NCBI GenBank assembly: GCA_905221615.1
Contig: CAJNDT010006010.1
Span: 84,501 to 148,500, forward strand
DNA length: 64,000 bases
Source of the DNA: Symbiodinium sp. CCMP2592
Lineage: Eukaryota > Sar > Dinophyceae > Suessiales > Symbiodiniaceae
Direction: 5' to 3'
Below the pieces are notes generated by a model that was given only the letters and a program-made list of their open reading frames with translations, was not told the origin of the DNA and made no database searches. Below, in pieces: positions 1 to 64,000 of the stretch (position 1 is the stretch's first letter; each line of letters opens with the position of its first letter). A program made the position numbers and the translations under genes.

Positions 1-3000
1 TTTGAAACTCCTGAACGGTAGATGCATCGTGCAGAGCAGATGGTGGACAATTTAAATGCAGTTGTGCTACCCGGCGATCTGGGAGGCGAAGAGTGGGGTA
101 TGACCGTGATAGTTACCCCTGGCCACCGCCAAACTGGACACCAACTACCGACCTCAACACGAGACCCAGTCGCTGAAACACATGAACGACATCACGCATC
201 TTGCCAAATATGTGAATGAATATGTGTGATGTGTCCTTTCAGTCTCAGCCCAGGAAGATGAGTACAGGATCTAAACAATCCGGCTTACTGATTCCGTGGC
301 CACCTGAACCGAATAAACACGACTTACAAGTATAGACTATACCAGTACTATACCATTTGGGTTCTTGTTATGCGAAGCACACTGCTTTGGATACACTGCG
401 ACTGACTCAACAAGCTGCCAAGCACACGGTAGCTAGACTACGTTGGCATCGTTGCAGTTGTCTGAAGTCTAACAATCTAATTTGGAGTCTAGAATTTAAA
501 TGGCTTCAGCAAATTGTGGCTGATCCCCGGTAATTAAAAGTTCCGCAACGTTCTTCTTTGCAGTCGAATAATGAAAAGCCATTTCAGTTGATGATGTTCC
601 AATCGAATCATATGTGCGCTGGACCGGCACGCGATACAACACATTTGTCGCCTTCATCGCTCCAGGAATGCAGTGGGTATGCTTCACGTGTATTGGTAAC
701 TCATCTGAAAACAGGAACATACTTCTTTGACGCTTGGAGTCAACATTAAGGGTCCGTCGATAGTTGAAACTACTTAGACGGCTACGAAGTCATTGAGACC
801 TACTGACTTCAGGGGCAGAATAAAGAGAAGTAGGATCATAACAAAACTTGAGTCCAGAGCTGAACCGCTTAAACTTTTAAACTCATGATCGCCATGAGCA
901 GGCTCTGTGTGAGCCGATGATGAAAATCATTGTCGCATATCATACAGCAGCATCACGATCACCAACCAAGAAGCAGCGTACTTCTTCACCTCTCGGAGGT
1001 TTGCCTCGCGGCAGTTGACGTGAAGATCTTTGAGCCTCGCTGAGAGGAGCGATGTCGTAGTGCGAATTTCCAAGGGCACACCACAGGCAACAGCAAGAAC
1101 ACAACAAAGTAACATTAGCACGGAGGAGATGGTGGAGGTAGTACCAGTCGAAGCAGTATAGTTCTAAAGTCGTCGTCGTGTTTGTCATGACGAGCCTCCC
1201 GGGCAACAGGGCCCCCCTTTTTTCCCTCTCGCGCTGCTGGAAGCTATGTCCACAGACGAGGTTGATAAAGGGCTTTGTGGGGCGTGAAATCTTTGCGGGT
1301 TCAAGATCATTTAGAAAGGAACATTGCTTGCAAACAATCTAACAGCTGAAGCGAGTGAACTTTCCACCAAACAGCCAAACAACAGACACTTGCACGCACT
1401 TGTTGAATTTCCGCCTGGCAGATCGTACATCTTCTTCGAACCAGCAAGAATATTCTATCGAGAACTTTCAATCCGTTTCCCTAGCATCCGGCAAGGCAGG
1501 TCAGAACTTCTTAATCCGAAGCCTATCCTTCTTGTCTTTCTTGGCGCCTATCTCCAAAGCTTTCGCCCCTCAGCTGCTAGCAATGTCCGTACAATGCAAC
1601 CGCCCTTATTAGCCCGAAACCCAAGAACCCTCGAAACCTGAACCCTCTTCGGCTGCTCAGTCTCAGCTGCTAGTCGCTCTATATGGAACTTTAAATTTAG
1701 GCCGCCCTCCAAGAATCCGATTACAAAGCTGGATTCCTCGGTCCGAACAATAGGCAAAAGCAACACGTAGCCCAAAGAATTCGCCTCGCCCGATCGGAGC
1801 GGTTCAGAGGCTCCGGATCATCGCCCACGCGACTGACAACCATGCGATAACACAAGTTCAAACTCAAAAGCAACGTGTGCATGAGGATGAGACCGGCTAC
1901 ACATATCACGTCTGTCGTCAATCCAGGTAGTTGTTTTTTCCCATCTGCTTTGCCTAAGTGTCGTGATATGGAACATGTGACATGTGCCGCAGCACTTCAG
2001 GCCACTGCCGACTTCAGGTCCCAACTTTGTTGAAGGACCCGAAGCACAGGGCATCTGGCTCGATCCAAAATAGATGGCGACAGGGCACATCTTGAACAAT
2101 GTGTTACGTGCGCTGTAATCAGAAAGCGCATGCTGAAACGAAGCCCTTGTGAGCTGTCAGCTCGAACCCAGGCCCATGTTGCCCAAGCCATGGAAGGGTA
2201 AATCTTTCACAACACCAAACTCTGGCCACGACCGATGCCGCTACGCAACCAAAACGAGACATCACACAGGCGGGGCTTGGTAACCGCAGGAGGGCTGAAG
2301 AATGCGTATGAAAGTATATCGTCATGTGCTGTTGCAGCATCTCTGAAAGTCAAGTCAAGGCACTTATTTGCAACAGGCTTCTCCTTGCACGGGGAGCTAA
2401 AGTAGCTAAAATACTCATGGTGGATGGAAACTCTGCATCCTCAGCAGCCCCTCCGTCTGTCTCTTTTTCTCACGGACACCGACGGAAGGAGCCAACAGAC
2501 TGTGCCGCAGCTCTGTTCGGAAACCAAAAGACACGGGCACACGCGCACACACACACACTTATACAAACAAACAAAACTATATAAATAAACAGTCTTAAAC
2601 AAACCAAGCAAGCAAGCAACCAACCAACAAACACGCAAACAAACACACACACACAAACAAACAAACAAAACACACATGCAAAAACCACACACACAAAACA
2701 CAGAAACAAACAAACAAACACTCTACACACACAAATACAGGTGCAGGTGGGGTCTCTCTCTCTCTCTCTCGCTCTCTCTTTTTCTCCCTCACCTGTCCCC
2801 TGGCTCTTCCCGGACTTTGCAACGCGGTCAAAGCATAATGGAGTTGAGTGTCCCCCAAATCGCCAGCGACGTTGGCTACCATCGGGCAGGTCCTCAGATG
2901 CAAAGTCTTCTACATGCCATTCGACATCTACGGATGAGCCGAAACAAGTGTGCGCAATCCACTGGGGTGAGAACGTTCCGTTCGTGGCGAAGGTGGTGCA

Positions 3001-6000
3001 CGAGGGCGGCTGGAGCGGTGAGTACTTCGACTTGTGCATAGGGGGCCTGTGGCAAAAGGTGTCCCAGCTTCGGAGGCTTGCAAGGCATAAGTTCAAGGGC
3101 TCGAGCGGGTGTGTGCAATTGAATGGAGGTGCCAACACGCTTTGCGTGGCTTGCCACTGCAGTCTTTCATGACTTCAGTGCCGATTTGCAGCGTCTAGAA
3201 ATCCATGCACCCGTCGCAGGACGTGCATTAGTTGGGTGATTAGCGTGCAAGCTAGAGTTGCTGGAGACTTCAAAACCTGAGAGGCTGCGAAGGGCTGCAA
3301 GCCTGAACTTCAAAGGATGCAGTGACACAAGGGGCTTCCCTGACAACCGGTAATGAGGATCCACGACCGTGCTCAGTCTCCAAGAGAAGTCAAGCATGCC
3401 AACTCATTGCTTTTGAGTGGTCCTTGGAACGATCTCCGGCTTCGGCGGGATGATTCGGTAGATCCTGAGAGAGGCGGCTACAATCCAAACGTAACGCTTC
3501 GGATTGAACCACACAAGCGCCGAAGCGGCTTAGAGAAACAAACTGTGGAGTCGCAAGTCAATCAAGCGCAGGTGGTCGTCACATGGTTTTGCTCGTGGAG
3601 GCATCCTATACCAACGCGCATCAGTGGGGCATCTTCGCCAATCCGTCGAGCAACGACTCGCCGTGATCCATGTACATGCTGTCGGAGATGCCCCTTGCAG
3701 GGCACGGGAAGCTCCAACAAACAGACGACTGACACTTCAGTATCGGAGTCCTGCAATCCTACCTCTCCCGAGCTTTACGAAGCAGTTCCCTAGAAGTAGC
3801 AAAGACTAGCGGACGTGTTGGCTCGGGAGTCTCAAGGCACAGCAAGCACGAGAGGAAGGGGGTCGTCTGTGCATGTTGTTGGGGCTATATGGGACTGGCG
3901 AGACACCGTTCCTTGACAATCTGGTGGGCTCAGGTCGGATGGGGTGAACCTGTGACCGCCATCCATCGGTTGGCCCAATGTTGGCATCCTCAAAACAGGC
4001 TAGGAATTACGTTTTATCGACACGCAAGCTCACGCCCGGTTACGCTTGCACAAGGTCGACCATGGGAAGGGGCGTAGATGGGTTCCAAACTTCTACAGAT
4101 TTCGTAAAGCTACCCTCCGTTGCAATAGTCAAGATAGTCTACGACGATGACAAAGTCCTAGCGCCGATCGCAAATCGGTTTCAAGCTTCAGAATCCCAGA
4201 TGCCTGGGCGATCAAATTCGGCTCCACAAGCAGAGTGGCAGGGGGCTTGGCAAACGGCTGCAACAAGCAGTCTAAGACGTGCTGGCATCTCTAAATTGAT
4301 ACATAGGTGCACCTGACGTGTTGCTCTCATGGCATTTCTCGCCTCATAAGACTTCGCTCTGGGGCAAGTGCAACAGCAGGCCCCACAGACTGCTGGTGCG
4401 GTTTGTCATTTGGGCCATCAATTCGTGTCACCTCGGTCTGGGCGCCGATGTCTTGAGGCCCCGCGCCGACCATGAAAGTTCGGCTCTTCAGATGAGCCTG
4501 TGATTGAGCATGCGATGGTTGTGAAAACTGTGCATCCCCTCGCGATGCTTCCCTTACCTCCAGCTCACTTTCCAAAACCGAGGCACCCTGCGGGCGGTCG
4601 TCGGGCTTCTGCTCATACTAAACTGCTCGAAACCCTCGACAAACCTGGAAGGTGCGGTGCCTCCAATATAACCAAGATGTCTGAACAGTCCTTGGCACTG
4701 CTCTTCGAAAAGAAGCTGATGCCTAGAAGCGACTTGTGAAAGTTGAAGTACGGTCCCTTTGCACCCTCATGAGAACCGCTGCGCCAATCGAAGCATCGAA
4801 GGCTTGGCTGCCGACACTGGTCTCTAGGAGGAGGTGCTCGACTTCCATCCTCGGTGTCTTAGACTTCCTAGCCTGCATGCAGCGGGCCTTGTAAAGGCTT
4901 CCCTGTGGTTTTGCACAGACTCTTTCCCCCCACAGCTACAGGCATTATAGGCATGAGAGCAGTTGTTCTGGGGCGAATTTCAGAATGACCGCCACTCAGA
5001 ATTGCTCCTTTCAAGGGCGAATGTCGTAGGCTGCAAGCCCCTACAGTAGCCCGCAAATCCCTCCAGATCCACTGCAATGGCTACCACTCGGAGCGCTGCA
5101 TGGTCCAGTCGAGCCAGCAATCGACTTGGCCTGGAACATCTCTCATCGGAGTCGGAAGAAGCCGCACTTACTGAAACGGGCTATGGCCTGTGGCCACAGT
5201 GGCCTCCATGGTTCGGTTAAGAATGGTTCGAGCATTCGGGAGATGCCTGAACGCGACAGCATGGGCTCCAGACCCTGCAAAAATCTCTTCCCCTGTGCCA
5301 TTGAATATATCTTGGCCTACGGACCGGCTAGGTCGGCTAGGTGAGGCTCTTGTGTTGAAAAAGCATCTGAATCTGCTTCGATGTTGCTGTTCTTGAGTTG
5401 TGGACCTGAAGCCAGCGAACGGATTTCGTCGGGAGTGGAGGTCGTGCACTTTCAAATCGGCCGTATTTGCCCGGCTCACCCTCCCAGCGCTTGCGCTGGC
5501 ATGGCCTGACTCAATGAAGTCGTTCCCCAGCAGCCCTGGCAGCAACAGGATGGCCACGGACAATCCCTGATGTTATGCACTTTCAAGGCCACCGTACGAC
5601 TATTTGCGGGTCAACTTGCTGGCCTGCTTCATTTCAATCTTCTTTTCTTGCCTTGTCTCACGAATGCCTGAGATAGCCGGCCTCTCCTATTTCAACGCAG
5701 TCTGTGTAAGCTATGGCGCTGCGCGACAAGTGGCGGGAATGCCATGCTAAACAGCTCGCCGCCCCGATCACTGCCTACCGCTGCTTTCGACATGCGTCAT
5801 GGCAGCCAACCAATCGTTATCTAGTTCCCTTTGCATACATGGCTTACATGGGTCTTAACTCATTACGCAAAGTGATGCAGAATGCTGGTGGCTCGTGCCA
5901 GATTTGTAGCTAAAGGGCTTGGGAGGAGGACGCTGTGGACGCTTGTCTGTTCCACACGGGATCACAACATCAAGCAGTCGAAAACAGAAAATGAGCAACA

Positions 6001-6229
6001 CCCATCCAGAAGCAGCCATGGTCACCCCTTTCCAAGACCCACCTTCATGGAGTTTTCTATCCGTATATTACCTTGGTCCAAGGCTCTTTATAGATAGAAG
6101 CCATATGAAACAGCGTGAGTTACGATGTATTCTCGGTAGATTCTATCTTATGGCCTGCTTGCTCCTCATGAAGCTTCTCATGAACCAATGCTAAGCTTAC
6201 CCAAAAACCTATGACCAGGATCCGGCCGG
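1..6229. other. No recognisable gene
   Basis: I see no protein domain, RNA gene or long open frame here on either strand. Open frames are short and overlap each other in several frames, as expected by chance. The only clear structure is the CA/CT-rich simple-sequence stretch at about 2.53-2.78 kb. Small exons of an intron-rich gene could be missed by eye. Confidence 0.5.
2531..2780. repeat. CA/CAAA/CT microsatellite tract
   Basis: Runs of (CA)n, (CAAA)n and (CAAAC)n-type units are followed by a (TC)n run near 2754-2780. The long overlapping open frames on both strands here, with poly-Val/Cys or His/Thr composition, are produced by the repeat and are not genes. Confidence 0.85.
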
Positions 6230-7610
6230 GCTTTAATATAACTTATGAGGCACCAGGTGTGGCATTGTGGTACTTCTCGCATGTGCATACAAAGTAGGGT
6301 TTAGTAGAGCGTAAGATACAATATGGCATGGTGCCCCGTAACATGGGACAGAACAGTATAGTTCAGTATTGCGACGTATAGTCTAGTTCATCATATATGA
6401 GTAGCATAGCATGGTAAAGAACAGCCGTATACTATGCTATAGATACAGATTATGGTAGTCCGATATCATACGAAACGGTTGAATATAAATACTGTAGATC
6501 GACGGTAGAAGGCAGAGATCAGCCTTATGTTCTAGTCTAGTGTATTACAATATGTTGTGATATGACATTGGCAGTAAAGCACACGATAGCATATTGCAAC
6601 GTTGACACTATATTACAGTGTGGTATAGCATACACTATATGGGATACGATACTCTAGTATAGCACTACCGCAGCATGGCGTAGCATAATACACTGTTGCA
6701 GGGCCCTGTTTACTATCTTAAGAGGGTATTGTAGAGCATAGCATGATATAGCCAGGTATAGTGCGCTAGCATAGTACAGCGAATTATAGTCCAGAGTCTA
6801 GTGTACTATTCTGCCGTCAGTTCTAGTTCATTATATATAAAGCACGAGCATAGGTCATAGAAAGAGCGATTTGCGTTCATGAACCGAAGAATGTGGTACC
6901 ATGCACACCACATATCCACTTACAAGGCTCGCTGTCGACACCACAGGGTATCTGCTCACAGTACTGGTGCCACAATGGCGGGGCATATCGCAAGTACGAA
7001 TTGAGGCTGTGCTTTCTTTGGTGGTGTGTGTGTGTGTGTTATGACCACGTATACGATGAGTAAAATCATGAGTTCGACTTCCCATTAGGCTAATCGTCTT
7101 TCACTGGACTAATCGAAGGGCCTTCAATTGCTTGTATCGGCTATGCATATGATATGACGTACAATGTTTCAATTCAGGTTGTTAGAGCGTAGCATAGTAC
7201 AATGTATTAAAGATAAGCATTGACGCCATAATCTAGTATGGTGTAATGCAGTCTAGTATAGCAAAGTGCAATGTAGTACCTTTCAATACGGGCAAACCCA
7301 GTACAGTAAACTCGAGCATAGATGACGATTAATTATCAAGTATTGTATGGTACAGTGTCGACTGCTATGCAATGCAATGCGGTATCGTGTAGTCCAGCAT
7401 AGCACAAAGCGGCTTGGTTTACGGTAGTGCAACTTACTACATTCAAAGATAGCCTAGTCTAGCACCAACGCAATATAGGATAACCTTGGACGTTACGGTG
7501 TTGCATAGTTTCGCAATGGTGTAAAAACAAATGGCTACTATAGTATATCAGCGGCACACCTGTAGTCTGGTATGGTGGAGTAGACTATAGTACATAGTCA
7601 TTGGGAGCCC
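6230..7610. repeat. Degenerate TAG/ATAGT-rich tract
   Basis: About 1.4 kb is built from variants of short words such as TATAG, TAGCATAG, AGTATAG and TAGTACAG. No strict period is visible. Only one short open frame interrupts it, because TAG is a stop codon. It looks like an old, diverged simple repeat. A similar AGTAC-type tract occurs at 32155-32345 inside the DNA transposon. Confidence 0.6.
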
Positions 7611-7649
7611 TATGATCCTGAGCTCTGCAGCATTAAGATCAACAGATAT

Positions 7650-7744
7650 GGAAAGCTCAATGGAATTCCACATCTCCAGGTTTGCAAAGCTCTGTGGCTT
7701 TGGACGCAGCACATGTGGAAAGGTGGAATTCCATTGAGCTTTCC
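7650..7744. repeat. Perfect 22-bp inverted repeat with 51-bp loop
   Basis: The left arm is 7650-7671 (starting GGAAAGCTCAATGG) and the right arm 7723-7744, an exact reverse complement over 22 bp. The centre contains GAATTCC in both arms. It lies just upstream of the larger palindrome array and may belong to the same foldback-like insertion. Confidence 0.85.
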
Positions 7745-7842
7745 GTTATGTGCCAGACAGACACAATGCCGGGCCCCCCTGGGTCCAAGAACCAACATTG
7801 CGGAACAACAATTCTTGGATTCGCTCCGAGAGCCACGCACCC

Positions 7843-8335
7843 CGATTTCAAGAATTGAAAAGCTTAAGGGTTTAAATCGGGGCCCGGCTCCAAGATGGAT
7901 CCAAGAAACTTCTTTCTGCAATCTTGGATCTTGGATCCAGCCGGGTCCCCGACTTAAAGACTTAAACAACGTAAGTCGTTAAGTCGGGGCGCCGGCTGGA
8001 TCCAAGATCCAAGATTGCAGACAAAAGTTTCTTGGATCCATCTTGGATCCGGGAGGGCCCCGACTTAATGACTTAAAAAACTCAAGTCATTAAGTCAGGG
8101 CCTTGGCTGGATCCAAGATCCAAGATTGCAGACAAAAGTTTCTTGGATCCATCTTGGATCCGGGAGGGCCCCGACTTAATGACTTAAAAAACTTAAGTCA
8201 TTAAGTCAGGGCCCCGGCTCGATCCAACATGGATCCAAGAAACTTTTTCCTGCAATCTTGGATCTTGGATCCGGGAGGGCCCCGACTTAATGACTTAAAA
8301 AACTTAAGTCATTAAGTCAGGGCCCCGGCTGCGGC
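7843..8335. repeat. Tandem array (about 111 bp) of alternating palindromes
   Basis: The GGG(C/T)CC-flanked unit start recurs at about 7943, 8055, 8166 and 8277, a period of 111-112 bp. Each unit holds an A-type hairpin, GACTTAATGACTTAA with its reverse complement after about 5 nt, bounded by GGGCCCC-like GC clamps. Units also hold a B-type hairpin built on GGATCCAAGATCCAAG and its complement CTTGGATCTTGGATCC. Some B blocks are inverted relative to others. Single strands of this array could fold into several strong stem-loops in a row. Confidence 0.8.
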
Positions 8336-11300
8336 GTCCCCTTCTGAAGGGCTTCAGCAGGCATGCCAGGGGGCAATGTGTCTCACTTTACATTATGTCT
8401 CGCGGCATCACGAACATACCGATGAGACTCAAGTCAAGCGGCAACTCCAGGCAAAAATTCTCACCCGGGGCTCATAAGGTCCAGCGTGTAACGTGTAATT
8501 AGATCTGATTGCCTCTTCCAACACCGCCAGGTTTTGCTGACCTGCACACCGGCCATGTTTCCTGATCTATGCGTGCTGTTCATGATGCCATCGAATGTTG
8601 CAGTTGCCGTGCCGCCCTCCAAACTGCGAAAACCCGAAGGCCCTGTAAGTTGCCACCGGCCAGCAAAAATGCAACGCCTCGGCGCCCCGTGCTCACCTCA
8701 AGCCAATTTCGTGTGAGGTTCCGCGAGCTTGTGTCTCTCGACCGTTGCCCAAAGTATGCCGTTAGAGAGCACGAAGAGGCGGCCGCAGCAATGAATGCAA
8801 TACAAACTCTGCACACACATCTTCGCCTCATTGACCACCTCTGGATCCAGTTGCTGTGTGTAATCCGACAAGGCCAGATGCCAATCAAGCTGGACGCCAT
8901 GGGCGTTGAATTTTGTGAAGCTGACATCAACATCGGAGGGCTGCCAGAACAAACACTATAACCATTAACGGCGGAAGCATCTGCAAGGAGTCTGAGTACA
9001 GAAACAGATGCGTGCAAGTCGTAGTGCACATTAATCTCATGTACCTGCAGGAATTGCGAACATATCATCTCTGAGACGTACACAGAATCCCGAAGTCTGC
9101 GTTGCCATGCGAATATCAGCTGGTTCGTATATGGGACGACATGCTCCCCTGATATTCAAGCGTCTCTGACAGGCCTTCAGTGGTCTATTGGCCGCAGGAA
9201 CCATCGCGAATCTTCTAGTCGCGCGGCTTCCTTCGAATTGGACCAACCCGCAGACACACCATGTCTCCATGTGTAAAAAAATGGCAGCCGGCACAGGGTA
9301 CCGAAGACTAATTGAAGTCTGACTCCGCTCAAGACCATCCAGGAAGCCCGGCGCTGGCGCTGAGGAGCCGGGAGCGTCACGGCACTGGTGTGGCCGTCCA
9401 TCGTCATGAACTCACCCAAACCCAGGTCTCGAAGGCCGATCACAGTCTGCGACGGGTAGTGCGCAGTAACATGCCAACTGCGCTGCATCAACTCTAGGAG
9501 CGTCCAGTGAATCTCTCTCGACCATGTGTTGAAAAGTGCAACCTCCAAACTCTCCTGGACAACCAGCTGAAGATGTCCGGCAGCAAGGTCATCTCCGCGC
9601 GTTCGATATCGACATCAACCAGGTCCCAGGTGTCTGTATCGCGAAGCAGCAAAGCTGTGCTCAAGTTGCCAGAAGATCAGTGTGTACTTGGAACTCGCAG
9701 CGCCCAGGTGGTAAATTCATTGCCACATGTGTCTTCAACTCAGAGCCATCTCCCATTGCAAAAGGTTCCACGAGCAACAGCAAGCAGGGGACGTCGGGCG
9801 CGGCAAACTGTGCAAAGGCTTTTGCTGCGCGCATCGCTCAAATTCCAAAGGCACCACTGCCCAGCTCTGCCATTCGGAATGGGCGAGCAGCCTTTGCCGC
9901 TCGGAAACCAGCGGTCAGGCTGTCCGCCCACTCCAAATATTCTTCATCGAGCATGGGCCATATCCGGGGAAGAGTTTTCCCTGACTTCAAATACTCACAT
10001 GGCATGGATCTGCCCGGTGTAAAAAAGGCAAGTGAGGTGTGCTCGCAGTCGACGTGGGCGGGCATGGACACACCGAGGAAGTCTAGTATGAAGCCTTCTT
10101 GGCCCGGCCCGGCTACAGCTGGAAAGTTTTCGAAGATGGGTAAATGTTTCTTCTGACAAGTGCCTTTGAACAGATTTCTGGTTTTGCACCAGCAGATCAG
10201 AGGCAGGTTCAGTTTTTGTCCGCTTGAAGTGGAAGTAAATGTCAAGTGCAACAATACTGGTGGAGTGAGCAGTGGTTTGTCCATCGATTACGGCGAGTGC
10301 CATATACCCGGTGATCCGGAGAACGCCAACTACCCTTGAATATGGCTGCAGTTTGCCAGCATCAGGGCGACCCCAATCCCCTTGTCAGCAAACTTAATGG
10401 AGACGCGTCCGCAGATGTCCTGAGCATGCACAGCAGGAACATCAAGCCATGGCAGCTCGCTGCGACATGCTGCGGCTAGACTGACTGGAATGAAGTGCGG
10501 CCAGGGATCCACCGAACCCTACAGAGGGGTGCCTGTCTCGCGCAGGTTCGGGGGGAATACATCCAGAGCAAACCACTGGCGAACCACTTCGTTGAGGCGA
10601 AAGGCGAAGACAGCATCGTCCTCCAAGACAAAGCCGAAAACGGAAGAATACAGTCAATCGTGAAAGTGGCTCGGGGGTCGCAGGCATCCACATGCAAGGG
10701 TGGTACCAACATCTTTCTGATGTAGCTTCGCTGCGATCACTTCGTGCTGATACTGTGAGAAGTCACCCGCAAAGAAAGGAAATAAGTCGTCGCTGCAACG
10801 GGCTCTATCATTGCCACTTTTGATACCGCTCTGGAACATGCGGCAGCAGGTCGAGAGGGCATGGTGATGTCGATGCAAGGGCGAGAAGCCCAAATGGACA
10901 TGCCCAGTCGAAGTCTATGATGCACACCAGTACAAATCGTCAATGTCAAGTTGCATACCACGAAATTGTTGCATAGCCCCTCAAGTTTCAGTGCAGTAGC
11001 TTGCCCTGTGGAATGTGTGTGTCTTCCTTCATTATCACCTGGCGACCAGCGGCAGTCTGCAAAGGTGTAGTAACCCGATACGACACAAACGACCGGTTCA
11101 CGCAGATTGCTGGTGGCACACCTGCATGAGGACCGCTCTTGAAGCCACCATGCATGCATTGTCATGCTTCATCGTCCCCATCAAGGCACCCGGAATTCCG
11201 CCTCGTCCATGGAAAACAAACATTGAACATGCGCTCTCCGCTCTGAAAGCTTGAAGCACAGCCAGGGATTTGTTTGAACAAGTGGTCTCGTGCTTTGCCA

Positions 11301-14300
11301 CAAGCGGCCCTTGCAATTGGCCGGCCACATAATTACGTAAGACAATCTTGCAAAGTCATGCTGGGAGGCGGACCTGTGGTTTAGAACCACTGCTGGCACT
11401 TGCCAAGCCAACGTCAAGCCATCACGGACAAACGAGCCAGGCCAACCGGAGTCTCTCCACTGGGCCTGTTTTTTTCGTCTGGCTGGAGCTAGCTTGTCTT
11501 ATGATGACAAATCAGGCTTGAGAAGCTAGGACACCCGAACTGCCAGGGACTTGGATTCACTCGGATAAACCACAAAGACAGACGCCACAAGCTTGTGGCA
11601 TGTAAGCTTCAACAGGCTGAAAGTTCAAGGAGACAACGGCAGGCTCCAGATCGCAGTGGGTATGCCATGATCCAACAGTCAGTATGCAGCTTCCAGAATC
11701 AACATTAGTCGCACTGCTGCATAAGCGGGATTCTTGACATGATACGAAAAACATACAGCGTGAAACAGAATCTATCACCCACTGCATGTACTGAAAACAA
11801 TCCAGACTCTCTGGAGTCGCAGTGGCCGTGGAGGATTGAACCAGGACTGCAAGTGCATGCCAGCGCAAGGAAACCAATGCGCAAATCCCCCGGAGCCCGA
11901 CAGCTCCCGAAGGTCAAAGGACTGGAAACATCTGGAAACCTTTCACTGCCGACCGGGGCAAAAACTAAATATCGGAGGATGGCATTCGTGGAACCTGGCA
12001 GAGCTGTCAGCTGCGACTGAAAAGTGATCTCGTGGTCTTTCCCCTTAGCAGCACGTTAACGTGCTAGTTTGTCAAACATGAAGACAACTCAGTCTTGTTA
12101 GTGAGAGGCGGGTGCTCCCGTGCCATCCATGTGGCAAATCAGGTGTGCCTGCCGTCTAAACTCTATGTGGATCTGGAAGTTTGAAGGCCAAGCTTTTGCT
12201 ATAGGCTGTGTTGCGCTATTTCAACTCTCACAGCTCGCGCAAGACAGGCAAGGATCCACAAGTCTGAGTAATACTGGGCGACTATGACGATCTGTTGCAG
12301 GGCATGCTCACCAGCTCAGCACATCCAAACCAACCGAACACCAAACAACCATGACAACCAAAAACAACATACCAATAATCAACCACCGAAGTGAATCATC
12401 TACGACTAAACGAGTCTGTTTGATGTTCCGAGGGCCCGGACGCACGATGGTACCTGACGGCAGGTGGAGCTCCTTGGTGGTCCCAGGAGACGGCTCCTAT
12501 GCTACTGCGAACTTTCGAGACCTTGTGCCGCACGCATGCGCCGGAATATGGGAGAAACACTTGCAAGACCTTTCTGCCTTTACGCTGCTATTCTAGCTAC
12601 CCTTGAACCCCGGAAACTCTGCAAGACTGCAGGCCTGACCGCAACTCCCTGGCCCTGAACCACCTTCAGTCCCCGGAGCAGGCTTGACGAGGCCACAGGG
12701 TGTCTTCCCCGCACCCGGCTGTAGATCCACCTGGAAGCAAGCTTGAAGCGACTCATCGCACGTGCGTAAGCTTCGGGTTGTGCCAGAAACGCTAGGGATG
12801 AAGGTTGCAAACAGACTGCTGCTTGCCATGTGCGTGCTGATGCATGACTCGGCCGAAGTTGTGGTAGACTGTTGAAGTGACAACTGAGCACGGGATGCTG
12901 CCACATGGTCATCATCAAGCAAGCTCCAGAGGATCTTTTCTGCGCTTGCATTCTGACCCAGCACCATGCCTGAACACAGCTTCGCAGGGCCGCAGCACTC
13001 AAGGTGCTTTGTGCTTGCTGCGTTGCATGTTCTGATACAGCACGGGTCAACGTCGACTAAGACATCCACAGCACCATTCGGTGCTTGTGCCGCCAGTGAA
13101 TTCCAAGAGGGGCATCGTCGTTCATTCACATGCCGGCTGCCCGCAGAAGTACGTATGTTTTACATGACGGAAGCAGTTTCGCTGGCACTTCACTCGGCAG
13201 CAGCTTCGGCAGGCTGCCTACAACCGTGACCTAACTTTGTTGGGTTTTAGCTTCGGGATGGCAAACAACAAGGCTTTGGGCTTCACAGGAGGCCGGTGTT
13301 GTTGAACATGCTATAGAGGAGCTTAGAGCTTGGCGATACAATCAAGGGATGCTTAGGCTACATGCCCCAGCGCAGGTCCTCGAGGCATTTGCTGTCAGTC
13401 CTGCTTGCTGGCTGCATGCCATAGGCTTGCAGTGAATTGTCACTGTTCAGGACGCAGAGCGCCTGCGCAAGTGACTCATTTTGCGGAGCAGCCATGCATG
13501 CGTCAGGGCGGTTTCTGCAATGAGATCAGCCGCGCAGCACGATAACTGCCAAAAATTTCTGCCCCGGGGTCAGTCCTCATCATGATGCAGAGCAGAAAGG
13601 ATGCAAAGCTACCACGAACGCAATTGTGACCTTGGATTGGCACCAGGTCTGTCACCGTAGCATCTGCGCAGAATGAGCCAACACTGCTCAAAGCTAGCTA
13701 GCAGGCTTCAGGATTCTTTAAGTGCAACTCGAAACTCAGGAGGCTGCACAGTCTTACAACGCGGTTGAAAGTGTTGGCAGTGGCCAGTATGTACTTCACA
13801 ACTCGAAGTAGGGATAATTGTGCCCCCAATCCCCAGAACGTCTTGCGGCGTGGTCGCTATCGAGCTAAGACGGCTCTGGCTTGAGACGGGCCTGCCGCAC
13901 ACGTCGCTTTGCAACTGGACCGTGCTTCACTGGACACTGACTGGCTGCTTGGAATCTTGGAATTACTCATTACTGCAAATTGCGGAAGGCACTTGGCAGT
14001 TTAAGTCTAAACCCTATCTTAACTTATGTTCCATACAGTGACGACAACTTCGTGGGCGACGGGGGTGGGAATAGGTACCGGTAACACCCTCGATTTGGGC
14101 TAGTACACGTCCCAATTCAGACCCTGGTCTGTTTCGGACAATGTCAGATGTTGGCATGATTTAATGGATCCGTGCAAATTTGGTGGGGTGTGAAATGCAG
14201 CAATGTGAGCCTGGTCCAAAGTATTACTGGGTATTAACTAGCGGCACAGCCAACCATTCTCTTCTGTCAGCTGTTAGCGGGGGGGTTCTCAGAAATCAGA

Positions 14301-14839
14301 ACACTGCAAGGTAAGTTCTCTTCTATGCCGTTTCGCCGGGGTCCAGCTGTTCTGTATGTATGTAGGTGCACGTAATTATGTATGCACGCGTATATATGGT
14401 GTATCCAATGCATATAGACCGCCAACCCTGCATCTAGCCCGGAAACACGCATGGGAAAAGAGCGGGCTCCACACCCCCCCGAGAACAATCCCCCTCTCGC
14501 CGCAGCTGAGAAATAGCCGGGGGCTCTACCTTCCCCAGTTACAGGTACATCAGACCATAGAAAAAGCCAGTTGCGTGCCTTAGACAAACGGACAGACAGA
14601 CAGACAGCAGGAAAATGATTTCGGCAGGAGGAAACATGGAGGAAGACGATGCTATGCGCACCCCAAAGTGGGCTGCCGGCGGGGCGCTTCGGCACGTCGT
14701 GCTAGGAAACCAAATACCAGCATTACTCTTGCGGCAACAACCCCGAATCTGGCCACACTATTGCGTGTTACAGCGAAAAGATCTCGAGGTTCGTCGGCCT
14801 TGTTTGTAGTAGGTCGCCGATTAAAATGGGACGGGGGAA
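8336..14839. other. Unresolved region, possible unidentified minus-strand exons
   Basis: No domain is recognised. Several minus-strand frames look somewhat protein-like: 8580-9083, 9177-9548 and 12593-13129 (178 codons). Competing frames on the other strand are of similar length, so I cannot call any of them a gene. A 16-bp perfect palindrome (AGCACGTTAACGTGCT) lies at 12050-12065. Confidence 0.3.
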
Positions 14840-14984
14840 GATCGTAGGACGCAGCAGGAGCTTTGGGAGACGTAAAACAGGAATGCGGGAGCCTACCGGG
14901 TTTCCCCCTTCTGCAGAGGGAAACCGGGTAGGTCCCCGCATTCCTGTTTTACGTCTCCCAAAGCCCCTGCTGTGTCGTACGATC
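14840..14984. repeat. 145-bp near-perfect foldback palindrome
   Basis: Arms of about 67 bp (14840-14906 and 14918-14984) are reverse complements with only a few mismatches or single-base bulges. They surround an 11-nt centre containing the PstI palindrome CTGCAG. Part of the arm (GCCTACCGGGTTTCCC) recurs at about 18148-18163 without its partner, so this is a dispersed family and not a unique structure. It resembles a foldback element or a MITE reduced to its inverted repeats. No target duplication was recognised. Confidence 0.85.
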
Positions 14985-15478
14985 CTTGCACGTCGGCCCG
15001 TATGAGCACAGAAGCATTGCTTTAAGACACGTTTGTTGTGTTGAAATACTCTCGTCCTTCTACTGGATATCAGACCCTCCAGGCGGAATAGCAGTTTCTA
15101 AAGTACCAAAAGCTAACATCAACCAAAAACACAAAAAACACAAACCAACAAAAAGTTATTTACTTCGAACATCCCCACCCTGGTGCCTTGTCCTTCCTAC
15201 ATGCAAATCCTAAGACCTGAAAGAACCCGAGCCTAAACCTTAAACCTTGGTGTTCCCGAGCACTCCCGCGGGCCGCCACGCTGCGGCCAACACAGCAAGA
15301 TTAGGGCTGATGGTTCACACGCGTTGTGATGGGGGTGTAGGTGTGGAACAAGTGTGTATAGCACAAGATGTTGTACAACATATGACAGAAGAGTACGTGT
15401 GGAATCTGCTTGTGACAAACGATTCCGATGCATTATGAATTAAGCCTCGAGGCTGCGAGGCCCCGGCAGATTCCAAAG
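14985..15478. other. No recognisable feature
   Basis: This is the spacer between the foldback palindrome and the 37-bp minisatellite. It contains an A/C-rich stretch (15117-15155) and no open frame with recognisable features. Confidence 0.5.
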
Positions 15479-16035
15479 TTGGGATTGGGCACTCCAGGGA
15501 ATCTCACGGTAGTCTGTGGGGTTGGGCACTCCAGGGATTCTCACGGTAGTCTGTGGGGTTGGGCACTCCAGGGATTCTCACGGTAGTCTGTGGGGTTGGG
15601 CACTCCAGGGATTCTCACGGTAGTCTGTGGGGTTGGGCACTCCAGGGATTCTCACGGTCACGGTAGTCTGTGGGGTTGGGCACTCCAGGGATTCTCACGG
15701 TAGTCTGTGGGGTTGGGCACTCCAGGGATTCTCACGGTAGTCTGTGGGGTCGGGCACTCCAGGGATTGTCACGGTAGTCTGTGGGGTTGGGCACTCCAGG
15801 GATTCTCACGGTAGTCTGTGGGGTCGGGCACTCCAGGGATTGTCACGGTAGTCTGTGGGGTTGGGCACTCCAGGGATTCTCACGGTAGTCTGTGGGGTTG
15901 GGCACTCCAGGGATTCTCACGGTAGTCTGTGGGGTTGGGCACTCCAGGGATTCTCACGGTAGTTTGTGGGGTTGGGCACTCCAGGGATTCTCACGGTATT
16001 CTCACGGTAGTCTGTGCGCTTGGGTACTCCAGGAG
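15479..16035. repeat. 37-bp minisatellite, about 14 copies
   Basis: The unit is 37 bp: GTTGGGCACTCCAGGGATTC followed by TCACGGTAGTCTGTGGG. Copies start regularly (15521, 15558, 15595 and so on). There is one internal 6-bp duplication of CACGGT near 15655 and a partial duplication near 15998. Two linked variants, GTCGGGCACT and ATTGTCAC, occur together in at least two copies, which indicates local copying of units. The first and last copies are degenerate. Confidence 0.95.
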
Positions 16036-16540
16036 GTAATCTCAGCAGGGGGGGAGTAATAGCTGACTTTTAAATCTAACAACCCCACACCGAGCGTGGG
16101 GACCAACAACCCAAATAACAAATCCAGGAGACTAGTCTCCCAGATTTTTGTTTGTGGTTGGTTTTGTTTTTTTTTGGTTGTGGATTCTCCTGCCAATGCC
16201 CGCTCGCACCCCAGTCGTTGGTTTCCCGCGCGGAGGTGCTCGCCGACAGAGGGTTGGAGGTTTATGCCAGCCTTTCCAAAATTCTGCTGAGGACAGACAA
16301 TAATATGTGAAAAAAATCTTCACAGCTTAGGAAATTTAGCCAACGCAGCGCAAGGCGTTAACAAATCGAAAAATGCCAATTTTCGTGCAAGTATTAATCG
16401 AAAGCCAATATCATGTCTGATGCTCAGAAATGGTGTCGATGCATTCATCTAATTTCGTTTCGAACAACGAGTTGATATCGGATGTAGCTAAGTTGTCTAA
16501 AGATTCCCAATTGACAGGATCATTTTGCATATTTTATACA

Positions 16541-16632
16541 CATGCAAACACACACACACACACACGCAAACACACACACACACACATATATATATGTGTA
16601 TATATATATATATGTATATACATATATGTATG
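16541..16632. repeat. (CA)n(TA)n microsatellite
   Basis: A CACACA run with CGCAAA interruptions passes directly into a TATATATGTATATA run. The flanks have no gene features. Confidence 0.9.
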
Positions 16633-16649
16633 CATCTACTCAACTGGGG

Positions 16650-19600
16650 TACAACCAACAATTATGCTGTATACCCTGTGCTCTATGATGCTACGATGTG
16701 GGTAAAACGTTTATTGATGCTTGACTAATAGTCACTGGCTTATGTACCATGTTGCAAATGCTCGGACCCCGTGTCACCATACATGTGTTCACCCCAACCG
16801 CAAACCCAGTACATCTCCAGTACGTGTTGTACGTGTTGAACCATGATATGTACAACGTAATCCAAAGCCAAATCGATGACAAATCAATCAGTTCTCATGT
16901 AGCTGGAGCAGGACCTCTACTCGTACTATCTCGCCAATACTCATTGAGCTTAGTACAAGACTAACAAATGTGGATACATGTCAGATCATTTCCAATTTAA
17001 ATTAAATGTTAAACAACATGATTAGCTGCTTTACCGTCATTGAAGGTGTGGACCCGAAAAGACGCAATAGTTACGTAAGTGCTTTTTCATTTTTGGGGAT
17101 GTTGAGTATCGTTGATTTCAGTACAGAAGCAATAACGATGAGTACAGAAGGAGCAAATCGTCGTCTGCTATTTGAGGTTAGGGGTAACACATGAAACAAA
17201 CCACACAGGATGCCTTCAACATGACTAAGGCTGACTAAGGTATCGCACCAGCTGCCACTCACATGCTATTTGCATTGCACCGACTATTTTCCTACCATCG
17301 GTGCAATAGCAGTTCCTGCGGTTGGTCTTGTTGTCGAGTTTCAATTGCTTGCGCATTCCACATTAGTTGCCTGAACAGTTAGCCACGATGAATGTTGTTG
17401 CATATACAGTAATATTGTCACACGTTAAGCATGTAACAAAGGATTACCTGTTACTTGTATACAAGAACACAAATACAATAGCATTGCTTAAAACCGAAAT
17501 ACATGTTATGTTGGTTAAGATGGCATAGCAACACAGGCATTTCATTCAATATTGACCAATAGTTGGATATCAAGTAAATGTTGAAGGGCGAGCTAGTGGC
17601 ACACTAATCATAACATAGACATAATACAGAAACACTTCAAAAGCATTAAGTGCTAGGCCAGGCAAGTATAGATTCCGCATTCGGACAAAGTTAGTTGCAT
17701 CGCTGCTACACCACACGAACACTTTTTCAATACGCACTGAATATGCAGGCAAGTACGTAGCCATGAAACAGATATCACGTGAGCAACGAGGTAATTATTT
17801 GTGGTTGAGCAATGATGAAGGAGCTATGACATGTAAACAGTAAACACGTATACGGGATGAACATAATACTCGATGTTGCCACCTGGATTCGCATTTCTTC
17901 TTAACGTGCTGCATTGACTGTCTTGCCTTTCCATCGGAAGATGTATTGCTGTTCAACATGACATCATACTTTTTGACGTACGTAGACAAGCTGCCATGGA
18001 ATTGGACATCCGCCATTGGTGCCTCATTCGTATCTGTACAACATGCAGATACAAATTGTAGCCCCACATTCATCGGCATTTGCGGGGTTTCTTGTCCATA
18101 CCGTCTACAGGCATTCTACCCATGTACTCTTTCAGCAACAAAAGGGGGCCTACCGGGTTTCCCTCTCTGATTTAGTGACAGCATCTGGCTCACGTGCTGT
18201 ATAACTCAACATCTCCCTCGATGCTGTGGCCCACCCTCCCACACAAATGTCCTGAACCTGCTTAGGCAATCGCCCTGACTGTCTCCTGCCTGCAACCCAA
18301 GTCAAACTCCGAGGGCATCCATGATCCCGTCCGATTCAGAGTCAGTGGGACCGACCTGTAGTGAGCATCAGGTGAAGCTGCGATGAAAACTTGGGAGTCT
18401 ATAGTTTTCGACTTGCTGGTCCAATGATTGGCTTCTTGGCCGTGATAGCTGCTGCATCCGACAACGTGTAAAGGTATGACAGCTGCACAGCGAAATAGAA
18501 AATATTCTCTGAAAACAACCTCGTCGCATCCGAGGCTGCGGCGTGTTCCTCGCGCAAGTTAGAAGCGTCATTCCGTCGCCCATCCCGCCGAATCGGCAAC
18601 TGACATGGGTGCATGATCACGTCTGCTTGTGCAGAGGACTGGCATTCCATGTTGCAAACCTAGACAAGCTGCAGTCCCTCGAAGCAATGCTGCATTGAAT
18701 CCGTGGTTCCCAGAGAGACGAAGCGATCTGACCTCGAAGAGCCCAGCATCCCTAGGAACCTGCCAAGCTTCAACCCGCAGGCCCTACCTGACATTCGTGG
18801 TGCAGTCTTTGCCCCAGGCACCAGTCACGACAAGGCTGTCAGGCCTTAGTTGAAGGGCCCTAAGAGCCGACAGATACACTGAAGGTGCGGTCCGTTTGCT
18901 TACAAGCGCTGGTGTTGGGCAGAAAGGCTCTCAGGCCAACACACTCAGTGTTTCTAGAATAGCATTTTTCGTAATAATTCATGAGCTGCACGTCGTGGAT
19001 CTCCTGCAGCTCACAAGAAATGCTGCATGCCCCAATTGCAATGGGCAATAGCTAGTAAATCGCAATCAAAATATATCAAGCACGCGACGGGGATATCAAG
19101 CACACGATGGGGAAATAGATGCACCATGATGCACACGGAACGGTATGCTTCCAACTTATCCTCGACGGGAGTCGGAGACTGAAGTGGCACTCTTGCAGTC
19201 ATCCTGGTGGTAGACATGACTTCGGAGGTGCGCTCCTTCCCTTTGGTCTGCGAGTTTGTGCCACTTTGCAGGGCATGGCCCGGGAACGGGGCCGTCATTG
19301 TGCATTCACACTTTTGCCTTGTCCGAGGTGTCTTGAACACAGCGTTTACAACTGAGAAAGCGGGTGCACAGCCGGAAAGCTGCTAAAACCGCTCAAGTCG
19401 TGTGCAACCCATGTTCGGGTAAACGCAATATTTTCGACTTGCAGTCAGCAGTCACCTCAGTCACCTCAGTGAAGCCCAACCTGAGGCCACTGGGATGCTG
19501 TGCTCATGCGGCGACATATCATCTGGCTTCACCCATGATATGATTTCGGACTTGGCTTGTTGCGAATCTTCTTGCATTCAGGAGAGTCACAGAAGCCCGT

Positions 19601-19955
19601 ACTGTTAGAGTACTTCCCCAGCCATGATTGAGCACGTCGCTCTTTGACATTAACCATTCCATAATATTCGCACGTTCATCCATGTCCTATCCGAATCTGA
19701 GGATCCGGGCTCGAAAGGGCCACAATCACATTCGCAGCGTCCCGTGACCTCGAACAGCTTTGCACTCGTGATTTCTGTGCAACATCTGAAACCACGATGG
19801 TCCTGAAATTTATTGAGTGCAGTTGCTCTTTGGATCTTACATTCCCAGCCCGAACACCCATTCGCGACCCTTCGAGGGACAGTGTCTGAACATGTCCAAG
19901 CTGCGGCGAGGACCTTCTGCCTCGAAACCCCTGCTGAATACTTGTTACTACCACT
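16650..19955. other. No recognisable gene
   Basis: No domain or long frame was seen. The stretch is AT-richer than its neighbours from about 16.3 to 18.1 kb. A short solitary copy of the foldback arm lies at 18148-18163. Confidence 0.45.
18147..18164. repeat. Fragment of the 14.84-kb foldback arm
   Basis: GGCCTACCGGGTTTCCC matches the loop-proximal part of the arm at about 14891-14906 almost exactly. The match ends sharply and there is no inverted partner, so this is a truncated relative. Confidence 0.6.
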
Positions 19956-19987
<32 letters not shown>

Positions 19988-20006
19988 ATAATACTACTAC
20001 TACAAG

Positions 20007-20045
<39 letters not shown>

Positions 20046-20335
20046 GACTACTACTACGACTACTACTACCGCTACCACTACCACTACCACTACGACGACG
20101 ACGACTACTACTTTGCACTACCACCACTACTACTGCGACTACCACTACCTACAGTACTACGACGACGACAACAACGACGATTGCTGTTGGTGTCGTTGTT
20201 GTTGTTGTTGTCGCTGTTGCTGCTTCTGTTGCTGTTCTTGTTCTTGTTGCCGCTGCTGTTGCTGCTGCTGTTGCCGTTGTTACGGTCAGTGGTGGTGCTG
20301 TTGTTGCCATAGTTGTTGTTGTGGGCAGCCCTTGT
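19956..20335. repeat. Compound trinucleotide tract (TAC/GAC to GTT/GCT)
   Basis: The first 210 bp are mainly (TAC)n with GAC, CAC and AAT variants. From about 20165 the tract changes to (GTT)n/(GCT)n/(TGT)n variants. It is open in several frames on both strands, giving poly-Thr, poly-Val, poly-Leu and poly-Cys products. None of these should be read as a gene without expression evidence. Confidence 0.9.
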
Positions 20336-20339
20336 CATT

Positions 20340-21485
20340 AGCAGTCCTCGTCGCTATCATTGCGGCAACGGTGCAGTAGGAGGGGAGCATGCTGCATCAA
20401 GCGCTGTTCCCTCCCAGACCCTGGTCGTGCAAATACTTGCAATAATCTTGCAATCTGCAAGAAAAGCCACGAATGGACTGCACGATTCTATGTCGAGCAA
20501 GCCGCGGCTCCATCCGAAAGCAGGCGTCGCATATCTTCCTCGTTGCACCGCCACAGGATTGTGATAGGGGCATGGTGGCAGGCAGGTTCATGCTACAGAT
20601 GCACCGAAACTCTTGCTGCGGAAACCCTGGCTCAAGCCACACCGGCAGGACTGAACACTGCAGCCTCTAGTGGTGGAAGTAGAAGTTAGTGTGGTCTTTA
20701 CTGCATCACACCGCGCGATGCACCGTGTCCAGAATGCATCTGTCATGAGTCTAGTGCTAGGATTGCCTGAAAGATTGGATCTCAAGCGTGAAAGCTTTGT
20801 GGCCGATTGTTCCGACGGCCCGACGACTCGAGTCATGGGGGCCGGGGCTGGCTACCAAAGCTGCAGAGGGCTTCGCTTTGCGAAAGTGCTGCGAGCACCT
20901 TCGTGCTTGAAGCTTCCCAGAAGCTTCCGCAAACAAAATGGCCCCCAAACGAAAATTTGGTATGATTTCCCCATAAACAAGCCGGGCACGAAGCAGCAGG
21001 CCCCAAAGCTGCAAAACTACTGGTTCCAAGTCATGTAAATCCAGACCCTCACCCGCTGCCACACAAGTGATTCCGTCACAGGCACCTCACCTCAGGCCGT
21101 TTTAGCACCGGATCTTGGGTTTTGGGCTTTCAGTCGGTCTGCAGTGGATGTTTACACGCGGTTTGAAGATGAAAGCCCCAAAAAACTTTTCGGCAAGCCT
21201 TCCTGCTCGGCTGTGGGTGCATCTGGAAAACTGCGAGTTGTGACCTGTATGTAGGGCCCATGCTCAAAATGCACTTTGTTGCCTCTAATCTTCAGGGTCG
21301 GGGAAATTCCGGACCTTACAGCTTTGCCGCTGCTTGCTGCACTGACCAGAATTAAAAGATACAGTGCAACAACGCACGCACACACAAGGAACAAAGGCCC
21401 TTGCAGTCTTTGCCAGTTGAACCGGCAGGAGGCCTGCATCGTTGGCCTGCGACAACAGGTCGGGGTTGAGCGGCTATAGCTCACA
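20340..21485. other. No recognisable gene
   Basis: No clear domain. One minus-strand stretch near 20500-20565 (EEDMRRLLSDGA) resembles an ankyrin helix, but it is too short to call. Confidence 0.4.
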
Positions 21486-21486
21486 T

Positions 21487-21489
<3 letters not shown>

Positions 21490-21562
<73 letters not shown>

Positions 21563-21611
21563 TCGAACACACACATACAGGCACATGTATGTATATAATC
21601 GTACATATGTA

Positions 21612-21652
<41 letters not shown>

Positions 21653-21662
21653 GTTATGATGT
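21490..21662. repeat. (CT)n and (TA)n microsatellites
   Basis: An uninterrupted CT run of about 70 bp (21490-21560) is followed by CA- and TA-rich runs with ATGTATATAT units (21565-21662). The Arg/Glu-rich minus-strand frame across it is a repeat artefact. Confidence 0.95.
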
Positions 21663-23244
21663 ATATATCTTTTCATGTTTAACTCTATGATCATGACTAT
21701 ACCTATTCGAACGCATGTGTGTATGTACGTATGTCTGTATGTGTACGTACTTATTCATCCGTACACACACTTAGTTATATGGATACCCGTAGCGTGCTTG
21801 GTTAGCCCTTCTGCTCCGCTGGTGCTGCTGGTGCTGGCTGCGGTGGTGTTGTTGCACGGCTATTGAAGGCCAAGTGCTAAGCTTCTCCAGCAAGAGAAAA
21901 AATGCCTGACAACGGGGACATGCTTGCTGGTGGCCTGACTCGTCCGCGCGCACCACCTCAGCCTCAAAAGGGGCACATGACAGTCTCCCCATGCTTCGGA
22001 TACGTGCGCAAACCCGAAGATGTGTAGCCCGTGCGAGCATGTAGACGTGGCCAGCAAGACGATACATGCACTAGAGTGACGACAGCAAACGATGAGAACT
22101 TGAAGACCGAACAGATCTTGATTACAGTACCTTTTTGAGGCGGATATGGTCAGGTTGGCTCGTGCAGCAGTAAAGAAGGAACTCGTGCAAGTCAAGAAGA
22201 AAACCATCGCAACTAGCAGGGCATCCACCGTTGATGGTAAAGCCAACATCTTGGCCCGGATGTAGTGCAGCTGCATGGGAAGTAATTACCACAGTCGCAG
22301 CCGCGTGCTGGCACGCAACCCTAATTCGACCTATACAACGCCGAAGCAAATGCCATGAGCCCGGCAGTGCAGCGACGGTCGAGGCGGCCCCACTGGAAAC
22401 CGCAAAATGGAGTCCTTGCAGCTGGAAAATGTCGGACGGGGGGCGGGGGGGGGAGGGGGTCGCGTGCCAATATGGCTGGTGGTGAAACTCCAAGCTTTCT
22501 TCTTCAATGTTGGTATACAGCATAAGGTATAAGCTTGAGGCAGGACCAGCTTTTGGGGTGCAAGGCTCTGAGCTGTTCTATTGACCTCTTACTTTGCGTC
22601 AATCAGTGAACCAAAATCTGTTGCCACATGATAGTCGAGATGCTGCAGTCTTGTTGTAGCTGTAACAACCATCGAGCGTGGAAATGAATCGTAATCTGTC
22701 TCGAATGCAAATCAAACAGCAGCTCTGCGCAAGCCAGTGCCTACTACTCGTGAGGTCTATCTCACCTAGACATGATCGAGGATGCAATCTCTGTCCAGCT
22801 ATCCGGTCGCATGGACTGCAGACTTGCCTATCTTCCTGACAGCAAGAAAAGTCTGAGACATCCGCCAGCATTTCCGGTGAAGTCGACTTCGTCCACCTCT
22901 GGCCCAGAATGTCCAGTATATACCCTTCCTGTGCTACTGGCGTGCGACCCTAAGACACGCTTCGGCTTTTTGAACGTGGAACGCCTATAGATCAGAAGCT
23001 GAGAACGGCGTATGTCCACACGAAACGCCATCGCGGTACCTCCCTAAGACATGATTTTGGCGGATTGGATGTGGAAAGCATTGCTGAGGGGTGCAGAAAA
23101 ACAATTTGCCAAATACCGCTCCAAGTGGCGAGGTCTCAAATCCCACAGGAAGATTTGGAAACAACCCCTTTTTTTAGCAGTAGCTTGAAACACTGGCGAG
23201 ACACCCTGTCATCTCTTCGGTGCCTGGTTATTCAACAACCGCTA
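21663..23244. other. No confident gene; possible 3' part of the ankyrin gene
   Basis: A G-rich run lies at 22438-22459. A minus-strand frame at 22828-23031 looks protein-like and lies downstream of the ankyrin exons on the same strand, so it could be a further exon of that gene. No motif supports this. Confidence 0.3.
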
Positions 23245-24520
23245 CATCGACTGCCCCACGCTAGCCTCGGAAGCTCTGGCGGCAAGAAGTGCTTCGACCA
23301 CGTGGGTGTTGCCCTGCCACGGGCCGCAAAGTGCATTTGGCTTCGGGCATTTGGCTTCGAACAGCTTGCAGAGACGATGAGATTCTATCAGAAAAGAAGC
23401 GAATGCCGCATTGTACGTTGCTGGAGTCTGCTGCAAGACTGAGCATGCCGAGCAGCAGCAAGCAAAACCTGATGTCAAACAGCGACTAGCGTGACTTCCA
23501 GTAGCACCAGAAACTCGGCGGCATTTCAGACTCTACACGGATTGCCTCTGCAGCTGCTTTGTGCAAGGGAGACAGGCCGAATGCTGCGCTCCTGGGCGCA
23601 GCTCAAACTTCCACACGCTCACGTAGCTTACCAAAAGGTTTCTCGGCAGATCTTCCGCCGCAGATGTTGCCAACAACAGAAATATCAAAACCTGCGACAT
23701 ACGAGCCTTGGCAGGAGCAGGCTGGCGGGTCGGGTGCATGGGATCGAGGGATGGAAGCAATGTCGTCATCGTTGGCCGTACTATGGCGTATTGGCAGGGA
23801 AGAGCAAGTATGCCAGTCCTCGTGGAGGACACGTTGAAATGCAGCAGCGCCTGAAAGCAGGTTCAAGAATGGTGAAGATGCGTTTGGCTCAGAACTTGGT
23901 CGCCATATAGTGGACGGAGAACACTTATTGTGTGACAGTGGCCGGGTTGGAAGCGAATTTGAAGCATTCCGCGATCAAGCATGCCTTCCAGATCTGCTAG
24001 TCCTTGATGAATAGAACGTCAGATGCCAAGGAAGAACATGCCAAGTGCGATGCTTGCACTCTGCGCCTGCACTGACTCGGCAGTACTGGCGAAGTGCAGA
24101 GCAGATCGGTTCTTGAAGTCCACTGCCAGTGGATTGGCACCGGCCCTGTGACATGGCAAACATCACTGTTTGATCACGTACATATGCATTGCAACAATGA
24201 ATCAAGAGTTGCAGCGGTGGAAGGAATGCCGATCGACACTCTGGCTAGTGTGCGTAGTATGTCGGTGTCTCAGCACGCAGCTCTTGATTGCGAAGTGTGC
24301 AATGCCCTATCACAGCCGTATACCTGCCGTGTCCCAAGAGCTGTGTGAATACCGTGCTTGAAACACATGCTTCGGGCAGTAGTGACTGTTTCCTGCAGAC
24401 GGCAGAAGCCTCATCAGCACCTCGATGCTTTCCGGCAGGCTCGCTGCAGCCAAATGCAAAACAGTGGAGAGGTTGGCAAGCCTGCCATAAGCTGAGCACG
24501 AAATGACAGACTGTTCGACT
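23245..24520 (-). CDS. Ankyrin-repeat protein, several exons (partial)
   Basis: Four ankyrin-like segments occur in order on the minus strand, each in a separate open block, as expected for exons. About 24.40-24.50 kb has TVLHLAAASLPESIEVLMRL, about 24.03-24.16 kb has NRSALHFASTAESVQ, about 23.54-23.64 kb has SPLHKAAAEAIRVE, and about 23.25-23.35 kb has HVVEALLAARASEASVG. The TPLHxAA turn and the second-helix pattern VVxxLL are the standard ankyrin signature. Ankyrin repeats make a solenoid used for protein binding, so the specific role cannot be read from this. The exact splice sites, start and end are not resolved, and the 23.6-kb segment may contain a frame change. Each exon holds about one repeat and introns are about 300 bp. 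The sequence could be a functional intron-rich gene or a decaying copy. Confidence 0.55.
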
Positions 24521-24953
24521 GTTCCATGGACGCAGTAGAACGAGCAGAATTCCCTGTCGTGAGCCTCTGTTCCACTGGCACCTGCTTCGTCAGGAGGAAC
24601 CTCGGAAGCCGACAAACTGACAGCAGGTGTCGAAGGGATTTGCCTGCGAAGTAGACCGCGTGTCCCCGCACTGCCCTCGGTAAAACCCGTAAGGCGCGAG
24701 GACACCACGAGCGAGGAGTGGGCAAGCATGTTGTGTAGCCATGGTACTTATGCCATGATCACCCTCGTTCTGTCTGGTGAAATGCTGGGAGCTTTCTGGA
24801 TCGCCCCGTAGTCTTGTAGATTCGTTCTTCTTATCGAAAGCCAAACTTCAAGAAAGAGCTTCCAAGCTCCACCTGGAAGCTGCGACCTTTGCTCCAAAAT
24901 CAAGCTTCATCACCTTCAGCCCCGGCAGTGTCGTTCCATGTTGGCACTATAGC

Positions 24954-25580
24954 TTAGCCAGCGTTATTGGCAAGCCTCCGACTGGGATCCCTGCGAAAGC
25001 CTTCAAGACATGTCGAACATGTGATTGAACGTTTTGCCCTGCTGGGTTTCCGCAGATGGCACATGCTTTCCGCAAGGTCGTCCGCTTCTTCGATGTGGCC
25101 TTGCTTCGTAAAACAGCACCCCCCCCGCCCCAAAGCCTGGAACACCATATCCTTTATGCGACACTTTGCATACCGGCGGGCTCCACCATGCGAGGCCGTT
25201 GAGCAAGGACCGCCGCTGCTAAGACTGTGATGCCTGCCTTCTCGACCGTGGCCCGAAGGGATGGTCGTAGGGCTTTCACAAATCACAGTGCTGCTGGTTG
25301 ACACGTTACTAATTGCGAGGCTTTCGTTTATCACCATAAAGCAAATTGATCTACCTTTGAATGCTTCTCGGTTGGACCCCAATCTCCGTCCTGATGCCAA
25401 ATACTCAAGGAAAGCATTCGCACGGGTATCCCTGGGAGCATCCTGCTTCAAACCCGCAGACGCCTTGTCCACAAGTACCAAAGATGCATTCTGCCTTGGT
25501 TCTTCCAATCGAACGGGCGGCTGGACGGCTGGACTGCGGCTATCGATGCGTATAAAGCCATGCGAAGCTTGGATCTGCAA
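24954..25580 (-). CDS. Hypothetical protein exon, possible helical-repeat motif
   Basis: A 208-codon open frame lies on the minus strand. Near its C-terminal end the segment GHIEEADDLAESM resembles the second helix of a pentatricopeptide or tetratricopeptide hairpin. Only one such hairpin is visible, so the family is uncertain. A 159-codon frame on the opposite strand overlaps it (25261-25740), and an open frame of this length is only marginally unexpected by chance. It lies upstream of the ankyrin exons on the same strand. Confidence 0.25.
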   Translation of the reverse strand: MQIQASHGFIRIDSRSPAVQPPVRLEEPRQNASLVLVDKASAGLKQDAPRDTRANAFLEYLASGRRLGSNREAFKGRSICFMVINESLAISNVSTSSTVICESPTTIPSGHGREGRHHSLSSGGPCSTASHGGARRYAKCRIKDMVFQALGRGGCCFTKQGHIEEADDLAESMCHLRKPSRAKRSITCSTCLEGFRRDPSRRLANNAG

Positions 25581-28500
25581 TGCTCTGCGGCTGAGACACG
25601 AAATCAGAAACCTGAGCTTCGGGTTCGACTTGGTGTCAACTTATGAATGCTGCAAGCTGTTAAGCTCAATGATGGAGCTGCTGCCACAAGTTGCACGTGT
25701 TGTAACCAACAAACCGAAATGTGACCGTATCGCTGAATAGACCCACCCGGAATCCGAAGGGTTCCGAGCTTGCTGCGCGAAACTCTGCCACGTCAATTCT
25801 ATCCTTCTCCGCTGCGTCGAAGATTGGCGTGCGTCCGGTCTCCTCGGTATCGGTATGCGATTCACGGCTTGAGTCCGGAATCCCTCTAGCTGACTCCCTC
25901 CAGTCGGTTCCTATAGGCATGCAATGGCAATCGGCGTAGTGCACTTGCTTATACATATCCTTCACTAGTTTCATTTGCATGTCGATTGCGTTACACATTA
26001 AGCCAACAAATGTAAAAACAAACAACGACACGCACACGCACAAACATACATCCAAACAAACACACAAGGGACGGTCACATGTGCATGCCTTCATACAGTG
26101 CAATTAGAAGTCGTGGAACACATGATTTTCGATCAACACTGCCACGGCTGCTACGGCAGGATGCTCAGCTTACTTGCGCTGCGCTCCCGATGCCACCCGT
26201 TTGGGCCGTGAACGCCTGTTATGCTCCAGGGCTCATCAATCGCATTCGGCGACATGCCGCTTTGCACCAGCTGCTCGACCAGCGAGGCCTGCAGCAGGAC
26301 TAGAACAGGAAGAACGACTCGGCGCGAGGATGTGCGAGGCGATGTTAAGTTGGTAGTGGCTGGCCAGAACTACCCACAATATCCCACAACTAATCAGCCA
26401 CCGTCTTCGGGTCTAGAATCCAGGCCAGGCTTTCACCCTGGACGGCAAGCTAACACGGGACTGGATTTAGCCAGAGTCACAGCAGTTTCTTGTCACTTGT
26501 ACCGGGCTCGTGCAGCACTGCTTGGCCTTTTGTTCCTGCTTCTCATCACAAAAGAAAGCCGATCACGGCGTGGTGATATAGAACAGTTTTAGCAGTGTTA
26601 GCAATGGAAGCATGTACTTCATCCGGAAGTACTGTGCGCAGCTACATGTCAATGCCACCTGAAGAACCGCGGAGCACAAAGGAAACCTCTACATGCAAAT
26701 CGCTGTCGTTACTTCGCCGTCAGTTCCGGTAGTACGGCCTGTGCCTGCCGCCTTGTCGTCGTGTCACTAAGCGCTATTTATCTCGACCCAGCAGCGTTGC
26801 CGAAGCCAGCTGCTGCGAACAGGACCGAGCCACCACTGCCTTGAAAGAGAGGCACCTGGGAATCAACTACCCTATAAACAAGCATATAAAAATGCATGTG
26901 TATATATGTGTCTATACGCATTTAGATATACTAATGTATACACAACTACGTGCAATCACTGTCTAACAAAACCACTAAGAATTTTCAAAGGCACAGGCGA
27001 AGCAGCCCGGTAACACTTCGATCCAAGCCTTGGGGTCCTACACCACATGTCTGTTCATTTCAATGTCGGGTCGTTTCCAGCCCTCCAGAACACTCCAAAG
27101 AATTACGACAGCGTAGATCCGAAACAGCTTCTCTAAACGGTCAAAGCGGTAAACACCCAAAAGCTATGCCAGGAGCACCCCAGCCAACACCAGCCCATGA
27201 GTCCAAGCAAAAAAGACACCAGAACTATAACTATATACGACTTTCCGATGCGGAAAGACGAATCACGTCCACCTGACAATCTGAACAGCTCCGTGTCGCA
27301 AGCACCAGTTTCAGTAGGCATGGGTTCGAGACGGGATATAGCCTGGCCCTGCTAGCACCGACTTCGAGCTCTGCATGGAGTACGGATGAGTACGGGTTCC
27401 TACCAAAAACACCCCAAAATGAAAAGCTGTGGCTCCCCCGACCCAAAAGCCTCCACATACTTCGTTACTTCATCGTGTGGTGAAATAAAATAAAAAAAGC
27501 AAGTTTTCCACCGCCACGCAGATAAAGAAGCAACAAACCATGCGAGGGCTACGCTTCTTATGCTGAGTTGTTCCATGCCTCCTGGAAAACCCCACATAAC
27601 CAAGTGCTTCAAGCAAACAGTTACAGTAAAAGTTCAAAATTTCCACAGTGGTGTGGCCAGGTGGGGTGTTACACATGTTGTAGTGGCTCTCTGGCCTAAC
27701 AATGGGCTTCAGCGACACCACGGTGGGACCTGCATGGGCTTAAGCCCGGATGAAGACGCGAGCTCACAAGTCCAGCGTCGAAAACATAGTCACCATAATA
27801 CAAACATCGGTCGAACATGTGGGAATATTTCGGGATACTGTCAGCGGATGCAGCAAAGGTATCGGGAACACCAAGACTGGGAAATAATACACAGAAAGCT
27901 ACGTCAAGTTCAGAAACTCAAGAAACACAAAACGAAGTGTTTGACAGGTTGTTGCAAATGCCACGAATCGTTCGGAATGATTCTGACCGGCCTAGCGCAC
28001 GGTGACATGCTCCGGAAGTCTCCTGAATCATAGCGATGGCGATGGGTTCTGGAATTCCGATTCACAGTAGTAGATTCACTGCAACTTCAGGCCTCAACCA
28101 TTATTGCGAATTCTGGCCAGAAGAAAGTCTCACGATGTGGCCCAGCCTAGAACCAGACGAGTCACTAGGTGGTAGTGGCCACGTGCAAGGCCGAGTTCCA
28201 GAGGCACCACGCCTGGGAGTTGATCATCTGGAAAGAATCTTCCGCCGTTCGGATTGGGGCGTGAGGAATCTTGACTCAAAGCAATCATATCATGCAAAAC
28301 CAGGTTGAGAATTCCATTCACGTGGTGTTCTGGCTAATTACCTTCCACAACACGACGTCGACCATCCGTGACGAACGGGTTGATGGGTCTCGCGAACTTC
28401 TCTCCGAGCTCAGCCCCTGGGATTTTGGAAATCCTAGCAAGCTGGTCACTTGCCACTGACAAGTCGTTGGTTTGGTCGTTCAGTGCAAAGCCTTGAAGAA

Positions 28501-28732
28501 CGGATCGTCGCAGCTGCCAATTCAAAAGCTGTTCTTCGGAATCCCGATCCACGGCCCGGTGAAAGGTCTTTTGCCAGCTGGCCGTCGGCATCTCTCGATC
28601 GAAGATCAGCTCCTGGGAAAGGTCCAGCATGTGCTGTATGTGCGGTAAGCTGCACACTGACTTAGTTCATCTCCATGCTCAACTTGTTGTATGGATTGGC
28701 TTGAGGGACGGACTGGCAAAGGCCTCAAGCAG

Positions 28733-28734
<2 letters not shown>
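25581..28734. other. No recognisable gene
   Basis: Only short competing frames are present. A/C-rich and TA-rich short tracts lie near 26.0 and 26.9 kb. No conserved motif was seen. Confidence 0.45.
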
Positions 28735-28763
<29 letters not shown>

Positions 28764-28789
28764 GCCAGGGTTATGGTATAAGGGTGTTA

Positions 28790-28820
<31 letters not shown>

Positions 28821-28822
28821 TG
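28735..28822. repeat. Two (CT)n microsatellites
   Basis: CT runs at about 28736-28763 and 28796-28819 are separated by about 33 bp of ordinary sequence. Confidence 0.95.
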
Positions 28823-29084
28823 CCGTGCCATCATCGAGAGTCTCGCAATGCAAGGCTGACCTGTGATATAGTATACAGTATACGTACTGTAGTAGCAAAC
28901 AGCTATGGCAACTTGATCATCAGTCTGCGAGACTGGTGCGGCAAACTCATTTTCGTTGCTCAGCCAAGCCCTTCGACCGACTGTGAGCTGCTAATGCCGA
29001 CGGAAGCCACCTAAAAGAATCGAAACGTCGTAAGCTCATCTAAAGTCGCGGAGTCCTGAGAGGTACTACCGGCTCTCTAAAGCT

Positions 29085-29240
29085 ATGCCCTTCCGCGACT
29101 GGCCTTCAGCCACCAGCCATTGCACATTCTCCCAGTCTCCACCCGCAGCCGCATAGTGCACCGGAGTCCGCCCACGACTATCTTTTGCCGACACTCCAAC
29201 CTGCCGTGGCACCATTCTCGCCGGTGAAGTCAGGCAGTAA
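29085..29240 (-). CDS. Ankyrin-repeat exon (3' part of interrupted gene)
   Basis: The minus-strand frame reads DSRGRTPVHYAAAGGDWENV followed by QWLVAEG. This is a textbook ankyrin repeat with the TPxHxAA turn and the second helix. The frame stops soon after, at about 29066. A splice donor is more likely just before that; GAAG|GC suggests a GC-AG intron, which dinoflagellates use. It is read as one of three minus-strand ankyrin exons (with 30.8 and 43.3 kb) of a gene split by the 11-kb transposon. The linkage is an inference. Confidence 0.6.
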
Positions 29241-29289
29241 TCTGATAGAAACCCCAGCGGCATGAATAACAACAACCGGACGAGGAGGT

Positions 29290-29375
29290 AAAGCCAGAGA
29301 GAGAGAGAAAGAGAAACGGAAACAGAAAGAGAAAGGGAAGGAAGGGAGAGAGACACAGAAAGAGAGAGATAACAA
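29290..29375. repeat. GA-rich simple sequence
   Basis: GAGAGA and GAAAC-type units on the + strand. A second GA-rich tract with similar composition lies at about 30520-30685, and a G-run lies at 30250-30270. These produce Ser/Leu-rich artefact frames on the minus strand. Confidence 0.85.
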
Positions 29376-30760
29376 ACGAACACCCACAGACATATCCGCG
29401 GAGAGACGAACGATCAACTGCACTGACTGGTTGGCTGATTGGCATACCAGCATGAAAACACCGGGCAGAAAACCATGCGCCTGCGCCGGAAGCAATGTGT
29501 GACATGTTAACACTCCGAGCACGCGCATGCATGATGCAACGTCAGGGCCGACTAACGCAACACGCAGGCAATGAACGCTCCCACCAGCTGTTGTCTGGGC
29601 CGCTGCTCTCGAGGGAATATGCGCCAACTGCTGCATCTGTACCGCAAGCCCGACTTGGTAATGACCCACTTACAGGTAGCAGCCGGGTGCAGATACAGTG
29701 GTTTGCCGCTTTTCATCCGAACAGCTCGTTCGTATCATTATGTAGGCAGCTTGGAGTTAACATCAGTTAATGATCATGACATCTGCCAGCTGTCATGGTA
29801 TCTACAAAATACTTGTTGCTTAAACCCCCCCTCTCCCCGGAAACAACGGAAACAACGACATGATAAGGCAGGTTGCAACATGAAATGCGACCTCCAGAAG
29901 GTCACTGTGTATATTTGGTCATCAACAATGGGATCCACAAGCAGTTGCGATGTGCCTGTTTCTGCTACTGCGCAGGCAGAAGCCTGCAAATATCTTCACA
30001 ATGGCAACGTGCCTCTGTGCGAATTGGTTGATTTGAAGCCTCAAGTTCAAGCGACGTGGTACCCACAAAAGCCCGGCCATCTGGCCGCTTCCTGGCAACA
30101 GCCAGCTGGGAGTTTCGCCAGCTTGTAGCCTTCAGCCCGCGCCGCCCGCGCCTGGGAGCTTCGCAGCATCTCCAGCACCCCAGACGCAGCTGTGCCCGGC
30201 AGTGTGGCCACCTCCCATGACGCTCAGATCGATTCTCGGATGCTCGGGCGTGGGGGGGGGGGGGGGGGGAGGGTCGCAAAGTTACGGACTTTACAGCAGC
30301 ATAGTTGCTATGTTCTGCAACTTCTTCAGGAATGCAGCTACGTGGTTCAGAGCCTTCAACCGTGATATATCTGCCCCGAACGTATACAGAACCAGTAACA
30401 AGACCTTGCGATTCAAGCCAACTGTTGCTGGCCACAGCTCGGAGGACCAGCTCATTGACAAGAACTCGAATCCGCCAGCGTGGAGAGCGGAACATATAGG
30501 ATTACAAAGGCCAATCGGAGAGAGCGAGCGAGCGAGCGCGAGAGAGAGACAGAGACAGAGAGAGCGCGAGAGAAAGAATAGAGACAAGAGGCAGTGGCAG
30601 ACAGACGGGGAAACCAAGCGGGGCAGACAGAAAAAGAGGGAGCAATAAGAGAGAGATGAGAGACAAAGAACGAGCGAGGGAGACAGGTCCAAAACTCGCC
30701 AGCAAACACAAGTTTGACAGTAAGGTGGGATTACGACATCCCTCCCTTCCATGGTGGTGC

Positions 30761-30876
30761 CGTGTGCAACGGTGCTGCGCCGGCGACGGTTCTGGAAGCA
30801 CTGTCAGCTCCCAAGGAAAGTAGCTCCTCGAGAAAGGGGCATCCGTACAGCGCGCCCCGGAGAATGTGAGTTTCAA
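30761..30876 (-). CDS. Ankyrin-repeat exon (middle part of interrupted gene)
   Basis: After an acceptor-like GCTGCAG on the minus strand, the frame gives FLEELLSLGADSASRTV and then APLHTA. This is the end of one ankyrin repeat (helix 2 plus the GAD loop) and the start of the next (xPLHxA). The exon would end near 30761 at a GC donor or continue a few codons further. It has the same strand and domain type as the exons at 29.1 kb and 43.3 kb. Confidence 0.55.
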
Positions 30877-32061
30877 CTGCAGCTGGAATCTGCGATTCAA
30901 CCCAAGCCCAAGCTCGACCTGTACACATCCGCAAATCATCTCCTCGAGAAGCTCTAGTTTACTGTTCAGGTGGATCAGCTGCTCGCCAGCCAAGTTCCTG
31001 AGGGAAAGGAACGGGCGAAGGCTTTGCAATATTATCGCTGAGCTGTCGAAAGTACGAGCTTCTAATCTCCGGTGGGCAGTTACTTGTCGTTCTTCGGACT
31101 TAAGACTTAAGCAACACACGCCGGCGGGGCTATCATGTGTGGAGGCAGCCGCCTTATATCGCAGGAGCGTACATGGACGGCACAAAACATGGCACAATCC
31201 CCACAGGGCAGGCAGGTGTGTGTACGTGCTTTACAGACACGATCGGTTACGATGACCGGTAATTTCTGCAATGCTCTGGACCGCGTGCTTCCAGAAAGCT
31301 ATCGTTAAGGCTCTATATAGAGGCATTCTATGAGCATAGCGCCTGGGGCCTGTTGTTCAAAAATCTGTTCTTCAAGTCGAGGTGAATTATCCTTGAAAGT
31401 GGCTCTCAGCCTGACCGAGCTGGACGCTGCCGCTTGCCAAGCGGCCGGAGAGACGTGACGTTGGAGAGCAACGTTGGATCTGCCGGATGAAACGCCCTAC
31501 ATTCCAAGCTCCACAACGTCATGCATACCATGTGCATTGCTTTCATACGTGAGACAGGACAACCTTCAAAAGAACCCTCAAAGGATCTCCAAGGATTCGT
31601 TTCGCTACCTTTGCAACGCCACTCTCCCCTGCACAAATACTTATTGGCGTTGTTTCGACCACTTGGGAAGCCCGTGGTGTCTGCAGTGCGTGCCTCAGCC
31701 AGATCTGATACACGACAAGATGATTAAAGAACAGCGCTGACGAGCGTCGAGAGAGCGTTGGAGTAGCAATTGCCGAGAGGGGTCGTCCCCAATAATGATT
31801 CAATAATGGTGCAGCAAAAGCACCCACGAGGACCGAGGAGATTCGAAACACAAGGCTCACTTCCAGGGGCCTGCAAACGTCAGCCCTCTCTGCGCTAAGA
31901 TCTGGAGCGCCTCAAGCACCTTCCAAGTGGATGCGGGAAGTAGTTTTGACCTAGCTTCCGAAGTCAAGAAACGCCTCCAAGGCGAGGCCCCTCATCGTAA
32001 AACGCTAAGTGCTCAAATATGCTCATACATTCGAGATGCAGGACCGGGTCGAATACTGACC
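30877..32061. other. Probable intron or flank of the ankyrin gene
   Basis: No domain recognised. A 105-codon minus-strand frame (31543-31860) is unassigned. The region ends at the TA target site of the transposon at 32062-32063. Confidence 0.35.
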
Positions 32062-32063
32062 TA

Positions 32064-32084
32064 ATGTCAACCTCCTATTAATAA
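32064..32084 (+). repeat. Left terminal inverted repeat
   Basis: The sequence ATGTCAACCTCCTATTAATAA matches the reverse complement of 43103-43123 at 17 of 21 positions. It is preceded by TA and followed by a run of C. Confidence 0.75.
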
Positions 32085-32154
32085 CCCCCCCCCCCCCCTT
32101 GATTGATTTGTCGCCCGGGGTAGGGGGGATTGATTATTGAGGGGGGTCGTCGTC

Positions 32155-32345
32155 GTAGTACAGTAGTACAGTATCACAATAATTAGTACAGTAGTACAAT
32201 AGTACAGTATTATAGTACTACAATATAATGATAATAGCACAATAGTACAAAAGTACAGTATTGATACAATAGTACAGTAGTAGAGTAGTACAATACGAGT
32301 ATTGTAGTAATATTTAGAGTAAGTAATAATTAATACAGTAGTAGT
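32155..32345 (+). repeat. Degenerate AGTAC/AGTATA repeat
   Basis: Units such as AGTACAGT and AGTACAATA are repeated with drift. The tract lies between the left terminus and the first GC-rich block of the transposon. Confidence 0.75.
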
Positions 32346-32672
32346 TGCACGTTATCGCGGCCGAGCAGCTTGGGCTCTCGGCAATTATCGCCCTCTTGCA
32401 CTCTCACGCAGCCGCTCCTCTCGTCTCTAGATACGTATCCAGTATTGTTTCTTATTTTTTGTTTATTTGTAATTATGAATTAAACTACATCTCTCTTAGA
32501 ACTTGTCTAATTACACTCAATCCCCCAAGGCAATGGCCTCCTTGACGACAACCTCTGTGCCGGCTCTCTCTGAGATTGCAGAGGAGGGGCCTCTGTAAAA
32601 TAAGTAATAAATAAACTCTAATTTCGGAATCCCCTGCAGGCGGGCTCTCTGGCCCCGGCCGAGGATCTCTCG

Positions 32673-33716
32673 ATGATGGGAGACGAGGAGGGTTCAGTGG
32701 GTTAAGGGGTGGTGCTCTGGTTTTGGGGGGTTTCTCTTGCCCTGCAGGGCGGCTCTACAGCAGCGGAGCCCGGAGCTCCTCTCGCGGACTCGGACCAGGC
32801 AGCTCTGGGAGAGCTTTTGGACTCTAAGTAAATGGGCTTTAGTAATTATAATAAATCTCGAGGGTTTAAAAGGGTTTTTCCCTGCAGGCTCCGGCCAACT
32901 CTGCTCTCGGCGGAGGAGGAAGCGGAGGCTCTGGCCGTGGTGGACCGCCGGGCCCCGGCTCTCCGGGGGATGCAACTTGTCTAATTAGTTATAGGGTTTA
33001 ATTAGGGGTTTAGGGGTTTAGGATAATTATTGCTTGTATTCTCTCAACCTCAGGGATGGGGCTCTGATCCTCCCGTGCTGGGCTACTACACCGGAGCCCG
33101 TGTCGTGGGCCTCTCGCTGCTGGTGGTGTGCCTAGACCGTAATTACACCTGTAATTAAACCCGACTAAACCCTAATTAATGGTATTGAAACCTAAACCCC
33201 AAACCCTAAACCCAAACTCTCAGGAATGTCTCTTCGATCCTGGTCACCTACCATCGTGCTGCCGATAGTCTCGGGGCTCTTCGCCGCAGCGGAACGCACA
33301 CGCGGCTCACTCTCAGAAGGCCCTCTTCTTTCTTTAAGTATTTTTTGGGGGGGTTCGCTTTGTTTCTTAATGGGGGTTGAGTTTATTTAGTGATTCAGTA
33401 TAGAATATAGGGACTGTAAATCAGGTGGTTGGACGCCGAGCTCTCGCGAATGCACTCTGAGTCGCACCACACGGCGAACTCTTGGCAGGCGGTTTGTGTC
33501 TTCTCTAGATTTCGCAGCTTCTTTTCGTTTTCGTTGTGAATTAACAAAGATAGTAATTACTAGGGTTTAGGGTTTATTTATTAATTAATTAATTATTCAT
33601 TAATTAATTAAGTTCTAATTACTAGTTCCCAAATCCTCTCAGGCATTATGGGAGCTTTGGGTGCAACTCTGGAGTGCATCTGGAAGCTCCTCCACGAACT
33701 CTCGGACGACTCTTAA
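32673..33716 (+). CDS. Candidate seven-exon transposon gene, about 191 codons
   Basis: I could join seven short open blocks with GT-AG introns, each boundary keeping one frame. Exons are 32673-32696, 32748-32827, 32888-32978, 33054-33138, 33224-33337, 33425-33532 and 33643-33716 (stop TAA). Intron phases are 0, 2, 0, 1, 1, 1, and five of the six acceptors end CAG with G following (the third and sixth read CTCAG). The start is ATGATG at 32673; the open block extends upstream to 32640, so a further 5' exon is possible (an ATG-led frame at 32534 does not join in phase). The product is acidic and Ala/Leu-rich at first (LADSDQAALGELLDS, then SAEEEAEALAVVD), then hydrophobic and basic. I recognise no domain. 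The model rests only on frame joining and could be incomplete. Confidence 0.35.
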
Positions 33717-35489
33717 TTACAATGGAATTAACCCGAAACCCTTAAACCCTAAACCCTAACCTTAGTTACTTACTAATCTAACCCTAAAGCCACTCCCAGG
33801 AGACGGCGCCCACTCCAGCGCATGTGGGCGAGATTCTGGCCTCTGTGAAGTGGCTCTGGGAGGAGTTTCTCGACTTGAAATAATTAATTAATAAACCCCT
33901 AAGTAAGCCCTAAAACCCCACTTGAGCCCTGAACCCATAATTAATTAACCCTTAAACCCCTAAACTCTAAACCCTAAGTAACGAATACCCTGGAGGTCCG
34001 GGCTCTGCTCTCCTCTCTCCAATGCACCGGAGTTTGGGGGTGTGCTTGGATTGTGGTTTGCGAACCAAAGCTCTATCGTCATTGACCGCTGCCGCTACCT
34101 TGCTGAGTTTCTTGGTTGTTTAATTAACGTATTTCTTTCCGTAATTAGTTATATCTCAATAATGTAATGACAATGGGTTGTTTTAATTCTTAATTGAACA
34201 TGGATTCGGATGCGTCTGTGGACACTACAATCCGCCGAGAAAAAATTGAACATGGCAGGTTCTCTTGCTATCGGCAGTTCAGCTGGCCTCTCATGCTTCG
34301 ACGAGCCTCTCGGTTTAGTTAATAAAGGGTTCAGGGCTTAGTTAGGGGTTGTTAATTAAATAGTTAATTGAGGTTTGGGGGAAGATGGCTTATGTTTTGC
34401 TGCAGGTGTCCTTCCCTCTCTGGTTGGAACAACAAGCCCTCTCGGTGACCTGCTTCTCTGCCGACCGATGGGACCCTCTGCTGTGATCACCAACTTTTTT
34501 TTGCAACCTCTAGTTAAAGCCTGAAACCCTGAACCACAAACACCCACCCTAAACCCTAAACCCTAAATTAATTCTCATCCGAGGCCTAGAGGAACCTCTC
34601 AGGGAGAAGATCTCTTTGATGCTCGGTTGTTTTAATTAATTAATTAAGCCTTTCAAAAAATGTAATTAAACAACACCCCTAAACCCTAAAGGCCCTAAAG
34701 CCTAAAACCGGAAAACCCACAACCCCTGATTAATTAAACCTTGAACCCTTAATTAAACCCTAAATAACTAAACTCTGAAACCTCTAACTTGAAACCCCAA
34801 ACCCTGAAATAAGCCCTCTGAAACCCTAAACCCCAAACTCTAAACTTACCCAAACCCTCAAACCCTAAACCCCAAACTCTATCCGAGGCATAGGGGTGGA
34901 GCCTCTATGCCTTGATTCTGGCGACGCTCGGCTCTGGTTTTAGGGTTCGGGGTTTAGGGGTCAAGGGGTTCCAGGGTTTGGGGCGGTTTTAGGGTTTCGG
35001 GGTTTAGGGTGAAGGGGTTCCAGGGTTTGGGGTTCGTTGGGGGTATTCCTTAATTAAACCCTATGTACCTAATTAATTAAGGCTTAACTAAACCCTTCTT
35101 AAGTAATTAAACCAAAAACTTCAACACCCTAATTAACCCCAAACCTTAAACCGTGGCCCTACACACAAACTAGGCCGTACACCTTAATTCAACCCTAAAC
35201 TCCCCAAACCCTCTTAATTAATTCATGCTCCGAGGAGCTCTTTGCTTTGGCTCTCGAGCAGCACTCTACGCTGCTCGACGATAATACTCATTATTATATT
35301 ATATTATATTATATTATATTATATTATATTATATTATATTAATTATATTATAGAATATTATATTATATTATACTATATTATATTATATTAATTATATTAT
35401 ATTATATTATTTATATATATATATATATATATATCATGATTTCATGTATACTACTTAATTATACACATATGTTATATATGTATATGTAT

Positions 35490-35520
<31 letters not shown>

Positions 35521-35543
35521 GTATGTATATATATATATATATT

Positions 35544-35586
<43 letters not shown>

Positions 35587-36110
35587 TTACATATATGTAT
35601 ATATATATATATGTGTGTACATATTCATATATATATATATATATATATATACATATCTATCTATCTATCTATATATATATATATAATGTTATACATATGC
35701 CCATCCCAGGCTTTGATGAGCCGGGCTCTTCAAGATCGAGAGCTCGCAGAAGCCGGCTTTTTTTAAAGTAACCCTAATTAAACCCTAAACGCTAAACCCT
35801 AAACCCTTACCTTAACTTCGAGCCTAAACCCTAGACTCTAAAACCTTAACACCTGAACTCTCAGGCAACCCAAAACCCTACTAAACCCCCGAAACCCTAA
35901 ACCCCAACCCTTAAACCCTAAACCCTTACAGGCCTTAATTACCTTTACCTTCGAGCCTAAACCTTAGACTCTAGAACCCTAAAACCTCAACTCTCCAAAA
36001 AAGCCCGCTCTCTGCTGGAGCATCTCTCTGGAACTGTTCAGCCGACTCTCAGCTTGGCTCTGCAAAAGAGCTCACTCTTTTGTGCTTTGGGGTTTAGGGT
36101 TTATGTACGG
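33139..36110 (+). repeat. Intronic telomere-like CCCTAAA/TTTAGGG and TTAATTAA filler
   Basis: AT-rich segments between GC-rich blocks consist largely of degenerate CCCTAAA units and TTAATTAA runs. Examples are at about 33195-33215, 33740-33760, 34545-34566, 34850-34880, 35775-35810 and 35880-35930. The opposite orientation (TTTAGGG, GGGTTTAGG) appears at about 34938-35030. TTTAGGG is the plant-type telomere unit, also reported for dinoflagellates. The units are scattered, imperfect and change orientation, so this is interstitial and not a chromosome end. GC-rich blocks in between (for example 33799-33883 and 34880-34935) may be more exons, which I could not join. Confidence 0.7.
35285..35690. 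repeat. (ATTAT)n and (TA)n/(GTATAT)n microsatellites
   Basis: A pentanucleotide run ATTAT occupies about 35288-35412. TATATA and GTATATGTATAT runs extend to about 35690. The Tyr/Ile-rich frames across it are artefacts. Confidence 0.95.
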
Positions 36111-36184
36111 TTTAATTAATTAGTTTAGTTTCTAGCGCAAACACACACAAACACGCATGCTCTCTCTCTCTCTCTCGCTGTCTA

Positions 36185-36215
<31 letters not shown>

Positions 36216-36404
36216 GCTTTTAAAGTTGTGTTTTGCGGAGAACAGTCAGCCCGGGAGCTCTTTTGCTCTCAGCAACTTGGCCTCTTGCTTGGAAACATGG
36301 AGACTGTCTCTCCCACCGTCTCTGTGAACCAGTGCCTCCGTTCGCATTTCGCTTTGGCTCTTGTGTCTCTTTCAATAATCTTTTCTTTTTATTGCCGGAC
36401 TCAG

Positions 36405-36801
36405 GTACGTTTCTCTTCTCTGCATCAGCAGATGCTTCTTGGAGCACGAGGAAGACGTCGCCTCTCTGATTGGAGAACTCTTGGGCCTGCCTCTGCATGA
36501 TTGCTCTTGGTGCCTTGAGGACGGCATGAGGTTCTCTCCGGAGGTCTCTTGTTTCAGCTCTGAGAGGTGGACTCTTCAGGGATGGCTGATCCGACGCAGA
36601 GATCTCTCTGTTGGAGACCTTCTCTTCTTGGAGGGCCGTCGCTCTTGGCGGGTGCTGACCCAGGAGGATCTCGATGATCTGGGGAACTCTCTGCCTGGCA
36701 GTCAAACACACTCTGAAGCTTCTGAGCATGATGAGCACCACTCTGATCATGATGATTGGGAGATGTTAGTTCCTCTCCCTGCCTCGCCCGAAGCGGCCTG
36801 A
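36405..36801 (+). CDS. Transposon-encoded acidic protein, 3' exon
   Basis: An open block follows an acceptor-like GGACTCAG at 36397-36404 and ends in TGA at 36799-36801. It has no internal ATG near its start, which fits an exon rather than a complete gene. The product has a segment HEEDVASLIGELLGLPLHD, a basic middle, and an acidic His/Asp-rich tail with repeated SE/HD pairs before the stop. A preceding open block at about 36228-36350 is a candidate upstream exon with an unresolved junction. No domain recognised. Codon use shows the same CTCT bias as the transposase. Confidence 0.4.
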
Positions 36802-37263
36802 ACTGAACTCTCTCTCGCTTTCAGCAGAAACAGCCGGCTGCTCGCAGGGTCTCTGTCGCATGTTTGTTGAGCGGCCACTCTGAACAAGTCTTTTGAATAG
36901 CCAAGAACTTCTCTTGTGCATTCGCCGCAAGACTCTTTTGAGCAGCCACGCTGAAGAAGGCAGAACTGAAGCAGTGTTCTCTTTTCAACCTTAGCAGAAG
37001 CTCGTATCAGCCCCGCTCTGACCGTGTAAGTCCTTTAGAAAGGCATCGCCTCTCCATTGCAATGGCAATGGAGATCTCTTCGGAGGAGGAAGCGGCACCG
37101 GATGCCGTCGGCTCTTCCCTCGGTCTTGCAGGAGCTGTCGTTGCCTCTGAGTCCAGCTCTTCCAGCAGACAAGGCACGTTTGGTAAAGTGTCAGCAATGA
37201 ACAATGATCCTGCTCTCCTTTCCCTGCTCCTTTGAAAGCCGAAGCTTTCGCAAGCAAGGACAT
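36802..37263. other. Transposon spacer, 3' UTR-like
   Basis: CTCT-rich sequence without a convincing open frame, between the acidic-protein exon and the 300-bp repeats. Confidence 0.4.
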
Positions 37264-38240
37264 GAAGGCATAGTTTCTGAGGCCCTTTAAATCTGCTGTT
37301 TCGGAGTCCCGTGGCTTTGGAAGCTAAAGCTTTCCCAATGCAGGGCTTGGCTTCTAAAGCTTGCTTTCCTTTTGAATCCAAGGCTTTCCCAATGCAGGGC
37401 TTGGCTTCTAAAGCTTGCTTTCCTTTTAAAGACACCACCAGAACGGCCCTCCCCGGCGGGAGTTTATAATTGAGGGGGGTTTATAATTCTGCAGAACGGC
37501 TTTTGTTAGTACTCCATCAGGACGGATTGATTTTTGGCTCCGGGAATAAGGAATTTTATTAAGGAAGGCATGGTTTCTGGAGCCCTCTATATCTGCGGTT
37601 TCGGAGTCCCGTGGCTTTGGAAGCTAAAGCTTTCCCAATGCAGGGCTTGTCTTCTAAAGCTTGCTTTCCTTTTGAATCCAAGGCTTTCCCAATGCAGGGC
37701 TCGGCTTCTAAAGCTTGCTGTCCTTTTAAAGGCACCACCAGAACGGCCCTCCCCGGCGGGAGTTTATAATTGAGGGGGGTTTATAATTCTGCAGAACGGC
37801 TTTTGTTAGTACTCCATCAGGACGGATTGATTTTTGGCTCCGGGAATAAGGAATTTTATTAAGGAAGGCATGGTTTCTGGAGCCCTCTATATCTGCGGTT
37901 TCGGAGTCCCGTGGCTTTGGAAGCTAAAGCTTTCCCAATGCAGGGCTTGTCTTCTAAAGCTTGCTTTCCTTTTGAATCCAAGGCTTTCCCAATGCAGGGC
38001 TCGGCTTCTAAAGCTTGCTGTCCTTTTAAAGACACCACCAGAACGGCCCTCCCCGGAGGGAGTTTATAATTGAGGGGGGTTTATAATTCTGCAGAACGGC
38101 TTTTGTTAGTACTCCATCAGGATGGATTGATTTTTGGCTCCGGGAATAAGGAATTGTATTAAGGAAGGCATGGTTTCTGGAGCCCTCTATATCTGCGGTT
38201 TCGGAGTCCCGTGGCTTTGGAAGCTAAAGCTTTCCCAACG
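37264..38240 (+). repeat. 300-bp tandem repeat, about 3.3 copies
   Basis: Copies begin at 37264, 37564, 37864 and 38164 (the last truncated near 38240), with an exact 300-bp period and few differences. Each copy contains an internal duplication of about 60 bp (AAGCTTTCCCAATGCAGGGC, then CTTCTAAAGCTTGCT). Each also contains the block TTATAATTGAGGGGGGTTTA, which closely resembles both subterminal ends of the transposon. Two identical 79-codon frames arise from the period and are probably not genes. Confidence 0.9.
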
Positions 38241-38411
38241 AAGGGCTTCGCTCAGTATATAGGCATACGAGGCTTCGCTCTTGCTTGCAAAGCTTGCTTT
38301 CCTCTGACTCATTCGGCATGTCATTGAATCAATGCTTTCTTTCCCTCGTCAGGCCTGCAAGCTTCTCTTCGGCGGTTCTTCCAGCCCTCTCACCCAGAAG
38401 CTCAGAAGCCA

Positions 38412-40677
38412 GTGCGGTTCCTTCCCGGCAAGCAGGGCGGTCGGCCCCTCTCTCGCGAGATGAAGCAGATCATCGCTCAAGTAGCTGAAAAGCAAGCTCT
38501 CGAACAGAAAGCTCTCGACGAAGCTTTGATAGCTCGAGAGAGCGAAGTGCAAAGCAAGAAGCGGTACTACGGAGGCCGCCCCAAAGGCAGGAGCTCTGGG
38601 AGAAGCGATCTCCCAGTTGCCGTGCGGGCAGCTCTCGTGCAGGAGATGGAACTCGCTGTTGCAGGCGACCGCTTCTCTGACGAAACGGAGTTCTTCAGTT
38701 ACTTCGCCAAGAAGTTCGCTCTGCCGAAGAAGCGAGTCAAGACTCTGTGGCTGCAGCGGAGCTTGGTCAAGAAGACCTCTCAAAAGAACAAACTCTCACG
38801 CAAACCCCACCGCTACACTGGTGCCAAGGGCACCAAGAGGTCGCATCTCAAGCGTGCGTACAGAGGCTTTCGTCTGCCAGGAGCGGGTCGGAAGCACTCT
38901 TTCCCCGACTTGGTGGACAAGGCTCGTGAGTGGTTCAACGAGATGCGCTCTTACGGGAACCAGGTGCTTCGAGTGGACCTCTACAACTACTACATCCACC
39001 TCATGGAGATGGACAAGATACGGGTGCAGGCGGATCTCTCTGATCCGAAGCTGCTGCAGCCAAAGCGGACGCCTCTGCAGGTGAGGCTCTCGGAGCTGGA
39101 CAAGCAGCTGGCCTCTCAGAAGAAGAGCGACAAAGCCAAAGAGTCTCTGAAAGGTCGTCTCGAGAAGTGGTGCTCTGCAAGGAACTTGAGGCCTCACCTC
39201 GTCACCAAGCTCACGCCTCTCCAAGAGCAGTCGAGATGCCACTTGACGTGGCAATCTTTCGACAGGGCTCTCTGGCTTGCTGCCTGCTCTGACGAGGAGA
39301 CTCTGGGGAAGCACGTCTCTAAGCCAAAGCAGTTCTTGGAACACAGAGCCTCTCTCGCGATCCTTTTCGCCGATCAAATTCCGCTCTGGGTAAAGGCGGG
39401 TGCCGAGAGGTCTCTCTTCGCCGAGTGGGAGCGAAAACCCACCTCTCAGGCGGCTCTCCGGCAGGACTTGGCTGCTCTGCACGACAAAAAAACTCCGGGC
39501 AGGCGGACGTGGACTCTGGTCTGGTTGTGCAGCACCCAGACTCTTCCGGAGATGCTCAGGGTCAGAGGCAACTCCGCTCACGCCAGGACCTCTCTGCAAT
39601 GTTTTACTTGGGTCGTTTCTGTTATAATTCATAACCTTATTCCTGCCGGCAGGAGCCTCTCGCGGACCGCTTCCGCCTCACTTACGAAGCCCGGCAGGTC
39701 TTGTTGAACTACAACTCTCCGGGAACGCCGCCGACTGGCCTCTGTTACAAAGGTCTCATCATCATCAGCGGGCCTCATGCCAGACTCTCGAACATCTCTC
39801 AGGACGGCAAGTGGCTCTGCGATGAGACCTTTGAGTGGAGAGGGAACCTTGTCTCTCACAAGAAGGGCACCTCTGTTGGCAGGCTCATGGAGCCATGGAG
39901 AGCTCTGCGAGCCCAGAAGCCGCACCTCTTTGAGCACGTCTCTGTGATGATGCAACCGAGCTCTAATGCCGACAGCATCATACTCTCCTGGGTGGCCCAG
40001 GAACTCTCAGAGGCGTTTCCAGCTCTGCTGGTGCAGAGGGACTGCCTGGGAGCCTCTTTCACAGAGTCTGTCTCTGGTGCCCACTTCTTGGGGAACACGA
40101 TCCAGACTCTGGTCGCTCCGAAGATGACGGCCTCTCTCCAGTTGACGGACACAGCCTCTCGCATGCACTGGTCTTTCTGTTTTTGTTTCGAGCTCTCAAC
40201 TCCCAAACCCATTCTGAGGACTTCTCTCGCAGATTCAAGTCTCTGTGCCGCACCTCTATGGCGGAGAGGAGGTCTCTGGGCCAGAAGGCTCTGACAGAGA
40301 GCGGCAAATCCTCTGTCTGGGCTGCCTCTGTGGAGGACATCTGCGAGACCATCGTCTCTGCCCAGAAAGCCTGTGCCGAGGATGCCTCTGACTGGGTGCT
40401 CTCAGGGCTTCGGCGGAATGGCATGCTGGCCTACCGCCCTCTCGACGGCAAGCTCCAGCCGGCGGAGCTCTCCACGCCCTCTTTCAAGGACCTGCCGCAG
40501 GGCTCTGCAAGACTGCGAAGCGAATGGCTGGAACCACGCTTTGGCTGGGTGCAGGATGGAATCCCCTCTGAACCAGACTGGTCTCTGATTCCTGGCACGG
40601 CCGCTGCCCAGGAGCTCTTGGACTGGGACGTCGCTCACGGCGACAAGAACTCTGCATCTCTTCTCAAATCAGCATAG
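38412..40677 (+). CDS. pogo/CENP-B-like DDE transposase
   Basis: The coding block is open from an acceptor at about 38355 (CTCGTCAG) through 39611. It then has a probable 41-bp intron (39612-39652, TGG|GTCG to GGCAG|GAG, phase 0), continues to about 40160, crosses a second short intron or gap, and ends TAG at 40675-40677. Numbering from 38412, residues about 95-120 (FALPKKRVKTLWLQRS) fit a helix-turn-helix. Residues 158-197 (GAGRKHSFPDLVDKAREWF and on) fit a CENP-B-type DNA-binding helix-turn-helix. Catalytic acids are D321 in ILFADQIPLW (39372), D in LLVQRDCLGA (40040) and D in LQLTDTAS (40148). The last two have 35 residues between them, so DD35D. The family cuts and pastes DNA at TA targets, matching the element ends. 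The second intron has no clean GT donor in phase; a GC donor after ATG at 40159 is possible. Upstream exons may exist. Confidence 0.7.
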
Positions 40678-40787
40678 CTGTATGTTCTTGAATTAATTAG
40701 TCAAGTAATTTTGTCAAACGTCCCCTAACCCGATTTTCGAAGCTCTGAACAAGATTCACCATCCAGGAGGAGGACTACTTCTGTGAC

Positions 40788-42522
40788 ATGGACTCTCTGC
40801 CACCAACTCTTCGGTGGAACTGCTTCGAGAGCGGCGTTCTCAAGCTCCCGCCAGCTCTCTTGCAGAAAGCCTGGAAGAGGGAAGCTTCTCTCGCGGTGGA
40901 GGAGAAAGCGAGAATCCTCGCAAAGAAAGCTGAGAGACAGCTCGTCTCTCAAGCCAAGCGGTCTGTCTCTGAGAAGTTCAAAGAGGCGATGCGGCTCAAG
41001 CTGAAGGACATCTCTCGCCAGCAAGCTCTCGCTCTCCACGTCCCTGAAGCAGGGAAGGCGAAAGCCAAAGCGAAGCCTGCCTCTGGGAAGGCCGGCTCTC
41101 TGACGAAGGCTCTGAAGAAGGGACTCAAGAAGAGCTCTCTAAAGAAAGCTGCCGCTCTGTTGGCGGGCTCTCAGAAGAAGGTCCAGGAGCTGATCTCTGC
41201 ACCAGAGCCTCCGAAGACTCTGCAAGGCCCTCTCTTCGGCAAGCAGGTCCGCATCGTGGCGGAGCTCTCGCCCTCTCACCTTGTGGGCCAGGAGGGCAAG
41301 GTCTCTTCGCACCTCTCTCAGAAGCTGACTCTGCCGAGCTTTGGTCTGGCCTGTGCAACTCTGAACCTCTCGGAGAAGGATGTGATGCCTCTCTCCGAGA
41401 GCTGGACAAAGTCTCTGGAGTGGCAGCCTCTGCGGCTCTCCAGACTCTTCAAGAAGGAGGTGCTCTTGAACTGTGGTCTCTGGTGCGAAGACGACTCTTT
41501 CGTGCCGGAGCCCGTGGAGGTTACTCTTGCCAAGAAGCCGAAGATGCTCTTGGACCAGCAAATGAATGCTGCCTGGGCTCTCGTCCGCCACCACTTCGAG
41601 CAGAAAGGACCCTGCTCGTCTGTTTTGTAAGGACTCTGTCGTTGCATTTAGGACTCGTACTTAATGACTGTTTCTGACAGGAGAGAGCCTCTCGGACGTG
41701 TTCTTCGTGGACGCCTTCCTCTCCAGCTTTCTCTTGCAACACGAGAAAAAGGAGTACCTGATCGCTCACCTACAGACGCAATGGCAGGAGCACAACCTCC
41801 TCTTCATTCCGATCTACACACGGAAGCCAGACCACTGGACGCTGCTCGTCCTCCAGAAGGGCTCTGAGGGCGAACCGCCCAAAGCTCTCCTCGCCGACTC
41901 TCTGAAGAAAGACAAAGCTCCGACAGCATGTGCAAATGAGCTGAAGGGTCTCTTAGCCGACGTGGACAAGTCGCCTCTCACCGACTACCCGACGGTGACC
42001 CAGACCTCTGACGACTGCGGCTTCTTCTGTCTCGCCGTGATGGTGGAGTACCTCTCCCTCCGCCGTGGCGAAGGGCCCAAGCAGAGGGGCTCTCAGCACT
42101 CTCTAGTGGCGGATCTGAAGACCAAACTGTCGACCTTCACCTCTCAGCTGAAGGCCGAAGTCAAAAAGCTCTCGGACGAGAAGGAGGAATATCTCATGGA
42201 CCAGGCCGTTCAACTCAAGAAGGCCTCTGACAAGGCGAAACTCTTGGCGAAAAAGGCCGAGGCGGAAAAGGGCGAACTCTCGGCTTTGCAGAAGGCTGCT
42301 CTCAAGGTCCTGAAGGAAGGTGCTCCACCGGATGTCTCTGATTTGGGCAAAGAAGCCCTCGTGGACATCGAGCGGATCAAGACTCTCGGAGATCCAGGGG
42401 TGTGCTCTCGCTGTCACTGGCAGAGCGGCTGTGCCTCTTGCGATGTCTTTAAGTGCACTCGCTTCCACGTGCGAGAGCTCTGCCGCACTCTGGGCAAGAA
42501 GCCCCCAGCTTGGGCTCTCTGA
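40788..42522 (+). CDS. Ulp1-type (C48) cysteine protease of the transposon
   Basis: There are two open blocks: 40788 (ATG) to about 41619, and about 41684 to the TGA at 42520-42522. A TCT|GTTTTG to GAGAG|AGC intron would join them in phase 0. The first block is Lys/Ala-rich and probably helical, with basic AKAKAK and KKGLKKSSLKK stretches. The second is an Ulp1/SENP-like peptidase. With numbering from 41698, it has H46 in DHWTLLVL, D67 in LLADSL, oxyanion Q102 and C107 in TQTSDDCGFFCLAVM, in family order and spacing. It is followed by a charged coiled coil (about residues 140-215) and a C-terminal cluster of six Cys and two His (CSRCHWQSGCASCDVFKC), perhaps zinc-binding. C48 enzymes cut SUMO or related proteins. 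Here the role may be transposase maturation or removal of SUMO from host or element proteins. Confidence 0.75.
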
Positions 42523-42547
42523 TCGCGAAATTTCTCTGCGCAAGATT

Positions 42548-42985
42548 GAAAATCGCAGCTGAAGCTCTGCAGTTTCTCTCTCTCTGCAGACCTCAAACCA
42601 TCGCAGTAGCTGCATTTTCTCTCTCTCTCTGCAGACCTCAAGCCCTCGCAGTAGCTGCATTTTCTCTCTCTCTGCAGACCTCAAGCTCTCGCAGTAGCTG
42701 CAGTTTCTCTCTCTCTGCAGACCTCAAGCCATCGCAGTAGCTGCAGTTTCTCTCTCTCTGCAGTCCTCAAGCTCTCGCAGTAGCTGCAGTTTCTCTCTCT
42801 CTGCAGACCTCAAGCCATCGCAGTAGCTGCAGTTTCTCTCTCTCTGCAGTCCTCAAGCTCTCGCAGTAGCTGCATTTTCTCTCTCTCTGCAGACCTCAAG
42901 CCATCGCAGTAGCTGCAGTTTCTCTCTCTCTGCAGTCCTCAAGCTCTCGCAGTAGCTGCAGTTTCTCTCCTTTTCTCTCTCTCAC
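42548..42985 (+). repeat. 43-bp tandem repeat, about 9 copies, acceptor-like
   Basis: The unit is 43-45 bp: TTTCTCTCTCTCTGCAGACC, TCAAGC, then CATCGCAGTAGCTGCAG or CTCTCGCAGTAGCTGCAG. GCAGTAGCTGCA recurs at about 42603, 42648, 42692, 42735, 42778, 42821, 42864, 42907 and 42950. Variants alternate (CCATCG and CTCTCG; AGACC and AGTCC). Each unit has a long pyrimidine run and CAG, which looks like a 3' splice acceptor. It lies just after the protease stop codon. Confidence 0.9.
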
Positions 42986-43102
42986 ACAACAACACACAAC
43001 AAGAAGTATCTAATTTCGGGGATTTTGGGCCGGAAGGTTTTGTAATTGAGGGGGGGTTCATAATTGAGTTCCGGGGGTGGGGTTTTGTAATTGAGGGGGG
43101 AT

Positions 43103-43123
43103 TTATAAAAAGTAGGTTAACAT
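43103..43123 (-). repeat. Right terminal inverted repeat
   Basis: Its reverse complement ATGTTAACCTACTTTTTATA is the partner of the left end. It is bounded outside by TA (43124-43125). Inside lie two copies of ATTGAGGGGGG (43045-43055 and 43090-43100). Confidence 0.75.
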
Positions 43124-43249
43124 TACCACATACTGGTCATTGTCATTGCTGGCAGCCCGACGCATGAGCAAGCAGAGCGATGAACAACCTCGTGTAAACT
43201 CACTCTCGCGGCCGCCACAAGTTTTGCAGCATTTCCGGCTCCAATATAC

Positions 43250-43347
43250 GGGCTCCTCGTCGTATCGAGCGGCCGCCAGCGCTCTGTGAAGCGGAGTGTC
43301 ACCCGCAGTGTCCTGTTGACGGAGTTGGGCGAGCACCTGGCAGGTTG
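43250..43347 (-). CDS. Ankyrin-repeat exon (5' part of interrupted gene)
   Basis: On the minus strand, after an acceptor TTGCAG (43348-43353), the frame reads QQDTAGDTPLHRALAAARYD and ends at GAGCCC|GTATAT, a clean GT donor at 43249-43248. The 98-nt exon holds the first half of an ankyrin repeat. The transposon right end is only about 125 bp further along the gene, in the following intron. Downstream ankyrin exons on the same strand appear at 30.8 and 29.1 kb, beyond the insertion. A possible upstream exon lies at about 43440-43545. Confidence 0.6.
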
Positions 43348-43547
43348 CTGCAATATGACTTGCCAGGCGAAAGACATGACCCAGGCGCCAGAGCACGACG
43401 GCTGAACAGGGAACACTCCACACCAGCGAGCGACCTGGGCCTCAATTGTTTTTCCCTCGCCCTGTCCGCGGCCCTGCACGCAAGCAACATGCCAAGCTGC
43501 CATAGCTGCGGGCAGCTCACGAAGCCTCAGCGGCACCCCGGGCAAAG

Positions 43548-46500
43548 AGCTTGAATTATCCTAAACCCCACGAGTCGAAGACAAGGTTCTATGGGCGCCG
43601 GGCCGGCAAAAGTAGCCACAACAGGGCAGAAGCTGGTCGTTGCTTAGTAACGTCGTCGTCGTTTTCGTACTAGTCGGCGTCGTATAAGATAACAAAGTTC
43701 CAACTCTTGTGCTCCTCTGTTCTGCTTTATCCTAGTCACGCAAGTTGCTTTGTGCCAGTGTACGAAGCCCGACCAAAACAGAGCCCGTGTGCTATAGAAC
43801 GCAGATGGGGGCACCGATGGCACGCTTGCGAAATGCCTCTGCCGTCGTTCACCTCTACCCACGAACTAAGTACATCAGACACAAAATTTCAAGATCGATG
43901 ATTTCGGAACACCTGCTGCCCAGCGAGCCTTCCCATTTGCAAAAATCATGGGCATGTTGCACAAAAAGCTGAACTGTGACTAATCTTGCAACCGAATACT
44001 GCAACAATCTCCTTCGTGACCAGTGTAGTTGGCATGCTGCCTCTCGAGAAGTGCACCTCTGGAGGTAAATCTCGGAAGCCGTCCACACATCCGAAGAGAT
44101 GTGCATTGCTGAACTGTATTCCAACAGAGTATCCTGACGTGCGCATAGGTGCAGTAGTTCTTCGAAACATGTGGAAAGCTAAGGCCTCTTCTGCAACTTA
44201 AGAGGAGGCCACAAAACGTAGACGGGATGATGGAGGCAGAAACGCTCTTTACTTCGGACCGTTGTTACTAGCAGGATCAATCAGGCTGTATCTCCGAATC
44301 ATGCAAGTTCTGCAGCATGTCCTTGTTGTGCTCGAGCGGTACTAAACCCTATAAGCCTGTGCCAAACCTGTGTCACACGCACAGCACTGTAGCACATGTC
44401 ACACCTAGTTAACGGGGGGATTTGAAAGGGTGGCCGAAGGTTGAAGAGGGAGACCCCGACCTCCTGCTGAATCAATTACATTCCCAATGCCGTGTGAGAA
44501 AGACGGCCTACTGCCGAAGAAATGGGGTGACGCATCAACAAAAAGTTGATCAGCATAAAGCACTTGGGACAGCAGCGTCAGAAGTCCGGGCACGAGGGGA
44601 GCGGGGAGGGGAACGGAAGGTATTGAAAGTTCTTGCAGATGCAAAGCTTTGTTTACAGACAACTCTCGCAAGCTCCGATGCTTTCGTGATCAAAGTTGAC
44701 CTGAACCTCCTCGGTATCTACGTCGAACACGTGGTGGCATGATGCAGTGCTGGCGGAGCTGCAGTGGCATCAGGATCGCAGGCCACGGAGCTGCAAAATG
44801 CAGAAGGGATCTGTCCTCAATTCGAACTTTGCTAGCAACGGTACAGAGCCCGCACGGCCTTGGCTGTGGATGGCTGTGGCTGTTCGATTGCCAGTAGATT
44901 GCAATGCATTGACATGAGAAGGTTTTCAAGATCGGCGGAATTGTTGAAGCAAGGTCAAGGGGTCGATACAATCAGAGTCAAGCGCGCAAACAAACAACAG
45001 CACCTGGCATTCAGCCTGTGATCAAAACATGATGTCCAGCACCGTTGTCAATTACATGAACAATTCAAGAAAGGAATCGCTTCAGCGCCACGGGCCCAAT
45101 TGCAAGTACTGCATGCCCAAATATTACATCTGACTTTGCCCGGCCCTACTGCTGATCCTCGAAATCCGTCACAGAGCGATTGGCGCGAAGACGCAGCAGG
45201 GTCCTGCTGCTGGCTTGTTTGCCAGCTATGTCGGGCTACGGCAGTGGCACACACCTTCTCCCTTTAATTTACGGTTCGCTACAGCGGTCGTGTTGGTTCT
45301 ACCGGAGACGCGAGGTTGGGAATTGATCCCACGGCTCAGGATTCGAACATTCGGTTCTACGAAGCTCCGAAGGGCTAACAACCCCGAAACTTTGAAGCCA
45401 ACTCATGAACAAGGTCGAGAAACTATTCATGCACTCGTTCACCTGTGGAGACCATCAGCTAAGGCCGACGACTCACACAAATTTGCGTTTTACAATCAAG
45501 CAGATCAACTCCTCCACCCAACATGCAACAGTTATCAAGGCACAAACACAACAGGCTCAGGCATCTGTGAATGTAATGGCCTGTGCATCCGTGCGTTTTG
45601 AATAGAAACAACATCTACATGCAGGCTTCAAGCACTCGTCCAAACAAAACTGATATGATACTGTCCTGTTCCTGACATGCTAAACACCATCTACACGCAT
45701 GGAACGCAACGACTTCTTTACGAAAGCAAGGACTTAAGCTGTTCCCTGTACAGCTCAAATTCCAAGGCCAAGCCGCTTCACCAATCAAATGGAACCCTAG
45801 GAACACCCTTTCTACATGACTTTACAAGGAGGCAGAAGGCTACCGTTGCATCTAAGGGCAGTTCACCACTGCATGCAAACAAGGTGGACATGCACGGAGG
45901 GACTCCCTGTCAGCTCGGAGAAGCCCTTCTCGGCGGCCGCCAATAAAGGTGTAGCACCGGAACCTTGGGGGCGAGTTTTGAGGGTTGAAACAAGCTTTGC
46001 AAAAAGGAAACGCAATGCTTTGCCTGTAAAGTGTGGGGATTGTGAGCTTTGCTGCTTCTGACTTCGGGGTTGTCACGGCTCCCGAGAACTTTACAGGGCT
46101 GAAGAGATGCCCGACCCCCTTCGTGCACGAACACCAGAACGAATGTCGGAAGCTAGGGATCTTGCAAGAACGTCCTTAGCTGCGTAAAGTTCGAACCGTT
46201 GTTAGCGGGCACGCGCTGGAGGTTGAAAGCTTCATGGAGACAAAGTGTCACTGCGTACGAGCTAAACATACGGTCTAAAACTTGAGGGCAGAACAAAACC
46301 TCACGAAATTTCGCGCTCTGGAAAAGCATAAAAGCACAGCCATCTACGCAAGGCAACCGGATGAATCCAGCAGTACCCCCACAACATAGCACGTTGCATG
46401 GTCGGTCGGGATTGTTTTCTTCTCTTCGCGCTGCCGCCGGTAAGAATGCGCACCTTTTCAAATCAAAGCATGAATAGAAAGCAATCATGGCCAGCGGCTA

Positions 46501-48499
46501 GTCGGTTAACTAATTACTCTGACTCTAGCTGTCAATGTGGGAAGGGAAAGCATCCGCACGGCAAGCACCCCTGCTGTCCGAGCCCAATCGAGCTGTTGGC
46601 AGGTTCTGAACGTGATACTGGGTGAGACAAAAGGGACTGTGTGGCCTTCGTACCGTGTTTTGAAAACGTGTCCCAATCTGTGAAGGGGCTTGGGCTTCGG
46701 CTGTCTGCACAAACAATAACTACCGGACATGCGCGCCCGATCAACACCACGTTTCTCAATCATGTCTGCCAAACACCGGTCATCATCTCTCAATGCGCCG
46801 AAGTGGAGACATCTACTGCGCCAGAAGTGCCTTCCTTAGCCGCCACGAGCTTACTCTGGCACAGCACAAGGTAAGACTCAAGTGCAGGACACATGTCATC
46901 GGCTCCGGCCTATTAAAGCTGCTGATGCTGTGCAAGCAGCAGTCAACAGTTACATCCTGACCCCGCCCCGGATGAAAAACCGCGAAATCAAGGATTCTGT
47001 CACCGAACTCAACACTGTTGTTGTCATATGCATTTGGACGTGGACCTGGAGTTCCTAGCGAGTTCCTGACGCTCACTCGCAAAACTCTCGCAATTATGCT
47101 TGAACTGGGCAGGATGTGATGCATGTAGGCTCATGACGTAAATCGGGTCTCTCCTCTCCTCCTTGTTGCAGGCCACAGTCAGAAACTCCGAATCGAAACT
47201 CGGCGTCCGCCGTTTCAAAAGAGGCATCTGAACCGGCCAAGAGTCTTAAACTCCAGGACCTCCGCTCCCCGGCGTTCGGGAAATTTCAAGTCGGGCTTGC
47301 TGATCATGCCTCAATGCTGGGCGAAGAAGGCTGCATGGAAGGCTTCCGGGATCGCTCGAATTGTGGACGGCCCGTTTCCATAAGACAGTTCATGAATGTC
47401 CTGACAGTTATGGGAGACTAACTGATCCCTTCATGCATTTATTCAAACTCCCCTCAGTACTTAAAAATGTCACCGGCCGGAAAAATCCCAGCTTCGAGCA
47501 AAAAGAGCAAAAATGAAGTACAGTAAATTATGTTGAACCAGGGGTCAGGTAGGATGGCCAGAATGCGATTGGAACTACCAGGCTAGTGTCGCACGGAAAA
47601 TTGGAACGCGGCCGTCTGAGAACAAACACGCGAGATCTGAAATCTGGAATTCGAGGTCTGGAAGTCCAGACATTGCAGCTCTCAAACTAGGGCCGCCGTC
47701 TAAGAACAGGAACGTGAGGCCTGAAAAAGTCTATGCGCAGGCTTGGGCCAGTAATTACTGTGATTACTGGGACGCTTCCTAGCTTGGGAATTCCTGGCTT
47801 GACTCCAATCTCATCGAATTCCGGACAATTACTCAAAAGATGAAACTACCCGAAACCCCCTCATAACTATTCAAAATTGAAGGCCCCCCAGATAGTGTCT
47901 TATTTTTGCAGATGAAGGGATTACTTCGTTTCGTTCAAGCTGAGGGGAGGTGCCAGTATTGTCAGATAACATGCTTTTGGTGTGGTGGTCGTTACAAAGT
48001 CTACACGGATCCTGGTGCATTGCCATGGGTGACCTTCCAGTTGAAGAAGTCGTAATAGTTTCAAGGCCACCCAACCAAGTACACTCAGAACTGAAGTGCT
48101 TTGGAGTGAGGGTGTTTTCTTCCGCGAGAGGACAAGCGCGGCTCATGAGCAAGCGTGGTCCCAAAAAAATGGCGTTATTTTCAACCGTTTCGAGCAAACT
48201 TAATGCAGCATCGAAAGCTTTCGGTTGAATAAGCCAAGCAGTACACGGTGCTTGGCTCAGCCTGGCGCAGCAACTGCGTTCTCGGGCGAGGCCGTGTCAG
48301 GAGTATAGTTCTTGATTCACGCAATTCAAGATGCTCCTGGTGCTTTTCTCGGAGAATCCCTGCTTTCATTAATGAAACCTATGGTGCTTGGACGTTCAGC
48401 ATCGTAGTCATAGCCTGCTCCGAGTCACACACACCGACACACAAAGAGACACACCGACCGAGGAGGGCGGTCAGTACCTGAAATCGCAGCCTGCCATGC
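43548..48499. other. No recognisable gene
   Basis: Only short frames overlapping on both strands were seen, with no domain or strong repeat. Confidence 0.45.
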
Positions 48500-48892
48500 T
48501 TGAACCGCGAGCTTGAACCTCCTCGTCTTCACAACCCTCAACTCAGCAAAGCCGCTCCAGGTCCAGGGATACTGCTTCCGGTGAACCTCGATGATTTTTT
48601 CCAGATCTCGGATTGGAATATCCTGCGCCAGACTTCGGGATGGTTTCGCTACGATGAAGACATAGGGCCCTCAAGTAGGCCAACGGGCACAGCTTCGCAC
48701 AAAAGCCACTTCACGATGCCCTTCAAGACCCAAAGACCTTCCCCAAAAGGATCGGTCCGGCTCCATTGCTGCGAAGTTCGGCCGATCGCTCGAGAAGCAC
48801 TTGATGGAAAAGAAGCCGAAGTCTTCTTGCGACTCTTGGAAGGTCTGGCAGTCGATGCTTCAGGCCGCAAGATAATGGAGGAGCGAAGATGA
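48500..48892 (+). CDS. Hypothetical protein (weak candidate)
   Basis: A 130-codon open frame contains a protein-like stretch ILLPVNLDDFFQISDWNIL and a Glu/Lys-rich C-terminal helix. It starts at a TTG or an upstream exon. No family recognised; an open frame of this length can occur by chance. Confidence 0.2.
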   Translation: MNRELEPPRLHNPQLSKAAPGPGILLPVNLDDFFQISDWNILRQTSGWFRYDEDIGPSSRPTGTASHKSHFTMPFKTQRPSPKGSVRLHCCEVRPIAREALDGKEAEVFLRLLEGLAVDASGRKIMEERR

Positions 48893-49084
48893 CGACCCTT
48901 CCGACTTCCCATTGAATCCAACCAAGCTTTCTCTTGACATCCCCTGCCTGTTTGTAATAGGGCTCAAAGGCGTTGACGTGTGCAAGTTGTGCTGAACATT
49001 AACGGTGCATTTGGCGCTCGAAAGCTTTCCGTGCTGACTAACGCAAGGACGCTTGGGAGCAGGCGCTTAAACGTTCCAGGCTGG

Positions 49085-50203
49085 TTACCCCCCTCCACAC
49101 GCCTCTATCAACTCCTGGAGCTCCTCCAAGCGAGGCCGCCGAAGCTCGCACAGAAGGCCCCTGCGATTGCTCGGCAAGTCTTGGGGCCAGCCCAGAAAGA
49201 AATCCCTTGTCACTGATCCTTCGCAAATACCAAATTGCCTAGAGGATCCTAGAGGCCTAGAGTGCTCTTCCTCGAACTTGTAGTTTTTCCAGGACATACA
49301 TGACGAAACGCTCACCATGCTCGTCCGAGTGTCGGATCTACGCTCTGCAAGAACAGCCCTCCCTGCATCCTCTATATCCACTGCTAAAGAAACCTGCAGT
49401 AGATGCGGCACATCGTGCCAAGCAGAGGGCCTGATGTCGGCAATCAGCGAATACCGCGGATCCCAGGCCTGCAGCCCAAAGTGCTGCGGTCCTAATTGAC
49501 GGTGCGCCCGCACAAAATGCAGCTGGTAATACTCTGCTTCCAACCTCAAAGATGTAGGTCGGCGGAAGCATGGTACAGGAGGCTTTGTCTGTGGCAACAA
49601 ATCATTCGTGCATTGACCATCGCCAGGGGTCGCAGTGGTCTCCAACTGTAACCGCAGCAAACCCTGACACGTTTTTGAAGCCTCGTCCTGGAAGTGTGCC
49701 CCTCTCCAAGATTCAGCACTGCCCGATGGATCCCAAGACCTTCGAAATCTATGGACCCTGAAGAGCACAAAGGGACGGGATTGTAACAGGTGACGAGCTT
49801 GCAGCAAGGCGGCACTGCCTGTCACCTCCGTGGATATCCTTCGAACGAGCGTGACAGCAGGCAGAGTTGAAAAAGTTGATCTGTTTACTGGTGGCTGATG
49901 GTGGCTGTTGGCCTGTGAGGGGCGTGTGGCAATGGCACTGGGAAGCTTGCCGGTTCGTGATATGACTGACATTCGGGGAGTACAGCCTGCAAGATCCAAT
50001 TTCTGAAAATCAGGGCTGCCGAGCCGGAGCTGGCTGAGACAGGAACAATTCTCTCCAACCCAAGCCAAAAGTCGCCAAGCGAGCACCCATGACATCATCC
50101 AGATGTGCGGCTCCACGACGAGAGCACAGAAACACACGGTCTGGAAGCTCATCGAGCACCTCCATAGCAAAGCAAGCGAAGCGGAGCAAAGAGGCTTCGA
50201 CAT
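49085..50203 (-). CDS. Hypothetical protein, 372-codon open frame
   Basis: This is the longest open frame in the window outside the mobile elements. A 372-codon stretch without stop is very unlikely by chance at this base composition. The N-terminal part has a hydrophobic Trp/Leu/Met-rich segment (about residues 30-50), perhaps a membrane helix. The middle is Ser/Thr/Pro/Arg-rich and low in recognisable structure. The C-terminal third looks globular (LRLEAEYYQLHFVRAHRQLG, and LPSNRRGLLCELRRPRLEEL near the end). No family recognised. The true start and any introns are unknown. A minus-strand frame at 50970-51356 (128 codons) could be an upstream exon. Confidence 0.45.
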   Translation of the reverse strand: MSKPLCSASLALLWRCSMSFQTVCFCALVVEPHIWMMSWVLAWRLLAWVGENCSCLSQLRLGSPDFQKLDLAGCTPRMSVISRTGKLPSAIATRPSQANSHHQPPVNRSTFSTLPAVTLVRRISTEVTGSAALLQARHLLQSRPFVLFRVHRFRRSWDPSGSAESWRGAHFQDEASKTCQGLLRLQLETTATPGDGQCTNDLLPQTKPPVPCFRRPTSLRLEAEYYQLHFVRAHRQLGPQHFGLQAWDPRYSLIADIRPSAWHDVPHLLQVSLAVDIEDAGRAVLAERRSDTRTSMVSVSSCMSWKNYKFEEEHSRPLGSSRQFGICEGSVTRDFFLGWPQDLPSNRRGLLCELRRPRLEELQELIEACGGG

Positions 50204-51853
50204 CCCAAGGCTCAGGGAGTCTGTGTGGTTGAGATGGGATGGCTAGTACATGCTTTGATTTGCATAGACCAGCAAGACAGGAGCGGAGATGAGCCCAGGT
50301 TTGAAAGGTTGAACCTAGATCCCGACGACTTGCAGTGTGAACAGAGGTCTCACGGCCGAAGAAACACCAGCAGAAAGTGTGTACGGGATGGCAGCTCCTG
50401 GCGGTCCTAGATTGTCAGCAAGGACTTCGGCCTGCCCCAAAAAATTCTAGCCGGGTCCCGGCCTGAAACCCCCGAAGCGTGAAAGGGACAACCCTTGGAG
50501 TCCCCTGGAGCGAGCGCCTTGTAGCTGCACTCGAAACGATAGGACCAAAGCCTCGCCACAGCAAAGTGTTCTATGCATCTCTGCCTCTCGAAGGCGGGTG
50601 TCCAGGTAATTGCAGGAACTGAGAGGAACTTTCTACTGAGATGTGCGCGAGCCCTATTCTGGCTTGTACTTACGCTGGGCAACTATCGAAGCTTGGACAT
50701 GAAGGACTGCGTGATCATCAGCCCCGGCAAGCTACTGCGTGAGACCGCACAGGCGGACACAAGCTTAGCTCGTCTCAGTGGCAAAGCTTGCTGCCAGCTT
50801 GCATGAACATATCGCCAAACACAAAGTCGACGACAAGTGTCAGAAGACTCATAGCCGAAAACACCTCGGCTTGACTTGAGAGCCGAAGGAAGCGAAACTT
50901 GCGCCTGTGTTCCTGCGTCTTGTTAGTAGCCGCCAATCCTGGGAGCCTCTGACTGCGGTCGGCAGCCAGTCAAGAACTTGATTCAAATCCGGAGTGCGAA
51001 ATCCCCAGATTCCAGATGTAGTTAGAGCACGATCGAAACGAATACGGGAGGTTGAAGAGGCCGGTCACTTGCCCCTCAAACATATCAAGCAGCTGCCAAA
51101 CACGTTGATGCTGTACAGTCCGCGGCTTCTGGGGCCGAAGCAACGACGGAGACAAACTGCGTGAGCTCCATGGTACCTGGGATGACTGAGAGTAACGGGC
51201 TAATTCCAGATCTGCATCCCTTCTGTTTTGCTTCCAACTTCGTCTCTCTTCCTTGTGCACAGGGTCGAGCGATCTGACAATGCTGCTCGGGCAGGTAGAA
51301 ACCAGAACATACCCCACCGGCTTCTGGGCTGCTAAGCTGGTGCCACTAAGTTCCAATCCCTAAAAATTGAGACTGGCAATGCCTTGAATTAGAGCATCAA
51401 GATAACCAAGGATGATGAGTAGGCATCATGCCATCTTTAAAGTGATAAGTACCTCCGTTTAACTTCACGACCAGGTACTTGATTAATATGATGTTATCTA
51501 CTTCAACTCCCGGTCTACGCCCAAATCTCCCAAGGCATTCGTGCCATGCAACTTGATTCACTGATGACAGGGCCGGCCAGTTTAGTGGGGGCCGTGGCTT
51601 GCGGCTTGCCCGGGAAGCGCGCGGCAGCACTACGGGAGCATCGTTGCTTCCGATCTTCCGTCGTGCCAGCGGTGACACCCCGGGGGGGGCTGGGGGCAGG
51701 AACGACGAATCCTGCTTCAAAGATGACATAGTGTTACCACGACCACTCCAGCCAAAAGCAGCAGAAGCAGCAGAACCAGCAGTAGCAGTGACTAGTTGCA
51801 ACGGTTGAAGCAGCGGCAGCAGCAGCAGTAGCAACATCAACAATAACCCCGAC
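50204..51853. other. Flank of Copia element, no confident gene
   Basis: Contains the 50970-51356 minus-strand frame and a CAG/GCAGCA-type short tract (about 51758-51840) directly next to the left LTR. A minus-strand frame that enters from the LTR (51397-51984) is at least partly LTR sequence. Confidence 0.35.
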
Positions 51854-52028
51854 TGAGAACTCAAGGAACTCAGGCGGCTGCAGCAGCTTCCATCTTTTCC
51901 GTTGTCTACTCTGAGCTCTCCGTACCTAAAGGGGGACCTTGATGGAAAACATCCGAAGCATCGGAACGAGCTGCTTCTGTGCATGTAGATTTCCTATACA
52001 GGTCCCAGACGGTATGCATGATTTCACA
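51854..52028 (-). repeat. 3' LTR of Copia element
   Basis: 175 bp, starting TGAGAACTC and ending TTTCACA on the + strand (TG...CA on either strand). It matches 58814-58988 except at about five sites, including CAGCAG/CAGTAG, CGTTG/CGCTG, CTGTG/CTGCG, CAGGTC/CAGCTC and CGGTA/CGATA. No clear polypurine tract is visible next to it. Confidence 0.9.
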
Positions 52029-52056
52029 CATCCGGGGAGGGACATGCACAGAACAC

Positions 52057-53037
52057 CTATGACTTCTTTGAAGTCAATAACTTCATTGCTTCGTCCTCCA
52101 CCAATATGAACGACCCTTCCCTTACAACCCTTCGGAACAAGTTCATTGGCGCACCCTTCTTCGTAAGTACGTCCCCTATCATCTGATTGGTTGCCATCCA
52201 TCGCAAGTTGATGCCGTAGTGCTTTATGTCCTTCTTGAGGAGCAGCATCTCGATGGCCATCCACTTGTCCTTCAGTGACACCGTAGCGCTGTGTGCATGA
52301 TCATACACCGGCTTGCAGTCAATGGCGGCAGTGATAGGCAGCTTATGGCTCCATTTTCCATCCTCCTTGAGGTTGCAGTCGAAGTTCACTGCCTCACACC
52401 ACATCGAACGAACCCATCTTGCCTCCGCTAGTCCACGACTCAAGGCCAGAAGCTCAGCACCAAGGGTGCTGTGAGTCTGACGATCCTGCTTGAAGCTTTT
52501 CCAGCGAAGAACTGAGAACGTTCCCCATTTGCCCTCTGGCAAACGACTGTTACAGCCAGCTATCATGTAACCAGCCTGACTGCAGTATCCTGCAGCATTC
52601 GCCCATGCCGCATCTGTCAGCACACAGAATTGCATCTTCGATATCGGAATGGGTTTCACCCATATGTAGGACCTGCTATGATCTCGAGCAAGGCTTAGCA
52701 GCTTATTCACCTCAATCAAGTCATCCACACATGCTGAAGTGACTCTTTACTGCAACAGACTGCACCAAGCTGCAAGATCAGGCCTACTGCTAGAGACTAA
52801 CCAGTTAATCCCTCCCAGAGAGGCACGCATGTCCTGTCTCTCTCCGTCACTGATGCTCTCACCCTTCTGTCTCCTTCTTTCTTGAGTGAGGTCAATGCTT
52901 TTCAGGCTTTGGGCATATTGTCCCTGCGAGATCCTAATGCTTCCATCGTCAAGTTGCTCAAGCCACTTGCCTAGAAACTCTCCTTTCTTGGTTTTCCAGT
53001 GTTTGAAGGGAAACAGTTCACGAAGCTTGTCCTGCAC
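52057..53037 (-). pseudogene. Copia RT end and RNase H
   Basis: The segment at 53037-52747 is the connection region of Copia polymerase (GQYAQSLKSIDL, then SSSRPDLAAW). 52728-52057 is RNase H, with TDAAWAN (first Asp), STLGAELLALSRG (Glu) and AIDCKPVYDHAHS (Asp). RNase H removes the RNA strand after reverse transcription. The two parts are in different frames, so the reading frame is broken between about 52747 and 52728. Confidence 0.85.
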
Positions 53038-53040
53038 ATG

Positions 53041-53778
53041 TTATTGGAAGTGCTGATTACCCCCCATACACAGATCATCAACATGCAACGCGGTAAAACA
53101 CCGGCTATTTGACCTTCATGATAGTAGTAGTAAATGCAAGGATCAAAAGCCGATGGCCGCGGGCCGCGGTTCCAGCCCTCTCAGCTTACTGTTCAATCAC
53201 AACCACCAAGCCTTAGGAGCATCCGCCAAGCCGTAGACCGTCTTCACGGCTTCCACTAAGCAACTTTCATCACAGCCCTCTCTAATCCTCCCGGTGGGGG
53301 ATCTATGAACAACCGTCCACGACTAGGGCTCAGGTCATCGCCTCTCAAGAAGGCGCCCTCAACATCAGCAATGGTCAGGGACCAATGATGAGTAGCAATA
53401 AGCTGCATAGCTATCGAGAAACCTTCTGCACTCAACGTAGGAGCACTTGTGTCCAGCTCAAGCAAGTCCGGATCCAGATACCCTCGTATCCAACGAGCCT
53501 TGACAACCTGATGTCGCTCGTGAGAGGGCTTGCTCCAGGATCAGCTTTTGTCAACACAAATCTCGGTTTCAAGGTTCTTTTCCTTGGCACGCTCCTTCGC
53601 AAGCGCTCAGCCTCTTAGCCTTTATGCACAATGATTGCCCCACTTTGAAGGAGCTTGTTCCACTCCATTGTTTTGGCACGACATAGACCGACTCTGCGCC
53701 CTTCGGCAATCTCACACTCAACCAACTCCTTGCGACCACGCTTTGCAACACCAACTTCAAGGCAATCTGGTTCATCAT
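53041..53778 (-). pseudogene. Copia reverse transcriptase core
   Basis: At 53465-53256, SLTIADVEGAFLRGD carries the first catalytic Asp of RT. At about 53065-53100 the minus strand reads TALHVDDLCMGGN, the VDD active site, with His in place of the usual Tyr. The pieces are in different frames, with stops between them. The segment between about 53250 and 53110 is degraded. Confidence 0.85.
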
Positions 53779-54061
53779 CGTCCAACCAACCTATTCACTG
53801 AAAGACTCAAAGACAGTGCGACCAGCCAACGCTCACAATGCAACTCCTGTCCTTCCTGGCCCTCCAATCATAATCACCCTTTCGGCCGCGACGATCAAAC
53901 CGGACAGATTGACAGACCGCTTCCACATCATGGTTCCTGGCATGTCAACACTCAAAGGCAACCAAGCACAACTCCTTTCTCAACATGCAAGGTGATCACA
54001 GTGATCTCTGCCACGCCAATGTCAGCTCTGGTCATCCCTGCTCGTCGGAACAGGAATATCC

Positions 54062-55590
54062 TCAGCCAATTGCAAGGGATCCCTGGACGATGTAGCCCTT
54101 CCATGGTCCAACAAGTCCAGGTTTGCACGCGTAGCATGACCAAGCTGCGACACAGCAGGCTCTAGCACCCTTCGACGCTTCCTTGGAGATTCCTCTCCCA
54201 TGCATCTCAGGCGCCTGGGGATGCTCCTGACGCACTGCTCGCTCAACTGGTAACTGCATAGGGCCACTCCTTGACACGTCCATGTTCCCTTCCTCAGGCT
54301 CATTGAGCAGATCATAGGCAGCCTGTCCAGCACGCTGGCTCTTCTGCACGATGTCCTGCATGCGATCGTCTTCTGGCCGATCATCTGGATTTTCCAGCAC
54401 ACTCAGATCATAGCAATTGCCAGCGCCTCGAGCGCTGACTGAAACTCTGACATACACCATATCCGCTGGAAGAAGCCTCACCATAGCCTCCTGCTCAGGA
54501 GAAAGCCGACGGACCTGCACTGGACTGCTTTGTGCCCTTGGCTATCCAAAGCTTGGACTGCCCGGACTTCCCAATCACAACTGCAGGCCCATGCCGATGT
54601 GCCTTCGCCTCAAATCTGCTTTTACGCCAGAAGTACACAAACTGACCTAACTCGAAAGGACCTCGCTCTGGTCGACTCCTGTGCTCCAGCGCCTTGCGGA
54701 TCTTCATATCAGAATCAGCATCACAAAAGGCTCGTCGAGCCGCCTTTCGCAACTCCATCCGCCAGGCACTCTCACATCCCTACCGAACACATGCTGAAAA
54801 GGAGAGAACCCTTCGACCCTCGACATGCTATTCGCAGCGTTGTTCACTTGATCCACCAGTTCCTGGACTTCAGGCTTATTTCGTGGTTGAACCTCCAAGT
54901 GGGCCTTCGAGAAAGCAGTTTTCCACACATCACCTTTCCTTTCCACCATCCCATTCTGCCAGAAAGAATAAGCAGCTGACACGTCACCGAAAGTTCATCC
55001 AGTGACAGCCCATGTTCGAACTCGCCCTCAAACTCCTTGCCTCCATCACACGAGAGTCGAACTGGCGCTCCAGCCCGACGCTTCCAGGATTTCCGATCAC
55101 ATTTTTCGCCTGCATACCTTTCCAAAGAGGAGTGCACAACTGAAACCCCGTAGCCTCATCAACAATGTTGAGAAAATGCATCTTGAGGTTCCTAACCTCC
55201 AGCTCAAAGGTATCAACACAAACCTGCTGATTGAACGCCGTGGCCTTGCGAAGCTGTGCAACGTTATGTGATTTGGGCGGGTCTACTCAAGGCACTGCAA
55301 GTCTCACACTCAAGTCCTCTCGCAAGCTTGATGACTCTCTCACTAGCATGCGCACTCTTCAGCAACATGACCATCCGAGCCGGCGAAGGATGTCCCAAGT
55401 TCTCATGACACTTTCTCAACACATTCATGATCTTTCGGTCGCTCTCGCCCTCCGCTCTCAGATCATCAATGGTGTACACGCAATGCGCCACCATCAGCTC
55501 ATATCTAGCCCGTTTTCGCCCCGTCACAGCCACTGCCACATCCTTTCCAAACCATCGCTCGTCATCTCTCGTATGCACATATGTGGCCAC
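54062..55590 (-). pseudogene. Copia integrase
   Basis: The pre-integrase zinc motif is HENLGHPSPARMVM with GLECETC (about 55470-55290), an H-H-C-C pattern. The catalytic triad is D in VCVDTFELE (about 55210), D in LSCDGGKEFEG (about 55045) and E in FWQNGMVERKGD (about 54940). The C-terminal part continues to about 54060. The domain inserts cDNA into the genome. At least three frame changes separate these motifs, so no intact protein is possible. Confidence 0.85.
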
Positions 55591-56655
55591 CCATGTCCCA
55601 GCCTGTTCATCACCTCACGGCTATTGGTCACCACACGAGCACCAACGCCTTCATCACCAATCCACATCTGTCTACATCCTTGCTCACTCTGCACTTTCGC
55701 CCACACCTTCACTCCACTCTTCACACTCTCATTCTCATCAAGCACACAGAACTGTCTACCTTCACAGTCTGCTCACTGCACACAGCTGCAACAAGACGCG
55801 TGAAAGCACAGCGCTGACGTGTCGTCAAGACTCGGCAAAGACCTCTGTCACCTCTAGCGCGAGTCAAGTGATCTGGTGTTCGAATCACAACGACAAGCAA
55901 AGGCTGAAGCTGGCGGACTTTTTGTATGGCTGTAGCCACGGTGTCTGGTAAGCACATGGCTCTGGGATTCAAGAAACCATCTTGGAAAATAGGAGCCGTG
56001 GTGAGTCCAGCTGCCGTGGCAATTGACAACTCCGCTCCAGCTTCCAGGAAAAGCACATCAATGCCAGTTGGCACATCAAGTCGCTCCCTCAGCCGGAACC
56101 TTTACAAATCTCCATGCCACACCTGCACAGCTTTTTCTCACCCTTGCTCATGTGACTGACGTCACATTCTTCATCATCTACTCCTGGTTCTCGGCTTCCA
56201 GCCTCTCCAACTCGTGGCTCAGGATCTCGATCTGCTGCTGGATGAGCATCCTGCGACGCTCCGTTGCCGTCACCGGTGACGGCTCGGCATTCTCCGTCGT
56301 CACAATCAACTCGGCTTCGGCAACCTGTGCTGTCGATGGCCGTGCCTTCGGAGTCGCCTGCATCACCGTGCTTGCCCTTGTGTTCGACTTCGCCTTTGCT
56401 TTTGCCTTGGGCACCGAGCTTGTTGGCAAAGTCGTCACAATGGGCCCGGTGTCGCTCGAGACTCTTTGCGACTTGCGCTGATCCCTCAGCGCCACATACA
56501 GCCTGAACTGCGACATGGTGGGGTGATTTGTTTTCCCCGACGAGGCGCTCCCACTTTTGATGAACTTCCGAACCCATGCCACATACGGCTTGTCCTGGAG
56601 GTACGCTGTTGCGAAGTTCACCGCCAAGCCCGATTTCTGGTACTTGCCCACATTG
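55591..56655 (-). pseudogene. Copia polyprotein, linker before integrase
   Basis: Minus-strand frames carry parts of the polyprotein with no clear domain, including a Lys/Ala-rich stretch (PKAKAKAKSNTRA) and an acidic coiled-coil end (EILSHELERLEAENQE) at about 56180-56450. A frame change near 56090 separates it from the integrase frame. Confidence 0.5.
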
Positions 56656-56973
56656 AAGATCGTTCTTCCGCTTAAGTTTGGCACGAGCCCTTCGGGCGCG
56701 TTTCTTTCGTGATCTGACATCTGATCCAGACTCTGTGGCGACAACACCTGCATCTCCGTTGTCTCCAGCTGTGGCTGCACATCGTGAAGAAGTCCTTCGA
56801 TCAAGGGTGTCATTAAAGATCGTTCTTCCGCTTAAGTTTGGCACGAGCCCTTCGGGCGCGTTTCTTTCGTGATCTGACATCTGATCCAGACTCTGTGGCG
56901 ACAACACCTGCATCTCCGTTGTCTCCAGCTGTGGCTGCACATCGTGAAGAAGTCCTTCGATCAAGGGTGTCAT
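56656..56973. repeat. 160-bp tandem duplication in Copia
   Basis: The sequence from AAGATCGTTCTTCCGCTTAA to CAAGGGTGTCAT is present twice with an exact offset of 160 bp and apparently no difference. Because 160 is not a multiple of three, the duplication shifts the polyprotein frame and explains why two overlapping frames share a C-terminus. It must be younger than the insertion or arose during replication. Confidence 0.9.
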
Positions 56974-58040
56974 CACGTAGCCGCCCGCATTCTGGTCCAT
57001 CTCGATGTCGCCCATGGTGTAGCTCATGATCCTTCACGAGATTGGCAAGAGCTTCTAGCTGGGGCCTCTGGGAACCAAAAGTCTCTGCGGCACTCACCTC
57101 CTGCGTCTTCTCATGCGGCAACTCAGTCACTTCTGACGTCTCCATGACTCCCATACCCTCGAAGAGCGGTACTGCATAATGCCCTCGTTCCGTTTCCTTA
57201 AGCTTAAGCTTAACCCCGCAACGCTTAATCACCATAACATCACTCTCCATATCCAAGTTAGCCTTCAAACCCCTCAGCAGTTCCTTGGACATAAGCAGTG
57301 GAGTTCCTGCACCACTACCCGGTAGAACAGCTGCCTTTATAGCAAGCTGTTTGTTCCCCAACTTCACTGGGATTACGACTGACTTCTCGGTACGAATTAG
57401 CCCCGCGTTACCGAACTTGAACTCATGACACTCATCAACATATCGCACCTGCAAGCCAGCTCTACCCAGGACCTCAGACATGCGCTGTAACACACTCTCA
57501 CCTATCAGAGTCCTCCTACACGCTGTGTCTGGAACCCCGTGCGTCGCGAGATCAGCCATGTATGCCTCGCTGGACGACGCAAGGTCTTCGTCTTTCTTGG
57601 AAAAACTCAAAGATCTTATTTTCAAGATCCCCTTCACTCCATCACCTCCGGCATCATGCTCCAGAGGATTCGCCAAAACTACATCGACCTGGCCGTCGCG
57701 TTCCGCCAAGAAGATCTCTAGCTTGTCGATGTCTTCCTCTTGGATGAAAAGCTCCTGGCTCAAAGCATCCAGACTGCTGCCTCCCGCCTGGTCCGTCATC
57801 ATCGCATCGCTGGTGTGGTTCGACATGGAACTCGCAGCTGTACTTCCCGTCTTCCTCTTTGGACATTCATGTTTCCAGTGACCCGTCTCATGACAGATGT
57901 GACACTTGCTTCGTGCCTTCAACTGTTCAATCTTGCCCCGCACCGTGCCTGTGAGTGTCCACTTAAAGGGAGCCGCCGACGATCTGTAGCCACGATTCAT
58001 TTTCTTCTGCTGCATCTTCTTTCTGATGTCCTGGTATGTC
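56974..58040 (-). pseudogene. Copia zinc knuckle and aspartic protease
   Basis: The minus-strand frame contains the gag zinc knuckle CHICHETGHWKHEC (about 57910-57865), which binds RNA. A protease domain follows with HGVPDTACRRTLIGE (about 57545-57500), where DTAC stands for the catalytic DTG/DSG, and then LPGSGAGTPLLMSKELL. Retroviral-type proteases need a dimer of such domains to cut the polyprotein. The frame is open from about 58040 to the duplication. Confidence 0.85.
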
Positions 58041-58719
58041 GTCCTGCTGTTGGATCTGGTCCGCCACGGCTTGGAAGACGTCCTCGCTGCCATCGTCGAG
58101 CTGCTGCGGCTCGGCGCCATCATCATCCACTGCCTCGAAAACCTCCTTGCTCTTAGCACTTCCAGATTTTGAGACTCCCTGTGGAAATCTAGCTTGCACA
58201 GCAGCTGCGACATCAGTGTACTTCAACGAGCCACGCGTGTGGGTGAGGATCATGGCCTCCGCACTGGACTCCAGTTGGAGTTTCCTCAGAAGAAGCCATC
58301 CACGGACTTCCCCCGGCAACTCCGCGGAATGCTCCTGCAAACGCCTGTAAGCTGTATCCAGTCGCACACCCAGGTTCCTGTACACTGTACGTCTCATTGG
58401 CCTTGATGCTTGTCCCGAAGAAGTACTCGGTGAGATGCTTATGCAAAGCATCCTTTTGCAGCTCTTTGTGCTTTGCGTCAAGTAGCTGAAACACTTGCTC
58501 ATAGCCATCCTCCTTCGTCAGCTTCTCCAGCGACAGTGTCTCACATACCTCCTCTGCTTCACCTGCCAGGTACTCAAGGAGCTTGGCACCCCACCTGTCC
58601 TTGGTGAACGTGTTGGGAAGCGCGAGCAGCATCAGTTGCTCCTTGCGGCGCCACTTCCGATACTGTGACGGCTGCGACCCATCAAACCTCTCAAGTCTGG
58701 GTCTCTCATCCTTTTCCAC
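57963..58719 (-). pseudogene. Copia gag (capsid) region
   Basis: Start ATG at 58717-58719. The product begins MEKDERPRLERFDGSQPSQY, typical of Copia gag (UBN2-like) proteins, with the pattern RFDG...Y..W. The frame changes near 58375 (NETYSVQ to RNLGVRLD) and again near 58040 (DQIQQQ to TYQDIRKK). Both look like single-base indels. The start lies about 80 bp after the primer-binding site. Confidence 0.8.
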
Positions 58720-58799
58720 GGCACCACTCCTTAGTCACCAGCTCCAAAGCGAAGGCTGTGCGCTCTCGAATCGCCCGTTGTACAAGCAACTCACCAAGC

Positions 58800-58811
58800 G
58801 CTCCGCTACCA
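58800..58811 (-). promoter_or_regulatory. Primer-binding site (initiator tRNA-Met type)
   Basis: On the minus strand, two bases after the 5' LTR, the sequence is TGGTAGCGGAGC. It resembles the usual Copia PBS complementary to the 3' end of initiator tRNA-Met (TGGTATCAGAGC-like). It confirms the minus-strand orientation. Confidence 0.7.
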
Positions 58812-58813
58812 CC

Positions 58814-58988
58814 TGAGAACTCAAGGAACTCAGGCGGCTGCAGTAGCTTCCATCTTTTCCGCTGTCTACTCTGAGCTCTCCGTACCTAAAGGGGGACCTT
58901 GATGGAAAACATCCGAAGCATCGGAACGAGCTGCTTCTGCGCATGTAGATTTCCTATACAGCTCCCAGACGATATGCATGATTTCACA
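58814..58988 (-). repeat. 5' LTR of Copia element
   Basis: 175 bp, the partner of 51854-52028. The minus strand starts TGTGAAATCATGC and ends GTTCTCA. A short open frame shared by both LTRs is not a separate gene. Confidence 0.9.
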
Positions 58989-59358
58989 CCAACCACAAAC
59001 AACCAACGACCAACAACCGACGAGAACAGCAAGAAAGAAGAATAAGAATGATAATAAGAAGAAGAATCACAACATTAATGATACCCACAACACCACCGCA
59101 AGCAACACCACCGCCACCACCAACAACAACAACACCAACAACCACCAACCACCAACCAACCACAACAACCACAACCACAACCACACCCACAACAACGCCA
59201 GCAACAAGCACAACACACACACACAACAAACTGCAAACGACGACACAACAGAACGACAAAATAGCAAACCACCTCCACCACCACCACCACCACCACCGCC
59301 ACCACCACCACCACCACCACAAACAACAACAGCAATAACAACCACAACAGCAACAACA
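58989..59358. repeat. CAA/CCA/CAC microsatellite between two retroelements
   Basis: About 370 bp of (CAA)n, (CCA)n, (CCAC)n and (CA)n variants lie between the 5' end of the Copia element and the 3' tail of the LINE. All long frames here are repeat artefacts. Confidence 0.9.
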
Positions 59359-59913
59359 ATTATTTATTTATTGGACGCTGAGCGAGCGGGCTCTGCTCAT
59401 TGCGGGCGTGTGAGACTGCCTTTGCACCTGAACAAAGGTCTGAGAGCAGAAATGCTAAGGGCCTGGGCCTGAAAGCGCTGAAACAGGCTACCGTGAAGAG
59501 AGCTACCCTACAAGCTAACTCAAAAGCCGGTTCATGCGTCTCAGGCGTGGGTGAGAACCCTCCGTCACCCTCAGTGTGGACTATGGCGTCCCATGTCCAC
59601 GGACCGATGATTGATGAGCCGTACCCCCTCGGGACCGTCACTCAGAGTGCCTGTTGCGTGGCGTCCCACTCATGGTCACTCTCAATCAAAGGCGATGGGC
59701 CGTAAGGTCGCAAAGGTGATGCGCATGTGGAACGGCTGCTAGTGCTGTTATCTGAGGCCGCTCCGCTTTTGTGGGCAAGCAGATTGCATCGGTGAACGAT
59801 GTGGCACACCCTGGCGGGTAAGCACACTGTGCCTAATAAGGCTAACCTTATTCGTAAGAGGCGTACTCCCCTCCAGAGGCCAGGCTTGCCGGCAATGGCT
59901 TGGGGGCCTCGGA

Positions 59914-59948
59914 CAACCCCCCATTCTCGAGCCGAGAATGGGGGGTTG
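59914..59948 (-). repeat. Hairpin 1 in LINE 3' UTR
   Basis: A perfect 16-bp stem (59914-59929 with 59933-59948), CAACCCCCCATTCTCG, with a 3-nt AGC loop (GCT in the minus-strand RNA). It is preceded on the + strand by GGCCTCGGA, as is hairpin 2. Confidence 0.9.
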
Positions 59949-59975
59949 CAAAACCTTGATTTTTTAGGCCTCGGA

Positions 59976-60010
59976 CAAACCCCCCTTCTCGAGCCGAGAA
60001 TGGGGGTTTG
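59976..60010 (-). repeat. Hairpin 2 in LINE 3' UTR
   Basis: A 16-bp stem with one mismatch (C59985 against T60001) and the same AGC loop. The flank GGCCTCGGA is identical to that of hairpin 1. The pair looks like a duplicated RNA structure. Confidence 0.9.
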
Positions 60011-60269
60011 TAAAGCCGATTTCAGCCATTGGTCAGCTGTGTTGCTGACAGGCATTGCCTTTCTGGGAAAGCAGCATGACAGGTATAGGCCGCTATTGCA
60101 CACAAACGCTGAGTAGTGGAGCTCCGTCAGCTGTACGACTTGAGCAGCAAAACTGAACAACAGCGTTCCTGCTCCCTGCCGTGTAGGCAGGTCGGTCCCA
60201 CAGAGCCAGTAGGTCGCCCCCTTCCTGCAAGGGGAAGTAGGGGCCCCTGGCCTCAGGGGAACCCTCAGC

Positions 60270-63200
60270 TTAATCATCTGAAACTTGGACTGGCATAGGG
60301 CCAGCCTCCGCTGTGTGCGGTATTGAACCAAGTCGCACGAACAGCACATAGCAGCCGTGGCGTGCCTGCCTGAGATCTGAATCTGAGGCCTGAACCGACG
60401 GACGACCATCGTCCGTGCTGAGCCAAGGTTGATCGGGGTTGCTCCTCCAGAGGGAGCGATAATGTCCACTGTGCGGGGTGTCACCTATGTGGAAGATACA
60501 GGACTGAACCCATCCTTTCTCTAGTTGTACGGAGCCCGTCGGGGCCCACTGCGAGAGCTGAAGGGGGTGGTGCAGACCAGTGACAGCATAGCTGAGCTTG
60601 CGGCCTTCAACAAATCGCGCCACTGTGAGAACCACCAGTCGTTGCTGCCCTCGAAAGGCGGTGTGCACCGGCTGGCCAGACCACCGAGAGAGCAGCTCCT
60701 GAAGTGCATGGGATCCACCTGTCGTTGGAGCTGGCAGCAAAGCGAGCGGACCTCCCGCATCGGTGACCTCAGTAGTGTTTACATCCCTGACTTCCCAGGG
60801 TCGTGCAATCGGAAAGGCGGTAATGCCTGCAAATAAGGCCACTAGAAACTCCGAAGCATCTTGTTGTTGGCCATCATAGCGCCAAGCGGGAGTAAGATGG
60901 CGAAGCGTGAAAGAGGCAGTCAGGGTGAAAGGAGAACCAGAGACAGAATCAGCCACTTCCTGATGGAGGGAGGTGCTTGCCCCTCCGTGCTCCAGCAAGA
61001 TGCACGTCGGCACCAGGGCCGAAAGCGTTGAGTTAACATAGCAGTAGTTGGAGATGTTGCGCAGCGAGCGAGGAGCAGCGAGCGCGCCGTCCTTTGATTC
61101 TACTGTCCCTGACTTCGGTGGCAGGGGGCCTGCAGGCGTTGCCTGGCGAGTCTGGGGCGTTGCTCCAACAGCGGTGGTATCGTCCCGTGTGGGTGCGTTG
61201 CCTTGTGTCGTGCCAACCGCTGGCATGTACCTGCGTAACGGTCCGCCCTGGCAGCGGGAAAGTGCATGAACCAAGTCATAAAACAGAATCTGAAAAAGGA
61301 TCGGACATTGTGCCGGATGCTGCCTCTTATCCGTAACAGGCTTGCGGCAGCACGGGCAAGGCATGCCCTTGACAAGGGTCAGGCCTGATTTGCTGCTCTG
61401 AGTTGCAGCTGTAGCGCCATGAGCCGCCCATTCAGGTTTGTGGGCCTGCCGGATGTGAGACTTGAGCTTGGTATTGTCCGGGGTCCAGAACCCACACAGC
61501 AAGCAATGTGACATAAGGTCCTGAGACTCATCAGATCGTCCGAGCTCCACAGCCGTGTGTGTTGTCAGAGTGTCATGCAAGCGCTGCTGCCTGGGATGCA
61601 ATCTGGGCTGATGCTGCGAATCCAAGGGAGGGTGCGCCGCGTCATCCAGCTCCTGTAGCCTAGCTGGCTCCGAGCAGGCACCTGATAGCAAGTGGTCCTT
61701 TAAGCCCTTCATCTGAGGGAATTGCCTGTTGCAGGCCGCACACTTGGGGAGCCCTCCTACAGAGAGGGTGTGGGAGAAGCCTCGAGGGACATATCTGATG
61801 ACCGAGCCTGGATGCTTGCGGGCCTGGTGGGTGCGAAGACCGACCTCAGTGTCGAAGGCCTGAGCACACGTTGGGCACACGAAGGACGGGGGGGCCTCCT
61901 GCTGTGATGTGTCCTTAGAAAGTTGCTGCAGAACGTCTGCATAACTAGTAGAGAGTGCCTCCGCCTGGAGAAGCGCGCGCTGGGTTAAAGAGATGTCCCC
62001 CGCAGGAGTTTTCCGCCGTCGAGCACCTAAGCGCTTGACACGATTGGCCTGTCGCGCCTGCAGCTTACGGACAGGGTCCATGATCTCATGGGAGGCGTAG
62101 AGGTCAGCCGTGGATATGTGTGTCAGGTGCGCTGGCTTGTTCAGGACAGCTCGAATTTTGCGAGCGTGCCAAGCCCGCAACAGTTTAGCTGTCTCTAGGG
62201 TCAAGCCCACATCCACCAATCCAGAGGCTACTGTGGCCCAGACAGTGCTATGCCAAATGTGCAACCGCGATGCAGGCCCCGCCGTTCGTCTGTTGTGAAC
62301 GAAGCGGCGTACCTGCTGCAATTTCACATTGCCCTCCTGCAACCGGAACTTGAGAGTAGCCTTCTCGAAGTTGGAGTAGGAGAGCATGACGCCGAGATAC
62401 TTAAAGGACGTCACCAGCGGAAAGCCCTCGTGAGACTTGGACTCTCCCAGTCTCCACATCTTATGGCGGGTTCCGTCAGGCGCGGTGCGCCAATAAGTGT
62501 GCTTGGAGATGGCGCGTTGCGCCTGTTGGCCCTCGAGTTTGACCATAACAGTGCATTTTGCACCGTTGACAGCAAATCCATGGCGACGGACCAACTGCAA
62601 CAATTGCTCAATCAGAGCATGAGCGCGATCCAGGTCCTCCATTGAGTGGATGTCACGGTGAACCGTAAGGTCATCTGCGTAGCCCGTGAGGTAGTCCACC
62701 ACGGCTCGAACCCCAACAAGAGCTATGAGCTCCCGGAAGATGGTGCCCGTAAGCATGGAAAAAAGTGTGGGGGCAAGCTTACACCCCTGTTTAATGCCCG
62801 CAGTGGACTGGACCGTGTCCTCTTCACCCTGGGTGCGAAACGTGTAAGCACTGCCAGCATGCAATGAGGCAACTAGGTCAATGAGGTCTTGCGGGACTCC
62901 CGCTTCCTGCAGTGTGCTAAGCAAGTCTGTTCTGCTCACCATGTCAAAGGCTTGTGACAAGTCTAGTGCAAAGCAGATGCCACCTACTAGCTGGGGACGA
63001 GTTCGTCCCGAGTGAAGCTGATGCCTGGTTCGTCGGGCCTCCTGGCAGTTATTGCGTACCTGAGTGACATGACCAACGACCCTGCTCAAGGCATCTGAAA
63101 GACCGCGATGTGGCTGGTAGGCAAATTGTGGGAGACCCCGAAGATAGTCAGCCGTGTAGGGAGACAGCTGATCTCTACAAGCCCCCGCCAGGCCCTTGCC

Positions 63201-64000
63201 GTCTGGTCGAATGATGCCGAGGGGACGTAGATTGCCAGGCTTCGTGGCCGGCTTGTTAGGCTTTGGGATAAAACACAAGTCAGCATCCTTTAAGGGCGGC
63301 TGAAGTACCTCAGCAGCCGGCAATGGGCGTTGCCCCCGAGATTGCAGCGATGCTGCTAGCGCCTCTCCCGCAGCCGCCGAGCAGAGCCGCCAGGCAGCCG
63401 CCGGAGCAGAGCCTTGCGGTACCGCCTTGTGCGGTCTGATGGAGCCTATGTGCTTGGCCAGCAGACCAGCCGGGATTTCCGGCAGCGAGTCCACCTGGTG
63501 TGCGAGTGGCGGATGTCTGGCAAAGACCTGTTCCACGTGGTCTCTAAGCAGGCGGAGCTCAGAGGTAGAGTCCAACAGCAGACCATCCGGTCCCTGAAGC
63601 TGTGCCTTAGTTTGGGGTTCCCAAGGTCGGAGCTTCTTTAAGGTCTTATGTGCGATGTAGGAATCGTGTCTGGCACACGCCTCATCGACCTCAGCCTGGA
63701 AAGCTCGGTGTCGTTCCTTCTTGGCTACGTAGAGAGCCTGCTTATGCCATCGATTCAGGTCCTCCAAAGACTGATCTAGGTCGGATAAGGTGGTTATGGA
63801 GTCCTCATGCAAAGAACGAATATGAGCGACTCGACTCCACATTCGCAGCGTCGCACGGTGCTGAGCAGTTTCAGGAGCTTGCTGAGGCCGTGGTTTGGGG
63901 AAAAACAGTGCAGAGGCCTCCAGCAGTACCTGATTAACTTCATCAGGCGTGTGAGTCCGAGAGGACAGACGCTGGCCCACCCAGTCTTGCATGCGACCGG
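60270..64000 (-). CDS. LINE ORF: reverse transcriptase, zinc fingers and USP protease
   Basis: Open from the window edge to TAA at about 60270; 1240 codons are visible from the ATG at 63992, but the frame continues upstream. RT: ICFALDLSQAFDMVS (motif A, D344), GIKQGCKLAPTLFS (motif B, about 399-412) and LTGYADDLTV (motif C, D440/D441). Cys/His fingers follow: C706/C709/H722/H727, C751/C754/H767/C773, C830/C833/H846/H851 and a C879-C882/H892/C896 cluster. The last about 245 residues form a compact ubiquitin-specific protease: Cys box NISNYCYVNSTLSAL (C984), QQQDASEFLVALF (1042-1054), His box TPHSGHYRSLW (H1177) and WLSTDD (1190-1195). RT copies element RNA at the target, and fingers in this place usually bind nucleic acid. 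A USP would cut ubiquitin from proteins. I know of OTU-type proteases in some LINEs, but a C19 domain in the RT frame is unusual. Confidence 0.9.
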   Translation of the reverse strand, partial: GRMQDWVGQRLSSRTHTPDEVNQVLLEASALFFPKPRPQQAPETAQHRATLRMWSRVAHIRSLHEDSITTLSDLDQSLEDLNRWHKQALYVAKKERHRAFQAEVDEACARHDSYIAHKTLKKLRPWEPQTKAQLQGPDGLLLDSTSELRLLRDHVEQVFARHPPLAHQVDSLPEIPAGLLAKHIGSIRPHKAVPQGSAPAAAWRLCSAAAGEALAASLQSRGQRPLPAAEVLQPPLKDADLCFIPKPNKPATKPGNLRPLGIIRPDGKGLAGACRDQLSPYTADYLRGLPQFAYQPHRGLSDALSRVVGHVTQVRNNCQEARRTRHQLHSGRTRPQLVGGICFALDLSQAFDMVSRTDLLSTLQEAGVPQDLIDLVASLHAGSAYTFRTQGEEDTVQSTAGIKQGCKLAPTLFSMLTGTIFRELIALVGVRAVVDYLTGYADDLTVHRDIHSMEDLDRAHALIEQLLQLVRRHGFAVNGAKCTVMVKLEGQQAQRAISKHTYWRTAPDGTRHKMWRLGESKSHEGFPLVTSFKYLGVMLSYSNFEKATLKFRLQEGNVKLQQVRRFVHNRRTAGPASRLHIWHSTVWATVASGLVDVGLTLETAKLLRAWHARKIRAVLNKPAHLTHISTADLYASHEIMDPVRKLQARQANRVKRLGARRRKTPAGDISLTQRALLQAEALSTSYADVLQQLSKDTSQQEAPPSFVCPTCAQAFDTEVGLRTHQARKHPGSVIRYVPRGFSHTLSVGGLPKCAACNRQFPQMKGLKDHLLSGACSEPARLQELDDAAHPPLDSQHQPRLHPRQQRLHDTLTTHTAVELGRSDESQDLMSHCLLCGFWTPDNTKLKSHIRQAHKPEWAAHGATAATQSSKSGLTLVKGMPCPCCRKPVTDKRQHPAQCPILFQILFYDLVHALSRCQGGPLRRYMPAVGTTQGNAPTRDDTTAVGATPQTRQATPAGPLPPKSGTVESKDGALAAPRSLRNISNYCYVNSTLSALVPTCILLEHGGASTSLHQEVADSVSGSPFTLTASFTLRHLTPAWRYDGQQQDASEFLVALFAGITAFPIARPWEVRDVNTTEVTDAGGPLALLPAPTTGGSHALQELLSRWSGQPVHTAFRGQQRLVVLTVARFVEGRKLSYAVTGLHHPLQLSQWAPTGSVQLEKGWVQSCIFHIGDTPHSGHYRSLWRSNPDQPWLSTDDGRPSVQASDSDLRQARHGCYVLFVRLGSIPHTAEAGPMPVQVSDD

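Follow-up and report, generated by a model that had tools for sequence, protein, structure and literature searches.

A pogo-like DNA transposon of Symbiodinium with a fused Ulp1-type protease and an unusual CTCT signature

Positions 32062-43125 of the window (the whole stretch of 64,000 nucleotides of Symbiodinium sp. CCMP2592 that was analyzed) form a DNA transposon of ~11 kb, with TA at both ends and 29-bp imperfect inverted repeats. The best explanation overall, to which we assign a probability of about 0.8, is a cut-and-paste DNA transposon of the pogo type (Tc1/mariner) that makes one long, spliced multidomain protein. The initial annotation had proposed a single TA-flanked, large and intron-rich element of unusual lineage, and the analysis upholds that view.

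The ends are defined, first, by their inverted repeats: the 17/21 pair flanked by TA, as annotated initially, ranks first among the 1,316,576 TA-anchored, non-simple pairs lying 1 to 25 kb apart in the window and extends to 25/31 with the TA included. AGGTTRACATTA occurs exactly only at 32062-32073 (− strand) and 43114-43125 (+ strand), the remaining five of seven matches having 2 mismatches. Second, other ~11-kb copies in the same 1.1-Gb genome share these ends wherever they were examined (10 left and 10 right), while their flanks mostly differ. The top rank of the pair and its recurrence in other copies rule out a chance origin. Third, the paralogous empty site of one short family member has a single TA, which backs the annotated TA as a target-site duplication.

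The best-aligned blocks of eight ~11-kb copies are 98 to 99.8% identical, and the spread of the element therefore looks recent. Ten derivatives of only 0.95 to 1.25 kb carry the same ends, with TA on both sides of all 10; they retain ATTGAGGGG 4 to 5 times each (10/10) and partly keep the 300-bp intron tandem repeat. Judged from these alignments, members of the family, short derivatives included, seem to have moved in the recent past. The organisms named for the 68 family proteins found are Symbiodinium and Durusdinium.

Table 1. Coordinates of the element and its parts within the window
Feature	Position	Strand	Details
Left TA, target-site duplication	32062..32063	.	TA in window and at 20 other ends
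Left terminal inverted repeat, 29 bp	32064..32092	+	same end at 10/10 other left ends
ATTGAGGGGGG motif, left subterminal	32136..32146	+	further exact copies at 37469, 37769, 38069, 43045, 43090
Interspersed sense-strand CTCT stretch	32370..42980	+	19-66 per kb, two kilobases at 9
5' half of fused gene (model)	32533..37133	+	~20 small exons, ~550-570 aa; exon parses
Large intron holding 300-bp tandem repeat	37134..38352, edges approximate	+	
300-bp tandem repeat, in large intron	37264-38248	+	
Main coding part (model)	38355..42523	+	38355-39611, 39653-40153, 40219-40671, 40767-41607, 41681-42523
First catalytic Asp codon (ADQIPLW)	39372..39374	+	family alignment
Second catalytic Asp codon (RDC)	40040..40042	+	family alignment
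Third catalytic Asp codon (LQLTD)	40148..40150	+	family alignment
Ulp1/C48 domain, mostly last exon	41681..42300	+	codon starts His 41833, Asp 41896, Gln 42001, Cys 42016
C-terminal CxxC...CxxC zinc-finger-like motif (CSRCHWQSGCASC)	42404..42442	+	
43-bp tandem repeat, 9.3 copies, CT-rich, 3' of stop codon	42567..42969	+	
Right terminal inverted repeat	43095..43123	-	same end at 10/10 other right ends
Right TA, target-site duplication	43124..43125	.	other ends and one empty site

Transposase and protease are encoded by one spliced ORF, with Ulp1 at the C terminus. The initial annotation had described the C48 protease as separate; a separate gene is ruled out by the spliced model, which aligns with a protein predicted from Symbiodinium (97% over 100%), and by the fusion of both domains in other family members (25/25 of those proteins, among the 68, that are long enough; deep tree branches P0049, P0054, P0057, P0058, P0061-P0063, and P0066 are too short for an Ulp1 call). 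The annotated pairing of transposase with protease thus recurs elsewhere. For the 5' half, an exon parse with in-frame training gave a model of 21 exons and 552 aa, with homology support at 36406-36720 (versus P0006; E value, 1.3e-13) and at 37044-37133 (versus P0002; 93%). The modeled introns of the main coding part read GT/GC/GC/GA...AG|GA; some exon edges differ in P0001, and relative to this sister the window copy shifts frame near 39.49 kb.

The catalytic core agrees with the DD35D pogo/CENP-B-like transposase annotated initially, the second and third Asp residues being 35 residues apart in all 54 sequences in which both are aligned. Of the known groups, pogo (Tc1/mariner) comes nearest, and some of its subgroups are DD35D. 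TA is the target of pogo elements (Fot1, Tc2, Tigger, and the kin of CENP-B) and is found here at 20 long-copy ends and in 10 short copies. The DDD triad is likewise shared: in passages of PMC7325037, pogo spacings are DD30-35D, with DD35D in groups 33 to 40. A helix-turn-helix and CENP-B-like DNA-binding part, named as a pogo feature in the same passages, may be present in this protein too, as may a mariner-type RNase H-like catalytic fold: the structure modeled from 60 sequences (a 10-sequence version gave a mean pLDDT of 46.4 for the catalytic core) has a CENP-B-like N-terminal fold, and its best Foldseek match is Mos1. It is rather unlikely that the element belongs to a separate DDE superfamily that merely resembles pogo, with TA target, helix-turn-helix, and DD35D acquired by convergence. 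Such a superfamily would fit the Pfam scans of family sequences, in which no DDE family was matched, the long gap between the first and second Asp (115 to 301 residues across the family), and the VIA comparison, in which Mos1 is outranked by integrase cores. It is opposed by the TA duplication combined with DD35D, by the predicted fold and its Foldseek match, and by the residues around the third Asp (LQ-TD....FK), which resemble what we take to be the pogo motif. The VIA rows for Mos1, integrase, and CENP-B lie within ~1 Z of one another, a difference too small to discard any superfamily.

The C-terminal domain is assigned to Peptidase C48 (Ulp1) by its His-Asp-Gln-Cys active site and a PDB profile match (E value, 1.6e-12); the Pfam match is above the cutoff in P0037 and below it in P0001. 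The active site, already annotated as intact, is conserved across the family (H in 26/26 and D, Q, and C each in 25/26). It is fairly probable that the substrates of this domain are host factors for silencing or repair that carry SUMO-like conjugates, given its similarity to SENP1/2/5/8, XopD, and NopD and the same fusion in Ginger1, for which the authors suggest a role in transposition and repair (passages of PMC2836005). The position of Ulp1 at the C terminus of one ORF, behind a long basic linker, would also suit a self-processing protease that separates the transposase from accessory parts within the long product, in the manner of a polyprotein; this is unlikely, as those relatives whose structures have been solved are SUMO/ubiquitin-like proteases.

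Among known systems, Ginger1 likewise combines a DDE transposase and a C-terminal Ulp1 in one protein, with introns (passages of PMC2836005). The Ginger1 trait of a C-terminal Ulp1 (or OTU) takes the form of Ulp1 in every long family protein here. Ginger1 probably differs in its Gypsy-integrase-type core with an H2C2 zinc finger and GPY/F motif, and it is described from animals such as Hydra; we know of no CENP-B-like part in it. Pfam scans of sequences of the present family matched no integrase. KDZ transposons also have Ulp1 near the transposase, as a passenger gene and with a different transposase. Pogo elements are themselves small, whereas this element has 11 kb, many introns, a fused Ulp1, and a dinoflagellate host. 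For comparison, Tc1 and mariner measure ~1.3 kb and PlantMar 2 to 6 kb in passages of PMC7325037, a source in which the term dinoflagellate occurs 0 times. Mutator-like elements are further DNA transposons that carry Ulp1 (PMC2836005, in part). Ciliate TBE and Tec elements have three ORFs. The transposase of Mutator-like elements belongs to another superfamily, and their target duplications are long. Viral carriers are ruled out, no relative being among five pattern stretches in viral contigs, and no phage matched the element. In the titles and abstract openings of open PMC literature, neither a fusion of pogo with Ulp1 nor a comparable CTCT signature was found.

Apart from the six positions in Table 1, there is no exact ATTGAGGGGGG in the window, and the unit of the 43-bp repeat is present at many other loci. 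The initial annotation included neither the ATTGAGGGGGG repeats nor the multi-exon 5' half, the short nonautonomous copies, or the CTCT signature.

On the sense strand of the main coding part, CTCT is enriched 7-fold and lies at z 13 to 14 above synonymous-codon shuffles; in the last exon alone it ranked first under such shuffles (z 5.6), and four control ORFs in the window gave z values of −1.0 to 1.5. Codon bias and Ser/Leu content are ruled out by these shuffles and controls. Spacing in the coding part is even, at about every 29 nt, with a CV of 0.55 versus 0.81 (SD, 0.07) under random placement, and 0 of 5000 placements were as even. CTCT is also dense in further exons and in the 3' repeat (33 to 51 per kb in exons versus 6.6 in the large intron) and nearly absent from the ends of the element. 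Of the two kilobases with 9 per kb, one is AT-rich and the other mostly intron repeat. Clusters outside the tabulated stretch have 3.3 to 4.7 per kb, and five CTCT-/AGAG-rich spots elsewhere in the window are mostly CT microsatellites or looser runs.

We favor a role of CTCT at the RNA level. One tentative reading is that CUCU is an overlapping non-protein code, evenly spaced and in all three frames of the mature transposon RNA, by which a host or element RNA-binding protein recognizes the transcript for splicing, export, protection, or self-recognition; if true, a regularly spaced code superimposed on the whole of a transposon gene would represent a novel type of feature. It is possible, if doubtful, that CTCT is instead a mutational or compositional by-product rather than a selected signal: T is scarce in the flanks of the coding-part clusters, which could reflect a biased process, and the most distant piece compared (L021) has no CTCT excess. 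The even spacing, the excess over synonymous shuffles relative to the control ORFs, the sense-strand occurrence, and the lower density in the large intron than in exons argue against a by-product. A DNA-level mark, tied for example to 5-hydroxymethyluracil or dinoflagellate DNA-packing proteins, is improbable: in passages of PMC11071213, this base is seemingly enriched over repeats in Breviolum and an older TA/TC preference in Crypthecodinium is cited, but no sequence motif is reported for the base in B. minutum, and CTCT is one-stranded, exon-dense, and nearly lacking at the ends.

For the pogo-type element, we propose a protein that comprises, in order, an N-terminal region, a CENP-B-like helix-turn-helix, the DD35D core, a basic linker, the Ulp1-type protease, and the C-terminal Cys motif. 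The DNA-binding part would recognize the terminal repeats, possibly together with the ATTGAGGGGGG repeats, and the DDD core would cut at TA. The tethered protease may free host proteins of silencing or repair from SUMO-like modifiers, either at the element or at the target, and the short copies may be mobilized in trans. CTCT, at a guess, would most likely work at the level of the transcript, where a CU-binding protein would attach to it and serve exon definition, export, or protection.

The fusion of a pogo-type transposase to a SUMO-type protease, seen across a diverse family, is probably a second origin of such fusions beside Ginger1, which argues that removal of SUMO-like marks is useful to transposition and offers a clean test of that usefulness. 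Literature searches yielded little on dinoflagellate DNA transposons of this type. The element is a variant of a pogo-like transposon that carries a strange sequence signature, and this signature, CTCT, is a measurable constraint that could shed light on exon recognition in dinoflagellates or on the means by which a transposon labels the RNA it produces.

The element studied here has defined ends, a TA at each side, a transposase fused to a C-terminal Ulp1 (C48) protease, conserved active sites, sister copies, and short, nonautonomous copies. Its ends read TA-ATGTYAACCT... and form an imperfect inverted repeat (25/31 with the TA counted). The initial annotation had proposed terminal inverted repeats matching at 17 of 21 positions after the TA, and this pair was indeed the best scoring of the 1,316,576 TA-anchored, nonsimple 21-mer pairs lying 1 to 25 kb apart in the window; a low-complexity filter was used in this test, unfiltered scoring being swamped by AT repeats. 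Composition also delimits the element, sense-strand CTCT being one such marker. In the window, CCCTAAA/TTTAGGG occurs 27 times inside the element versus once outside, TTAATTAA 17 times versus none, and exact copies of ATTGAGGGGGG 6 times versus none; with two mismatches allowed, ATTGAGGGGGG shows no excess over shuffles in the window. The telomere-like heptamers CCCTAAA/TTTAGGG and TTAATTAA are abundant in the introns of the 5' half (33000-36100).

Exon reading assumed splice sites of the dinoflagellate type (GT, GC, or GA to AG, then G); GC/GA-AG boundaries are reported to make up 25 to 74% in Symbiodiniaceae (PMC11453091). Symbiodinium sp. CCMP2592 has a predicted protein that the spliced main coding part matches at 97% over 100%. 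Against this sister protein, which is free of the shift, the window copy changes frame near 39.49 kb (tblastn), so that it may be a misread or dead copy. The gene extends leftward. A simple exon parse of 32533-37133 gives 20 exons, or 21 exons (552 aa) with in-frame training, and homology backs only 36406-36720 (E = 1.3e-13 to P0006, in its N-terminal region) and 37044-37133 (similar to P0002) among them. The 43-bp unit of the 3' repeat (42567-42969) has many genomic matches, and several of the contigs concerned also bear the right end. Elsewhere in the window, a retroelement carries a fused deubiquitinase-like (ubiquitin hydrolase) domain (see the table).

Coordinates of the element, its main coding part, and neighboring reading frames
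Feature	Position	Strand	Basis
Single element	32062-43125		within window
Spliced ORF, 1298 codons including stop	38355-42523		exon-by-exon reading
ORF, copia-like by eye	56813-58213	-	zinc-knuckle match, E 0.0054
1240-aa ORF	60270-63992	-	reverse transcriptase, E 3.3e-23; C2H2-type finger, E 0.001; UCH, E 3e-6
Window in searched genome	C5148:84501-148500		

CTCT is 7.2-fold more frequent in 38331-42530 than outside the element. The main coding part contains 152 occurrences, against 66.2 expected (SD, 6.1; maximum, 86 in 500 shuffles) when synonymous codons are permuted with protein and codon usage kept, and CTCT is the top tetramer among those tested; removal of the frame-shifted stretch leaves 148 versus 64.3 (z = 13.2). 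It is the top tetramer in six of six exons tested singly (z = 4.2 to 7.6) and falls in all three codon phases (39, 56, and 57), and four control ORFs in the window gave z values of 0.5, 0.8, -1.0, and 1.5. Ala codons are GCT in 21 of 22 cases before Leu versus 21 of 88 where the next residue is neither Leu nor Ser. The 135 CTCT clusters, at a mean distance of 29 nt, are spaced more evenly than chance (coefficient of variation, 0.55 versus 0.81; 0 of 5,000 as even). Density is 6.6 per kb in the large intron versus ∼33 to 51 per kb in exons; the four short introns together hold 4 in 274 bases (∼15 per kb), and the first 300 and last 140 bases of the element are almost devoid of CTCT. CTCT is also dense in the 3' repeat and in the last exon, which argues against a function limited to splice sites. 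In sequence from elsewhere in the genome, CTCT counts exceed expectation in L064, a close copy including an intron (35 versus 17.3), in the L015 piece (18 versus 8.7), and in the L018 piece, which contains two stops (14 versus 7.2; 11 versus 5.4 in its 58%-identical part); the L017 piece lies inside the shuffle range (8 versus 4.8), and the L021 piece has no excess (2 versus 2.1). Ser+Leu content is mostly 21 to 25% in family members near the window's clade and 10 to 21% in others, which is only a hint bearing on CTCT.

The genome (1,098,105,373 bases in 5,383 contigs) was searched with a 4.2-kb query (4,201 bases), which was fully covered at eight other places with 97 to 100% identity. The best blocks of these matches differ from the window by 0.2 to 2%, two best blocks spanning only 2.3 to 2.7 kb; at three further places (contigs C1378, C5248, and C297) the match is piecemeal or truncated by the contig end. 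The ends first proposed for the element recur on the other copies: at the 11 loci read, the left end was present in 10 of 10 left ends and the right end in 10 of 10 right ends, leaving out the left end of C2495, whose contig starts inside the copy, and the right end of C297. The nine other copies having both ends are ∼10.9 to 11.4 kb long, from coordinates. Flanks of the long copies differ, save in four pairs: right flanks are common to C2495/C3668 and to C1957/C5248, and left flanks to C1378/C5248 and to C4886/C297. These pairs may therefore be alleles, duplications, or assembly joins. Either an assembly join or recombination among copies may account for C5248, which has the left flank of C1378 and the right flank of C1957.

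A 126-base right-end query gave 40 scored matches among 89 candidates, and 30 loci were inspected. Eleven of them mark the right end of a long copy, counting the one in the window, and 10 were complete short elements (954 to 1251 bp) with both ends, TA on each side, and different flanks; the remaining nine failed at least one of the two strict end patterns. Short copies retain, besides the right end, a portion of the 300-bp repeat found in the large intron of the long element, and each has four or five ATTGAGGGG motifs. TA duplication, which the initial annotation had named as a point to check, is supported by the one short copy examined (L070), whose flanks, joined with a single TA, have an unbroken match (94%) elsewhere on the same contig; that place reads continuously across the junction with one TA, and the alignment's 4-base gap and its few mismatches all lie away from it. 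Since the flank is a repeat, this empty site is paralogous rather than an empty allele. The joined flanks of another short copy, L069 (G000:C4936, ∼363.6 kb), look by eye like protein-kinase coding sequence, and this copy may therefore sit inside a gene or serve as an intron.

PMC7325037 describes DD35D subgroups for pogo, along with HTH and CENP-B-like parts, and the word "dinoflagellate" is absent from the main text of that paper. The element has DD35D, and may have the HTH and CENP-B-like parts, in common with pogo; a C-terminal Ulp1 fusion like that of the element is described for Ginger1 in PMC2836005. The CTCT signature is the part that we are unable to assign to a known kind.

We propose the following working of the element. 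(i) The N-terminal part of the protein would bind the ends and the ATTGAGGGGGG repeats, and the DDD core would do the cutting. (ii) The tethered Ulp1 may act on SUMO-like marks of host proteins. (iii) CTCT may play a role in the element's RNA, and the short copies would be mobilized in trans.
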